Source: Ruminococcus sp.
Lineage (GTDB): Bacteria; Bacillota; Clostridia; Oscillospirales; Ruminococcaceae
Length of the DNA: 49,627 nucleotides
Assembly: GCA_017543335.1 (NCBI GenBank)
Contig: JAFYGE010000062.1
Span: forward strand, 1-49,627
Reading direction: 5' to 3'
The first letter of the stretch is position 1; each line of letters begins with the position of its first letter. The notes beneath the pieces were generated by a model that made no database searches, was not told the origin of the DNA, and saw only the letters and a program-made list of their open reading frames with translations. Positions 1 to 49,627 of this stretch are shown piece after piece. Made by a program: the position numbers and the translations under genes.

Positions 1-7
1 AATAGTA

Positions 8-1756
8 ATGGAAAATATAACTGTTAAAATCAACGGTGTTGAATTAGAAGTACCTAAGGGCACCACTGTTCTTGAGGCTGCTCACATGGCTGGCTTTGAA
101 ATTCCTACACTTTGCTATATGAAAGAGATCAACGAGATCGGTGCTTGCCGTATCTGCGTTACAGAAGTAAACGAAGGCAGAGGTTTCCGCCTCGTTGCAG
201 GATGTGTATACCCATGTTCAAATAACATGGAGATACTTACAAATTCTCCAAAGGTTATCCAGTCAAGAAAGAGAACTCTTGAACTCATCCTTTCAACTCA
301 CGACAGAAAGTGTCTCTCATGCGTAAGAAGCGGTAACTGTGAACTTCAGAAGCTCGCTAAGGACTACGGTGTAGAAGATGCATCTGTTTACGACGGAATC
401 AAGAATGAGTACGAAGTAGATAATTCTGCTGCTCATATGTATCGTGATAACAATAAGTGTATCCTTTGCCGCCGCTGCGTAGCAGTATGTTCAAAGACAC
501 AGGGTATCGGCGTTATCGGTGCTAACGAGAGAGGTTTCAAGACATATATCGGTTCTGCATTCGATATGGGACTTGGTGAAACAAGCTGTGTATCATGCGG
601 ACAGTGTATCGCTGTATGTCCTGTAGGTGCTATTGCTGAAAAGGATTATACAAAAGAAGTTATGGCTGCTATTGCTGATCCTGAGAAGACTGTTCTTGTA
701 CAGACAGCTCCTGCTGTACGTGCTGGTCTTGGTGAAGCATTCGGTCTTCCGATCGGTACAAATGTAGAAGGAAAGATGGCTGCTGCTCTCAGACGCCTTG
801 GTTTCGATAAGGTATTTGATACAGACTTCGCTGCTGACCTTACTATCATGGAAGAAGCTAACGAGTTTATCGAGCGTGTTCAGAACGGCGGTACTCTCCC
901 ACTTATCACATCATGTTCACCAGGATGGGTCAAGTTCTGTGAGCACTATTATCCAGATCTTCTTGATCACCTTTCAAGCTGTAAGTCACCACAGCAGATG
1001 TTCGGTGCAACTGCTAAGACATATTACGCTGAGAAGATGGGTCTTGATCCTAAGAATATCGTTATGGTATCTATCATGCCATGTACAGCTAAGAAGTTCG
1101 AGATCGGCAGAGAAGATCAGAGTGCAGCAGGTGTACCTGATGTTGATTATTCACTCACAACTCGTGAGCTCGGCAGAATGATCGAGCGTGCTGGTATCAA
1201 CTTCCTCGGACTCGCTGATGAGAAGTTTGATGATCCACTCGGAATTTCAACTGGTGCTGGTGTTATCTTTGGTGCTACCGGCGGTGTTATGGAGGCTGCT
1301 CTCAGAACAGCTGTAAATACACTCACAGGTCAGAATGTAACTGATCTCCCAGAGGTTCGTGGTACAGACGGAATCAAGGAAGCTGAGTATGCTGTTGGCG
1401 ATCTCAATGTTAAGGTTAAGGTTGCAAGCGGACTTTCAAATGCTCGTAAGATCCTTGATGACATCAGAGCTGGCAAGTGCGATGCTCAGTTCATCGAGAT
1501 CATGGCTTGCCCAGGCGGTTGTGTAAACGGCGGCGGTCAGCCACAGGTACCTATGGGAGTTAGAAACTTCGTTGACATCAGAGCTGAAAGAGCTAAGGTT
1601 CTTTATGATCTTGATAAGTCTATGCCTCTCAGACAGTCTCATGAAAATCCGGCTATCAAGCAGGTTTACGAGGAATACTTCGGTAAGCCAGGCAGTCACA
1701 AGGCTCATGAGGTTCTCCACACATCTTATGTGAAGAGAAAGGTTAACGAAATATAA
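8..1756 (+). CDS. hydA: [FeFe] hydrogenase, catalytic subunit
   Basis: Cytoplasmic iron-only hydrogenase that reduces protons with electrons from ferredoxin (or a partner NADH-oxidising subunit), disposing of fermentative reductant as H2. The 582-residue protein has the full modular order: an N-terminal [2Fe-2S] domain (Cys in CYMKEINEIGACRIC), a His/3-Cys [4Fe-4S] segment (HDRKCLSC), a two-cluster ferredoxin (CILCRRCVAVC and CVSCGQCIAVC), then the H-cluster domain with TSCSPGW near residue 300, MPCTAKK near 357 and ACPGGCVNGGGQP near 500. The length resembles the monomeric clostridial enzyme rather than the longer bifurcating HydA with an extra C-terminal cluster. The start codon lies only 7 bases into the window, so its ribosome site and any upstream hyd genes cannot be seen. 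A strong terminator follows, so it is the last gene of its transcript. Confidence 0.96.
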   Translation: MENITVKINGVELEVPKGTTVLEAAHMAGFEIPTLCYMKEINEIGACRICVTEVNEGRGFRLVAGCVYPCSNNMEILTNSPKVIQSRKRTLELILSTHDRKCLSCVRSGNCELQKLAKDYGVEDASVYDGIKNEYEVDNSAAHMYRDNNKCILCRRCVAVCSKTQGIGVIGANERGFKTYIGSAFDMGLGETSCVSCGQCIAVCPVGAIAEKDYTKEVMAAIADPEKTVLVQTAPAVRAGLGEAFGLPIGTNVEGKMAAALRRLGFDKVFDTDFAADLTIMEEANEFIERVQNGGTLPLITSCSPGWVKFCEHYYPDLLDHLSSCKSPQQMFGATAKTYYAEKMGLDPKNIVMVSIMPCTAKKFEIGREDQSAAGVPDVDYSLTTRELGRMIERAGINFLGLADEKFDDPLGISTGAGVIFGATGGVMEAALRTAVNTLTGQNVTDLPEVRGTDGIKEAEYAVGDLNVKVKVASGLSNARKILDDIRAGKCDAQFIEIMACPGGCVNGGGQPQVPMGVRNFVDIRAERAKVLYDLDKSMPLRQSHENPAIKQVYEEYFGKPGSHKAHEVLHTSYVKRKVNEI

Positions 1757-1776
1757 TTAATTTTGCTGGAACGGTT

Positions 1777-1804
1777 AAAGAGCGGACTTTTGTCCGCTCT
1801 TTTT
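1777..1804 (+). terminator. Intrinsic terminator of the hydrogenase gene
   Basis: Perfect 11-bp stem (AAAGAGCGGAC / GTCCGCTCTTT) with a TTTT loop, running into a short T tract. It lies 20 bp after the hydrogenase stop and just before the next ribosome binding site. Confidence 0.9.
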
Positions 1805-1820
1805 ATATAAAGGAGTTATA

Positions 1821-2396
1821 ATGTTTTTTAGGAATACTTTAAATACAAGACCGATAATAGAAGGAAATCTTAAATTTATTCGCAGTGATGTTCCACAGCA
1901 TCTCGATAATGATGAGATCGAGTGGCTGAAAAAGAATCATATCACAACAATAGTTGATTTAAGACAGCCTGATGAATGTTGTAGAAAACAATGTTTTCTT
2001 GTAAAGGAAAGTGGTTTTGATTACTACAATTTTCCTGTTTCTGGTGGCGATATAGTACCGGAATCTCCTGACATGGTTTCTGAGTCTTATTTTGCTATGG
2101 TTGATGAGAATATGGATAAAATAGTCGATTTCATAATGTCTTGTGAGAAGAACGTTCTGTTCTTCTGTAATGCCGGAAAAGACCGTACAGGTGTTGTTTC
2201 TGCAATAATTCTTCATAAGCTTGGTTACGATGATGAATATATTATAGGCGACTACTTGAAGTCAGGGAATAATCTTATGGAAATGCTGACGGAGTACGCA
2301 GCTTTAAACAGCAATATCGATATAAATGTTATTATTCCAAATCGAAGATACATGGCTGAATTCCTTGATAAATACCGAAAGCGTATAAAAAGGTAA
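1821..2396 (+). CDS. Tyrosine/dual-specificity protein phosphatase
   Basis: Predicted cytoplasmic phosphatase of the bacterial Y_phosphatase3 type. The signature P-loop CNAGKDRTG (C116, R122) matches the CX5R motif that forms the phosphocysteine intermediate. The upstream VDLRQPDE segment fits the conserved DLR region of this family, and the IVDFIMSCEKNVLFFC helix-strand precedes the loop as usual. At 191 residues it is somewhat shorter than the roughly 250-residue mycobacterial PtpB-like members. The start has AAAGGAG 6 bases upstream. It lies between the hydrogenase terminator and a rubrerythrin, 37 bp from the latter, and may be cotranscribed with it. The substrate (phosphotyrosine protein or phosphoinositide) cannot be read from the sequence. 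Confidence 0.85.
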   Translation: MFFRNTLNTRPIIEGNLKFIRSDVPQHLDNDEIEWLKKNHITTIVDLRQPDECCRKQCFLVKESGFDYYNFPVSGGDIVPESPDMVSESYFAMVDENMDKIVDFIMSCEKNVLFFCNAGKDRTGVVSAIILHKLGYDDEYIIGDYLKSGNNLMEMLTEYAALNSNIDINVIIPNRRYMAEFLDKYRKRIKR

Positions 2397-2433
2397 AAAA
2401 TGAGCATAATACAGTTAAAAGGAGGCTGATATT

Positions 2434-3048
2434 ATGCAGAATAATTTATGTGAAAGTCAGACAAAGATAAATCTTATGCGAGCATTTGCCGGAGAGTGTC
2501 AATCCAGACAGAGATACTATCAGGCAGCACTTATAGCTCAGCAGCAGAATTATGTTGGACTCGAGCGAATGTTCAGATTTACGGCAGAGCAAGAGGAGCG
2601 TCACGCAAAGCAGTTTTTTGAGAAATTGAAGGAATGTGCAGGCGAGACTATCGAGATACAGGCGACCTATCCTGCATCCGTTTTCAGTGATTTAGGTGAG
2701 CTTCTTGACGCATCTGCGAAAGAAGAATACCACGAGTTTTCTGAGGTATATCCAGAGTTTTCATCTGTTGCAAAGCAGGAAGGTTTCACGGACATTGCTT
2801 CCGAGTTTGATATGATTGCGAAGATAGAGGAGTCGCATCATAAAAGGTTTGACTACTATCTAAAGCTTTGGAAAGAGGATATGCTTTTAAGGTCTGAAAG
2901 CAGTGATGAGTTATGGATGTGTCTTAACTGCGGTCATATCCACAAGGGCAGTGAGCCGCCGAGGGAGTGTCCGGTATGCGGAGCTCAGCAGGGGTATTTC
3001 ATCAGAGAAGCAGAGGCACCGTTTACGGACTGCAATATGTTAAACTAA
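2434..3048 (+). CDS. rbr: Rubrerythrin
   Basis: Non-haem diiron peroxidase that protects anaerobes by reducing H2O2 with electrons from rubredoxin or NADH-linked partners. The N-terminal ferritin-like four-helix domain carries the diiron ligands in EQEERHAKQF and KIEESHHKRF. A C-terminal rubredoxin-like domain (CLNCGHIHKG then ECPVCGAQQGYF) binds one iron through four cysteines. The order, diiron domain first, is classical, in contrast to the reverse rubrerythrin near 10.6 kb. The length of 204 is near the usual 190. AAAGGAGG sits 8 bases before the ATG. It is followed by a strong terminator shared with the convergent phosphoesterase gene. Confidence 0.95.
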   Translation: MQNNLCESQTKINLMRAFAGECQSRQRYYQAALIAQQQNYVGLERMFRFTAEQEERHAKQFFEKLKECAGETIEIQATYPASVFSDLGELLDASAKEEYHEFSEVYPEFSSVAKQEGFTDIASEFDMIAKIEESHHKRFDYYLKLWKEDMLLRSESSDELWMCLNCGHIHKGSEPPRECPVCGAQQGYFIREAEAPFTDCNMLN

Positions 3049-3049
3049 A

Positions 3050-3087
3050 AAAATCCGGTCATTTCGTTTTGAAATGACCGGATTTTA
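3050..3087. terminator. Bidirectional terminator between rubrerythrin and phosphoesterase
   Basis: Perfect 16-bp inverted repeat (AAAATCCGGTCATTTC and its complement) with a 5-base loop. It is flanked by A-rich DNA on the left and T-rich DNA on the right, so it can terminate transcription on both strands. The flanking genes converge on it. Confidence 0.92.
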
Positions 3088-3124
3088 CTATTAACATAAG
3101 TTGACATAAGTGAATATAATATTA

Positions 3125-3610
3125 TCAGACATTAGCAATATTCATAACAACACCAGCAGGTGAAATATCGATATGACCGAATGAAGGTGCATATTCATCT
3201 CTGGGACATGAACAGCTGCCGGGGTTCATAATATGGAATCCGTCCTCATATTTCATACATCTTACGTGTGTATGACCAAAGAGGATTATATCGCATCCTT
3301 TTTCTTCAGCGAGCATTTTCAGACGCTCTACGGAGCATCTTACTCCGTACTTATGACCGTGAGTCGCAAGTATTTTGTGACCTTCAGTTACCGGCAGTAT
3401 ACAGACATCTTCAGACAGACTGTCATAGTCGCAGTTGCCGGCAACATGGATTATCTTTGGAGCAATAGCAGGGTGAGTAATAATCAATCTATCAAGTTCA
3501 CGTTCACCGTCACCGAGATGAAAGATCCAGTCGGCATCGGTATTTCTCATAATAACTTTTTCAAGAGCAAAATAGTCTCCATGGGAGTCTGACAAAACAA
3601 TGATTCTCAT
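3125..3610 (-). CDS. YfcE/MJ0936-family metallophosphoesterase
   Basis: Small calcineurin-like phosphodiesterase. The metal-binding motifs appear in order: SDSHGD at the N-terminus, GDGERE, GNCD, THGHKYGV and GHTH. Characterised members hydrolyse phosphodiesters with Mn2+ in vitro, but the physiological substrate is unknown. The 161-residue length is typical for the single-domain family. AAAGGTGATGCT precedes the ATG. A TTGATT-17-TATAAT promoter lies upstream on the minus strand, overlapping the promoter of the divergent small-gene cluster. Confidence 0.9.
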   Translation of the reverse strand: MRIIVLSDSHGDYFALEKVIMRNTDADWIFHLGDGERELDRLIITHPAIAPKIIHVAGNCDYDSLSEDVCILPVTEGHKILATHGHKYGVRCSVERLKMLAEEKGCDIILFGHTHVRCMKYEDGFHIMNPGSCSCPRDEYAPSFGHIDISPAGVVMNIANV

Positions 3611-3639
3611 AGCATCACCTTTAAAAATATTATACTCTA

Positions 3640-3680
3640 ATTATATCATAATTGACAAAAAAAATCAATATATATTTATA
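3640..3680. promoter_or_regulatory. Overlapping divergent sigma-A promoters
   Basis: Minus strand: -35 TTGATT (complement at 3663-3668), 17-bp spacer, -10 TATAAT (complement at 3640-3645), driving the phosphoesterase. Plus strand: TTGACA at 3652-3657, 17-bp spacer, TTTATA at 3675-3680, driving the small-gene cluster. The two promoters share DNA, so polymerase binding should be mutually exclusive. Confidence 0.7.
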
Positions 3681-3709
3681 AGAACTTATGAATTATTAAG
3701 GAGGAACAT

Positions 3710-3961
3710 ATGGATAGACAGAGTATCGACCCTAAAAAAGCAAACGGACTTATAAATGCTATCAGCAAAAAAATAGGAGTATCACCGGAAAAATTAAAAA
3801 GTGAGCTTGAAGCCGGTAAATTTGACAGTACTTTATCAGCTATGGATAAGAAAGATGCGGCAAAGTTCCAGAGAGCATTAAATGACCCTAAGTTAGTCGA
3901 GCGACTGATGAGTACTCCGCAAGCTCAGGCATTATATAATAAATTATCCGGGAAAAAGTAA
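3710..3961 (+). CDS. Small helical hypothetical protein
   Basis: 83-residue basic protein, not recognised by function. It has no signal peptide or membrane segment. The sequence is lysine-rich and predicted helical, with a segment resembling small regulatory or structural proteins (NAISKKIGVSPEKLKSELEAGK, then FQRALNDPKLVERLMS). AAGGAGG lies 6 bases before the ATG. It begins a run of four tightly spaced small genes that ends with a BofA-like protein, so a sporulation-related role is possible, but this is inference from position only. Confidence 0.75.
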   Translation: MDRQSIDPKKANGLINAISKKIGVSPEKLKSELEAGKFDSTLSAMDKKDAAKFQRALNDPKLVERLMSTPQAQALYNKLSGKK

Positions 3962-3975
3962 ATATCGGAGGAGAA

Positions 3976-4323
3976 ATGGAAGATATCATTGCAAAACTTG
4001 GAGAGATATTATCTGATGAAGAGAGTGTAAAACAGCTTTCCGAGCTTGCTCAGATGCTTGAAACAGAAAACGATAATGGCGAAAAACAGACAAAAGATGA
4101 TAAAACAGAAGAATCATCGATTGATATGGAAAAGATACTAAAGCTAACGGGGATGCTAAGTAGTATTTCCGAAAAGGACAAAAATGCTGAACTTCTGCTC
4201 GCACTCAGACCACATCTGAAAGAGGAAAAGCAAAAGAGAGTAGATAAGGCAATAAAGCTCCTCAAAATAATTGCTATTTGGAATATGGCAAAGGAGAACG
4301 GACTGTTGAACGATATACTATAA
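3976..4323 (+). CDS. Small charged hypothetical protein
   Basis: 115 residues, not recognised. The N-terminal half is strongly acidic (AQMLETENDNGEKQTKDDKTEESS) and the C-terminal half is amphipathic helix with positively charged stretches (LRPHLKEEKQKRVDKAIKLL) ending in a hydrophobic tail (IIAIWNMAKENGLLNDIL). There is no obvious transmembrane helix or signal. CGGAGGAG lies 7 bases from the start. It sits 14 bp after its upstream neighbour and 16 bp before the next ORF, so translation is probably coupled along an operon. Confidence 0.8.
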   Translation: MEDIIAKLGEILSDEESVKQLSELAQMLETENDNGEKQTKDDKTEESSIDMEKILKLTGMLSSISEKDKNAELLLALRPHLKEEKQKRVDKAIKLLKIIAIWNMAKENGLLNDIL

Positions 4324-4339
4324 AAGGAGATGGGGACTT

Positions 4340-4624
4340 ATTGAACTGCGTGATAACAGGCGAATAAGACAAATACAGCAGGACGCTATAAGTCGGTCAC
4401 AGGAGAATTTCAGCAGACCTTCAATAAGTCCTGCACCTATGTTAGTCGACAAGAAAAGAGCAGAAACGCATCAAAGCGAGGATAAGCTCAAAAAGATGCT
4501 TGATGATATAATTGACGGCAGTCTTGATGCTGATAAGTTGCTTATAGCGGCACTTCTCATACTTATGCTTCATGAGGGAGCTGATATAAAGCTTATCCTT
4601 GCTTTGGGTTACATACTGATATGA
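4340..4624 (+). CDS. Small hypothetical protein with probable ATT start
   Basis: About 94 residues, not recognised. The only in-frame ATG (4439) has no ribosome binding site. AAAGGAG at 4323-4329 is followed after 10 bases by an ATT codon that opens a clean reading frame of 33 codons into that ATG. The alternatives nearby, a TTG at 4341 and an ATG at 4330, hit stops within nine codons. I therefore infer initiation at the rare codon ATT. The first third is charged and Gln/Arg-rich (ELRDNRRIRQIQQDAISRS); the end is hydrophobic (LLIAALLILMLHEGADIKLI). It precedes the BofA-like gene by 11 bp in the same probable operon. Confidence 0.6.
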   Translation: MELRDNRRIRQIQQDAISRSQENFSRPSISPAPMLVDKKRAETHQSEDKLKKMLDDIIDGSLDADKLLIAALLILMLHEGADIKLILALGYILI

Positions 4625-4635
4625 GGTGGAAATAA

Positions 4636-4887
4636 ATGGAAAAAACACTATTCTACGGAATATGTGCTTTATCGGCAGCGATAATGTTAATATACTATGC
4701 TACACGAAAAAATCGACTGAGCAGTCTTGTAAAGGGGAGTATATTAGGTCTTGCTGCACTTTTTATTCTTGAAAGATTCGGAGAAAAATATGGTATAAAT
4801 ATGCCTTTAAATATAATGAATGTATCAGGGAGTGCATTACTTGGAGTTCCGTATCTTATTTGTGTTGTTTTATTGAAAATATTGTGA
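4636..4887 (+). CDS. BofA-like integral membrane protein
   Basis: 83-residue membrane protein with two or three hydrophobic segments. Its C-terminal motif (LNIMNVSGSALLGVPYLICVVLL) matches the pattern of pro-sigma-K processing inhibitor BofA, with an Asn followed by a small-residue-rich stretch and LGVPG-like turn. In Bacillus, BofA sits in the outer forespore membrane and holds the SpoIVFB protease inactive until a forespore signal arrives. Here the G of LGVPG is replaced by Y. It is the last gene of the small-gene operon, with GAGGTGG 8 bases upstream of the ATG. Other sporulation genes in the window (yunB, spoIIM-like, sleC-like) support this reading. Confidence 0.65.
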   Translation: MEKTLFYGICALSAAIMLIYYATRKNRLSSLVKGSILGLAALFILERFGEKYGINMPLNIMNVSGSALLGVPYLICVVLLKIL

Positions 4888-4915
4888 GATACTGAATAAT
4901 TTTTTTAGAAAACTC

Positions 4916-4944
4916 TTGAAATTTTGTGTCAAATATGGTAAAAT
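4916..4944 (+). promoter_or_regulatory. Sigma-A promoter of the nucleoside phosphorylase gene
   Basis: TTGAAA, 17-bp spacer, TAAAAT, followed 28 bp later by the AGGAGGTGG ribosome site of the next gene. Confidence 0.65.
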
Positions 4945-4971
4945 ATATATATCAATAATAGGAGGTGGAGT

Positions 4972-6249
4972 ATGAACGCTATTGATATAATTAACAAAAC
5001 CAAAAGATCTGTCATTCTTTCCGATGACGAGATAAACTGGCTTGTTAAAAGCTATACAGAAGGGGACATCCCTGATTATCAGATGTCAGCATGGCTCATG
5101 GCTGTCAGACTTAACGGCCTTACAGAGCAGGAGACTATCTCACTTACGTATGCTATGCGTGACAGCGGTGACATAATGAGACTGAACGTGGGCAAGACAG
5201 CTGACAAGCATAGTACAGGTGGTGTTGGTGATAAGACAAGTCTTATTATCGGACCTATAGTTGCGTCCTGCGGAGTATGTATGGCAAAGATGTCGGGCAG
5301 GGGACTTGGACATACCGGCGGTACTATCGATAAGCTTGAAAGTATCAGCGGCTTTCGTACTGAACTGCCTATATCTGAATTTGAGGAAATACTCCGGGAG
5401 AATAAGTTTGCCATTATATCTCAGAGCGGAGAATTATGTCCTGCTGACAAAAAAATGTATGATCTGAGAAATGCTACAGGAACAGTGGACAGTATCCCTT
5501 TGATCGCCGCAAGTATAATGAGCAAAAAACTGTCGGTTAATGCGGATTATCTTCTTCTGGACGTGAAATACGGTTCGGGAGCTTTTATGAAAACTAAAGA
5601 TGAAGCCGAAAAGCTGGCTGCTATTATGGAGAAAATCGGTATAGCTGCCGGAAAGAAGTGCAAAGCGATAGTCACTGATATGGACACGCCTCTTGGCAGA
5701 AATATCGGAAACTCACTTGAAGTCAGGGAGGCTATCGAGATCTTGCAGGGAAAGTATAAGGGTAAGCTCTATGACCTTTGTATAGAGCTTTCTGCTGAGA
5801 TACTCAGACTGGCTGACAAAGGTGACTATCAGGAGTGCGTTGCAATGGCAGAGGAAGCTGTATCATCCGGAAAAGCACTTGAGGTCTTTAGAAATACTAT
5901 CAGACTTCAGGGCGGTGACCCTAAGGTTTGTGATGATGTAGAGCTGCTTCCGCAGGCAAGGTCAAAGTATGAAGTAAGAACAGTTCAGGATATGGAAATA
6001 TTGAAGATAAACTGTGAAGAGATCGGAATGACTTCGCTTTTGTTAGGTGCAGGACGTATAAATAAAGGCGATCCTATCGATATGAGTGCAGGAGTTGTAA
6101 TGAATATTGAACCCGGTGACAAAGTCTCTGCCGGAGATACCCTGCTGACCTTGTATTCCTCTGTATGCAGCGATTTTTCAGATGCTGCTGTAAGAGCTTT
6201 GAATGCTATAGATTTTGAATCGCTTAATTGTCATAAACCCTTGACTTAA
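4972..6249 (+). CDS. pdp: Pyrimidine-nucleoside phosphorylase
   Basis: Cytoplasmic enzyme that cleaves uridine, thymidine or deoxyuridine with phosphate to give the base and (deoxy)ribose-1-phosphate, for nucleoside salvage. The class II phosphorylase signature is clear: KHSTGGVGDKTSLI then SGRGLGHTGGTIDKLES near residues 80-125, followed by the phosphate/pyrimidine-contacting SQSGELCPADKKMYDLR and VKYGSGAFMK. The C-terminal alpha/beta domain ends with VMNIEPGDKVSAGDTLLTLY, a family feature. At 425 residues it is slightly shorter than the usual 433. AGGAGGTGG precedes the ATG. The next gene starts 52 bp later with its own ribosome site. Confidence 0.94.
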   Translation: MNAIDIINKTKRSVILSDDEINWLVKSYTEGDIPDYQMSAWLMAVRLNGLTEQETISLTYAMRDSGDIMRLNVGKTADKHSTGGVGDKTSLIIGPIVASCGVCMAKMSGRGLGHTGGTIDKLESISGFRTELPISEFEEILRENKFAIISQSGELCPADKKMYDLRNATGTVDSIPLIAASIMSKKLSVNADYLLLDVKYGSGAFMKTKDEAEKLAAIMEKIGIAAGKKCKAIVTDMDTPLGRNIGNSLEVREAIEILQGKYKGKLYDLCIELSAEILRLADKGDYQECVAMAEEAVSSGKALEVFRNTIRLQGGDPKVCDDVELLPQARSKYEVRTVQDMEILKINCEEIGMTSLLLGAGRINKGDPIDMSAGVVMNIEPGDKVSAGDTLLTLYSSVCSDFSDAAVRALNAIDFESLNCHKPLT

Positions 6250-6301
6250 AAGGATATTTATGATAAAATATAAAAAAATGAACCGTAAGGAGGTCGTTAT
6301 T

Positions 6302-6889
6302 ATGGGATTTATGGATTCAGTAAAAGGCTTTGCCGAGAAGGTCGGAGGAAGTCTTGAAAGCGGAGTTAACAGTGTAAAAGACACAACTAAGAAAATGAGC
6401 GAAAAGAATAAGGTCAAAAGCGAGATCAACAAACTTGAAGGTGAGATCAAAGAGGCTTATCTCTCTATAGGAAAGAAGTATTTTGAACAACATTCTTCAG
6501 ATCCCGAAGCTGAGTACGCTTCTTCTGTTGAGGAAATCGTTTCAAAGACAGAGCGTGTTGAGAAGTTTAAACAGCTGCTCGCTTCTTTTGACGACAAACA
6601 GGCTTGTACCAACTGCGGTGCAGAGGTTTCAAGAGGACAGAAATTCTGCGATAAGTGCGGTACTAAAGTAGAATTTGTTGAAGCTCCAGTGATTGAAGGC
6701 TTTAACGACACTCCTGTAGAGAATCCTTTCCAGCAATTTGATAAGAGTGAAGGTGCTGCTGAGGCACCAGAAGCAGTTGCAGAACCAGCTCCCGAAGCCC
6801 CTGTAACTAAAAAGTTCTGTACAAAGTGCGGTGCAGCTTACGAGGAAGGACAGAAATTCTGCGATAAGTGCGGTAATCCATTAGACTAA
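6302..6889 (+). CDS. Zinc-ribbon protein with coiled-coil N-terminus
   Basis: 195 residues. The N-terminal 90 residues are charged helix, likely coiled coil (MSEKNKVKSEINKLEGEIKE). A first zinc ribbon (CTNCGAEVSRGQKFCDKCG) is followed by a Pro/Ala/Glu-rich linker and a C-terminal second ribbon (CTKCGAAYEEGQKFCDKCG). No enzymatic domain is visible; such proteins are common in Clostridia, with unknown function. I chose the ATG with AAGGAGG 8 bases upstream; an upstream in-frame ATG at 6260 also has a weaker AAAGGA site and would add 14 residues. No signal peptide, so probably cytoplasmic. Confidence 0.85.
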   Translation: MGFMDSVKGFAEKVGGSLESGVNSVKDTTKKMSEKNKVKSEINKLEGEIKEAYLSIGKKYFEQHSSDPEAEYASSVEEIVSKTERVEKFKQLLASFDDKQACTNCGAEVSRGQKFCDKCGTKVEFVEAPVIEGFNDTPVENPFQQFDKSEGAAEAPEAVAEPAPEAPVTKKFCTKCGAAYEEGQKFCDKCGNPLD

Positions 6890-6917
6890 TTAGAACTTTT
6901 ATGTCATAAAATAAGCA

Positions 6918-6950
6918 AAGCGGCTGAGTATTTATCTTAAGCCGCTTATT
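6918..6950 (+). terminator. Probable terminator after the zinc-ribbon gene
   Basis: AAGCGGCT pairs with AGCCGCTT around a 14-base loop, followed by ATTGTTTT. The stem is moderate and the T tract interrupted. Confidence 0.6.
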
Positions 6951-6978
6951 GTTTTGAGATGTTTTATTGCAAAATAGC

Positions 6979-7007
6979 TTGCATTTTTAAATCCCATGTA
7001 GTATAAT
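6979..7007 (+). promoter_or_regulatory. Sigma-A promoter of proC
   Basis: TTGCAT, 17-bp spacer, TATAAT, 33 bp upstream of the proC start codon. Confidence 0.7.
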
Positions 7008-7040
7008 TAAAGAGTAATTTTTTTAAAGGGAGAATCAGAA

Positions 7041-7847
7041 ATGAGCAAAGTAAATATTGGTTTTATCGGAGCAGGCAATATGGGAAGTGCTATAATGAAA
7101 GGCATTGCCGGCAGCTCTGCATCTGAAAATATAGCTTTATTCGCATTTGATCCGGATACTTCAAAACTTGAAGCTCTTGCTGCATCCGGAGTAAAAGCTT
7201 GTTCAAGCGAGGCTGAACTTGTATCAGTATGCAAGTACGTATTCCTCGCAGTTAAGCCTCAGATAATTGAGGGAGTTCTTGAAGCTGCTGCACCAGCTGC
7301 TACAGCCGAAACAGTCTTCGTTTCGATCGCAGCAGGCATTACTGATGAGTTTGTTGCAAGAAAAACTCTTCCGGAGACTAAGGTAATACTCGTTATGCCA
7401 AATACTCCTCTTCTTCTTGGAGAAGGTGCGTCTGCACTTTCAAGAAACGACAAAGTTTCAGACGAAGAATTTGAGCTTATTCTTGGTATTTTCAGATTAT
7501 GCGGAAAAGCTGCTGTTATATCAAAGGATAAGATGAAGGAGATAATTGCTATAAACGGAAGCAGTCCTGCATTTATCTATCTTTACGCAAAGGGCTTTAT
7601 AGACTACGCTGAGTCAGTTGGTATCGATAAGAATGCAGCAGAGGAGCTTTTCGCTCAGAGCCTTATCGGTTCAGCTAAAATGATAACTGATTCCGGCTAT
7701 ACTATAGACGAGCTTATTAAAATGGTATCATCTCCGGGAGGTACAACACTTGCTGGACTTGATAAGCTTTATGAGGACAATCTTACTGATACAGTAAAGA
7801 AGTGCTGCGAGAGCTGTACAAACAGAGCTTACGAGCTTTCAAAGTAA
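7041..7847 (+). CDS. proC: Pyrroline-5-carboxylate reductase
   Basis: Catalyses the last step of proline synthesis, NAD(P)H-dependent reduction of 1-pyrroline-5-carboxylate. The N-terminal Rossmann fold starts with IGFIGAGNMGSA. VMPNTPLLLGEGASAL near residue 120 and the C-terminal SPGGTTLAGL are family signatures of the dimer-forming helical domain. The 268-residue length is normal. GGGAG precedes the ATG, and a good promoter lies upstream. No proA or proB is next to it in this window. The downstream gene begins 64 bp later and may be cotranscribed, since no terminator is visible between them. Confidence 0.95.
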   Translation: MSKVNIGFIGAGNMGSAIMKGIAGSSASENIALFAFDPDTSKLEALAASGVKACSSEAELVSVCKYVFLAVKPQIIEGVLEAAAPAATAETVFVSIAAGITDEFVARKTLPETKVILVMPNTPLLLGEGASALSRNDKVSDEEFELILGIFRLCGKAAVISKDKMKEIIAINGSSPAFIYLYAKGFIDYAESVGIDKNAAEELFAQSLIGSAKMITDSGYTIDELIKMVSSPGGTTLAGLDKLYEDNLTDTVKKCCESCTNRAYELSK

Positions 7848-7911
7848 AGTACTAAATGCATAGTCATCTGCATATCTTTTAATGTGATCGATAAAAGAGA
7901 GGATGATGCAG

Positions 7912-8505
7912 ATGCAGCATATTCAATATGTAGCAGGACGTGGAAAAAAGGTGCATATTTACCTTCTTGGTATAGCAGTGCTGTCCGGATTGATAACAGG
8001 TTCGGTTTATCAGGCATTGAAGGCACCTTATCCGTCCGCTTTGATACATCAGTTTTTTGCACCGGTTTACAACAGCATGAAAATATCAGATTATGTCTGG
8101 GACAGTTTTATGCAGTCGGTTATCTTACTTGCAGTAATGTTCCTTCTGGGATTTTTCGCTCTTGGACAACCTTTCGGAGTTCTGCTCCTTTTTTACAGAG
8201 GATTTGGCATAGGAGCTTCTTCCGCAATGATTTATGAGCTGTTCGGCATAAAAGGTGCTGTAAGCATTGTATTTCTTGTGGTACCAAAAGCGAGTGCAAT
8301 TATACTGATGACCATGCTTGGTGCAAGAGAGCTCATCCGATCCTCGAATTATACTCTTTCCTGTTGGACGAGCCATACAGAGCCGAACGTAAACGACAAT
8401 ATATTTCGTTTGTACTGTATCAAATTTCTTGTACTTATGATATCTGCCGCTGTAATATCCGGAATTGATGCGGCGGTCAATCTGGTCTATGTAAAGATCG
8501 GATGA
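7912..8505 (+). CDS. SpoIIM (stage II sporulation protein M) family membrane protein
   Basis: 198-residue polytopic membrane protein, with about five hydrophobic segments. The family core is visible: LLGFFALGQPFGVLLLFYRG followed by FGIGASSAMIYELFGIKG and a VVPKAS segment. In Bacillus, SpoIIM works with SpoIID and SpoIIP in peptidoglycan remodelling during engulfment; DUF95 relatives also occur in non-sporulating bacteria. I chose the third ATG (MQHIQYVAGR) because GAGAGG lies 9 bases upstream. The first in-frame ATG overlaps that site. The next gene follows after 24 bp. Confidence 0.85.
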   Translation: MQHIQYVAGRGKKVHIYLLGIAVLSGLITGSVYQALKAPYPSALIHQFFAPVYNSMKISDYVWDSFMQSVILLAVMFLLGFFALGQPFGVLLLFYRGFGIGASSAMIYELFGIKGAVSIVFLVVPKASAIILMTMLGARELIRSSNYTLSCWTSHTEPNVNDNIFRLYCIKFLVLMISAAVISGIDAAVNLVYVKIG

Positions 8506-8529
8506 TAAAATAAACGGAGGACGTATAAA

Positions 8530-9441
8530 TTGGCATTATTTGATTACGAAAGTGCCGGATCCGGAATATCAAAAAACGCTCCCAAGAAAAAGGGACTAAA
8601 GTTGTTCTTTGATATTTTTTTCCGTAAATTCTGGCAGCTTTTTGAAGTAAATTTCCTTTATTCATTATTTTTCTTGCCGCTGCTGCTTATAATAACGGCG
8701 ATAAGTGTATTGGAGAATTACACACTGATACTCATAATAAGCGTTTTTCTTCTTCTTGTATTCACCATTGTCATCGGACCTGCAACTGCCGGTATGACCA
8801 AGATAATGCGGTGTTACATGATAGAAAAACACACTTTTATCGTAAGGGACTTTTTCAGAACGTTCCGAAGAAATTTTAAGAAAGCATCTATCATAGGTTT
8901 TCTTGACTGCCTGATTATTTTTTCTGTATTTGCGTCATTCAGAGTATATCCGGCTATGGCATCTCATTATAATATGCCGATACTTTATGCACCGATGACG
9001 CTGACGCTGAGTATAGCACTGATTGTAATGATGATGAATTATTACATATATATCATGCTTGTGGCGACAAATCTATCATTGAAGAATCTTATAAAGAATT
9101 CATTTGTACTCACTTTCATCGGACTTAAAAAGAATATCATAACATTTGTTGTGACTTGTGTTACTCTTTATCTGATGTTCTTGTTATTCAATTATCTTAT
9201 GCCGCTCTTCATGATAATACTCCCATTCTTCCCGGCAGCATTCCTGTGCTTTGTATCATGTTTCAACAGCTATCCGCTTATACAGAAATATGTTATAAAT
9301 CCGTACTATACAAGCAGAGGCGAGATAAATCCAGAGCTTGCCGGCGATGATTCCGATGAGGAAACTATCTTTGAAGATAAAGGCGGAGAAGAAAAGCCTA
9401 TAGAGAAGCGTAAAAAAGGTAAAGGAAAAAGAATATCATAG
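8530..9441 (+). CDS. DUF624 family membrane protein
   Basis: 303-residue integral membrane protein, not assigned a function. The N-terminal cytoplasmic segment is followed by about five or six transmembrane helices (LYSLFFLPLLLIITAI, LILIISVFLLLVFTIV and others). The GPATAGMTKIMRCYMIEKH motif after the second helix is typical of the YesL/DUF624 family, often near sugar uptake genes. The C-terminal tail is highly charged. Translation starts at TTG, with ACGGAGGACG 7 bases upstream. It follows the SpoIIM-like gene closely and converges with the Crp/Fnr gene, whose stop lies 2 bp away with no terminator visible. Confidence 0.8.
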   Translation: MALFDYESAGSGISKNAPKKKGLKLFFDIFFRKFWQLFEVNFLYSLFFLPLLLIITAISVLENYTLILIISVFLLLVFTIVIGPATAGMTKIMRCYMIEKHTFIVRDFFRTFRRNFKKASIIGFLDCLIIFSVFASFRVYPAMASHYNMPILYAPMTLTLSIALIVMMMNYYIYIMLVATNLSLKNLIKNSFVLTFIGLKKNIITFVVTCVTLYLMFLLFNYLMPLFMIILPFFPAAFLCFVSCFNSYPLIQKYVINPYYTSRGEINPELAGDDSDEETIFEDKGGEEKPIEKRKKGKGKRIS

Positions 9442-9443
9442 TA

Positions 9444-10103
9444 TCAGTCTTTAGGTCTGAGAAATTTGAATTTCCTTTTAGAAATAGTCAGTACTCCAGC
9501 GTTTTTCAGTTTTGATATTTCACGCTGGAGGGCACTGCGGTTAACACATAAATAATCCGACAAAGCTGTTGTTGAGAAAGGTATCTGCGGAGTTTTACCG
9601 TCCGGAGTTTTATCCTCTATTATCTCAAGACAGCTTATTAATTTATCTTCGATTGAACGCTGACTGAGTACTTCTATTCTTTCGCTGAGCGATATAGTTT
9701 TTTCGGACATTAATGCTAATAGATTCTCAACGACCTTCGAGTGGCACTGGCAGGCTTTTTCACATCGTTTGGTTATTTCCGAACGGCGTACAAACATTAT
9801 TTCGCAGTCAGTTTCGCTGACTATCTCGATAGTGTTCCTCTTTGAAATATTAAAAGTAAAAAATGCACCGAAAATGCTTTGTTCCTCAAGTGATTCAATG
9901 ATCGTCCTGACACCGTTTATGTCATACCGCACCATTACTGCTCTGCCGCTGAGGACAATGCCGATTTTATCGTTGTATTCATCGTAATTAGCGATACAGC
10001 TTCCGGACTTGTATCGCCTGATATCGGCATTAAAGCAGGTTATCATACGTTTGCAGTCCTCAGTATTTATATTTTTAAAAAGAATGTTATGTTCTGGTAA
10101 CAT
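9444..10103 (-). CDS. Crp/Fnr-family transcriptional regulator
   Basis: 219-residue regulator. The N-terminal cyclic-nucleotide-binding-like beta barrel (IGVLSGRAVMVRYDINGVRT, EEQSIFGAFFTFN) lacks the RXS phosphate-binding signature of cAMP-responsive CRP and an Fnr-type cysteine cluster, so the ligand is unknown. The C-terminal winged helix carries LSDYLCVNRSALQREISKLK. I chose the ATG at MLPEHNILFK because GGGAG lies 9 bases upstream; an in-frame GTG three codons earlier overlaps that site. A perfect palindrome in its own leader (10118-10133) is the likely autoregulatory site. Divergent genes include a reverse rubrerythrin, hinting at a redox or stress regulon. Confidence 0.85.
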   Translation of the reverse strand: MLPEHNILFKNINTEDCKRMITCFNADIRRYKSGSCIANYDEYNDKIGIVLSGRAVMVRYDINGVRTIIESLEEQSIFGAFFTFNISKRNTIEIVSETDCEIMFVRRSEITKRCEKACQCHSKVVENLLALMSEKTISLSERIEVLSQRSIEDKLISCLEIIEDKTPDGKTPQIPFSTTALSDYLCVNRSALQREISKLKNAGVLTISKRKFKFLRPKD

Positions 10104-10117
10104 TAAAATCACTCCCT

Positions 10118-10133
10118 TGTTGCAATTGCAACA
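10118..10133. promoter_or_regulatory. Perfect 16-bp palindrome, candidate Crp/Fnr operator
   Basis: TGTTGCAATTGCAACA is exactly self-complementary and sits between the transcription start and ribosome site of the Crp/Fnr gene, just downstream of its -10 box. It also overlaps a possible TTGCAA -35 box for the divergent genes. Dyad sites of this size fit Crp/Fnr dimers. Binding by this regulator is inferred. Confidence 0.6.
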
Positions 10134-10150
10134 GATTTTTTATACCTTTT

Positions 10151-10179
10151 ATGATACAATATATATAAGCAAAAGTCAA
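10151..10179 (-). promoter_or_regulatory. Sigma-A promoter of the Crp/Fnr gene
   Basis: On the minus strand, TTGACT (complement 10174-10179), 17-bp spacer, TATCAT (complement 10151-10156). The palindromic operator lies about 10-25 bp beyond the predicted start, positioned for autorepression. Confidence 0.7.
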
Positions 10180-10217
10180 GTGATTTTTGGTTTATTATAA
10201 ACGAGAGGATGATCTTA

Positions 10218-10481
10218 ATGAAGGTAAATGTTGTTGGTGGACAGATTTCTCAGGACGAGATAAATGCTTACATAGATTACGGTAAGAAGAAGTACCGCAA
10301 CAGGGAAATTACTGAAATGACCGTAAAGATAGACGGCGAGTTTGTTGACCTTAAATATGAATTCGCTGATATTCCTTTCGATCGAATAAGACGAATTACA
10401 GGCTATCTTGTCGGAACTCTTGACAGATTCAATAACGGTAAAAGAGCTGAAGAACGTGACAGAGTAAAACACAGTGTATAA
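10218..10481 (+). CDS. Small protein resembling the C-terminal tail of anaerobic ribonucleotide reductase
   Basis: 87 residues. The second half (RRITGYLVGTLDRFNNGK, then RAEERDRVKH) resembles the very C-terminus of class III ribonucleotide reductase NrdD, where a zinc ribbon is followed by a GYL..FN.GK..E...RVKH segment. Here the zinc cysteines and the glycyl-radical region are absent, so it cannot be a reductase by itself. Related short proteins in Clostridia are often labelled NrdD, from memory. I chose the ATG with GAGAGG 9 bases upstream rather than the ATG at 10209. It is divergent from the Crp/Fnr gene and precedes a reverse rubrerythrin. Function unknown. Confidence 0.7.
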   Translation: MKVNVVGGQISQDEINAYIDYGKKKYRNREITEMTVKIDGEFVDLKYEFADIPFDRIRRITGYLVGTLDRFNNGKRAEERDRVKHSV

Positions 10482-10563
10482 TGCGTGAAACGTCGGAACA
10501 GGATGGAAATTTTTTGATTTCGTCGTTTGCATTAAAATATTAATATTATGGAGGTAATTAATA

Positions 10564-11115
10564 ATGGCAAAATATGTATGTCCAGTATGCGGATACGTTC
10601 ATGAGGGAAATGAGCCGCCGGAGAAATGTCCACAGTGCGGAGTTCCTGGCTCAAAGTTTATAAAGAAGGAAGCTGACGAAAAGCTCGTTTTTGCTTGTGA
10701 GCACGAAGTTGGAGTAGCTAAAGCAGTAACAGATCAGGAAATTATCGACGGACTTCGTTCAAACTTTACCGGTGAATGTACAGAAGTTGGTATGTACCTT
10801 GCAATGGCAAGAGTAGCTTACAGAGAGGGTTATCCTGAGATCGGTGCTTACTGGGAGAAGGCTGCTTTTGAAGAAGCTGAGCACGCTGCTAAGTTTGCAG
10901 AGCTTCTTGGTGAGGTGGTTTCACCTTCAACAAAGGAGAATCTCGAAAAGAGAGTTGCTGCTGAGCACGGTGCTACAGAGGGTAAACTCAATCTTGCAAA
11001 GAGAGCTAAGGAGCTCAACCTTGACGCTATCCATGATACAGTTCATGAAATGGCAAAGGATGAAGCTCGTCACGGTAAGGCTTTCGAGGGACTTCTCAAG
11101 AGATACTTTGGCTGA
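10564..11115 (+). CDS. Reverse rubrerythrin (NADH peroxidase type)
   Basis: 183-residue peroxidase in which the rubredoxin-like domain comes first ([21 protein letters not shown]) and the diiron ferritin-like domain second ([31 protein letters not shown]). This is the inverted order of clostridial reverse rubrerythrins, which serve as the major H2O2 and O2 reductases during air exposure. TGGAGGTAATTAATA precedes the ATG. It lies 82 bp after the NrdD-tail-like gene, and its transcript ends at a strong terminator. The divergent Crp/Fnr regulator is a candidate controller. Codon usage (GCT, GAG, AAG) resembles the hydrogenase gene, suggesting high expression. Confidence 0.95.
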
Positions 11116-11130
11116 TAAATGTATAAATAG

Positions 11131-11161
11131 AGCGTATCCGGTTTTACTGGATACGCTTTTT
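11131..11161 (+). terminator. Intrinsic terminator of the reverse rubrerythrin
   Basis: AGCGTATCC pairs with GGATACGCT across a 9-base loop, followed by TTTTT. Confidence 0.88.
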
Positions 11162-11220
11162 ATTTGGAATATGTAATATTATTACTCCGGCAATTAAATT
11201 TTTATAAAATGACGAAGTCA

Positions 11221-11400
11221 GCAAAAAGGGATTCCAAAGGGTTTCCAACCATTTAGCGGGAAGGTGTGCGAGGTTACCCCTACCAGCGGTAGGGGATGTC
11301 AGCTTGCTGACAGGGGTGGCTGGACCCGATTAGGGTGGGCAGAGCCATTCCTAAGAAGCAGTACAGCGAGCAAAGCAACGCTGTACGGACTGTCCATATT
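11221..11400. other. GC-rich hairpin-dense intergenic element, identity unknown
   Basis: A gene-free block much richer in G+C than the flanking AT-rich DNA. It contains three perfect inverted repeats in sequence: CCCCTACC/GGTAGGGG with a 3-base gap (11277-11295), TGTCAGC/GCTGACA with a 2-base gap (11297-11312) and GTACAGCG/CGCTGTAC with a 10-base gap (11361-11386). There is no start codon with a ribosome site or a long frame. The leading GGGATTCCAAAGGGTTTCC resembles sequence I associate with Firmicute mobile elements, so it may be a remnant or transfer origin. A structured RNA is equally possible. The remainder up to the yunB-like gene is AT-rich with no other feature seen. Confidence 0.5.
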
Positions 11401-11558
11401 TCTTTCCTCGGCTTGACCGACGTAAGTTTATCAACATCTTATTGCTGTATTAATTATTCTCAAATCAGTGCACAATTACCGCTGTTTCAGAATATAATAC
11501 ATTGAATCCAAAAAACAGGGGAGATGTACTATGAGAAAACATGGTAAGATGATGCAGT

Positions 11559-12212
11559 TTGAGAAGACATACTAAAAGAAAAGTAAACTCAAAAGGAGTT
11601 TTTATATTTGTATTTCTTGTGTTCACAATTTCTGCGGTAATATTCATTACTTCAAGGATCGACAGAGCAATACGTACTCCCGCACAGATGCGAGCAGAAC
11701 AGTTTGCTGAGAAGACCGCAAACGAGGTTATCTACACGGCAGTTTCCGACTATCTTAGTAAGAACAACGTGTCCTATTCTGATTTCGCAGCTGTTTTGTA
11801 TAACAATGGAAAAGTCAGTTCGATAGAGGCGATAACGCCTAATATCAACAAGATACAGTCAGAACTCACATTAGATATCGACCGTAAACTGCAAGAGTCC
11901 GCCGATTCATTCTGCACCATACCTATTGGCTCGTTATCTGACTCCTATCTGTTTGCAGGAAAAGGGCCTGAGCTGAAGATACGGATATGCCCTGCCGGAC
12001 ACGCATCAGTAAGATTAAAAAGCGACTTCACGTCAGCCGGCAATAATCAGACAAGCCACAGGATCTCCGCTATTATAGAAGCTGACATGATATCGTCCAT
12101 ACCACTTTATTCTTTCAGAACTAAAGTCAGCTTTGAGTTTGTGATAGCAGAAAATATCATAGTGGGAGATGTGCCGATGTTCAGCCACGCAGCGTGGAAT
12201 TGTATCAGGTAG
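11559..12212 (+). CDS. yunB: Sporulation protein YunB-like
   Basis: 217-residue protein with one N-terminal transmembrane helix (GVFIFVFLVFTISAVIFITS) and an extracytoplasmic domain. The YunB signature runs through the C-terminal half: IPIGSLSDSYLFAGKGPELK, then FTSAGNNQTSHRI and IVGDVP. In Bacillus, yunB is a mother-cell sigma-E gene needed for efficient sporulation, and resembles SpoIIR-type checkpoints only in context. The frame opens with TTG at 11559; a 14-codon ATG ORF (11531-11575) with a good GGGGAG site overlaps this start in another frame, so translation may be coupled. It converges with the methyltransferase gene 3 bp away. Confidence 0.82.
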   Translation: MRRHTKRKVNSKGVFIFVFLVFTISAVIFITSRIDRAIRTPAQMRAEQFAEKTANEVIYTAVSDYLSKNNVSYSDFAAVLYNNGKVSSIEAITPNINKIQSELTLDIDRKLQESADSFCTIPIGSLSDSYLFAGKGPELKIRICPAGHASVRLKSDFTSAGNNQTSHRISAIIEADMISSIPLYSFRTKVSFEFVIAENIIVGDVPMFSHAAWNCIR

Positions 12213-12215
12213 GAC

Positions 12216-12854
12216 TTACTTGCGTCCCTCGGCACAAATCCATTTTTCTCCGGACTTTGTATGTATCTTTACGTCTGTAAATCCGGCATTTTCAAGAAGA
12301 ATTCTGAATTCATCAGGAGTCGGATTGAAAAGGTCGAATTTTTTAATTCCCTCAATATCAGCTTCATCAAGCTCAGCACCGCCGTGAATGTCAGCTACTA
12401 TCAGGAATATTCCTCCAGCAGAAAGAACTCTGAATACCTCTTTCAGATTTTCAGCAGGAGCAGGCCAGAAGTAAAAACTCTCGACAGTAATTATTTTGTC
12501 AAAGCTGTTATCAGGAAAGGGGAGGGCTTCAACAGAAGCTTCTATCACATCCATTTTTCCGGAGTTGATAATTCTTTCATTACGTTCTGTACTCATTTTT
12601 ACGGAAAGTTCAGAATAATCAGCACCGGTAAGGTGACCGGATGTTACTTTTTCTGCCATTCTGTTGAGAGTTTCACCGCCGCCGCAGCCTATATCAAGGA
12701 TGCGGTCGTTTTCATGTATATCGAGAAAATCGAGTGCCCAGCCTGTTACGGCATAGTGACGTTCATTCATGCCGTTTAGCATTTCGACTCCGGCTTCGCC
12801 ATGAGGCTTTCTCGGATTTCCGAGTTCTGTTATGGATTTTTTCTCATTGCTCAT
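12216..12854 (-). CDS. Class I SAM-dependent methyltransferase
   Basis: 212-residue Rossmann-fold methyltransferase of the Methyltransf_11 type. Motif I LDIGCGGGETL binds S-adenosylmethionine; the acidic loop follows in GADYSELSVKMS, and DKIITVESFYFWPAPAENLKEVFRVLSAGG contains motifs IV-V. The substrate is not evident, with similarity to UbiE/menaquinone-type and small-molecule enzymes. The ATG with AAGGAGG 8 bases upstream was chosen over an in-frame TTG that overlaps that site. A terminator that ends the upstream glmS gene lies just before it, so it is likely transcribed from its own, unseen, promoter or by read-through. Confidence 0.88.
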   Translation of the reverse strand: MSNEKKSITELGNPRKPHGEAGVEMLNGMNERHYAVTGWALDFLDIHENDRILDIGCGGGETLNRMAEKVTSGHLTGADYSELSVKMSTERNERIINSGKMDVIEASVEALPFPDNSFDKIITVESFYFWPAPAENLKEVFRVLSAGGIFLIVADIHGGAELDEADIEGIKKFDLFNPTPDEFRILLENAGFTDVKIHTKSGEKWICAEGRK

Positions 12855-12876
12855 AAATATCCTCCTTAAAAACAAA

Positions 12877-12903
12877 CGAAAAAGCGGCGGATGACCGCCG
12901 CTT
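12877..12903 (-). terminator. Intrinsic terminator of glmS
   Basis: On the minus strand AAGCGGCGG pairs with CCGCCGCTT across a 4-base loop, followed by TTTTCG TTTG. It starts 4 bp after the glmS stop. Confidence 0.85.
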
Positions 12904-12907
12904 GATT

Positions 12908-14746
12908 TTATTCAACAGTTACACTCTTAGCAAGATTTCTCGGCTTATCAACATCGTAACCCTTTGCTACAGATACATAATATCCAAGGAGCTGGAGTGG
13001 TATAACTGCAAGACTTCCTGCGAAGTGGCTGTCAGTCTGAGGGATATATACTGTGAAATCAGCAGTATCCTCTATGCTGTAGTTACCGTAAGTAGTAAGA
13101 CCCATAAGGGATGCACCACGGCTCTTTACTTCGACCATATTGCTTACGGTTTTTTCGTACAGGTCTTGCTGAGTAAGTACACTTATTACAAGTATACCGT
13201 CTTCAATAAGGCTTATCGGACCGTGCTTCAGCTCACCAGCAGCATATGCTTCGGAGTGGATATAGCTTATTTCCTTCATTTTAAGGCTGCCTTCGAGACT
13301 AATTGCGTAATCGATACCTCTACCGATGAAGAAAGCGTCCTTAGCATTTGCAAGCTTATTTGAGAACCACTGTATACGCTCTTTATCCTCAAGAATCTTC
13401 TCTATCTTATCAGGGATAGTGTAAAGCTCTTTGAGCATTTCTCCGCACTTTTCTTCTGTCATTTCACCTCTTGCGACTGCAAACTGCATAGCGAGGAGGT
13501 AGCCTGCTATAAGCTGAGTGCTGTAGGCTTTTGTAGTAGCAACAGAGATCTCAGGACCTGCAAGTGTATAGAATACATTATCAGCTTCACGAGCGATCGA
13601 TGAACCAACAACATTTACGATACCAAGAGTTTTTATGCCTTTTTCTTTAGCTTCTCTGAGAGCTGCAAGGCTGTCAGCGGTCTCACCGGACTGGCTTATA
13701 ATTATTACAAGACTGTCTTTTGCAAGCGACATTTTTCTGTATCGGAATTCAGAAGCAAGCTCAACTCTTACAGAGATAGAAGTAAGGTCCTCGATTACGT
13801 ACTGAACAGCCATACCAACATGATAAGCTGAACCGCAGGCTACAATATATATCTGGTTGATATTCTTCATAGCTTCATCATCGAGACCAATCTCGCTGAA
13901 ATCGATCTTACCATCCTTGACAACGGAGTTTATAGTATCTCTTACAACCTTTGGCTGCTCGTGGATCTCTTTGAGCATGAAATGTTCATAACCGCCTTTT
14001 TCGGCAGCTTCAGCATCCCATTTGATCTCAGTTAATTCTTTTTCTATTTCCTCACGGTCGATGTTATAGAATGTAGCTTTTCCCTTTTGGAGACGAGCTA
14101 TCTCTCTATTGCCGATATAATAAACATTTCTTGTGTATTTAAGAATAGCCGGTACATCGGAAGCAACGTATGTTTCACCGTTAGTAATACCGATAATCAT
14201 TGGGCTGTCCTTACGAGCTGTGTATATTTCGCCCGGATAATCCTTGAACATTACACAAAGAGCGTAAGAGCCTCTGATTCTTATCATAGCTCTTGCAATT
14301 GAGTCAACAGGACCAAGACCGTACTTCTTGAAATAGTAGTCTATAAGCTTTACAGCAACCTCAGTATCGGTCTGTGACTTGAATTCATAGCCGCTTTTTA
14401 CAAGCTTTTCCTTGAGCTCCTGATAATTTTCGATAATACCGTTATGAACAGCTACTACGTTCTCATCGTCACTGCTGTGAGGATGAGCATTAAGCGTAGA
14501 CGGCTCACCATGAGTTGCCCACCTTGTATGACCTATACCGCAGTCGCCGCTTACAGCATCTCCGTTGTTAGTCATTTCTTTAAGTACTTTGAGCTTGCCC
14601 TTAGCCTTTACTATCTCAGTATCGCCGTTACCGTCACGTACAGCGATACCGGCGGAGTCATATCCTCTGTATTCAAGCTTTGAAAGACCGTCAAGCAATA
14701 TCGGAGCAGCCTGTGCAACTCCTGTAAAGCCAACTATTCCACACAT
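12908..14746 (-). CDS. glmS: Glutamine-fructose-6-phosphate aminotransferase (isomerising)
   Basis: Makes glucosamine-6-phosphate, the first step to UDP-GlcNAc for cell wall. The catalytic Cys directly follows the initiator Met (MCGIVGFTG) in the Ntn-type glutaminase domain, with GIGHTRWATHG and the NGIIENYQELK signature. Two SIS sugar-isomerase domains follow (ACGSAYHVGMAV, SQSGETADSLAAL, SLKMKEISYIHSEAY), and the C-terminus KPRNLAKSVTVE is that of GlmS. Length of 612 is standard. GGAGG is 7 bases upstream. The upstream gap is only 107 bp and contains a near-consensus promoter rather than a glmS ribozyme, which is unusual for a Firmicute. Confidence 0.97.
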   Translation of the reverse strand: MCGIVGFTGVAQAAPILLDGLSKLEYRGYDSAGIAVRDGNGDTEIVKAKGKLKVLKEMTNNGDAVSGDCGIGHTRWATHGEPSTLNAHPHSSDDENVVAVHNGIIENYQELKEKLVKSGYEFKSQTDTEVAVKLIDYYFKKYGLGPVDSIARAMIRIRGSYALCVMFKDYPGEIYTARKDSPMIIGITNGETYVASDVPAILKYTRNVYYIGNREIARLQKGKATFYNIDREEIEKELTEIKWDAEAAEKGGYEHFMLKEIHEQPKVVRDTINSVVKDGKIDFSEIGLDDEAMKNINQIYIVACGSAYHVGMAVQYVIEDLTSISVRVELASEFRYRKMSLAKDSLVIIISQSGETADSLAALREAKEKGIKTLGIVNVVGSSIAREADNVFYTLAGPEISVATTKAYSTQLIAGYLLAMQFAVARGEMTEEKCGEMLKELYTIPDKIEKILEDKERIQWFSNKLANAKDAFFIGRGIDYAISLEGSLKMKEISYIHSEAYAAGELKHGPISLIEDGILVISVLTQQDLYEKTVSNMVEVKSRGASLMGLTTYGNYSIEDTADFTVYIPQTDSHFAGSLAVIPLQLLGYYVSVAKGYDVDKPRNLAKSVTVE

Positions 14747-14808
14747 ATATTTTCCTCCAAATAAATTAGAATTATTATTGTTTACAATATTAAAAAAAGA
14801 ACAATATA

Positions 14809-14838
14809 ATTATACACTAAACAGTATATGATTGTCAA
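14809..14838 (-). promoter_or_regulatory. Sigma-A promoter of glmS
   Basis: On the minus strand, consensus TTGACA (complement 14833-14838), 18-bp spacer and consensus TATAAT (complement 14809-14814). The predicted leader is about 55 nt, too short for a glmS ribozyme. Confidence 0.85.
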
Positions 14839-14853
14839 TATGAATTATTTTAA

Positions 14854-15324
14854 TTAAGAAGATCTTTTTGTTTTTTGAACTTCTTTTCTCAGGAAAGTAT
14901 CTTCTGATATATTTAACTTGAAGCTGTTTTCTCTTTTATAATCAGAAGCCGTATTTTTCTGATGAACACTTTTTAGCTGTGCCCACATTGAACCAACTAC
15001 AACGCCAGCAATAATCAGTCCTATGGCAATACAAATCAACACTGTCACTACAATGCCACCGCCTTTTTTTGAACTTTTTGAACTGTCAGAGTCTTCATTG
15101 CCTTTATCTTCGTCAACCTCGAACTCGTCAACTTTGTCAAATGCATCCTCGTCATCATAAAGGTAGTCATCTTCAAATAATTCATCGCAGTCGAGGTCTT
15201 CTTCGTAAACGGCACAAGATTTACTTATATCACATAATTTGCATTGTACTTCGCTTGAAAATAAAGGCACTGAAAACAAAAGTAATGCAGAAATAAATGA
15301 AATTGAGATTTTTTTGACATTCAT
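14854..15324 (-). CDS. Secreted/membrane protein with acidic region and single TM helix
   Basis: 156 residues, not recognised. An N-terminal signal-like helix (ISISFISALLLFSVPLFSS) is followed by a very acidic stretch (about residues 40-80, runs of D and E), a KKGGG hinge, a transmembrane helix (IVVTVLICIAIGLIIAGVVV) and a basic tail. The topology therefore suggests an extracytoplasmic acidic domain anchored near its C-terminus. It starts 13 bp after the stop of the TFIIB-type zinc-ribbon gene with AAGGAGG, in the same operon. The position corresponds to YdjH in the Bacillus ydjFGHI membrane-stress cluster, but no YdjH domain (TPM) is visible. Confidence 0.75.
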   Translation of the reverse strand: MNVKKISISFISALLLFSVPLFSSEVQCKLCDISKSCAVYEEDLDCDELFEDDYLYDDEDAFDKVDEFEVDEDKGNEDSDSSKSSKKGGGIVVTVLICIAIGLIIAGVVVGSMWAQLKSVHQKNTASDYKRENSFKLNISEDTFLRKEVQKTKRSS

Positions 15325-15337
15325 CTCCGGGACCTCC

Positions 15338-16423
15338 TTACATCATACCGAATAAATATGATAAACCAAGGAGTACAGCTGTACTTATTGCAGCAGTTGC
15401 ACAGAAATATTTAATGGCAGTGTTTTTATCAGCCGGAAGATTTCCGACCATTCTGCCTGTCTGACCATTCATGGCAAATGTATATTTATTGCCTTGCCAT
15501 GTTGTGTTGAGTATCCATACAGGGTAGAGTACATATTTTACCTTGCCATTTTGCAGATTAATATTTTCAACTTCCGTATTGACCGTGTCATAGTTTTTTA
15601 CTGTCTGTCGGAAAGTTTCTGAAACGCTTTTTTTCATTCTGTCGTTGGCTCTTGGAAGGCTGTCTTTATCGGAAACGTCGTATTTATCTGCAAGATATCC
15701 GGAAAGATATGCTGTTTTGAACTCCACAGCGTCCTTGAAATCGAAAGGCTCGATAGACTCCATAAGGTCATCAGGCATTTTTGACGAGCCGTCGACAGGC
15801 ACGTTTTCAAAAGAGAGACTTCCTGCTCTTGCAACTGAATAGTAGCTTGATTCTACATAGTTATAAGAGCTGTCGCTCCATCTTTTTTTCTTTATAGCTT
15901 TGTAACGCATACTCGCATCTGCATCGGCATCAAAAAGCCATACCGGGACGTAAACTCCCTTTATTTCATCGATATGGTTTTCCTCACGGAAAACTTTAGG
16001 AAGGAGTTTTTTGCCGTCAAGGTGCTTATTATATGCGTTTTTAGCGGCTTTTTTGTCGAGCTTGAATGGAATTATGTAATCCGGTTTCAGATCGCCGGAA
16101 AAAGTTCCGGACATTACGATAGGAGCGTCGCAATAAGGGCAGCTCGAAGCACCTGTAGTAGCGTCAGCGATGATCTCGGCACCGCATGACTGACAGTGGT
16201 AAACGTTCATACCGTTAGTCTCGCCGGAAGCCCATTCTCCGCCGGCAGAAGCTTCAAGCTGACCATTTGCGGCGGATGCTGCTGCGAGTTCTTCGTTATA
16301 CTTCTGGACAGTTTCTACATCAAATTCAGATTCACAAAACGGACACTTCATATTTTGAGTCCCGCTGTTAAATTCAAGCTTTCCAGCACAGCATGGGCAT
16401 TTGTATTCAATTAATTCAGACAT
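15338..16423 (-). CDS. TFIIB-type zinc-ribbon membrane protein (YdjG-like)
   Basis: 361 residues. Two zinc ribbons open the protein: CPCCAGKLEFNSGTQNMKC then CQSCGAEIIADATTGASSC with CPYC. The central domain (KPDYIIPFKLDKKAAKNAYN) and later KYVLYPVWILNTTWQGNKYT are typical of the YdjG-like family, whose members have a C-terminal membrane helix (here IKYFCATAAISTAVLLGLSYLFGMM). In Bacillus, YdjG with YdjH anchors the PspA-like protein at the membrane together with the SPFH protein YdjI. AAGGGGTGAAA precedes the ATG. It is downstream of the SPFH gene across a hairpin that could attenuate transcription. Confidence 0.8.
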   Translation of the reverse strand: MSELIEYKCPCCAGKLEFNSGTQNMKCPFCESEFDVETVQKYNEELAAASAANGQLEASAGGEWASGETNGMNVYHCQSCGAEIIADATTGASSCPYCDAPIVMSGTFSGDLKPDYIIPFKLDKKAAKNAYNKHLDGKKLLPKVFREENHIDEIKGVYVPVWLFDADADASMRYKAIKKKRWSDSSYNYVESSYYSVARAGSLSFENVPVDGSSKMPDDLMESIEPFDFKDAVEFKTAYLSGYLADKYDVSDKDSLPRANDRMKKSVSETFRQTVKNYDTVNTEVENINLQNGKVKYVLYPVWILNTTWQGNKYTFAMNGQTGRMVGNLPADKNTAIKYFCATAAISTAVLLGLSYLFGMM

Positions 16424-16446
16424 ATTTTCACCCCTTGTGAAATATA

Positions 16447-16487
16447 TAAAATTCGGTGCAGCTTCATCAGCCGACGAGCTGCACCGA
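16447..16487 (-). terminator. Terminator or attenuator between SPFH and zinc-ribbon genes
   Basis: On the minus strand an 11-bp perfect stem (TCGGTGCAGCT / AGCTGCACCGA) with a 13-base loop is followed by ATTTTATATATT. It lies just after the SPFH gene stop and before the next ribosome site, so read-through would set the ratio of the two gene products. Confidence 0.7.
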
Positions 16488-16498
16488 TATGAAAGTAA

Positions 16499-17932
16499 TT
16501 ACTTCACAATATCAGAATCATCAAAAGGATCTCCGCACTCAGCACAGAACTTAGGAGGATTAAATGGATCCTCAGGTTCCCAACCGCACTTATCGCAGCG
16601 ATAGAGAGGAGCTCCTGCCGGCTTTGGTTTACCGCACTCAGCACAGAATTTACCCTTATTTATAGCACCGCATGAGCAAGCCCAACCTTCCGGAGCTGCA
16701 TCAGCAGGCTTTGGTTTGCCGCAGTTATTACAGAACTTACCTGTATTATCTGCTCCGCACTGACACTTCCAGCTGTTAGCAGGTGCTGGCTTAGGCTTAC
16801 CGCAGTTATTGCAGAATTTACCAGTGTTAGCAGTGCCGCACTCACAGTTCCAGCTTCCAGCTGTTGCAGCTGAAGCAGGATTTCCGGCAGCATTCGGAGA
16901 TGTTGTAGCACCAACAGCTCCCTGCTGAGCTCCCATATTAAAGAGACCCTGAGCATTCATTCCGCCCATCTGATTTGCCATACCCATTCCGAATAATCCC
17001 ATAGCAGCACCATTCGGATTGTTTGCAGCGTTCTGCATAGCCTGTGCCTGAGCTTCAACAAGAGTAGCAGCGGCATTAGTTGGATTTGTATTCCAAGCTC
17101 TGTCTTCAAATTCCTGAATACGCTTAGTATCTTCAGCGGAGATAGTAGCTGAATTGATAGCGACCTTTTCAAGCTGAAGACCTCTTCTGTCTTTCCAGTC
17201 AGAAGTAAGCTCAGTCTCTATAGCGTCCTTAACTTCTCTCTGTCTTCCGGGGAGTTCGTCGTATCTTATACCGCTTGCAGAGATCTTAGCGAAAGCAGGC
17301 TGGAGTGAATCAAGGAATTCACTCTTGAGCTGTCCGTCAAGCTCAGAACGAGAGTAGCTGGAAGATACGTTTCCGCAGACATTTGCGTAGAAAAGTACAG
17401 GGTCTGCAATCTTATATGAATAGATACCATTGCAGCGAACGCCTACAGTAAAGCTTCTGTTAAGGTCCTGATATGTAACTCTGAACGGGACAGGATTCTG
17501 TGTACCGAACTTGTTATCGAGGAGTTCCTTCATGTTGAAGTAATAGATCCTCTGATCCTTAGCAGCGTCGCCGCCGTGCTTGATACGATCCCACATTTCC
17601 TTAAATGTGTTCTTTAATCCTGCACCGAAAGTGCTGGAGAAAAGGCTTGGTGAAGTACCGGTGTCATATTTATATATACCTGGCTCAGTAGCGATCTCAG
17701 TAACAACGCCCTGATCGACCATGATCATTGCCTGTCCCTCGTGAACCACGATACTGCTTCCGTCAGAAATAACATTTTCGTTACCCTTTTTATTTGATGA
17801 ATGTTTTCCGAGTTGTTTTTTTCCTCTTACTACGATAACATCAGCCGGAATAGAATCACAAACAAAGAATTCCTCCCATGTATCTGCAAGTGTAGTAGCT
17901 GCTCCGACAAGTGCTGCTCTTATAAGACCCAT
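16499..17932 (-). CDS. SPFH-domain protein with four C-terminal zinc ribbons (YdjI-like)
   Basis: 477 residues. The N-terminal region (VVRGKKQLGKHSSNKKGNEN, then EGQAMIMVDQGVV and FRVTYQDLNRSFTVGVRCNG) matches the YdjI/virion-core-like SPFH group that assembles on membranes and can recruit PspA-like proteins. A Gln/Ala/Met-rich linker (about 285-355) precedes four CxC...CxxC ribbons in tandem from residue 360 (WNCECGTANTGKFCNNC, WKCQCGADNTGKFCNNC, WACSCGAINKGKFCAEC and a variant fourth ending CAECGDPF). Start codon ATG with AAAGGAG 9 bases upstream. Signature repeats at the C-terminus suggest metal-dependent or partner binding. First gene of a three-gene operon. Confidence 0.88.
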   Translation of the reverse strand: MGLIRAALVGAATTLADTWEEFFVCDSIPADVIVVRGKKQLGKHSSNKKGNENVISDGSSIVVHEGQAMIMVDQGVVTEIATEPGIYKYDTGTSPSLFSSTFGAGLKNTFKEMWDRIKHGGDAAKDQRIYYFNMKELLDNKFGTQNPVPFRVTYQDLNRSFTVGVRCNGIYSYKIADPVLFYANVCGNVSSSYSRSELDGQLKSEFLDSLQPAFAKISASGIRYDELPGRQREVKDAIETELTSDWKDRRGLQLEKVAINSATISAEDTKRIQEFEDRAWNTNPTNAAATLVEAQAQAMQNAANNPNGAAMGLFGMGMANQMGGMNAQGLFNMGAQQGAVGATTSPNAAGNPASAATAGSWNCECGTANTGKFCNNCGKPKPAPANSWKCQCGADNTGKFCNNCGKPKPADAAPEGWACSCGAINKGKFCAECGKPKPAGAPLYRCDKCGWEPEDPFNPPKFCAECGDPFDDSDIVK

Positions 17933-18121
17933 AACTAAGACTCCTTTCGGGATTATCCCTATAAAATGTAATTATCTGGAAATATTTTCCATGATATTAT
18001 GCCGGTTCCCCACCGACACAATGTAATTATAACATATTTCGATAAAAAATGCATTACTTTTTCGGCATTTTTTATTCTTTTACAAATATTTTTTTGTTTT
18101 AACAATATTGAGCGTGTTGAA

Positions 18122-18463
18122 TTATTCCCATTCTTTCCATATTTCAGGGCAATAGCCTATGGTTGCTTTTTTGCCGTTGCGGACTATAGGAGTTGCGATT
18201 ATCTGAGGATTTTCGATAATTTTTTCTTCCTTATCGGATTCAGTAAGGTAATTCAGCAAAGTCAGCAGTTCCTTATCCTTAGCTTTTTCGTTTATCAGCT
18301 TATCACAGCCTCCGACAGCTTGCTTCACGCTGTTAAACTCACCTTTGCTCATGCCTTTTTCTTTCATATCGATAAACTGATACTTGACTCCACGTTCCTT
18401 GAAGTATCTCTCTGCTTTTTTTGTATCAAAGCACTTCTTAGTACCAAATATCTGTATATTCAT
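18122..18463 (-). CDS. ArsC/Spx-family thioredoxin-fold protein
   Basis: 113 residues of the ArsC superfamily: FGTKKCFDTKKAERYFKERG matches the redox/active-site loop with a single Cys at the N-terminus, and ATPIVRNGKKATIGY matches the strand that holds the conserved Arg. No CX5R phosphatase motif or CxxC of Spx is present, so arsenate reduction is possible but unproven; related proteins are stress regulators that bind RNA polymerase. The ATG overlaps the TGA of the upstream GH3 gene (ATGA), so translation is coupled. No terminator is obvious after the stop. Confidence 0.8.
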   Translation of the reverse strand: MNIQIFGTKKCFDTKKAERYFKERGVKYQFIDMKEKGMSKGEFNSVKQAVGGCDKLINEKAKDKELLTLLNYLTESDKEEKIIENPQIIATPIVRNGKKATIGYCPEIWKEWE

Positions 18464-21243
18464 CAGTTTTCCTCCTGTAAGAAGGCAATGTCAATATTAT
18501 CAACAGCTTTATCGAGCTCAAATTTTATTTTATGCAGTTCAAGACCGTTCTGAGCGAAATATAGCCTTACAGCAGTGAAATGCGAGAAGATAGGAGCTCT
18601 CTTTGTTATTCCGACAGCTTCACCGTTTGTACCGTTCCATGTGTAAGTACCGGAAGCAGTTCCCATGAGGAAGAGTGTTACCGGTATCTGTGCGAGTTCG
18701 CTTGCATCAGAAGATGCTTCTATCTCGACATTGTACCAACCCGGTTTATTTACTTTCAGAGCAAAGCTGTAATTTTTGCCGATTTCACTTTTTACTCCGG
18801 AGAGGTCTAATTCAAGATTTCCGTCGAGGTCGTACCATGTAACATCATTGTCGTTATTTTCATCTTCCTCCGGACGGTTTATGACTTCGATCTCATCAGC
18901 GTCACCTATAAGACGCTTCATAGCTCTTGTTCTCAGAAGGAAGCTGAGTATATTTGAAGCATTTCTCTGTAATTCGGCACGGGTTAGGGTACCCGCTTCA
19001 AGCTCGGCAGCCAAAGTATCCTCATGTTCTGCACAATCGGCACATACCATATAAATATCGTTCTGAGCCTTTGCCATAGCCGCAAAGTGGTTTCTGTCCG
19101 GCTTTCCGCCACGCTCACTGATATTTGCCCACCAGTCGGTCATAACGATTCCGACGAAGTTCCAGTTTTCTCTCAATATTGTTGTACAGAGGTCGAAATT
19201 ACCGGCTGTCCAGAGTCCGTTTACGGAGCCGTAGGTTGTCATTACAGAGTGAGCGTTACCGTCTCTTATTGCAATTTCAAAGCCTTTAAGGTAAATTTCC
19301 CTCAATGCTCTTTCGGATATAACTGCATCAACAAAATGACGGTTAGTCTCCTGATTATTTCCGCAGAAGTGTTTCAAGGTGCCTGTAACACCGTTTTTAT
19401 GGAGACCTCTTATTTCGGCAGCAGCCATACTTCCTGTGAGGTACGGGTCTTCAGAGAAATACTCGAAGTTGCGTCCGTTGAGAGGGTGTCTGTGGATATT
19501 CATTCCCGGACCAAGCAGGCAGTCGACATTATTTGCAGCCATTTCAAGTCCGACGAATTCAAAAAGTTCACTTACAAGCTCTTTATTGAAAGTTGAAGCT
19601 ATCATTGTACCATTTGGCAGACTGAAAGCTTTAGTGCCGCAGTCAAGTCTCATACCGGAAGGACCGTCTGAGCAGCAGGCAGCAGGTATACCGTACTCCA
19701 CAAGCTTATCAGTAACTCCGCCGAAAGCAGAAGCAGTACCTGCTGTTACTCTCGGACTTCCCATACCTTCACCTCTGACTATACTCATAAGTTCCTCATC
19801 AGAGAGCTGTGCGAGAAATTCACGCATATTATTCTTGCGTTTGTAAACGTCTGTGAATTTTATTCCTTTGTCTCCGGTAAAAGGTATAGCCTTCGGAATT
19901 TTGAATTCACGGCGGCGTTTTTCGTCAACTTCACTGAGCGGTACATTCTCCATAACAGGAATGATGTCATCGCCGTCTTCAACAGCCTTTATCCTCTCGT
20001 ACTCAAGAACAGGAGCCATACACTGTATGCAGCGTTTATAGAGTGAAGTCTGAGGCTGTTTTACTGAGAATCCGGAAGTGGCACTTCTGACATCACTTCC
20101 GACATAGAAAATGTCATTGCCAGCACAGTTTATCCAGCTATGAGCAAAACCTGATGCTCCGGAGTCGTCAAACGACATTATATCCGCAAGATTTATAACT
20201 ATCTCTAACGACTGTGTCTCGCCCGGTTCAAGCTCCTTAGTCTTTTCAAATCCGCAAAGCACTCTTGAAGGTGTACCTATCTTGCCGTTAGGAGTATTCA
20301 CATAGACCTGAACAACTTCCTTACCTTTGTATGAACCTGTATTTGTAACATTTACCATTATTGTAACGCTTTTTCCGTCACCTACAGTACGATATGGTTC
20401 TATTTCAAAAGTGGTGTATGAAAGTCCGAATCCGAAAGGATAGCGAACTTTATCCTTAGCAAAAGTCTCGAACCAGCGGTAGCCTACATAAATATCTTCA
20501 ACATAGAAATTACGCTCTTTATTGCCAAAATACTTTGCTGAAGGGTAGTCTGAGATATTATATGCAATTGTGTCCGGAAGCTTACCTGAAGGGGAAACTT
20601 CGCCTGTAAGTACAGCAGCTGTACCTGTTCCGCCGGTCATACCGCCCTGCCATACATAGAGTACTGAGTCAGGGGAGTATTTATCAACAAAGCTCATGTC
20701 GATTATACCGCCGACATTGAGCAGTACTATCATTTTACCGAAGTTTTTGCGTACCTTTTCAAGCATATCGCATTCAACCGCTGTCAGAAGATATGAGCCT
20801 TCTTCCTCACGGGCATCCATTTCTTCTCCGGCAGTTCTGCCGATGATGACTATTGCTGTATCTCCGGCTTCGGCAGCTTTTTTTACAGTTTCATCGTCAA
20901 GAGGCATTTCCTTCTGTGACCAAGGTTCGCAGCCCCAGCCTGTACCGAGGTCATAAGGATTTTCCTCGTCCCATTTTTTATATACATCAAGTAGTTCTTC
21001 ATTTAATTTAGCACCTGCTTCTTTAAGTCCGTCGATGATATTAGTAACTTTTGATACGTTTACCATACCGCCTGAACCTGTACCGCTCTTATAATAATGG
21101 AGCTGAATGCGTCCGAAAACGGATATTGTATCATCTTTATTCAAAGGCAAAGCATTATTGTCATTTTTAAGCATTACTATACCTTCAGCAACTGTTCTTG
21201 CAGCAGCTTCGAGGTATTGTTTCCAATCAAGTGTTTTTTTCAT
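18463..21243 (-). CDS. Family 3 glycoside hydrolase with permuted domain order
   Basis: 926-residue beta-glucosidase/beta-xylosidase-type enzyme without a signal peptide, so probably acting on cello-oligosaccharides in the cytoplasm. The (alpha/beta)6 sandwich comes first (GIVMLKNDNNALPL, VLYVWQGGMTGGTGTAAVLTGE), then a fibronectin-III-like segment (residues about 280-360), and only then the TIM barrel (SDGPSGMRLDCGTKAFSLPN, GTLKHFCGNNQE, nucleophile Asp in IVMTDWWA). A beta-rich C-terminal extension follows. The reversed order is known for Ruminococcus albus and Butyrivibrio enzymes. GGAGG lies 8 bases upstream, and its stop overlaps the ArsC-like start. Confidence 0.93.
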   Translation of the reverse strand: MKKTLDWKQYLEAAARTVAEGIVMLKNDNNALPLNKDDTISVFGRIQLHYYKSGTGSGGMVNVSKVTNIIDGLKEAGAKLNEELLDVYKKWDEENPYDLGTGWGCEPWSQKEMPLDDETVKKAAEAGDTAIVIIGRTAGEEMDAREEEGSYLLTAVECDMLEKVRKNFGKMIVLLNVGGIIDMSFVDKYSPDSVLYVWQGGMTGGTGTAAVLTGEVSPSGKLPDTIAYNISDYPSAKYFGNKERNFYVEDIYVGYRWFETFAKDKVRYPFGFGLSYTTFEIEPYRTVGDGKSVTIMVNVTNTGSYKGKEVVQVYVNTPNGKIGTPSRVLCGFEKTKELEPGETQSLEIVINLADIMSFDDSGASGFAHSWINCAGNDIFYVGSDVRSATSGFSVKQPQTSLYKRCIQCMAPVLEYERIKAVEDGDDIIPVMENVPLSEVDEKRRREFKIPKAIPFTGDKGIKFTDVYKRKNNMREFLAQLSDEELMSIVRGEGMGSPRVTAGTASAFGGVTDKLVEYGIPAACCSDGPSGMRLDCGTKAFSLPNGTMIASTFNKELVSELFEFVGLEMAANNVDCLLGPGMNIHRHPLNGRNFEYFSEDPYLTGSMAAAEIRGLHKNGVTGTLKHFCGNNQETNRHFVDAVISERALREIYLKGFEIAIRDGNAHSVMTTYGSVNGLWTAGNFDLCTTILRENWNFVGIVMTDWWANISERGGKPDRNHFAAMAKAQNDIYMVCADCAEHEDTLAAELEAGTLTRAELQRNASNILSFLLRTRAMKRLIGDADEIEVINRPEEDENNDNDVTWYDLDGNLELDLSGVKSEIGKNYSFALKVNKPGWYNVEIEASSDASELAQIPVTLFLMGTASGTYTWNGTNGEAVGITKRAPIFSHFTAVRLYFAQNGLELHKIKFELDKAVDNIDIAFLQEEN

Positions 21244-21274
21244 GAGGGTTCCTCCAATTCGGTTATATATTCTT

Positions 21275-21302
21275 ATTATACCAAATTTTGAAATTTTTGC
21301 AA
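21275..21302 (-). promoter_or_regulatory. Sigma-A promoter of the GH3 gene
   Basis: On the minus strand TTGCAA (21297-21302), 16-bp spacer, TATAAT (complement 21275-21280), about 30 bp upstream of the start codon. Confidence 0.65.
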
Positions 21303-21364
21303 GTCTTTTTTATTAGTTTTCATGGATTATATTTTAATTTTAGTATTTTGTAACACTTTTTAAT

Positions 21365-21412
21365 AATAAAAACAAATGACCTCCTACGGTTGTAATAAAA
21401 CCGCAGAAGGTC
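21365..21412 (-). terminator. Terminator of the TROVE-like VWA gene
   Basis: On the minus strand GACCTTCTGCGGTT pairs with AACCGTAGGAGGTC (14 bp, two G-U pairs) with a 7-base loop, followed by ATTTGTTTTTATTATT. It lies 6 bp after the stop codon. Confidence 0.85.
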
Positions 21413-21417
21413 GTATT

Positions 21418-22890
21418 TTATGCCGCAGTTACGGCAGCATATCTCTCCGAGGAGAGTATTTTGTTCATAACAGTCTCAGGCGAGCATTCTCCGCCTATGA
21501 CCATATCAAATATCGCAGGTGAGTATCCGGAAACAAGTGCTGCACCAGTCTCTGAACGTGTAACGGGCACTGCATCACAGCGTGCGTTCACATTCCAGAA
21601 AATGATCTCAGGCATTATGTATCCGTAATTGTGGTAAAGCTTTTTCATTGCCTTGAACAGTACTTCGTTGTTTCCGCCGATTATACAGCTGTCAAACTGC
21701 ATATCAGAGATTATGTAGAGCTTTGCCGGCATATCACTTGCTGCAACGTTGTTTTTTACTGCGGTCTTTAATATGAGCTTGAAAACTGCCTCTAAATTGG
21801 TATTTGCTATTTCGTTGAATGAACGGCAGTATGTCACCTTTTCGACGATATTGCTGCCCTTTATCTCAACAAGACGAGGAGTTTCAGAGAATGTGATGAA
21901 GTGATTTGCAAATGCACCTTTGTTGTGTTCAGCAAAGTATATACCAAGTGATAATGCTGCATCTATAGGACGTATAGTTCCGCAGCCGCAGGTCATTGAA
22001 CCCGAACCGTCGATAACTGCAATTGCATTTTCACGCTTTGCAGCAGTCAGGTCAGGCAGAGACTTCCATGCAGCGTCAAGGGACATATTCTCCTCACGAG
22101 TTACGATACCAGCCATAGCTGCACGTACTATCTCGTATGGATACAATCTGTCAGCATTCATTTTAGTCTCACCGCTGTGAACTCTGTTCAGGTAGTCTAT
22201 ATAACGCTCGTTATCGTTGCGGATGAAAGCGTTGCGGTACTTGAACATTGCACATGAAGGCTGCACCTCATATCTGAAAGTGTAGTCACGCTCACGAAGG
22301 CGGTTCTCGATTATGTCGGTGTATCTGCGGAGTGCTGACAGAGTTTTTCTGTATTCACGCTCGCTCATACCGATCAAAGCTGCGATGCGTCTGCCCATAT
22401 TTCTTGTCTCTTTTGAAGAAGCATTGACTGACGGCAGCCACTTTGCAAGCAATGAAGCAGGCTCTTTTGCATACATAGCTGCAATATCCGTGTGGAGCTG
22501 TGCGGTTATAACTCTAATTGCCTCGTCTTCTATTGGCGTTCCGAGCAATACGCACAAGTCGTCGAATCGTCCGTACTCAGCGAAAAGGGAAACATTTCTC
22601 TTTACAGCCTCAGGAGCTATCTTAACGAGTGCAGATATTGCTATGCGGAAGAAGCGTCTTTCACCAAGACCGCCTCTTGCGTCACGGGCAAAGAAAACTA
22701 TCTTCATAGTCTTGTCGGGATCCTCAGCGTATGCACGGGTAACAGTATCTGCTATCTCTTCGGCTGTGGAGTTTCTCATCGCACCAGCCTTGAAGAACAT
22801 ATCCAGACAGAATGACTCTGCTGAACGGTAAGCCACACCGCCGTTTTCAGTATATGTTAAGTTGGATTCTTTCTTTAAAAAGTTAAGCAT
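21418..22890 (-). CDS. DUF2828 / TROVE-like VWA protein (Ro60-like)
   Basis: 490 residues. The helical N-terminal region (LTYTENGGVAYRSAESF, then KIVFFARDARGGLGERRFFR and AEYGRFDDL) matches the DUF2828 family, whose HEAT-like fold is related to the TROVE module of Ro60/Rsr. A C-terminal von Willebrand A domain follows, with a complete MIDAS start (AVIDGSGSMTCG, D294-S296-S298). Ro60-type proteins bind misfolded RNA and Y RNAs. That is the reason for linking it to the adjacent hairpin-rich RNA region and RtcB ligase upstream on the same strand. GAGAGG lies 9 bases from the ATG. RNA binding by this family is inference from the fold and the neighbours. Confidence 0.85.
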   Translation of the reverse strand: MLNFLKKESNLTYTENGGVAYRSAESFCLDMFFKAGAMRNSTAEEIADTVTRAYAEDPDKTMKIVFFARDARGGLGERRFFRIAISALVKIAPEAVKRNVSLFAEYGRFDDLCVLLGTPIEDEAIRVITAQLHTDIAAMYAKEPASLLAKWLPSVNASSKETRNMGRRIAALIGMSEREYRKTLSALRRYTDIIENRLRERDYTFRYEVQPSCAMFKYRNAFIRNDNERYIDYLNRVHSGETKMNADRLYPYEIVRAAMAGIVTREENMSLDAAWKSLPDLTAAKRENAIAVIDGSGSMTCGCGTIRPIDAALSLGIYFAEHNKGAFANHFITFSETPRLVEIKGSNIVEKVTYCRSFNEIANTNLEAVFKLILKTAVKNNVAASDMPAKLYIISDMQFDSCIIGGNNEVLFKAMKKLYHNYGYIMPEIIFWNVNARCDAVPVTRSETGAALVSGYSPAIFDMVIGGECSPETVMNKILSSERYAAVTAA

Positions 22891-22908
22891 AATGATTACC
22901 TCTCTTTC

Positions 22909-22989
22909 AAGTCAGCGTTTTTCCATACGTTTCCGCAGGGCAGGATTTGAACCTGCAAAATGCCAATTTCTTTATGCTGTTGCTGACTT
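22909..22989 (-). ncRNA. tRNA-mimic module with canonical T-arm
   Basis: On the minus strand GCAGG-TTCAAAT-CCTGC (22940-22956) is a perfect 5-bp T stem with the invariant 7-base T loop (TTC, A58, C61 positions all correct). It lies within a module closed by an 8-bp stem. A GG-containing loop segment (ATTGGCA) just upstream could serve as the D-loop partner. No complementary acceptor strand or anticodon arm exists, so it is not a tRNA gene. A T-arm-bearing module at the end of a Y-like RNA is the hallmark of YrlA-type RNAs. It is adjacent to the ribosome site of the TROVE-like gene. Confidence 0.7.
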
Positions 22990-23310
22990 ATGTTTCTGTA
23001 AGCTCTTCACTTCCTCGGCTCGTTTTTTCACTCAGCCCTTGTCGTTGCCAATGGTTTCTGAGTCCCCAGAACAAATGCTGTGAGAGCCGAAATTACAAGA
23101 CGCATATTTTCATGTCCATATGAAATTATCAGCTGCTGGATGCGTCTTAGTGTTTTCAGCGTAACGCCGTACAAGGCACTTATTTATCTTGACAGGATAA
23201 CGTTGATTGCTGTTTGTGCCTTAAATTATACCCCAGCGTTACGCCGGCTCGTCACTGTATGGTTTGAATGATCAGTTCAAATAAGATCCACTTTTTTGCT
23301 GTAAGTGACG
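22909..23310 (-). ncRNA. Candidate Y-like (Yrl) RNA region between rtcB and the TROVE-like gene
   Basis: About 400 bp with no supported ORF. The minus strand folds into five consecutive hairpins closed by perfect or near-perfect stems: CGTCACT/AGTGACG (23250-23310), a 13-bp stem with two G-U pairs enclosing AAGGCAC/GTGCCTT (23157-23246), AAGACGCAT/ATGCGTCTT enclosing TTTCAT/ATGAAA (23097-23148), CGGCTC/GAGCCG enclosing ACTCAG/CTGAGT (23014-23091), and AAGTCAGC/GCTGACTT enclosing a T-arm (22909-22989). Position between an RNA ligase and a Ro-like protein is that of bacterial Y RNAs. A TATAAT box at 23225-23230 without a good -35 could start a shorter transcript; otherwise the RNA would be processed from the operon mRNA. 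The exact ends are unknown. Confidence 0.7.
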
Positions 23311-23315
23311 AAATA

Positions 23316-24551
23316 TCAACCTTTTATAACTCCGACTGTAAACAGCTGCTTTACAGGCTCGGTAAGGTCCTGCTGATTTGCCATGACATCGCTGATGTCC
23401 TTATATGCGAATCTGGATTCCTCTGCAACGTCAGATTTATTGTTCTTCGCAAGAACTACGTTCTGCTGCTTCAGGTCTACCATTACGGACTCGACTGAAA
23501 ATTTGTCCATTGCTGCTGTACGTGAGTAAGCTCTGCCTGCACCGTGTGAAGAGGACATAAAGCTGTCGGCATTGCCTTTTCCACGGACTATGTAGCTATA
23601 TGAGCCCATAGCTCCGGGGATTATTCCCATGTCTCCTTCACGGGCACGTATAGCACCCTTACGGTGAACCCATACGTTCTTTCCAAAGTGATTTTCAAGA
23701 GCGGCGTAGTTGTGGTGACAGTTTATCTCACCTGAAAATTCAGGCACTATACCGGTATGCTTTGAAACGTGTTTTGTGAATATCTCCTTGACTTTACGCA
23801 GCATTATCGCACGATTCTCATAGGCGAAATCCATACATAACTGCATCCATGCGAGGTATTTTTTTCCCTCTTCGGTGTCGACCGGCAGGAACGGCAGATT
23901 CCACTCGCCAGGTACTTGTGAGAACCACTTATCGTTAAGTTCGTGAGCAATTTTGTTGAAGTACTGACCGACTATATTTCCAAAGTGACGGCTGCCTGAA
24001 TGGAGCATTATACCGCACATTCCGTTGTCGTCATGCTGGAGTTCAATGAAGTGATTCCCGCCGCCGAGAGTTCCTGCCTGATAGTAGCCTTCCTCAATCT
24101 GAGGGATAAGCTCCATATCGGATTCATAGCGGCTCATTTCAGCCTTTGCACGGTCAAGCACATCCGACTGCTGAGCTGTTTTATAATGAGCAAAACCTGT
24201 CGGGATATTTCTAAGGATATCTCCGCATATAGTCTGCACAAGATTACCGCTTCCTGTTATTGTGTCACGGAGCAGCGATACAGGTATATCTGTCTGCACG
24301 TAAGCCATTCCGCAGCCAATATCAACTCCGACTGCATTTGGTATCACAATGTCCTCGCAGGCGATGACTCCTCCTATCGGCATACCCTTTCCGGCATGAG
24401 TGTCAGGCATAAGTGCTATCCACTTATGTGCGAATGGGAGCTTTGCAAGGTGCTCCGCCTGTTCGATACATTTTTCACCGACAGCCTCAATATCTGTCTG
24501 CCATATCTTTATCGGGAGCATATTTTCATTCTTTTTGTAATGTACGAACAT
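23316..24551 (-). CDS. rtcB: RNA 3'-phosphate/2',3'-cyclic phosphate-5'-OH ligase RtcB
   Basis: Seals RNA ends bearing 2',3'-cyclic or 3'-phosphate to 5'-OH ends, using GTP and Mn2+. All core motifs are present: MPDTHAGKGMPIGG, the metal-binding VGVDIGCGM (D77, C80), LGGGNHFIE, LHSGSRHFG, HRKGAIRAREGDMGIIPGAMG and SSSHGAGRAYSR, whose His carries GMP in known enzymes. The 411-residue length equals that of the E. coli protein. I chose the ATG; an in-frame GTG three codons upstream is possible. Expression probably starts at the -10-like TATACT near 24600, which lacks a clear -35, suggesting activator control, with the divergent WYL genes as candidates. RtcA (cyclase) is not in the window. Confidence 0.96.
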   Translation of the reverse strand: MFVHYKKNENMLPIKIWQTDIEAVGEKCIEQAEHLAKLPFAHKWIALMPDTHAGKGMPIGGVIACEDIVIPNAVGVDIGCGMAYVQTDIPVSLLRDTITGSGNLVQTICGDILRNIPTGFAHYKTAQQSDVLDRAKAEMSRYESDMELIPQIEEGYYQAGTLGGGNHFIELQHDDNGMCGIMLHSGSRHFGNIVGQYFNKIAHELNDKWFSQVPGEWNLPFLPVDTEEGKKYLAWMQLCMDFAYENRAIMLRKVKEIFTKHVSKHTGIVPEFSGEINCHHNYAALENHFGKNVWVHRKGAIRAREGDMGIIPGAMGSYSYIVRGKGNADSFMSSSHGAGRAYSRTAAMDKFSVESVMVDLKQQNVVLAKNNKSDVAEESRFAYKDISDVMANQQDLTEPVKQLFTVGVIKG

Positions 24552-24657
24552 TTTCTTCACTTCTTTCGTTTTTATTTCTTTCCTTTAGCTTGATCTTAGT
24601 ATATCACAGAAATTGGAAATAATCATATAAAATTTTCTGCACACACTCGTAACCGTA

Positions 24658-24686
24658 TTGCAAAAGTGACTTTTTTCTGTTAATAT
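24658..24686 (+). promoter_or_regulatory. Sigma-A promoter of the WYL-WYL-HD operon
   Basis: TTGCAA, 17-bp spacer, TAATAT, 27 bp before the first start codon. The same 150-bp gap must hold the rtcB promoter on the other strand. Confidence 0.65.
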
Positions 24687-24713
24687 ATAAATGTAGAAAG
24701 GAAGTGTAAGAAA

Positions 24714-25988
24714 ATGGCAGGTTTTTCCGAACTTATAAAAAATTTCGATAAGACCCGTGATTATGTCCGTGATTTTTTCATATACGGATGCAAGGTCAGA
24801 AGTGATTTTGACCGCAAGAGTATCCGCACATACGGCGATGAAAAAAGACGTGTCGAAAGCTGGATGGGAGACTATATGCGTTATGACGATTCTGTTCACG
24901 GAAGAAGTGTCTCGATTTCAGTGGACAGCGGTCATATTCCGGAAAATCCGCTGTATAATGCCTATTACTCAAAGAGCTTCACTGATAATGACATCCGTTT
25001 GCACTTCCTTATAACAGATATATTGAACGACGGACTTAGTCATACTCTTAAAGAGATAACTGATATTCTGAATACAGATTATGCCCAGCTTTTTGATGAG
25101 CAGACTGTCCGCAACAAGCTGAAAGAGTACGTTGAAGAGGGGATAGTTATTTCAGAAAAAAACGGTAAGACTCTTTATTATAAGCTCTCAGAAGACATGG
25201 CTGAGGACTATATAAGCAGTTATTCCGGACTTGATGATGCATTGATGTTCTTTTCTGAAACTCAGCATTTTGGTATTATAGGCAACAGCATACTCAAAAT
25301 GCTCGGACTGAAAAATAGTCTTTTTTTCATCAAGCACAATTACATGATACATACTCTTGAAGATATACTTATACCTGAGATAATTTCTGCTATAAATGAA
25401 AAACGTCATATTTCCTTCCGTACATTCTCTGCTAAAAGGAACAAAGACGGAGATACATCAGGTACTGAAAATCAAGTAGTACCGATGAAAATCCTTGTTT
25501 CCGTACAGACCGGGAGACGCTATCTTGCGGCTTATATCCCGGGACTAAGAAGATTTTCTGCATTCAGACTGGATTATATGAAGTCGGTCAAAAAAGGTGA
25601 TATTTGTGACGTATATGATGATATAAAAGTCAAATTTGACCGTAATATGGTCCATTGTTTCGGAGTTTCATTTGGTATGAGACGTGAAACGGGTACAGTA
25701 ACTCCAATGAAGATAACATTTTTCGCTGACGAGGAAAAAGAACCTTATATTATTGATAGACTTGAACGTGAGAAACGCTGCTGTAGGCTTGAAAGAACCG
25801 GTGAACACCTTTATACACTGACAGCTGATGTTTTTGACCCTAATGAGCTGATGCACTGGGCTAAAACTTTTATTGGCAGGATAGTCAGTATTGAGGGAGG
25901 CTCGGATACAGTGAGGAAGCGTTTCTATGACGATATAGCAAGAATGAACAGAATTTACGGCGGTGATGAAGATGAACATATTCAGTGA
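24714..25988 (+). CDS. WYL-domain transcriptional regulator
   Basis: 424 residues. The N-terminal 60-180 region looks like a winged helix (SHTLKEITDILNTDYAQL, then RNKLKEYVEEGIVISEKNGK). The central segment (NEKRHISFRTFSAKRN, MKILVSVQTGRRYLAAYIPG, RRFSAFRLDYMKSV) is a WYL-type ligand-sensing domain with Y and L as found in family members. A C-terminal extension (ELMHWAKTFIGRIVSIEGGSDTVRKRFYDDI) is typical of WYL regulators. WYL domains bind nucleic acids or nucleotides, and in published surveys WYL regulators often accompany RNA-repair genes. It is divergent from rtcB. GAAAGGAAGTG precedes the ATG. The next gene overlaps its end by 17 bp. Confidence 0.85.
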   Translation: MAGFSELIKNFDKTRDYVRDFFIYGCKVRSDFDRKSIRTYGDEKRRVESWMGDYMRYDDSVHGRSVSISVDSGHIPENPLYNAYYSKSFTDNDIRLHFLITDILNDGLSHTLKEITDILNTDYAQLFDEQTVRNKLKEYVEEGIVISEKNGKTLYYKLSEDMAEDYISSYSGLDDALMFFSETQHFGIIGNSILKMLGLKNSLFFIKHNYMIHTLEDILIPEIISAINEKRHISFRTFSAKRNKDGDTSGTENQVVPMKILVSVQTGRRYLAAYIPGLRRFSAFRLDYMKSVKKGDICDVYDDIKVKFDRNMVHCFGVSFGMRRETGTVTPMKITFFADEEKEPYIIDRLEREKRCCRLERTGEHLYTLTADVFDPNELMHWAKTFIGRIVSIEGGSDTVRKRFYDDIARMNRIYGGDEDEHIQ

Positions 25989-26967
25989 AATATACGGAGC
26001 TTATTTCCGGACAGCAGCTAAACTGCTGAAAAATGAAATTACCGACGAAAAAACAGTTCGTGAAACCGTTCAGCAAGAGGGATTTCGTGATTCTGTACTT
26101 TTTCTGCCTCAGAAGCTTATTCCCGGCGATGATGACTGGGGACTTTTCAGCCGAACTCCGGACGGTAAACTGAAACGCATAACCAAAGTATCACCGGTAA
26201 ATGTTCTGACAAAATTACAGAAAATGTGGCTTAAAGCAAAGCTCTCAGACCCAAGAATAAGACTTTTTATGGACGAGAAAACGCTCTCAGAGCTTAATGA
26301 CAGATTAGCTGACGTTTCTCCGCTTTATAAAAACGAGCATTTCAGATATACTGACCGTTTTTCTGACAGCGATGATTTTTACAATGAGAACTATATAAAG
26401 AATTTTCGTATTGCTCTTGATGCGGTAAAAAACAGAAAAATAGTATACATCGAGTTCTTTTCCGGACATGGCAATAGAGTAAGCGGCAAGTTCGTTATGC
26501 TGAAAATGGAATATTCACCGAAGAACGATAAATTCCGTGCATACTGTTATTTGCTGAGGCACGACAAGATAAAGAAAAGCGGTATCATTAATATCGGTCG
26601 GATTACCAATATCATCGATACAGGACGTGTTTTTCGCACTCCTGTATCTATGGACGACTATTTTTCAAGCCGCAAATGCAGTTCACCAGCAGTAATCATC
26701 GTAAAGCCAGAGCGTAACGGTGTTGAGCGTTTTATGCTTGAGTTTGCGTCATATGAAAAGCATACAGTCAGGGACCTTGAAACCGGTCAATATAGGGTTG
26801 AGTTATGGTACGATAATCAGGACGAGACAGAGCTGCTGATACGTCTGCTGAGTTTTGGTCCGGTGATTGAGATACTTGGTCCTCAGAGTTTGAGGGAGCA
26901 GGCAAAATTCCGCATAAAAAGGCAGGCTGAACTTCTTGCAAAATACGGAGGTGAAAAAGATGTCTGA
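25972..26967 (+). CDS. Second WYL-domain protein, without obvious HTH
   Basis: 331 residues. The middle region (NRKIVYIEFFSGHGNRVSG, MLKMEYSPKNDKFRAYCYLL, GIINIGRITNIIDTG) fits the WYL core, and the C-terminus (LLIRLLSFGPVIEILGPQSLREQAKFRIKRQAELLAKYG) is the usual WCX-like extension. The N-terminal 90 residues (IFSEIYGAYFRTAAKLLKN) do not look like a helix-turn-helix, so this may be a co-sensor or subunit of the first WYL protein. The ATG at MNIFSEIYG is preferred; a GTG 9 bases earlier is alternative. It overlaps both neighbours, so the three genes are translationally coupled. Confidence 0.82.
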   Translation: MNIFSEIYGAYFRTAAKLLKNEITDEKTVRETVQQEGFRDSVLFLPQKLIPGDDDWGLFSRTPDGKLKRITKVSPVNVLTKLQKMWLKAKLSDPRIRLFMDEKTLSELNDRLADVSPLYKNEHFRYTDRFSDSDDFYNENYIKNFRIALDAVKNRKIVYIEFFSGHGNRVSGKFVMLKMEYSPKNDKFRAYCYLLRHDKIKKSGIINIGRITNIIDTGRVFRTPVSMDDYFSSRKCSSPAVIIVKPERNGVERFMLEFASYEKHTVRDLETGQYRVELWYDNQDETELLIRLLSFGPVIEILGPQSLREQAKFRIKRQAELLAKYGGEKDV

Positions 26968-27727
26968 ACTTGAAAATATACTGCTGAACGACGAAAAGCC
27001 GTCAGTTTATTTTGAGCAGATTCGGTCAACGGAGCTGCTGGGAACTTTATTTCCGGAGCTAAAAGCACTTATAGGTATACCTCAGAATCGTTTTCACCAC
27101 CATGAGGGTGATGCTTGGACTCATACGATGATGGTGCTTGACGAAGCTGCGAAACGTCGTAAAATAGTGAAGGAGCCGTATGGCTTCATGCTTTCTGCAC
27201 TTTGCCATGATTTAGGAAAGGCGGTGTGTACGACAGTTTCAGATGACGGGACAGTGCACTCGTATGAGCATGAAACTATCGGACTTCCAATAGTAAGGGC
27301 TTTTATGGAGCGTACCACTGATAATATAAAACTGATAGAATATGTGCTTAACATGACCGAGCTGCACATGGAGCCTAATGTCATGGCACACGCAAAGTCA
27401 AAAATGAAGAAGACAACTAAACTTTTTGATTCAGCTATTGAACCATTTGACCTTATTCAGCTGGCTGTTTGTGACGGACTTGGCAAGCTGCCGAAATGTG
27501 ATGATACAGAGGGATTTCTCGTACAGAGATACGAGATGTACCGGAAGATAATGGAGCGTCCGTATCTTACTGAAAAAGACCTCATTGGAGCAGGTTTGAA
27601 GTCTGCTGAGAATTTATCAGAGATACTCATATATGCTCACAAACTCAGACTTGCCGGTCTTGATAAAGATGATCAGTTAAAACAAAGTCTTGCTTATGCG
27701 AGAAGCGTTTTGAAAATTAAATTTTGA
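26960..27727 (+). CDS. HD-domain phosphohydrolase related to CCA-adding enzyme
   Basis: 255-residue protein consisting of the HD domain seen at the C-terminus of bacterial CCA tRNA nucleotidyltransferases, with no nucleotidyltransferase head. Visible residues: FHHHEGDAWTHTMMVLDEA (H55), LSALCHDLGKA (H83, D84), SYEHE (H104) and a later IQLAVCDGLGK. In E. coli Cca this domain has 2',3'-cyclic phosphodiesterase, 2'-nucleotidase and phosphatase activity. Here it might process the same RNA ends that RtcB ligates (inference). GGAGGTGAAAAAG precedes the ATG, which overlaps the WYL stop by 8 bp (ATGTCTGA). Confidence 0.85.
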   Translation: MSELENILLNDEKPSVYFEQIRSTELLGTLFPELKALIGIPQNRFHHHEGDAWTHTMMVLDEAAKRRKIVKEPYGFMLSALCHDLGKAVCTTVSDDGTVHSYEHETIGLPIVRAFMERTTDNIKLIEYVLNMTELHMEPNVMAHAKSKMKKTTKLFDSAIEPFDLIQLAVCDGLGKLPKCDDTEGFLVQRYEMYRKIMERPYLTEKDLIGAGLKSAENLSEILIYAHKLRLAGLDKDDQLKQSLAYARSVLKIKF

Positions 27728-27737
27728 TTATTTAAGC

Positions 27738-27770
27738 TGAGGACACAGTATATCCGGATCCTCATTTAAT
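27738..27770 (+). terminator. Weak terminator-like hairpin after the HD gene
   Basis: TGAGGA pairs with TCCTCA across a 15-base loop, followed by TTTAATTAAT. The T run is poor, so read-through into the next gene is possible. Confidence 0.4.
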
Positions 27771-27776
27771 TAATAA

Positions 27777-27805
27777 TGGACAAATATGCTTTAATATGGT
27801 ATAAT
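27777..27805 (+). promoter_or_regulatory. Sigma-A promoter of the GTPase-NYN gene
   Basis: TGGACA, 17-bp spacer, TATAAT. The following leader is about 55 nt, ending in ACGGAGG 8 bases before the ATG. Confidence 0.65.
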
Positions 27806-27866
27806 AATTATTGCAGATAATTTATCACTGCGTAATTAATATTATTTTGAACGGAGGTAACGAAAT

Positions 27867-30449
27867 ATGAGCGATGCAAAAAAGCATATTACTATAGGTA
27901 TCACTGCCCACGTTGACTCCGGAAAAACTACGCTTGCGGAGGCAATGCTCTACAAAAGCGGAAAAATAAGAAAGCTCGGACGAGTTGATAACGGCGATTC
28001 TGCTCTTGATACGGACTCTATTGAGCGTAACAGGGGAATTACTATTTTTGCTCATCAGGCTGAATTTGACATTGATGATACGCATATATCACTTCTTGAT
28101 ACTCCGGGACATATAGATTTTTCTGCTGAAACTGAACGTACAATGAGGGTGCTTGATTATGCTGTACTTGTCATAAGCGGTACTGACGGGATACAAAGTC
28201 ATACAATGACACTCTGGAAGCTCCTAAGCAGATATGAAGTGCCGGTTTTTATTTTTATAAATAAAATGGACCTTATTGGTGCTGACAGAAAATCAGTTCT
28301 TGAAAAAATTCAGAACAGACTCTCAAATATGTGTACTGATTTCAGTGGAACAGAGGCTCAGATAATTGAAAACACTGCTATGTGCAGTGACGAATATATG
28401 GAGAAATATCTCTCTGAAGGCACTTTGAGTGACGATGATATTGTGCAAGCGATAAAACAGCGTCAGATTTTTCCGTGTTGTTTCGGCTCTGCACTGAAAA
28501 TGGACGGTATCGATCGTTTTATGGAGCTTATCGGACGTTATACAACTGAACCTGAAAGAACAAGCGAGTTCGGGGCAATGGTCTATAAGATCTCATATGA
28601 CCCAAAAGGAAGCCGACTTACACACTTAAAAGTAGTTAATGGTGAGCTGAAAATGCGTACTGAGCTTACATATACCGATCAGGACGGAAACGAACTAACC
28701 GGCAAAGTTAGCTCGCTCAGGATATACTCAGGAGAAAAATTCAGGAACGCAGAAAGTGCATCAGCAGGTGAAGTGTGTGCTGTGACCGGACTGCCTTCGA
28801 CATTTGCAGGTCAGGGACTTGGCAGTATTAGAAACTCAGATAGGGCTCTTCTCGAACCTGTAATGACATATAATGTTGCCATACCGGATGAAATAAATAT
28901 TCACGAAGCACTTAAAGATATGCGTCGGCTTGAAGATGAGGACCCTCAGCTGCATATACTATGGAACGAGCAGCTGAGAGAGATACACATACAGTTGATG
29001 GGAGCTGTACAGCTTGAAGTTCTCACAGAGATGATAAAACAGCGTTTTGGTTATAAAGTAGAATTCCTTAACGGTGCAATTGCTTACAAAGAGACTATTA
29101 AGAATATAGTTGAGGGAGTAGGGCACTACGAACCGCTCAAACATTATGCGGAGGTTCATGTTCTTCTTGAACCTCTTGAACGTGGAAGCGGAATAAAAAT
29201 CGACACTATCGTACCAGAAGATGAACTCGACCGCAACTGGCAGAGACTTATACTCACTCATTTTGAGGAAAAAGAACATATCGGAGTACTTACGGGTTCT
29301 CCGATAACTGATATAAAAATTACACTTGCTGCCGGAAAAGCTCACGTAAAACATACTGAGGGAGGCGATTTCCGTCAGGCTACCTACAGGGCTATACGTC
29401 AGGGACTTCGCAATGCAGAAAGTATTTTGCTTGAACCGTATTATGATTATGAAATAGAGATACCTTCTGACTGCGTAGGCAGGGTGATCTCTGATCTTCA
29501 GCATATGTCGGCAGAGTTCAGCTCACCTGAGATAACAGGGGATATGGCAGTTATTTCCGGTACAGCACCTGTCTCGGAATTAAATGGATATCAGCAGGAA
29601 CTTATTAGCTTCACAAAAGGACGTGGCAGACTCAGCTGCTCTGTTGGCGGATACTGTGAGTGTCATGATGCCGAAAGAGTCATCGAGCAGATTGGCTATG
29701 ACTGTGACGGCGATACCGAAAACAGTGCGGATTCTATCTTTTGTTCACACGGAGCAGGCTATATGGTCAAATGGGATGAAGTTCCGGACTATATGCATAT
29801 TCCTTCTTGCCTGAAAGACGACGATGAGCATGAGGATGAAGAAGTCAGAATAGGCAAAGCAAAGCGGTTTATAGAAAATGCAGTCTCAGAAAAGGAGCTA
29901 ATGGAGATCTTTGAGCGAACATATGGCAAAATCAATGTAGAACCACGAAGAGCTTTCAAAAAGAGTAAGGCTGTGTCTATAGAAAATAAGCAGGTCAAGC
30001 TCCCGAATTATGAGGGACCGGACTACCTTCTTGTCGATGGTTACAACATTATTTTTGCTTGGGACGACCTGAAAAAAATCTCCGAAGAAAATCTTGATGC
30101 CGCAAGAGCAGAGCTGGTCAATATGATGTGTAATTATCAGGGATATGCCGGCTGTGAGCTGATACTCGTTTTTGACGCATATAAAGTCAAGGGTAAACAC
30201 AGAGAAGTCGAGCGGCACTCAAATATCAATATCGTCTATACTAAGGAGTCCGAAACGGCAGATTCTTATATAGAACGTGTCACACACGAACTTTCAAAGA
30301 AGCATCGTGTGCGTGTTGCGACTTCTGACGGACAGGAGCAGATGATAATCCTCGGTAACGGAGCACTGCGTATCTCGGCAACGGATTTCCGAAAAAGATA
30401 CGAATCAGCTATGGGTGCTATAAGAGAGTATATCGAGTCGATGAAATGA
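27867..30449 (+). CDS. TetM/EF-G-like translational GTPase fused to a YacP/Rae1-like NYN nuclease domain
   Basis: 860 residues. Residues 1 to about 640 are a ribosomal-protection-type GTPase like TetM/TetO, with all G motifs: AHVDSGKTT (14-22), RGIT, DTPGH (78-82), NKMD (132-135) and GSAL. EF-G-like domains II-V follow. After a charged linker (about 640-711) the C-terminal 149 residues match the YacP/NYN (PIN-like) family: LLVDGYNIIFAW with Asp724, LILVFDAYK, ESETADSYIERV and VATSDGQEQ. In Bacillus, YacP is Rae1, a ribosome-dependent A-site endoribonuclease. A ribosome-binding GTPase joined to such a nuclease would deliver cleavage to the A site. Start ATG with ACGGAGG. Function inferred from the parts, not known for this fusion. 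Confidence 0.88.
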   Translation: MSDAKKHITIGITAHVDSGKTTLAEAMLYKSGKIRKLGRVDNGDSALDTDSIERNRGITIFAHQAEFDIDDTHISLLDTPGHIDFSAETERTMRVLDYAVLVISGTDGIQSHTMTLWKLLSRYEVPVFIFINKMDLIGADRKSVLEKIQNRLSNMCTDFSGTEAQIIENTAMCSDEYMEKYLSEGTLSDDDIVQAIKQRQIFPCCFGSALKMDGIDRFMELIGRYTTEPERTSEFGAMVYKISYDPKGSRLTHLKVVNGELKMRTELTYTDQDGNELTGKVSSLRIYSGEKFRNAESASAGEVCAVTGLPSTFAGQGLGSIRNSDRALLEPVMTYNVAIPDEINIHEALKDMRRLEDEDPQLHILWNEQLREIHIQLMGAVQLEVLTEMIKQRFGYKVEFLNGAIAYKETIKNIVEGVGHYEPLKHYAEVHVLLEPLERGSGIKIDTIVPEDELDRNWQRLILTHFEEKEHIGVLTGSPITDIKITLAAGKAHVKHTEGGDFRQATYRAIRQGLRNAESILLEPYYDYEIEIPSDCVGRVISDLQHMSAEFSSPEITGDMAVISGTAPVSELNGYQQELISFTKGRGRLSCSVGGYCECHDAERVIEQIGYDCDGDTENSADSIFCSHGAGYMVKWDEVPDYMHIPSCLKDDDEHEDEEVRIGKAKRFIENAVSEKELMEIFERTYGKINVEPRRAFKKSKAVSIENKQVKLPNYEGPDYLLVDGYNIIFAWDDLKKISEENLDAARAELVNMMCNYQGYAGCELILVFDAYKVKGKHREVERHSNINIVYTKESETADSYIERVTHELSKKHRVRVATSDGQEQMIILGNGALRISATDFRKRYESAMGAIREYIESMK

Positions 30450-30498
30450 CCGCAAATATTAACTTTGTAAATAATATGTTAAATTTGCGTAAGGGATA

Positions 30499-30527
30499 TT
30501 GACAAGGTCTGAGTTGTGTGATATACT
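30499..30527 (+). promoter_or_regulatory. Sigma-A promoter of the BspA-type gene
   Basis: Consensus TTGACA, 17-bp spacer, TATACT, followed by a leader of about 220 nt. Confidence 0.75.
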
Positions 30528-30533
30528 GAAGAT

Positions 30534-30753
30534 GCTTTAAGGTGCAAGGGGTTAAATGCAGCTTTATAGCACAGGGAATTTTTAAGGGGATAATTAAATG
30601 TTTACAGTCAGAAAATCAGCAAATGTTTGTATATTTTTTAACAAGGGTAGTTATATCTGCCCGACAATTCTATATGGTAAAACAGCGTATTTTACAGGAT
30701 AATTCTGTCCGGTGGAGTACGCTTTTTTATATTTAATTTTTTAAGGAGTGAAA
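30534..30753 (+). promoter_or_regulatory. Long leader with terminator-like hairpin
   Basis: Between a strong promoter and the surface-protein gene. It contains GGGTAG/CTGCCC (30645-30662) and, just before the gene, a two-part stem GCGTA/TACGC with inner ACAG/CTGT (30685-30722) followed by six T residues. This geometry is that of an attenuator upstream of the ribosome site. No known riboswitch core was recognised. Confidence 0.5.
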
Positions 30754-32976
30754 ATGATGAACAAGATTTTAAGAAAAACAGCAGCTGCTGTAATGGCACT
30801 AACTATCGTGGGAGGAACTTTACCACAGTATTCAGGCGGATTTGTTATTGCAAAGCCTGCTATTTCTGCTCATGCCTTTGACACCAGCTCGTTTGACACA
30901 ACCTGGTATGATATCTCAGCCAAGACTCTTCATCTGAAAGGTGATATTGAGAACCTTTATTTATCAGATAATGAAAGACATGACGGAATAATTTTGCCAA
31001 AGGGCGTTGAAAAAAGTGATGTTGAAATAATAGTTGCTGAAAAAGGAACGGTATTTCCAGAAAACTGTGAAATATTATTTTCCGGATTTACTAATTTGAA
31101 GAAAATGGACCTTTCGCAAGCTGATACAATTAATGTTAAAAATATGAATCATATGTTTTCTGATTGTAACAAATTAACAGATTTAGATATCAGCAGTTTT
31201 GATACCTCAAATGTTACAGATATGCATTGTATGTTTAGAAATTGTTCAAGTTTAACTCGCGTTGATCTTAGCAGTTTTGATACCTCAAAAACGAAAGAGA
31301 TGTACTTAATGTTTGGGGGATGCAGTTCACTGGAAGAACTTGATCTTAGCAGTTTTGATACTTCAAAAGTTACAGATATGGTCGGGATGTTTAAAGAATG
31401 CGGTTCATTGGAAATGATTGATCTTAGCAGTTTTAATACTTCAAAAGTTACAGATATGGACGAAATGTTTGAAAAGTGTAGTTCGTTGGAAGAACTTGAT
31501 TTAAGTAACTTCAACACATCAAATGTTACATATATGCATAATATGTTTAGTGGTTGCAGAAGTTTAAGTGGACTTGATCTTAGTAATTTTAATACTTCAA
31601 GAGTTAGAACAATGGACGGAATGTTTGAAAAATGTAGTTCGTTGGAAGAACTTGATTTAAGTAGCTTCAATACATCAAATGTTCGTGATATGAGTAGTAT
31701 GTTTGAGTATTGCCCATTAACTAAACTTGATATTAGCAGTTTTGATACATCAAATGTTGAAGATATGGAGTATATGTTTAATTGCTGTGAATATTTGGGA
31801 GAACTTGATTTGAGAAATTTTAATACCTCAAGTGTTTCAGATATGGAGCGTATGTTCTATTATTGTGCATCACTAACCAAACTTGATCTTAGTAGTTTTG
31901 ATACTTCAAAAGTTACCGATATGAAATATATGTTTAATACCTGTAAAAATCTTAAAGCAATATATGTTTCAGATAAATTTGTTACAAATGCTGTAACTGA
32001 CAGCAATGATATGTTTTATAATTGCTCAAAACTTGTTGGCGGCAATGGAACAAAGTTTGATTCAAATAAAACTGGATTAGAATATGCACGCATAGATAAG
32101 CCAGAACAGCCTGGATATTTCACAGATGCAAGAGTGCTTGATGAAAAAGCAGTCAGCAGAGCTAAGGGAGCAAGTATAACTCTTGACGGTAAAATTGGAG
32201 TGAATTTATATGTTACACTCAGTGACGATGTGGATCATGCAATTTTAAGCGGTCCTAATGGAGATATTACTCTTGACGCATATGAACTTTCAAAATTAAA
32301 GTATAGCTCAGATGATTTTACAGGCTATAAACTTAGCTATTATGTAGATTCAACTCAGTCTGACAAGAAGATAACTCTTAAATTCTTTGATGCTGATAAT
32401 AATCAGCTCGATATTGCAAATGCGGATAATACATTCGACGCCGATAATACAATAGAGTATACAGTAAATACTTATATCAAAAACTATAAATATGGCAATA
32501 ACGATGAAAAGCTTGATGACCTTGTATATTCACTCAGTAACTACTGTAAAGCTGCTGACAACTTTTTCAGCGGCAAGACAAATAATATTACCGGAATCAG
32601 CAATGTAACTGCAAGCTCGTTTAATAACTATAAAATTGTAAAGACAGAAGGCTTGAATGCTAAAATGTCACTTGTTCTCAACTCTGAGGTAAGCATCAGA
32701 ATAAACTACGCCGGTGAGGAAACTGAGGCAATCCTTATTGACGGAGATAAGGAAACTACTCTTACAAAGGAAAACGGATATTTCATTATCTCTAATATAT
32801 CAGCTGATAAACTTGCAAATACCTATACATTAAAGATAGGCTCAAACGAAATAAAGTTCAGTGCATTATCCTATGGATACGCAGTAATGAACGGCGGCAG
32901 CAATGATGCAAAACTTCAGACACTCGTAAAAGCACTTTATAAATACGCAGAAACAGCAAAAGCTTACAAAGCATAA
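30754..32976 (+). CDS. BspA-type leucine-rich repeat surface protein
   Basis: 740 residues. A signal peptide (RKTAAAVMALTIVGGTLP then ISAHA) predicts export. Residues about 115-430 are eleven or twelve copies of a 24-27-residue repeat with the pattern FDTSnVTDMxxMFxxCxSLxxLDLS, the BspA/DUF285 repeat, which forms an extended solenoid and binds host or partner proteins in other bacteria. The C-terminal 280 residues form a different domain, with segments such as GASITLDGKIGVNLYVTLSDD and LVKALYKYAETAKAYK, seen at the ends of Ruminococcus surface proteins. There is no LPXTG or dockerin that I can see, so the anchor is unknown. AAGGAG lies 5 or 8 bases before two ATGs; I used the first. Confidence 0.88.
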   Translation: MMNKILRKTAAAVMALTIVGGTLPQYSGGFVIAKPAISAHAFDTSSFDTTWYDISAKTLHLKGDIENLYLSDNERHDGIILPKGVEKSDVEIIVAEKGTVFPENCEILFSGFTNLKKMDLSQADTINVKNMNHMFSDCNKLTDLDISSFDTSNVTDMHCMFRNCSSLTRVDLSSFDTSKTKEMYLMFGGCSSLEELDLSSFDTSKVTDMVGMFKECGSLEMIDLSSFNTSKVTDMDEMFEKCSSLEELDLSNFNTSNVTYMHNMFSGCRSLSGLDLSNFNTSRVRTMDGMFEKCSSLEELDLSSFNTSNVRDMSSMFEYCPLTKLDISSFDTSNVEDMEYMFNCCEYLGELDLRNFNTSSVSDMERMFYYCASLTKLDLSSFDTSKVTDMKYMFNTCKNLKAIYVSDKFVTNAVTDSNDMFYNCSKLVGGNGTKFDSNKTGLEYARIDKPEQPGYFTDARVLDEKAVSRAKGASITLDGKIGVNLYVTLSDDVDHAILSGPNGDITLDAYELSKLKYSSDDFTGYKLSYYVDSTQSDKKITLKFFDADNNQLDIANADNTFDADNTIEYTVNTYIKNYKYGNNDEKLDDLVYSLSNYCKAADNFFSGKTNNITGISNVTASSFNNYKIVKTEGLNAKMSLVLNSEVSIRINYAGEETEAILIDGDKETTLTKENGYFIISNISADKLANTYTLKIGSNEIKFSALSYGYAVMNGGSNDAKLQTLVKALYKYAETAKAYKA
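31108..31995 (+). repeat. BspA-like tandem repeat region
   Basis: About twelve in-frame copies of a roughly 75-base unit. Stretches such as AGCAGTTTTGATAC(T/C)TCAAA and CTTGATCTTAGCAG recur nearly unchanged, which can recombine. Confidence 0.8.
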
Positions 32977-32991
32977 AAAAGGAGAATTATC

Positions 32992-33090
32992 ATGAAAGAA
33001 AAATATACAGTTCCGGAAGTAGAAATAATCACATTTGACAGCGAGGATGTTATCACACAGAGCCCGATAACACCAGAAATTGATGTATAA
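32992..33090 (+). CDS. 32-residue peptide gene
   Basis: MKEKYTVPEVEIITFD then SEDVITQSPITPEIDV, starting at an ATG with AAAGGAG 8 bases upstream and only 15 bp after the surface-protein stop, so it is very likely expressed from the same transcript. The acidic, Thr/Ser/Pro-rich sequence with the EDVIT motif resembles short orphan peptides I have seen in Ruminococcus and relatives. A ribosomal peptide precursor is possible, but no modification enzyme is nearby. A strong terminator follows. Confidence 0.7.
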   Translation: MKEKYTVPEVEIITFDSEDVITQSPITPEIDV

Positions 33091-33101
33091 TTGATTATAA
33101 G

Positions 33102-33127
33102 AGGCAGTCCGAAAGGTCTGCCTTTTG
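33102..33127 (+). terminator. Terminator after the peptide gene
   Basis: AGGCAG pairs with CTGCCT with an inner CC-GAAA-GG, followed by TTTTG. The stable GAAA tetraloop sits at the top. Confidence 0.85.
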
Positions 33128-33198
33128 TATTTAAAGCAATATGAAAAAAAATATATAGCAGATATATAAAAGTTAAATGAAAAAAATTAAAAAAACAG

Positions 33199-33227
33199 TG
33201 GAAATTTTATTTCTAATATGTTATAAT
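33199..33227 (+). promoter_or_regulatory. Promoter of the oxaloacetate decarboxylase operon
   Basis: TGGAAA, 17-bp spacer, TATAAT, about 120 bp before the first gene. The leader holds a small ATCTGC/GCAGAT hairpin (33311-33325) shortly before the AGGAGG site. Confidence 0.55.
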
Positions 33228-33346
33228 TAATTTTGATTGGTTTATTTTTGCAAAGGTGCAGTAAACCTTTATATGCTATCTATACATTAATATAGAAAAG
33301 TATAAGAACAATCTGCGATGCAGATACATTATGAGGAGGTTAGTTC

Positions 33347-34744
33347 ATGAAAAAAGTTCAACTGACAGAAACTGTTCTTCGTGACGCCAATCAGTCATTG
33401 ATGGCTACACGACTGCCTTATGCAGACTATGAGGGTATCCTTGCTGATATGGATAAGGCTGGCTACTATTCTATTGAGTGCTGGGGAGGAGCAACATTCG
33501 ATTCTTGTCTCCGCTATCTTAACGAAGATCCGTGGGAGAGACTTCGTAATCTCAGAAAAAATCTTCCTAATACAAGACTTCAGATGCTTTTAAGAGGTCA
33601 GAATCTTCTTGGCTATAAGCATTATCATGACGACGTTGTAGAGAAGTTCATCGAGCTTTCTATCAAGAATGGTATCGACGTTATCCGTATTTTTGACGCT
33701 CTTAATGACTTCAGAAATATAGAGACTGCTCTCAATGCTACAAAGAAGTACGCTACAGCAAAGACTATAGCATCAGGCTGTATTTCATACACACAGAGCC
33801 CTGTACATACAGTAGATAAGTATATCGAAATGTGTAAAGAGCTCAAGACTATGGGATTTGACACTATCTGTCTCAAGGATATGGCCGGTACAATGTCACC
33901 ATACGAAGCTGAGCACCTTATCAAGGGAATCAAGGACGCTATCGGTGATATGACACTTATCCTTCATACTCATTGTACTACCGGTATGGCATACATGACA
34001 CTCACAAAGGCTATCGAGTCCGGTATCGATGTTATCGATACAGCTACATCATGCTTCTCAGGCGGTACTTCACAGCCTGCAACTGAGACAATGTTCTATG
34101 CTCTCCAGCAGTATGGCATCGAGTCAGGACTTAATGAGGACATAATAAACAAGGTAAATGACTATTTCAAGCCTGTTAAGCAGAAATATATCGACAATGG
34201 TCAGATAAATCCAAAGAGCCTTGCTACAGATGCTCAGGCACTTGTATACAAAGTACCCGGCGGTATGCTTTCAAATATGATCGCTAACCTTACTGATATG
34301 CACGCAATGGATAAGTTCGATGAAGCACTTGCTGAGATACCTAAGGTAAGAGCTGATATGGGTTATCCTCCGCTTGTAACTCCGCTTTCACAGATGGTAG
34401 GAAATCAGGCTGTTACAAACGTGCTCGTTGGCGAGAGATATAAGAACATCTCTAAGGAAATAAAGAATTACATCAAGGGTGAGTACGGTAATCCGCCTGC
34501 ACCTATCGCTCAGGAACTTGTAGACAAGGTTCTTGGCGACAGCCAGCCTGTTGACTGCCGTATCGAAGACCAGAAACGTACAGGTGAAGAATTCAAGGCT
34601 TCTAAGGACGCTCTCGGTGACCTTTGCCGCAGCGAAGAAGATGTAATGAGCTATATCTGCTATCCGGATCAGACTATCAACTTCCTCAAGAATCGTAAAG
34701 CACAGGAAGAAAATGAAGCTGTTTACACTATCGAGGAAATGTAA
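33347..34744 (+). CDS. oadA: Oxaloacetate decarboxylase alpha subunit (carboxyltransferase)
   Basis: Transfers the carboxyl of oxaloacetate to biotin on the carrier subunit. The TIM-barrel carboxyltransferase signature is complete: TETVLRDANQSLMATRLPYADY, GGATFDSCLRYLNEDPWERL, and metal/substrate motifs KDMAGTMSPYEAE and LHTHCTTGMA near residue 205. The 465-residue protein lacks the C-terminal biotinyl domain found in some OadA proteins; that domain is a separate gene here. AGGAGG is 8 bases upstream. It leads a four-gene operon with 2-15 bp spacings. A pyruvate carboxylase B-type role is an alternative, but the beta and gamma subunits argue for the Na+ pump. Confidence 0.93.
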   Translation: MKKVQLTETVLRDANQSLMATRLPYADYEGILADMDKAGYYSIECWGGATFDSCLRYLNEDPWERLRNLRKNLPNTRLQMLLRGQNLLGYKHYHDDVVEKFIELSIKNGIDVIRIFDALNDFRNIETALNATKKYATAKTIASGCISYTQSPVHTVDKYIEMCKELKTMGFDTICLKDMAGTMSPYEAEHLIKGIKDAIGDMTLILHTHCTTGMAYMTLTKAIESGIDVIDTATSCFSGGTSQPATETMFYALQQYGIESGLNEDIINKVNDYFKPVKQKYIDNGQINPKSLATDAQALVYKVPGGMLSNMIANLTDMHAMDKFDEALAEIPKVRADMGYPPLVTPLSQMVGNQAVTNVLVGERYKNISKEIKNYIKGEYGNPPAPIAQELVDKVLGDSQPVDCRIEDQKRTGEEFKASKDALGDLCRSEEDVMSYICYPDQTINFLKNRKAQEENEAVYTIEEM

Positions 34745-34759
34745 GGAGGCAGCAATATT

Positions 34760-35173
34760 ATGTTTGAAAAAATCACTCTTGCTGCTGAGGCTGCTACAGA
34801 AGCTGCTACTGAAGCATCATCAAAAGGTGACGAGCTCTCAATAGGCGATGCTGCGATAACTGCTATATTTGGATATGCTGTAGTATTTTTCGGACTTATT
34901 ATACTTATGGCTGTACTTTACTGTACAGGTGCATATTTTAAATCTAAGGATGAAAAGGCGAAGAAAGCTGCTGAAGCAGCAAAGAAATCCGAGCCTGCCG
35001 CAGTTGAACCTGCTCCGGCAGCCGAGCAGAAACTCGCTCCTGGTTCAGCCGGACACGTAAAGCTCTTTGACGTTCCAGATAAAGAGGCTGCAATGATAAT
35101 GGCTATCGTTGCCGACAAAATGCAGACTCCTCTTAATGAACTTCACTTTATTTCCATTAAGGAGGTCAAATAA
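34760..35173 (+). CDS. OadG-like gamma subunit with Ala-rich tail
   Basis: 137 residues. One transmembrane helix (ITAIFGYAVVFFGLIILMAVLYCTG) follows an Ala/Glu-rich N-terminus. The cytoplasmic tail has an Ala/Lys-rich then Pro/Ala-rich linker and a small C-terminal segment. This architecture matches the gamma subunit that assembles alpha onto the membrane beta subunit and binds Zn2+ in known pumps. AAGGAGG precedes the ATG. It sits between alpha and the biotin carrier, 2 bp before the latter. Confidence 0.82.
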   Translation: MFEKITLAAEAATEAATEASSKGDELSIGDAAITAIFGYAVVFFGLIILMAVLYCTGAYFKSKDEKAKKAAEAAKKSEPAAVEPAPAAEQKLAPGSAGHVKLFDVPDKEAAMIMAIVADKMQTPLNELHFISIKEVK

Positions 35174-35175
35174 CA

Positions 35176-35574
35176 ATGAAGTATAAAATAACACTCAACG
35201 GTAAGACATATGAGGTAGAGGTAGAAAAAGGCAAGGCAGTTTTGCTTGATGAATATGAGGCACTTGCTCCTGCACCAGCAGCAGCTCCAGCTGCTCCGGC
35301 AGCAGCCGCACCAGCACCAGCAGCCGCTCCTGCACCTGCAGCACCGGTAAATCTTGCAGCAGGCGAGACAGTTGCAGCTCCTATGCCGGGAAATATTATA
35401 AGAGTCGATGTAGCTCAGGGAGATACTGTAAAAGCTGGACAGATACTCGTTATCCTTGAAGCTATGAAGATGGAAAACGAAATAGTTGCTCCTAAAGACG
35501 GTACAGTCGCTCAGGTGGTAACAAGCAAGGGTGCAGTAGTTGATACAGGTGCACCACTGGTTGTTATAGCATAA
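35176..35574 (+). CDS. Biotin carboxyl carrier protein of oxaloacetate decarboxylase
   Basis: 132 residues. A short N-terminal beta segment (MKYKITLNGKTYEVEVEK) is followed by a Pro/Ala-rich flexible linker (about residues 34-60) and a biotinyl domain with the biotin-accepting Lys in EAMKMENE. It carries CO2 from alpha to beta, where decarboxylation drives Na+ export. GGAGGTCAAATAACA precedes the ATG. Together with gamma it replaces the fused C-terminal domain of single-chain OadA. Confidence 0.93.
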   Translation: MKYKITLNGKTYEVEVEKGKAVLLDEYEALAPAPAAAPAAPAAAAPAPAAAPAPAAPVNLAAGETVAAPMPGNIIRVDVAQGDTVKAGQILVILEAMKMENEIVAPKDGTVAQVVTSKGAVVDTGAPLVVIA

Positions 35575-35586
35575 GGAGGGCGGCAT

Positions 35587-36807
35587 ATGGATATTCTTGA
35601 AACCCTTGAGACCCTGTGGAACGGTTCCGGATTCAAGAGCCTTTTTACAGGTGACGGTTGGAAGAACATTATTATGATCGCTGTATCATGCGTTCTTCTC
35701 TATCTTGGAATCAAAAAGAAGTTTGAACCGCTTCTTCTTGTAGGTATCGCATTCGGATGTCTTCTTGTAAATCTCTCATACTTTGTTGGCGGAGACACAG
35801 CTGATGCTCTGTATCACCTTGATCTGTGGGATCATTTTCTTGATGAAAGTCATCCGGATTATCACAGTTACGGAGCAATAATGTCACACGGCGGTCTGCT
35901 CGATATACTTTACATAGGTGTTAAAGCAGGCGTATATCCTTCACTCATTTTTATGGGAGTCGGAGCTATGACAGACTTCGGTCCGCTTATATCAAATCCA
36001 AAGAGCCTTCTTCTTGGTGCAGCAGCACAGATGGGTGTATTTATGGCATTCTTCGGAGCTGTATGCTTAGGATTTACCGGACAGGAAGCAGCTTCTATCG
36101 GAATCATCGGCGGTGCTGATGGTCCTACAGCGATATTCCTTACAACAAAACTAGCTCCTCATCTTCTCGGAGCTATAGCTATCGCAGCTTACTCATACAT
36201 GGCACTTATCCCTCTTATACAGCCTTTCTTCATGAATCTTCTTACCACTGAAAAGGAAAGAAAGATAAAGATGGAACAGGCAAGAACAGTATCAAAGACA
36301 GAGAAGATCATCTTCCCGATACTTGTTGCAATGTTTGTAATTCTTCTTCTCCCGTCAACAGCTCCGCTTGTAGGATGCCTCATGCTTGGTAACCTCTGGA
36401 GAGAGTGCGGAGTTACAGAAAGACTTTCCGACACAGTTCAGAATGCTCTTATGAACATCGTAACTGTATTCCTCGGAATCTCAGTTGGTGCAACAACTGC
36501 TGCTGACAGATTCCTTTCACCTGAAACTATCAAGATCATCGTTCTTGGACTTGCAGCATTCTGCTTCTCAACAATAGGCGGACTTCTTGTAGGTAAGCTT
36601 ATGTGCAAGCTTTCAGGCGGAAAGATCAATCCGCTTATCGGTTCTGCCGGAGTTTCCGCAGTTCCTATGGCAGCAAGAGTGTCGCAGATGGAAGGTCAGA
36701 AAGCTAACCCTTCAAACTTCCTTCTCATGCACGCTATGGGACCGAATGTTGCAGGTGTTATCGGTTCAGCTATCGCAGCTGGATTCCTTCTTGCAGTATT
36801 CAAGTGA
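35587..36807 (+). CDS. oadB: Na+-translocating decarboxylase beta subunit
   Basis: 406-residue membrane protein with about nine to eleven helices. The family markers are clear: GALGAAAQ-like LLLGAAAQMGVFMAFF, then GFTGQEAASIGIIGGADGPTAIF, which contains the Asp and GADGPT segment for Na+ passage and decarboxylation, and a second repeat-related region near PLIGSAGVSAVPMAARVSQ. It decarboxylates carboxybiotin and exports Na+, conserving energy as a sodium gradient during oxaloacetate or malate/citrate metabolism. GGAGGGCGGCAT precedes the ATG. Last gene of the operon, followed by a terminator. Confidence 0.95.
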   Translation: MDILETLETLWNGSGFKSLFTGDGWKNIIMIAVSCVLLYLGIKKKFEPLLLVGIAFGCLLVNLSYFVGGDTADALYHLDLWDHFLDESHPDYHSYGAIMSHGGLLDILYIGVKAGVYPSLIFMGVGAMTDFGPLISNPKSLLLGAAAQMGVFMAFFGAVCLGFTGQEAASIGIIGGADGPTAIFLTTKLAPHLLGAIAIAAYSYMALIPLIQPFFMNLLTTEKERKIKMEQARTVSKTEKIIFPILVAMFVILLLPSTAPLVGCLMLGNLWRECGVTERLSDTVQNALMNIVTVFLGISVGATTAADRFLSPETIKIIVLGLAAFCFSTIGGLLVGKLMCKLSGGKINPLIGSAGVSAVPMAARVSQMEGQKANPSNFLLMHAMGPNVAGVIGSAIAAGFLLAVFK

Positions 36808-36839
36808 TAAAAGACTTATATGTCAAAATAATATTATTT

Positions 36840-36873
36840 CTCCGGCAGAAACGACTGCCGGAGATTATTTTTT
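36840..36873 (+). terminator. Intrinsic terminator of the oad operon
   Basis: CTCCGGCAG pairs with CTGCCGGAG around a 6-base loop, followed by ATTATTTTTTTG. Confidence 0.9.
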
Positions 36874-36952
36874 TGCTATAAAATATATGTTCTTGTTGTC
36901 TTACAAAATATGACTGTTAACTTTGTGCAATATGTAGAAATTTGGTTAACGG

Positions 36953-36981
36953 TTGACTTTTATCGGGAGAAGTATTATAAT
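36953..36981 (+). promoter_or_regulatory. Strong sigma-A promoter for a long leader
   Basis: TTGACT, 17-bp spacer, consensus TATAAT. The nearest sizeable gene begins 0.9 kb downstream. Confidence 0.75.
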
Positions 36982-36987
36982 ATAATA

Positions 36988-37896
36988 CATAGAGATATAA
37001 AAAATTAATGTGTAGAATGAACAGAGAGAGGAAAAACAAAGCTGAAATGTGATATTTAAGAATCGGCGCAGCTGATTTCCTTTAAGTTCTAAATATTTTT
37101 TGAACAGATGCTTTATCTTCATCATACCGAGCGGTTACGGATGAGAACGTCTGATGAAATGTCGATGGGTACGGACAAGTGCAGCGATAATGACATTAGC
37201 GGAGGATAATTATATCATGGACAAAAAAATATCCGGAAATAACAGGGAATGCAGTGGCGTCTTTTGTTGTTTATCCAGAAAAATAAGTAGAAAAAAGAAA
37301 CAAGACACAAAACACTCCGTGTACAAATCAAGAAAAATAAATGTGCACGGATAAGAACAAAAGAAATTTATCCGGCATAAATAAATTTGCTGATAAGTTG
37401 TTTTGAAAGCATCGTATTTCGGACTGCTTTAAGTCGTATAAACTGTACGGCAGGCAGCTCCGGAATGAAAGGAAAGTTCATGATACTTATGGACTTTCCC
37501 TTTAAAGATGTTTTCAGATAGCGTTTTTTTGTAGAGAACTGTAACGCTTCATTGCAAGAAGTTTTGCAGAGCTGCCAAATAGTGACAGCCGATAGTGAAT
37601 ATCGCACTGTGCAGAAAATATGCTTTCATCAGCTTTCGGAAAATAGTTTTCGCCGGAACTCAAAAGAAAGAGCACAAAACAAAAAAAGAAGCAAAATAAA
37701 GAAGCTTCACAAAAAAAGAAAAATAAAAACTCGTTTAATGTAGTAGAACAAGAAATTAAAAGAAATACTGGTACGCTTTTTGCGTACAACATTATGAGTC
37801 AGAGGATAGAAATAAATACCTTTGACTTTAATTTTGCAGTGTGACTGCAAAAATTAACCGGATCATACCGGATGTGTCAGAACAAAATCGGAGGAT
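36988..37896 (+). other. 0.9-kb hairpin-rich leader or RNA, function unknown
   Basis: Transcribed from a strong promoter toward the VanY-like gene. Hairpins seen: CCGTGTAC/GTGCACGG (near 37320-37352), GGAAAGTTCAT/ATGGACTTTCC (37471-37499), GTACGC/GCGTAC (near 37770-37787) and TTAATTTTGCAGT/ACTGCAAAAATTAA (about 37828-37857). A purine-rich A-tract stretch at 37660-37740 and a 45-codon basic ORF at 37217 also lie here. None matches a riboswitch class I know. No tRNA or rRNA is present. Confidence 0.5.
37217..37354 (+). CDS. Possible small basic protein in the leader
   Basis: 45 residues starting at an ATG with GGAGG 11 bases upstream. It is strongly basic (SRKISRKKKQDTKHSVYKSRK) with an ECSGVFCC segment. 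The spacing is long and no homology is recognised, so it may be an unexpressed frame or a regulatory leader peptide for the downstream gene. Confidence 0.35.
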   Translation: MDKKISGNNRECSGVFCCLSRKISRKKKQDTKHSVYKSRKINVHG

Positions 37897-37902
37897 ATGA
37901 AA

Positions 37903-38880
37903 ATGGCGAAGAGAAGGATCAGATGGGGGCGTGTCCTTGCGGCTATGATAGGGCTCTCCTGCTCTATTTTTATAGCTGACGGAATAAAAAGAGATATGCA
38001 CCGATCCAATACCAGCAATATAAAGGTTGAAGGCGATTTCGTCGGAGATCAGATATCTGACAAAAAAACTGATAAACAATCAGATGAAACATTACAACTT
38101 GGTCTTATTAACACAAAAATGCCGTCAACTACAACTGAAGGAGTTCAGAACCTCGGTTTTTCAGAGCTAAGTATTCCTGATTCAAAGCTTTCTACAGGTA
38201 TGCTTGCTATCATTAATAACGAACATCCGGCAGGTACTTCTTCTGACCAGAAGAGAGTCAATCTGCTTAAATATAAGAACGAATTTTATAGTCTCGTAAG
38301 TGAAAATGTTAAGCTTAATGAGGAAGCAGCTGAAGCTTTAAACAATATGATGGCTGCTTATAATGAAGCTACTGGTCTTTCAGATTTCATTGTATATGGC
38401 ACTAATGATACATATACAGGAGACGGTTCGTCCTGCCCGGAGTATTTCCCTGAATCAGCAGCTGGAAATACCATCGATCTTGCCTTGAATGCAGGTGGCA
38501 GTATCATTGCTTTTGACGGTTATGATACAGAAGGCTGGATCATTGATAATTGTGAAAAGTACGGATTTATCGTAAGGTATCCAAAGGAAAAGGAAGCAAA
38601 GACTAAACATGATTTTTGTCCGTGGCATCTGAGATATGTTGGCGGTGTTCATGCTGCTATAATGGATGAAAAGGATATGTGCCTTGAAGAATATATCGAT
38701 TTCCTTAAAGGCTTTAGCTTTGACAAATCTTTTTCTTATGCTTATAATGGTGTTAACTACGAAATATACACTTCACCAGCTAAGAATAGTGCTGAACCAG
38801 CACGAGTTCCTGTTTCCGGTACATATACTGTCTCCGGAGATAATATCGGAACATTCATCATTACAACTGTAAAAAACTGA
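37903..38880 (+). CDS. VanY-like peptidase-fold protein lacking catalytic residues
   Basis: 325-residue exported protein with an N-terminal membrane anchor (VLAAMIGLSCSIFIADGI). The second half has the M15B/VanY pattern: AFDGYDTEGWIIDNCEKYGFIVRYPKEKE and PWHLRYVGGVHAAIMD. In active enzymes SxHxxGxAxD supplies a His and Asp ligand, and E/D-P-W-H supplies the catalytic acid and a His ligand. Here the first motif reads ESAAGNTIDL, without the His, and the second CPWH, with Cys for Glu. The fold is retained but carboxypeptidase activity is doubtful. CGGAGG lies 8 bases before the chosen ATG. A terminator follows. Confidence 0.78.
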   Translation: MAKRRIRWGRVLAAMIGLSCSIFIADGIKRDMHRSNTSNIKVEGDFVGDQISDKKTDKQSDETLQLGLINTKMPSTTTEGVQNLGFSELSIPDSKLSTGMLAIINNEHPAGTSSDQKRVNLLKYKNEFYSLVSENVKLNEEAAEALNNMMAAYNEATGLSDFIVYGTNDTYTGDGSSCPEYFPESAAGNTIDLALNAGGSIIAFDGYDTEGWIIDNCEKYGFIVRYPKEKEAKTKHDFCPWHLRYVGGVHAAIMDEKDMCLEEYIDFLKGFSFDKSFSYAYNGVNYEIYTSPAKNSAEPARVPVSGTYTVSGDNIGTFIITTVKN

Positions 38881-38900
38881 ACGAGTGTTAAGTTATTTCA

Positions 38901-38927
38901 AGCAGCCTGCGGGCTGCTCTTTTTTTA
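38901..38927 (+). terminator. Terminator of the VanY-like gene
   Basis: AGCAGCC pairs with GGCTGCT around TGCG, followed by CTTTTTTT. Confidence 0.9.
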
Positions 38928-38984
38928 TTTATTTGTAATATGAGAATGTTATCCTGAATACTATCTTTATAGGAGGCGATGATA

Positions 38985-39743
38985 TTGGATAAGAATCAGC
39001 TTGAACGTTATAAACGTGAGATGATGAATCTGTATGATAAGCGTATAACACCGGATAATACTGTGCCATCTGATGAAAATGTTGCAGAAAATAATGTAAC
39101 AGCTCCCGATGAGGAAATTTTTACAGAAACTGAACCAACAGTTCCAAACTATTCAGTTGGTACGGCATGGGCTCCGCATAGTGAAAACGACAGTTCTGTT
39201 AGTGCAGATAATGAAGATGAATTTAACACACGGTATCCTGAGCCTGATCTTTCTGACCTTGACACTGATTTTGGAACACAAAGCTCAGATAATATATATC
39301 CTCCGGACTATGCTAACGAGGAAAGTCTTGGCGATTCAAGAGGGTATATACTTGTAAATGTCCGGACCGGTTATGAGTCCTCAGCTGTTGAAGGAGCAAC
39401 AGTTATGGTCACTGCTATTGTTGACGGTACGAGACTTGTTCTTGCTTCCGGTTTAACAGATCAGAGCGGAACTACTCCAAAATTTTCTGTTCCTGTGCCC
39501 GATCTTTCACATTCTCAGCAGCCTTCTCCCGATAAGAGACCATACAATCTTTTTGACATAAGTGTTACAGCAGAGGGATTTTTTAATGCAAGGAGCGTAG
39601 ATGTTCCTGTTTTTTCTGGTATTACATCGGTACAGAATTTCAGCATGATACCGGTACCGCTTTTAATGAACGGTTTTGATGAGACTGTAACCATATATAA
39701 TCAAGAGCCTGATTATCGCTCGTCAAACGCTGAGGAGGTGTAG
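38985..39743 (+). CDS. SleC-like N-terminal (regulatory) protein
   Basis: 252 residues. The first 110 are acidic and low complexity (DENVAENNVTAPDEEIFTETE). The rest (GYILVNVRTGYESSAVEGAT, LASGLTDQSGTTPKFSVPV, FDISVTAEGFFNARSVDV) has the carboxypeptidase-regulatory-like beta fold that forms the pro-region before the SpoIID-like domain in clostridial SleC. Here it ends with its own stop 1 bp before the catalytic ORF, so SleC appears split in two. Translation starts at TTG with AGGAGG 8 bases upstream. Assignment to SleC is from remembered domain order. Confidence 0.6.
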   Translation: MDKNQLERYKREMMNLYDKRITPDNTVPSDENVAENNVTAPDEEIFTETEPTVPNYSVGTAWAPHSENDSSVSADNEDEFNTRYPEPDLSDLDTDFGTQSSDNIYPPDYANEESLGDSRGYILVNVRTGYESSAVEGATVMVTAIVDGTRLVLASGLTDQSGTTPKFSVPVPDLSHSQQPSPDKRPYNLFDISVTAEGFFNARSVDVPVFSGITSVQNFSMIPVPLLMNGFDETVTIYNQEPDYRSSNAEEV

Positions 39744-39744
39744 A

Positions 39745-41139
39745 ATGCTTACAGGAACTCCTTTCATTCCGGAGTCTATTACGGTACATCTCGGTACGCC
39801 GGACTCCAATGCGGCAAATGTAACACTGAGTTTTCCTTCATATGTAAAAAATGTTGCTTCAAGCGAGATATTTCCTACTTGGCCGGAGGCTGCTCTGAGA
39901 GCGAATATATATGCTATCACCACTTTTGCTTTGAATAGAGTGTACACCGAGTGGTATCGTTCAAGAGGGTACGATTTCGATATAACCGCAACCACTCAGT
40001 TTGACCAGAAATTCATAAATGGCAGAGAGTACTTTCAGAATATAAGCTATCTTGTAGATGAGCTCTTTAATGACTATGTAAGAAGGCAGGGGAGTGTTGA
40101 GCCTCTGTTTACAGCCTTTTGTAACGGTACTACTACAACTTGTTCAGGACTTTCACAGTGGGGAACGGTTACACTGGCAAACAGAGGGTTGACTCCGTAT
40201 GAGATATTGCAGTATTATTATGGCAGCGACATAGATATAGTAAAAAATGCACCGGTAAAGACGAATCTTCCGTCTTATCCGGGGATAGTACTCAGATCCG
40301 GGTCAGCCGGGAATGATGTGCGTTCTGTGCAGATCTACCTCAACCGCATATCAGGAAATTATCCGGCGATACCCAAAATTCCTTCTGCCGACGGTATTTT
40401 CGATCAGGAGACTGAAAATGCTGTAAGGAAATTTCAGGAGGTATTCGGACTTCAGGTCACAGGTGCTGTAGATCAGGCAACATGGTACAGGATAACCTAT
40501 ATCTACACAAGCGTCAAGCGTATTGCTGAACTTGATTCAGAGGGAGTACGCTACGATGAGATCGAAAATCAGTATACAGAGGACTTGAAAATTGGTATGC
40601 AAAGTATCGAAGTAAGTGTGCTTCAATACTATCTTGCTGTGATCGGAGCGTATTATGCTGCTGTTGAGCCTGTGGAGATAACCGGCTATTTTGGAGAAAA
40701 AACTGAAAGATCGGTAAAATCGTTTCAGCGAGTATTCGGACTTCCTCAGACCGGAGAAGTTGACCGTGCTACAAGAAATGACCTGTATCGGGCGTATCAA
40801 GGTATTGTTGACTCAGTGCCGCCTAAATATACCGCAGTTGCATTATATCCGGGGACTGTTCTGCGTGAGGGGGTCTCCGGTGAGTCTGTGAGAATAATAC
40901 AGGAATATCTGACCTATATAAATCGTACATATAATAACATACCTGCTGTGAATAATACAGGCTATTTCGGTCCATTGACCAAACAATCGGTTATAGCCTT
41001 TCAGCGGCAGTTTGGAATAGATGCGACAGGAATAGTCGGTGCGGTCACATGGGATAAGATAGCGGAGGTATACTCAGATCTGCGTTATGGATTTGATAAG
41101 CGTCCGTATCAGAATCCGGGTTATACGATTACAGGTTAA
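39745..41139 (+). CDS. SpoIID-like catalytic protein with three peptidoglycan-binding domains (SleC-like)
   Basis: 464 residues. Residues 1 to about 175 carry the SpoIID/LytB-type signature (TWPEAALRANIYAITTFALN, CNGTTTTCSGLSQWGTVTLAN, YEILQYYYGSDIDIV) as in the clostridial cortex-lytic enzyme SleC. Three PG_binding_1 domains follow (GNDVRSVQIYLNRI, ENAVRKFQEVFGLQVTG; a second with SVKSFQRVFGLPQTGE; a third with SVIAFQRQFGIDATG). It degrades spore cortex peptidoglycan during germination in relatives. GAGGAGGTGTAG provides both its ribosome site and the preceding stop. Confidence 0.82.
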   Translation: MLTGTPFIPESITVHLGTPDSNAANVTLSFPSYVKNVASSEIFPTWPEAALRANIYAITTFALNRVYTEWYRSRGYDFDITATTQFDQKFINGREYFQNISYLVDELFNDYVRRQGSVEPLFTAFCNGTTTTCSGLSQWGTVTLANRGLTPYEILQYYYGSDIDIVKNAPVKTNLPSYPGIVLRSGSAGNDVRSVQIYLNRISGNYPAIPKIPSADGIFDQETENAVRKFQEVFGLQVTGAVDQATWYRITYIYTSVKRIAELDSEGVRYDEIENQYTEDLKIGMQSIEVSVLQYYLAVIGAYYAAVEPVEITGYFGEKTERSVKSFQRVFGLPQTGEVDRATRNDLYRAYQGIVDSVPPKYTAVALYPGTVLREGVSGESVRIIQEYLTYINRTYNNIPAVNNTGYFGPLTKQSVIAFQRQFGIDATGIVGAVTWDKIAEVYSDLRYGFDKRPYQNPGYTITG

Positions 41140-41149
41140 GGAGGACAAA

Positions 41150-41668
41150 ATGTCATATACTGATATTCAGAAGAAAGAACATATTTACGAGCTCCAGACA
41201 TATCTTTATGCGATTTCGTTATTTAACAATAAAATACCGCAGGTTCTGCCTACAGGTGTATATAATAATGACACTTCATTAGCTGTAAGAGCTTTTCAGA
41301 GAGAGTATGGACTGCCGGAAACCGGTGATACTGACCCTGCTACATGGAACAGGATCATAAAAGTATACAAAGCATATCAGCATTCTTCACCGGATGCGTA
41401 TCATGCATTTCCGTCGGCATCATATATTGTCCATGACGGCGACAAAGGTCCGCTTATTTATATAATACAGGCGATGCTGAATAATATTAGCAATAGTTAT
41501 GATAATTTTCCGTTTTCAGATATATGCGGCAACTATAATCAGGACACGATAAAAGCGGTCAAACTTTTTCAAAAACAGGTCGGACTCGAAGAGACAGGCG
41601 ATGTGAATAGCAATACATGGAATATGCTCGTTCATTGCTGTGAACATATCGACCATACTTTGCACTAA
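41150..41668 (+). CDS. Peptidoglycan-binding protein (two PG_binding_1 domains)
   Basis: 172 residues made of two peptidoglycan-binding repeats, each ending in the FQxxyGLxxTGxxdxxTWNxl pattern (RAFQREYGLPETGDTDPATW and KLFQKQVGLEETGDVNSNTW). No signal peptide or catalytic domain is visible. It starts 10 bp after the SleC-like gene with AAGGAGG, as third member of the cluster. It might add wall binding to the cortex-lytic protein. The frame could also begin upstream at 41087, but only this ATG has a ribosome site. Confidence 0.82.
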   Translation: MSYTDIQKKEHIYELQTYLYAISLFNNKIPQVLPTGVYNNDTSLAVRAFQREYGLPETGDTDPATWNRIIKVYKAYQHSSPDAYHAFPSASYIVHDGDKGPLIYIIQAMLNNISNSYDNFPFSDICGNYNQDTIKAVKLFQKQVGLEETGDVNSNTWNMLVHCCEHIDHTLH

Positions 41669-41740
41669 AAAATTTGTACTCTGAGGAGGCGACTTCATTC
41701 ACCTGTTAATTAAAGAATATATTTAACAGAATGAGACCGC

Positions 41741-41772
41741 AAAATCCCGTTACAATTGTATCGGGATTTTTA
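41741..41772 (+). terminator. Terminator of the cortex-lytic cluster
   Basis: AAAATCCCG pairs with CGGGATTTT with a 12-base interior, followed by TATTG. Confidence 0.8.
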
Positions 41773-41934
41773 TTGTTCTATATGTAAATAAATTTACAAC
41801 AATACGGTTTAGCGATTAAACTATTTTAAATAAAAGGAGTAAATAATTGTAAATTTTGTAATACATAGCATAACACTATACATAGTGCACAAAAAATCAA
41901 TGTGAAAATTTTTTATTTATTTCAGCTAAAACAC
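41773..41934. other. AT-rich intergenic stretch
   Basis: No gene is supported here. The only feature seen is the short palindrome CACTATACATAGTG (about 41874-41887), upstream of the pilus-operon promoter, which could be an operator. Confidence 0.5.
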
Positions 41935-41963
41935 TTGAATATATGTAGATTATATGGTATAAT
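41935..41963 (+). promoter_or_regulatory. Sigma-A promoter of the pilus-type operon
   Basis: TTGAAT, 17-bp spacer, TATAAT. A 60-nt leader precedes AGGAGG and the TTG start. Confidence 0.7.
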
Positions 41964-42032
41964 AAGAAAGAAATATAACGAAATAAATAAGTTTAACTAC
42001 AAGAGATCGGCAGTGGCTGTAAGGAGGATAAA

Positions 42033-42638
42033 TTGCAAGAAATGACTGAAAACATTGATAACAGTGCTGCTCAGGAGGAAGTTCCGGAAGATATTCAGGA
42101 AGATAAAACGGAGAAGTCTGAGGAAGATGAGAAAAAGAAAAAAAAGTCTCCTATGGATCCGATCCAGCTTTTTCTGCTGAATTGCCTTATTATAGTAGCA
42201 GTTATATGGCTGATGTTCGGTTTTGTTTTAGGACTGATGCAAGCTCCTAATTCCGATATGTCTCCTAATATCAAAGCAAAAGATTTGATTTTATACTATA
42301 GGTTGAGCCGTGAGTTTCACGCTCAGGATGTAGTGGTGGTGGCAAAGAACAAAACTAATTACATAGGAAGGATAGTTGCAGTTCCCGGAGATACAGTTGA
42401 TATAACTGATGCCGAGAAACTTGTCATAAATGGCAATACCATGATAGAATCCAATGTGTATACAGATACTCCGAGATATGAGGGCTTTTTGGAATACCCT
42501 GTAAAGCTTGGAAATGATGAGTATTTTATCCTTTGTGACCGCCGAACCGGTGGTGAAGACAGCCGATATTACGGAAGTGTTACCAAATCGGAGATCAAAG
42601 GTAAGGTCATCACCGCAGTGAGAAGAAACAATTTCTAA
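42033..42638 (+). CDS. Signal-peptidase-like protein without Ser-Lys dyad (SipA-like)
   Basis: 201-residue S26 family protein: an acidic Lys-rich cytoplasmic tail, one membrane helix (FLLNCLIIVAVIWLMFGFVL), then the extracytoplasmic fold. The usual catalytic serine box (SM.P) reads NSDMSPNI, with Asp immediately before Met, and the KR of the lysine box reads YIGRIVAVPGD, with Gly in the Lys position. The later GDTVDI and GGEDSRYYGSV match the family. Streptococcal SipA, required for pilus assembly, has the same two substitutions, from memory. Next to a class B sortase and a giant secreted protein this fits a pilus chaperone. TTG start with AGGAGG. Confidence 0.8.
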   Translation: MQEMTENIDNSAAQEEVPEDIQEDKTEKSEEDEKKKKKSPMDPIQLFLLNCLIIVAVIWLMFGFVLGLMQAPNSDMSPNIKAKDLILYYRLSREFHAQDVVVVAKNKTNYIGRIVAVPGDTVDITDAEKLVINGNTMIESNVYTDTPRYEGFLEYPVKLGNDEYFILCDRRTGGEDSRYYGSVTKSEIKGKVITAVRRNNF

Positions 42639-42656
42639 CAGCAGTGGGGTGATGCT

Positions 42657-43952
42657 TTGAAACGAATCAATAAAGCAGCTTCTGTAGCAAACCGCATACT
42701 TATGGCATTTGTGCTGTTGGCAGCCTCGCTATTGTTCATGTATGGTATGTATGTGCTGTACGATATCTTTTACACAAATCAGTCTGCATTTACTTCTTAC
42801 GATCTTCTTCAGTACCGTCCGGTTCAGAGCTATGACGATGAAGGTAACGTGAAGACTGAGGGATTTGATGAGCTGAAGGCGATAAATCCTGATACGGTTG
42901 GCTGGCTGGAGTTGTTCGATACTCACATTAACTATCCGGTAGTTCAGGGAAAAGACGATCTGGAATATCTCAATAAGGATATTTACGGTAACTCTACTCT
43001 GACTGGTTCGATTTACCTTTCAGCCGGAAACAGTGCCGGATTTGATGACTGGTACAATATAATTTACGGACATCATATGGATAATGGGGCAATGTTCGGA
43101 GATATAGACAAATATCTGGATAAGGAGTATTTCGATACCCATAAGCTTGGAATGCTCCAGACAGAGAACGGTACATATGATCTCAGAGTTTTTGCCTGTA
43201 TATCCACTGATTCATATAACGGTACGGTATACAATACCGCTGCCGGAGCTGAAGAGCTTTATCCTGAACTGAAGAATTACATAAATGAACACGCTTTCAA
43301 TACCTCGGTGCTTCCTGAGGAAAATGACGGCAGCCGAATCATTTGTCTTTCTACCTGTACAGATGCTGTCACTAACGGAAGAATAGTCCTTTTTGCAAGT
43401 CTTGAACCACATGATCCGGCAAATGATGCTCTTGCTGATTATTCCGGAAAAAAAGACAATAATTCAGTTGGAAACATCATTGCGAAGGCTATGAAGGCTG
43501 TAGGACATTATTCCGGCAGTACACATTGGGCATTTTTGAATCTTGTTTCACTTATACTTACAGTACTTACACTTCTTCCTCTGCTGTCATTACGCAAGAA
43601 GTACAGGCAGCTTGGTTACTCGAAACGTAAAGCAAACGAGATCAAGGAGAAGAAGGAAACTGATGAACACATAAAAGAAATATATGATGACCTCAGGAGT
43701 TTTGTGCGAAAGATGCGAGTCGGCATCATTCTTGAACTGCTGATAGCTGTCGCAGCTGTGGTGATTTTTATTTTCACCGAGGATATGTCGAAACGAGTGG
43801 TCGTCAGTGACAAATATACATGGATTATGGTAGCTGCAGAAGCAGCCGCACTTGTTGTCGACTTTATCTGTTTCCGCTACCGTGGCATAAGACCTGAAGA
43901 AGAGACATTACAGAAAAATGACGAAACTACAGCATCAGCGGCTAACTGCTGA
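42657..43952 (+). CDS. Class B sortase with C-terminal membrane segments
   Basis: 431-residue transpeptidase. An N-terminal helix anchors it; the catalytic residues are His in IIYGHHMDNGAMFGD, Cys in CLSTCTDA and Arg in NGRIVLFA. The C-terminal 170 residues add two or three membrane helices and a charged coil (KANEIKEKKETDEHIKEIYD), which is unusual for class B and typical of pilus-associated enzymes. It cleaves a sorting signal and joins the protein to the cell wall or to pilin subunits. TTG start preceded by GGGGTGA, 18 bp after the SipA-like stop. Confidence 0.88.
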   Translation: MKRINKAASVANRILMAFVLLAASLLFMYGMYVLYDIFYTNQSAFTSYDLLQYRPVQSYDDEGNVKTEGFDELKAINPDTVGWLELFDTHINYPVVQGKDDLEYLNKDIYGNSTLTGSIYLSAGNSAGFDDWYNIIYGHHMDNGAMFGDIDKYLDKEYFDTHKLGMLQTENGTYDLRVFACISTDSYNGTVYNTAAGAEELYPELKNYINEHAFNTSVLPEENDGSRIICLSTCTDAVTNGRIVLFASLEPHDPANDALADYSGKKDNNSVGNIIAKAMKAVGHYSGSTHWAFLNLVSLILTVLTLLPLLSLRKKYRQLGYSKRKANEIKEKKETDEHIKEIYDDLRSFVRKMRVGIILELLIAVAAVVIFIFTEDMSKRVVVSDKYTWIMVAAEAAALVVDFICFRYRGIRPEEETLQKNDETTASAANC

Positions 43953-43988
43953 TCCTGCACTCATTTTAAGGTGAAGGAGGTGAGTGGA

Positions 43989-46900
43989 TTGAGAACCCGA
44001 TTATCACACATGAGAAAAATCGTTTCAAAGGCAGCGGTATTTCTTTTAAGCGTTATGGTACTGCTCTCAAGCGTGCCTATCGATAAAATGATCGTTGCAA
44101 AGGGAATATCTGAACCTGAGATCTCATCTGACGCAGATCAGTTGGAGTATCAGAGTATCAGTGCGTATCCAAGCGATGACGAGACTGAAAAAGTTGCTCT
44201 TGACGGTATGATGCCTACAGAGTCTGATCTGGTCGTCAGTCGAACAGGTGATTCTGTTTCCGATGATACATTATGCTCATATGATATATCAATAATGAAC
44301 AACGGCAAGGAATATCAGCCTGACAGCAGTAATCCTATAACAGTATCGATAACAAATAATGCTATCGGAGAAGCAAATGCTGCTGAAAAGCCTATCTGTC
44401 TGTGGCATATCGGTGGTGACGGTTCAGTCACAGAGATCAAGGATTTCAGTATAAGCGGCAATACGATTTGTTTCAGTGCTTCCGGATTCTCAATTTACAT
44501 CGTTTCGTCAGACGGTCAACCTCCTCTGTGTACATATGAATTTTATATACTCGATGAAATGGGCACACCTCAAAAATACTACTTCTCGTCAAGTACCGGA
44601 GATAAGATATGGCGTCAGACTGTTCAGAACGGTGAGAAACTCTCGATTCCTCAGTTGCCTTCAATAAAGGATAGTTCTACCTCAACATTCATGGGCTGGT
44701 ATGTGTATGAAAACGGCTCGCTTGCATCTAAACCTCTGGATTTCGAGAACCTCCCACCTGTGACTGAAACCAAAACAGTGCAGTTGAGAGCAGTATTTGC
44801 ACAGTGTGCATATGTTATCTTTCATGAGCAGTTTAACGGAGCTAACAACTCTTGGCCGATAGCTGCCACAAGACGTGGTGAGCTTAAAAACGGCAGTACA
44901 CAAGTAAATATAGATGATATTACAGTTACTTATGACGACAGATCCAGCGATGAATCTGAACAGCAGAATAAATCTCCTCAGATGATATTCCGAGGCTGGT
45001 CAAAACAGAAAGTTACAGAACCCGGAAGAACGACGGATGACAATGGTGATCCGATCGTTATTGAGGAAAGCCCGATATCTATATCCTCTAATACGGATCT
45101 GTATCCGGTATTCTCAAACATCCGCTGGCTGACTTTCGTATCAGGCAGAACAGGTACAGGAGCTACTTATGTTTCTCCTAAGTATTATTATGTAGATGAA
45201 GGAGCTGCCGACCTTCCTGGAAAAGATACTGTCAAGAAGACAGGTTATGTATTCGACGGCTGGTTTACGGCTGAGGAAGGCGGTACAAGGATAACCGATG
45301 AAAATGGAAATATTGTTGCTCCGATAGGCACAATAGCTGGAACAGACCTCGAAGTTGCACAAGAAAATGGTCACAAAAAGCTTATTGTTAAAGAGGATTC
45401 TACTATCTACGGACATTGGCGTGAATCTGATGCTTCGTATACGGTTGTTATATGGAGACAGAAGGCTACAGATGATGTGAATGCAGAGGCAAACAGCATT
45501 GCGGCAGAAGCCAGTGGTGAGAAAAGAACAGAAGTATACGACTTTGCCGAGAGTATCACTGTTGATTCGACTACAGGTTCAGTCATCAGTCAGCCTGCTG
45601 CTGAGTACAGGAATAAAGCCGGAAGCACAGGCTATGAAGGATTCCATTATTCGCACTGCGATACTAATATAACTGTTAACGGTGACGGTACATCAGTTGT
45701 CAATGTTTACTATAACAGAAATATCCATACTTTTACATTTCGATATGATAATAAAACTGTTAAAACAATTAAGGAATTGTATGGGGCCAATCTTGTAAAG
45801 TATTTTCCTATTGTCGGAAATAATGGTACATCATACAATGGATATGACTGGACAGCGACAAACACTCAGGTTTACAGCTATGCAATGGCAACAATTGAAA
45901 AAATGCCAGATGCAGATGTTACATTCAACGGTAGATCACGTGGAACACAAAAAACTATTTATTATTACGCAGAGATCAATCCTGATCTTCCGTATATGTA
46001 TACTGGTACACTTCGTACTTTTAATGGAAAAACTTACGAACTATACAAAACGGTAAAACATGATTTTAATTTTTTAACATACGATGAAGAGTATCACCCT
46101 ATTGATGGATATACACGAAGCAGTACAAATGCTGATCCTCGATTCGGCAGCTATACTTATAATGGTCGAACCTATGCAGATAGGGCTAAAATAGGTTCTG
46201 GTAACACAAACTATCTGTACTATGACCGAGATGAATTTGAGATAGAATTCAGAAACTCAATAGATGCGACCGGAGCATCAAGTGATACCCTTATTGAGAA
46301 AAAAAGGGTTAAGTTCAGTGAACGTGTATCCGATTATTTGATAGACCTTCCGGAACCACCTCCCGGATATCAGTTTAAAGGTTGGTATGTGGATGCTGCT
46401 TGCTCAACGAAAGTTTTCTTCTCTGAACCTTCATATGAAGAGACTCATTATATTGATGACGACGGTATTGAAAAAGAGAGAAATTATCAAGTGTATGACA
46501 GAATGCCTGCAAATAACATACAGCTTTATGCCGGCTGGGAACCAAAATGGTACCGTATCGAGATCGATCCTAATGGAGGCGTTCTCGGTGAAGGACAGTC
46601 GACATGGTTCTGGAAAATTTATCATAGTGATGAAGTGCGTGAGTATTCTACAGTTACCAGAAATTATATCGAAGACCCCAAAGGTACATACTTCTACCAC
46701 GTACTTGACAGAGAAGCTTACGGACTGGGCGATGAATGGGAGTCGAGAGAGGACGATATCAGTGACAGATCAGCCTACTATTCATCCGACCTTGATAATG
46801 CTGTAAACTATACAAGATACAAATATATGCCAGGTGCGTACAGATATGCAGGCTGGTATGAGGTCAATCCTGAAACCGGTGAGGAAACGCTGTATAAGTT

Positions 46901-49627
46901 CGGAACTCTTGTTACGGGAGATCTGAAACTGAGACTCCACTGGAAACAGGTAGGAACATACTACATTAATTACAATCCGCATGAGGGAGTTCTTGATAAT
47001 AATGATAACAATGAGGACACCTTCAGGACACTTGATGATTCGGATTATGCCGATCACTCCAGTGTTGTAGTAACAAGAACTGCAATTCCTCCGATAGGCT
47101 ATAACTTTATAGGTTGGACGATAAGAAATGACCCGTCCGGAAGAGTATACTATCCGGGTCAGGCATTTGAGTTCAACTCCGCTTTAACTAATGAAGTCAT
47201 TGATGCGAATGGCAACAAAAAATACACAATATACCTTGATGCGGTATACCGCAAGATCGAGACAGCTTCTATCATCTATGATGCCAACGGCGGTACGATA
47301 GATGAGACTACTGTAGATTACGGTGATACACTTTTAGATCTCGAACCTGAGGATATGCATCCGAAGACCAGCTGCAATGGTTCTCAGGCAGTTATTGCAA
47401 GTCTTTATGACAATTCACCGATAAGACTTAGCAGCGGTGCAGGATTCAGCTATGGTGACTATGTATTCTGTGGCTGGAATACCGAGCCGGACGGAAGCGG
47501 TACTCAATTTGACCCTGATTCGATAAGTGCAGACCCGAATCTTCAGTCTTACGTTGATGTTGAAGAACCGGTAACGCTTTATGCGATGTGGAAAATAAAG
47601 GTATATTTTGACAAGAATAAGGATGCTGCGGCATGGGGCAGCGGCTGGACTGAACCCAAATATTATTATGATAGTGTCAAAGGACAGTATTATACTGAGA
47701 TGCTGCTAAACGCTAAGCTTGAAGCTCCTGAGGGGATTCCTTATATCTCTGACCCAGATCAATTAGGACAGGGTGAAGCTAATACTTTCCGCTATTGGAG
47801 CCTTGGACGATATACTGATAATGAAAATAATGCTCCGCCGTATATTTTTGGTCAACCGGTAACAGGCACGATGACACTGTACGGTTTCTGGACTGGTGAG
47901 CTTGAAGTTCCGGTACACGCAGTTGATGCTTCCGAGAGGGAGCTTGTTATCAGAGACAGTGAATGGCTCAGAGCCGGCAAGGAAGTTATCTCTATCGGAA
48001 ATGAAGAGGTCCCGTTCAGAAATAAAACGGACGCTGATGTGTATGCAGATGCACATGAAGGCAATGACAGAAACTACAGCTTTGAATTTGCTTGTGTATG
48101 TGACAAAAATTCAGCTCCGGAGAATATCTCTGAGGACAAAAAGATAGATTATCTCTATTATAATGTTTCAGAAATGAGCGTGTGGGTGCATTACAGCAAC
48201 GGTGATGATAAGCCTTTGAAAGAAGATGAGGAAGTCTACCTCATATACTACAAAGATCCTTCAACAGTTCCTATAGGCTATAAGGATATGGCACCTTCGG
48301 GTGAACTGACAAATACAGCAAATGTAAACAGTCAGGCTCCGGTCGAAGCGGATATATATCAGACAACTTACGAAATGAAAAATTTTGTGACAAAGCCTCT
48401 TGAATGGGCAGGTAGGAAAAACAGTAATTATTACTACTCCTTTGCAATAGGCGAGCCTGAGCCGTATGTGACAGATGCTTCAAAGCTGCACTTTATAACA
48501 CAGGCAGTAAACTCCGACAGTTCACTCCCTGATCTGCAAGTTAAGAATACATGGCGAGGTTACAAATACTCCCTTGACGGAGGGGATACATGGAACGATG
48601 CAGGCTATGACATACAGCTCTACGTTGTTTACTATCCTTCACAGCCAACTATCCTGACACTCAATGAGAAGACCATAGGTCTACCGGAGGATATGGATAA
48701 GAAATTTACTTATAAAGTTAAAATAACTGAAACAACTTCGACACAGACAGTAAGAAGATATTACACCAGAAGTGGATATTCATGGTCAGGATATACTTAC
48801 AATTGGCATCATGACGGTCAACCGAGCAATACAACTATTGGAGAACCAATTCCAATTGGTGATGAGGTTATATATAATCTGTCTGACGGTATGTCAGAAT
48901 CAATTACTTTGTTCCATTCAGAAAATCAAGTGTTTACTTCGGAATTTAGTGATAATAATAGGGAGAGAATTAATAATAATTGGTACTATTATCGTGATCA
49001 GAAGATAACCACCACCTCCCAGACAATAACAATAGTTCAGGAGTTTGATTCGAGATTTACTACAGATGTGGAAGAGAGCGATGGTTCACACAGCGGTCTG
49101 ACCTACACATTTACCACAGATTCAACTCCAAAAGAGGTAAATGTGACCTATACCAACAGGCGTGAGCCGTACCGTAAGGTGCTCCATGCAGCTATTGCAC
49201 AGTCTGGTGTATTCATTGAAGCAGATTCTATCAGAACAGAAGATGACAGCGTATATGCCAAGGATATGGCTCTCGGAGAGACATGGGACTTGACAGGAGT
49301 ATCCGCAACTGAAATGCTTACGGCAGACGCAAGGGACAAATATGTGTTCGCCGGAATCATTGCAGGCAAACCAGACGAAAACGGAACTATAGAACTTAGC
49401 TATGACGGTATCGAAAAGCTTTGTTATAATGTTACTGACCCTGATGTAGACAATATCTACGATTTCTTCCTCGATGACAATGTCGAAAAGCTTCTGGAGG
49501 ACAATGATATATATTTTCTGTATTTCAGAAAGCCAACGATAGTTTACGTTAAAGAGGATGCTGACGGAACGCTTACAGAGATAGATGAACCATTCTACAG
49601 AGGCGGAACAGTGCTTAGCACTCTGAA
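43989..49627 (+). CDS. Giant secreted surface protein, partial (runs off window)
   Basis: Open reading frame of 1,879 codons with no stop before the window end. It starts at TTG with AAGGAGGTGAG upstream, then a signal peptide (KAAVFLLSVMVLLSSVP). Repeated beta-grasp-like modules follow, each with the InlB B-repeat/Listeria-Bacteroides pattern F.GW...dg.g..f: FMGWYVYENGS, FRGWSKQ, FDGWFTAEEGG, FKGWYVDAACST, FIGWTIRNDPSG and FCGWNTEPDGSG among others. Together with the sortase and SipA-like protein this is likely a wall-anchored adhesin or pilus subunit. The C-terminal sorting signal and Cna_B-type domains would lie beyond the window. Confidence 0.85.
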   Translation, partial: MRTRLSHMRKIVSKAAVFLLSVMVLLSSVPIDKMIVAKGISEPEISSDADQLEYQSISAYPSDDETEKVALDGMMPTESDLVVSRTGDSVSDDTLCSYDISIMNNGKEYQPDSSNPITVSITNNAIGEANAAEKPICLWHIGGDGSVTEIKDFSISGNTICFSASGFSIYIVSSDGQPPLCTYEFYILDEMGTPQKYYFSSSTGDKIWRQTVQNGEKLSIPQLPSIKDSSTSTFMGWYVYENGSLASKPLDFENLPPVTETKTVQLRAVFAQCAYVIFHEQFNGANNSWPIAATRRGELKNGSTQVNIDDITVTYDDRSSDESEQQNKSPQMIFRGWSKQKVTEPGRTTDDNGDPIVIEESPISISSNTDLYPVFSNIRWLTFVSGRTGTGATYVSPKYYYVDEGAADLPGKDTVKKTGYVFDGWFTAEEGGTRITDENGNIVAPIGTIAGTDLEVAQENGHKKLIVKEDSTIYGHWRESDASYTVVIWRQKATDDVNAEANSIAAEASGEKRTEVYDFAESITVDSTTGSVISQPAAEYRNKAGSTGYEGFHYSHCDTNITVNGDGTSVVNVYYNRNIHTFTFRYDNKTVKTIKELYGANLVKYFPIVGNNGTSYNGYDWTATNTQVYSYAMATIEKMPDADVTFNGRSRGTQKTIYYYAEINPDLPYMYTGTLRTFNGKTYELYKTVKHDFNFLTYDEEYHPIDGYTRSSTNADPRFGSYTYNGRTYADRAKIGSGNTNYLYYDRDEFEIEFRNSIDATGASSDTLIEKKRVKFSERVSDYLIDLPEPPPGYQFKGWYVDAACSTKVFFSEPSYEETHYIDDDGIEKERNYQVYDRMPANNIQLYAGWEPKWYRIEIDPNGGVLGEGQSTWFWKIYHSDEVREYSTVTRNYIEDPKGTYFYHVLDREAYGLGDEWESREDDISDRSAYYSSDLDNAVNYTRYKYMPGAYRYAGWYEVNPETGEETLYKFGTLVTGDLKLRLHWKQVGTYYINYNPHEGVLDNNDNNEDTFRTLDDSDYADHSSVVVTRTAIPPIGYNFIGWTIRNDPSGRVYYPGQAFEFNSALTNEVIDANGNKKYTIYLDAVYRKIETASIIYDANGGTIDETTVDYGDTLLDLEPEDMHPKTSCNGSQAVIASLYDNSPIRLSSGAGFSYGDYVFCGWNTEPDGSGTQFDPDSISADPNLQSYVDVEEPVTLYAMWKIKVYFDKNKDAAAWGSGWTEPKYYYDSVKGQYYTEMLLNAKLEAPEGIPYISDPDQLGQGEANTFRYWSLGRYTDNENNAPPYIFGQPVTGTMTLYGFWTGELEVPVHAVDASERELVIRDSEWLRAGKEVISIGNEEVPFRNKTDADVYADAHEGNDRNYSFEFACVCDKNSAPENISEDKKIDYLYYNVSEMSVWVHYSNGDDKPLKEDEEVYLIYYKDPSTVPIGYKDMAPSGELTNTANVNSQAPVEADIYQTTYEMKNFVTKPLEWAGRKNSNYYYSFAIGEPEPYVTDASKLHFITQAVNSDSSLPDLQVKNTWRGYKYSLDGGDTWNDAGYDIQLYVVYYPSQPTILTLNEKTIGLPEDMDKKFTYKVKITETTSTQTVRRYYTRSGYSWSGYTYNWHHDGQPSNTTIGEPIPIGDEVIYNLSDGMSESITLFHSENQVFTSEFSDNNRERINNNWYYYRDQKITTTSQTITIVQEFDSRFTTDVEESDGSHSGLTYTFTTDSTPKEVNVTYTNRREPYRKVLHAAIAQSGVFIEADSIRTEDDSVYAKDMALGETWDLTGVSATEMLTADARDKYVFAGIIAGKPDENGTIELSYDGIEKLCYNVTDPDVDNIYDFFLDDNVEKLLEDNDIYFLYFRKPTIVYVKEDADGTLTEIDEPFYRGGTVLSTL

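What the first reader, a model, noticed from the sequence alone, without database searches (positions are those of the whole stretch)
22909..23310. Five consecutive hairpins in the rtcB-DUF2828 gap: candidate Y-like RNA
Stems of 6-13 bp follow one another with little unpaired DNA between them: CGTCACT/AGTGACG, a 13-bp stem with inner AAGGCAC/GTGCCTT, AAGACGCAT/ATGCGTCTT, CGGCTC/GAGCCG with inner ACTCAG/CTGAGT, and AAGTCAGC/GCTGACTT. This density is far above chance in AT-rich DNA. The pairs are on the strand of rtcB.
Basis: seen in the sequence. Interest (0 to 1): 0.85.

Follow-up and report, generated by a model that had tools for sequence, protein, structure and literature searches.

The report
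Tandem Y-like RNAs beside RtcB
Between an RNA-repair enzyme gene and a gene for a Ro-like RNA-binding protein, this gut bacterium appears to carry five small RNAs in a row, each built on the same handle with a different body, and phages carry the same kind of sequence beside the same protein gene.

Summary
The rtcB-DUF2828 gap (- strand, 22908-23311) holds five structured modules; they read as five separate RNAs, not one. Each has the same handle: 7-bp terminal stem, 2 nt, NCAGCA (mostly ACAGCA), variable body, closing strand, then G. In the 49.6-kb window this handle matches exactly five times, once per hairpin, never on the + strand. Relatives show compensatory changes in stems. Handles stand upstream of DUF2828 in 94 of 95 bacterial loci (1-6 exact ones each) and recur beside phage DUF2828 genes, which some phage records call 'Ro-like RNA binding protein'. 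Scanning viral contigs for the RNA alone leads back to DUF2828 (82 of 151 stretches; 240 of 241 handles on its strand; scrambled motif 0 hits). Bodies with a tRNA T-arm are common (85 in 56 of 95 loci); some are circularly permuted tRNAs, as in known bacterial Y RNAs, some normal-order tRNAs. Best reading: interchangeable Y-like partner RNAs of a divergent Ro60-type protein in an RtcB RNA-repair operon. Expression and binding are untested. New variant of a known kind (bacterial Y RNAs).

The parts
23248..23311 (-). module 1: stem TCGTCAC/GTGACGA + G, handle TT-ACAGCA; in relatives this module has a T-arm (GGGTTCAACTCCC), lost or degenerate here
   Evidence: exact handle match; R1 28.4 bits E 3.5e-4; relatives
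23172..23222 (-). module 2: stem AAGGCAC/GTGCCTT + G, handle AA-ACAGCA, short body with a small hairpin
   Evidence: exact handle; R1 46.9 bits E 2.7e-8, but this row was in the training set; 13 relatives by nhmmer
23159..23244 (-). extra helix (GCGTAACGC/GCGTTACGC) around module 2, shared with L073; its first arm also scores as a weak terminator-like site
23096..23148 (-). module 3: stem AAGACGC/GCGTCTT + G, handle variant AT-CCAGCA
   Evidence: exact handle; R1 31.6 bits E 6.8e-5, not a training row
23014..23090 (-). module 4: stem TCGGCTC/GAGCCGA + G, handle TC-ACAGCA, inner hairpin (ACTCAG/CTGAGT)
   Evidence: exact handle; compensatory changes in outer stem and inner hairpin in 18 sequences; not found by R1
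22908..22989 (-). module 5: stem AAGTCAG/CTGACTT + G, handle CA-ACAGCA, body ATTGG + T-arm + GAAA-loop hairpin
   Evidence: exact handle; compensatory changes in outer stem and T-arm in 27 sequences; not found by R1
22940..22956 (-). tRNA-like T-arm GCAGG-TTCAAAT-CCTGC inside module 5
   Evidence: T-stem covaries
22923..22939 (-). GAAA-loop hairpin after the T-arm (CCTGCGGAAACGTATGG), at the place of the capped acceptor stem in permuted tRNA bodies
   Evidence: role inferred
22891..22907 (-). AAAGAGAGG Shine-Dalgarno-like stretch just before the DUF2828 start, directly after module 5
   Evidence: read by eye
21418..22890 (-). DUF2828/DUF7788 protein, Ro60-like (vWA-like with DGSGSM), phage family phrog_850 'RNA-binding protein'
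   Evidence: profile match to TROVE proteins
23316..24560 (-). RtcB RNA ligase, stop codon 4 nt before module 1
   Evidence: Pfam RtcB 3.3e-108
24714..26967 (+). divergent pair of WYL-like (24714-25988) and WCX-domain (25963-26967) putative regulators; the WYL gene is found divergently upstream in 31 of 40 relatives with a close upstream RtcB
   Evidence: WYL match is just under Pfam's cut-off, 19.8 vs 21.8 bits

Best explanation
The gap is a tandem array of five small noncoding RNA units made from the rtcB-DUF2828 transcript (or processed out of it). All five share one docking handle (7-bp stem, 2 nt, NCAGCA, 3' G) for the DUF2828 protein, a divergent Ro60-type protein; the bodies are exchangeable payloads. 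The most likely mechanism is that of bacterial Y RNAs: the protein holds the terminal stem and ACAGCA, and the body gates the ring or tethers it to other factors. The T-arm body (module 5) would recruit tRNA-handling enzymes or mimic a damaged tRNA. The operon would be an RNA-damage response in which RtcB reseals cleaved RNA and the Ro-like particles sort or protect RNA. Shown: the handle, the paired structures, their conservation, the strand, the link to DUF2828 in bacteria and phages, tRNA-like bodies in relatives. Inferred: transcription, processing, binding by DUF2828, its ring shape, all downstream roles, the working link to RtcB.
For: Exact handle: 5 matches in the window, all in the gap. 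In 309 modules upstream of DUF2828 the outermost Watson-Crick pair is exactly 9 nt before ACAGCA in 292, and the next 3' base is G in 291. Pairing test: 303 of 427 ACAGCA sites upstream of DUF2828 have their preceding 7-mer complemented downstream, against a mean of 23.5 (max 37, 200 trials) with swapped partners and 29 of 633 for ACAGCA elsewhere or on the other strand. Covariation: module 5 class 98.9% paired, 21 double-change cells, 0/500 shuffles as high on these; module 4 class, collected by overall similarity, 97.4%, 6 covarying pairs, 0/500 on every measure. Link to the protein: model R1 hits 12 of 197 family genomes, all 12 among the 18 with DUF2828, 0 of 179 without (four of the 12 supplied training rows); in the own genome its only hits at E up to 1 are three modules of this array. 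298 exact handles lie within 1.7 kb upstream of DUF2828, 2 elsewhere on that strand, 2 on the other, in 95 loci. The RNA pattern alone finds 77 and 88 viral stretches, a scrambled motif 0; 82 of these 151 loci hold DUF2828, 240 of 241 handles on its strand, median distance 247 nt. Ro-like protein: pairwise hhalign to TROVE E 1.3e-5, probability 80.6; some phage records say 'Ro-like RNA binding protein', one 'similar to 2NVO_A'. tRNA-like bodies: T-arm sequence in all 41 gaps (window and 40 relatives); permuted tRNA, read by eye, in L048, L060, L079 and in phages L155, L158. Solitary modules away from the locus (L172, L182).
Against: No transcript, binding or processing data exist for this genome. 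The TROVE-type Y RNA motif is absent. One phage with a 'Ro sixty-related' DUF2828 gene has no convincing handle within 2.5 kb (L159) and one only variants (L160); 11 of 37 IMG/VR loci lack an exact handle in the held stretch. 6 of 18 DUF2828 genomes gave no R1 hit at E 0.001, and R1 misses modules 4 and 5 of the window. One module 5 relative (L045) has no visible closing strand and was left out of the covariation set. The co-occurrence of T-arm bodies with RtcB (51/21/5/5 of 82 loci) is not significant once shared ancestry is allowed for (6 independent pairs, median p 0.125). Fold energy is not strand-specific.
Confidence: 0.75

Rival explanations
1. RtcB-substrate array: the modules are cut out of the transcript and their juxtaposed ends are sealed by RtcB, giving small circular RNAs (or the array is a sensor that RtcB repairs).
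For: RtcB adjacency of two kinds: close RtcB upstream in the window and 40 relatives, and a divergent RtcB (26-36% identical to the window's) within about 1.7 kb of DUF2828 in others, usually just downstream. T-arm bodies co-occur with RtcB (Fisher 1.5e-10, not corrected for ancestry). Terminal stems bring the two ends together.
Against: 26 of 82 scored loci have no RtcB in the held stretch, while only one of the 95 loci lacks an exact handle; phmmer with the window's RtcB finds a relative in only 1 of 151 viral stretches that carry the handle (divergent RtcBs could be missed). Columns just outside the stem show no strong cleavage signal.
Confidence: 0.12
2. Decoys or mimics of tRNA that absorb tRNA-cleaving toxins or inhibit an anticodon nuclease; the Ro-like protein is incidental.
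For: T-arms and whole tRNA-like bodies, including one that Rfam scores as tRNA (L089 3893-3962); in phage L158 modules lie between tRNA genes. A competitive-inhibitor role was proposed for the YrlA tRNA-like domain (PMC7790460, passages read).
Against: Many modules, four of five here, have no clear T-arm but the same handle; the handle tracks DUF2828.
Confidence: 0.08
3. Cis-acting structured spacer or 3' UTR that stabilises rtcB mRNA or tunes DUF2828 translation.
For: Array starts 4 nt after the rtcB stop and ends at the DUF2828 Shine-Dalgarno-like stretch; no promoter-like site was found in the gap.
Against: The same modules lie downstream of DUF2828 in some viral loci (L123, L126, L137, L143), between tRNA genes in L158, and alone on other contigs (L172, L182). 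Stem sequences are diverse but the handle is fixed.
Confidence: 0.04
4. DNA element (integron attC-like sites, REP-like repeats) rather than RNA.
For: Module number differs between close relatives (one more in L073), as with repeats; a palindromic helix surrounds module 2.
Against: Strict orientation with DUF2828 (240 of 241; 298 vs 2 opposite), tRNA T-arms and compensatory changes. No integrase or transposase was looked for.
Confidence: 0.01

Closest known systems
Bacterial Y RNAs with tRNA-like domain (YrlA; Rsr/TROVE loci)
   Same: Encoded beside a Ro-type protein, sometimes with RtcB; closed terminal stem; permuted tRNA body (T-arm, capped acceptor, D-arm) as read by eye in L100, L101, L103-L106 and in module bodies of L048, L060, L155, L158.
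   Different: Different handle (7-bp stem + NN + ACAGCA + G instead of the RGNUACUUCG stem motif); tandem arrays; many bodies have no tRNA domain; protein is DUF2828, not TROVE; window module 5 has a T-arm but no clear D-arm.
Suspected phage Y RNAs (Listeria phage CKA15; mycobacteriophages)
   Same: PMC12282133 (passages read) suggests that abundant unannotated RNAs upstream of a Ro sixty-related protein in a P100-like Listeria phage may be Y RNAs; the P100plus locus (L156) holds three handle modules directly upstream of DUF2828.
   Different: That paper gives no structure or motif in the passages read, and whether its transcripts are these modules was not checked by coordinates.
Salmonella rsr-yrlBA-rtcBA RNA repair operon
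   Same: Ro-type protein, Y RNAs and RtcB in one operon (PMC7790460, passages read).
   Different: Rsr, RtcA and RtcR there; here DUF2828 and a WYL/WCX pair.
tRNA
   Same: 7-bp terminal stem, 2-nt linker, single 3' base, T-arm in some bodies.
   Different: No anticodon arm or clear D-arm in the window's modules; ARAGORN finds no tRNA in the window.

Membership tests
Bacterial Y RNA | Encoded beside a Ro60/Rsr-type gene | tested here: met
   Adjacent to DUF2828, profile-similar to TROVE; met only if DUF2828 is accepted as Ro-type
Bacterial Y RNA | 5' and 3' ends paired in a basal stem | tested here: met
   Stem present in five of five; covariation counted for modules 4 and 5
Bacterial Y RNA | At least one RNA per locus with a tRNA-like domain (criterion recalled from the abstract of Chen and others 2014) | tested here: inconclusive
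   T-arm in all 41 rtcB gaps including the window and permuted tRNA in some relatives; window has a T-arm without clear D-arm; 26 of 82 loci have no T-arm
Bacterial Y RNA | Sequence motif of TROVE-type Y RNAs (RGNUACUUCG in the stem, as read in six loci) | tested here: not met
   Not in the window's modules; handle model gives 0 hits in 9 TROVE loci
Bacterial Y RNA | Bound by the Ro-type protein in the cell | not testable with these tools
   needs pull-down or binding assay
Ro60/TROVE protein family (for DUF2828) | TROVE profile match | tested here: not met
   Pfam scan of 26 members at E up to 10: TROVE is not among the 25 families shown
Ro60/TROVE protein family (for DUF2828) | Distant profile homology including vWA/MIDAS | tested here: met
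   hhalign probability 80.6, E 1.3e-5 over residues 56-318; in 3 viral loci with DUF2828 a TROVE profile also scores, same gene not checked
Ro60/TROVE protein family (for DUF2828) | Ring of HEAT-like repeats plus vWA fold | not tested
Rfam families | Match at gathering score | tested here: not met
   No match in the window; but Rfam also misses the Y-like RNAs of six TROVE loci, so absence says little about novelty
tRNA | Complete cloverleaf found by ARAGORN or RF00005 | tested here: not met
   window; one relative's module (L089) does match RF00005, and ARAGORN calls tRNAs upstream of DUF2828 in L049, L081, L083, L087, L089, L090

The most novel reading that the evidence does not exclude
A universal RNA plug system: DUF2828, a Ro60-type protein found in Bacillota and in hundreds of phage records, uses one fixed RNA handle (7-bp stem, NN, ACAGCA, G) to take up many interchangeable payload RNAs supplied as tandem, rapidly changing arrays. 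The payloads range from bare hairpins through T-arms and permuted tRNAs to whole tRNAs, making the protein a programmable RNA-repair and quality-control particle in the phage-host conflict.
Probability: 0.4. Interest if true: 0.87.

Novelty: new variant of a known kind. Interest (0 to 1): 0.74.

Why it matters
It gives a sharp, searchable signature for likely RNA partners of a large phage and bacterial protein family that is often annotated 'hypothetical' (672 of 50,697 phage records). It would extend the Ro60-Y RNA partnership, known from human autoimmunity, to a divergent branch. The array form, in which one handle carries many bodies, makes the open question of what Y RNA bodies do directly testable by swapping bodies.

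Tried and rejected
Rfam at gathering and at E up to 10: nothing credible. ARAGORN with bacterial settings: no tRNA in the window nor in its gap (it does call tRNAs in six relatives); its permissive mitochondrial mode gave contradictory calls on both strands and was ignored. Single-sequence folding: weak and not strand-specific. MFE folding of whole gaps hides modules because neighbouring stems cross-pair. The idea that loss of rtcB goes with decay of the T-loop (L035 has TCC for TTC) was weakened by L033, which has rtcB and the same change, and by the ancestry-aware test. Promoter/terminator scan of the gap: no more than shuffles. PADLOC and NCBIfam: no family for DUF2828. PDB sequences: no hit. 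Model R2 (module 5 class) gives one hit at E 0.0005 and one at 0.008 in phage loci, the rest weaker. Literature: no held paper with both DUF2828 and RtcB or with ACAGCA, Y RNA and bacterial together; key papers on bacterial Y RNAs (PMC4201824, PMC6047535, PMC6281776) and Burroughs and Aravind 2016 are not held, so it cannot be said that the handle is unpublished.

Caveats on counts. The 95 bacterial loci (98 fetched less the window's own copy and two partial matches) are not de-duplicated: L002/L047 and L003/L067 have identical proteins. Alignment A6 and model R1 were built from 36 modules chosen for their stems, so their pairing score is circular, and four of the 12 genomes hit supplied training rows. 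The module 5 set (27 rows) was picked by hand from the list; near-copies (L026, L028, L029, L039, L071) and L045, whose closing strand is not visible, were left out. In one search two of five measures do not stand out as strongly (pairs with change on both sides 8/500, further pair types 285/500). The module 4 set used 17 of 20 loci found plus the window. The viral stretches differ in length, so absence of DUF2828 in 69 of 151 is mostly not informative (with 4.5 kb or more on both sides 9 of 11 have it). Body types (permuted, normal-order tRNA) and the solo modules' surroundings were judged by eye; tRNA anatomy and the topology of YrlA are recalled.

Full report
What is there. On the - strand, rtcB (23316-24560, Pfam RtcB 3.3e-108) is followed by a 425-nt gap and then by a 490-aa protein with Pfam DUF2828 and DUF7788 (21418-22890). 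Rfam and ARAGORN report nothing there. Folding alone is weakly better than shuffles on both strands (z -2.3 and -2.7).

Comparative anatomy. 95 further loci with a DUF2828 relative were read. In 40 of them, as in the window, a close RtcB gene lies just upstream and the gap (418-1320 nt) is a row of modules. A 7-bp stem is followed by two bases and ACAGCA, and the closing strand is followed by a G that makes no Watson-Crick pair. In 309 modules the outermost Watson-Crick pair lies exactly 9 nt before ACAGCA in 292, and the base after the closing strand is G in 291; in 131 the base facing it is T, so that a wobble is possible. Median length is 64 nt, range 42-137. Stem sequences differ widely (112 different 7-mers, shifted registers counted apart) around A-A/C-G-G/A-C/U-N-C. 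In the window the rule, with any base before CAGCA, matches exactly five times on both strands of 49,627 bases, once for each hairpin; module 3 has CCAGCA instead of ACAGCA. The geometry (7 bp, 2 nt, single 3' base) resembles a tRNA acceptor stem, which is an observation and not a test of processing.

Chance and circularity. Of 427 ACAGCA sites in the kilobase upstream of DUF2828, 303 have the 7-mer just before them (offset 0-2) exactly complemented within 110 nt. Exchanging partners between sites gives 23.5 on average (max 37 in 200 trials); ACAGCA elsewhere in the loci or on the other strand gives 29 of 633. Covariation was counted on classes not collected by pairing. The module 5 class (27 sequences picked around ACAGCA and the T-arm) has 98.9% of cells paired and 21 cells with both sides changed; no shuffle of 500 reached its cells paired, double-change cells or covariation score, but 8 reached the number of changed pairs and 285 the number of pair types. 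The module 4 class (the window and 17 sequences found by nhmmer) has 97.4% paired and six pairs with both sides changed, with no shuffle of 500 as high on any measure. The mixed alignment A6 (36 modules) is fully paired by selection and only illustrates the variety.

Link to the protein. A covariance model of the handle (R1) has three hits at E up to 1 in the own genome, all in this array (modules 1-3). In 197 genomes of the family it hits 12, all among the 18 that have DUF2828, and none of 179 without. Four of these 12 gave rows to the model. Of the 20 places listed, 18 lie within 1.6 kb of DUF2828. The other two are solitary modules on other contigs next to a glutamate-dehydrogenase-like gene (L172, L182), and a promoter-like TTGATA-17-TATTAT precedes the module in L182 (all read by eye in the output). 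In the 95 loci, exact handles number 298 within 1.7 kb upstream of DUF2828, 2 elsewhere on that strand and 2 on the other; 94 of 95 loci have at least one.

Phages. The same protein family is in 672 of 50,697 phage records; the rows seen name it RNA-binding protein, vWFA protein, Ro-like RNA binding protein or hypothetical protein, and it matches phrog_850. Of eight phage regions fetched, fitting modules lie beside the gene in seven by a relaxed scan, which also lists chance pairings, and in six by the exact rule (L155-L158, L161, L162; not L159 or L160). In Escherichia phage adrianh (L158) four modules lie between tRNA genes just downstream of DUF2828. In Mycobacterium phage Silverleaf (L155) and in L158 one module has a permuted tRNA body. 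In 37 IMG/VR loci there are 48 exact handles on the DUF2828 strand and 1 on the other, in 26 of the 37 (several loci are near-copies). The reverse search is independent of the protein. Two exact handle patterns find 77 and 88 stretches of viral contigs, and the first pattern with a scrambled motif finds none. Of these 151 loci, 82 hold DUF2828 in the fetched stretch, 240 of 241 handles in them are on its strand, the median distance is 247 nt, and with at least 4.5 kb on both sides 9 of 11 hold it.

Bodies. Every one of the 41 rtcB gaps (window included) has at least one T-arm sequence GGTTYRANYCC; over all 95 loci 85 such T-arms follow a handle motif, in 56 loci. By eye, bodies fall into kinds: plain hairpins or open loops; a T-arm preceded by UUGG and followed by a hairpin (window module 5); a circularly permuted tRNA (T-arm, acceptor stem closed by a short loop, then D-arm: L045, L048, L056, L057, L060, L064, L079); and a tRNA in normal order inside the handle (L087, L089, L090, L095), one of which Rfam scores as tRNA (L089). 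Arrays change quickly: the gap of L073, the nearest relative, is 66 nt longer and has one more module, with ACTGCA in its handle.

Is DUF2828 a Ro protein? TROVE is not among the Pfam families listed for 26 members, but a profile comparison with six TROVE proteins aligns residues 56-318 including the DGSGSM metal site (probability 80.6, pairwise E 1.3e-5). Depositors of an Ochrobactrum phage (L159) noted similarity to Deinococcus Rsr, 2NVO_A. The paper on Listeria phage CKA15 did the same for CKA15_055 (PMC12282133, passages read), and a mycobacteriophage survey found a phage protein structurally similar to RO60 (PMC12363180, passages read). Whether those two proteins belong to the DUF2828 family was not checked; the position of CKA15_055 fits. 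A structure model could not be made.

Comparison with known Y RNAs. The RNAs beside six TROVE genes read here (L100, L101, L103-L106) have the permuted tRNA body but another basal motif, RGNUACUUCG (by eye). The handle model finds nothing in nine TROVE loci. A review describes YrlA as a basal stem held by Rsr with a tRNA-like domain that binds PNPase and is modified by DusA and TruB (PMC8394870, passages read); rsr, Y RNA and rtcBA genes stand in one operon in Salmonella (PMC7790460, passages read). That likely Y RNAs occur near Ro60 in more than 250 bacterial and phage species is recalled from the abstract of Chen and others 2014, which is not held. PMC12282133 states that they were identified in mycobacteriophages. 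The phage members may therefore be known in part. The array form and the exact handle were not seen in the listings of the searches, which cover only the held library. Some phage handles continue as ACAGCAAUUACU (L155, L156), which resembles the UUACUUC of TROVE-type RNAs; this was seen, not tested.

Mechanism. The best-supported reading is that the handle is the docking site of DUF2828 and the bodies are adaptors, with T-arm bodies pointing to tRNA-handling enzymes. RtcB occurs in two arrangements, close RtcB upstream or divergent RtcB near DUF2828, usually just downstream. Loci with RtcB mostly have T-arm bodies (51 of 56) and loci without mostly do not (21 of 26 lack them); Fisher p is 1.5e-10, but on supported branches there are only six independent contrasts, of which about four agree (median p 0.125). 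It is a lead, not a result. A WYL-like gene lies divergently upstream in 31 of 40 loci with a close upstream RtcB and in several without RtcB, which suggests an induced response; this is inference.

Verdict. A real, conserved, strand-specific family of handle-framed elements that behave in evolution like small structured RNAs, of which the window holds five in a row; Y-like in neighbourhood and in the tRNA-like bodies of some members, but different in handle and in array form. Expression, binding and function remain to be shown.

Noticed in passing
L182 1501-1555 (+) and L172 1501-1557 (-): Solitary handle module with (in L182) a promoter-like sequence upstream, next to a glutamate-dehydrogenase-like gene, on a contig other than that of DUF2828, in two genomes of one genus: apparently a stand-alone RNA gene.
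   Followed up: partly
L089 about 3874-3975; L087, L090, L095: A nearly complete tRNA in normal order sits inside the handle stem; Rfam scores L089 3893-3962 as tRNA.
   Followed up: partly
82 of the 95 bacterial loci: T-arm bodies co-occur with RtcB in the same locus (both 51, neither 21, RtcB only 5, T-arm only 5), suggestive but not significant after allowing for ancestry.
   Followed up: partly
L078, L081, L085, L087, L089, L090, L093, L094, L097 just downstream of DUF2828: A second, divergent RtcB (about 28% identical to the window's) lies directly downstream of DUF2828, an independent arrangement of the same partnership.
   Followed up: partly
window 24714-26967 (+): WYL-like and WCX-domain proteins overlap and run divergently from rtcB; the pair is also present where rtcB is missing from the held stretch (L035, L041, L043).
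   Followed up: partly
window 23159-23244: A helix (GCGTAACGC/GCGTTACGC) surrounds module 2 and is shared with L073; similar short GC-rich palindromes stand between modules in other loci.
   Followed up: no
L155 4154-4200, L156 2150-2294: Phage handles continue ACAGCAAUUACU, resembling the GUUACUUCG of TROVE-type Y RNAs; may be a shared Ro-binding element.
   Followed up: no
window 16499-17932 (-) and L155 517-1395: The window protein looks band-7/SPFH-like with zinc ribbons (by eye, not scanned), and a gene annotated band-7-like stands near the Ro-like gene of phage Silverleaf; possibly coincidence.
   Followed up: no
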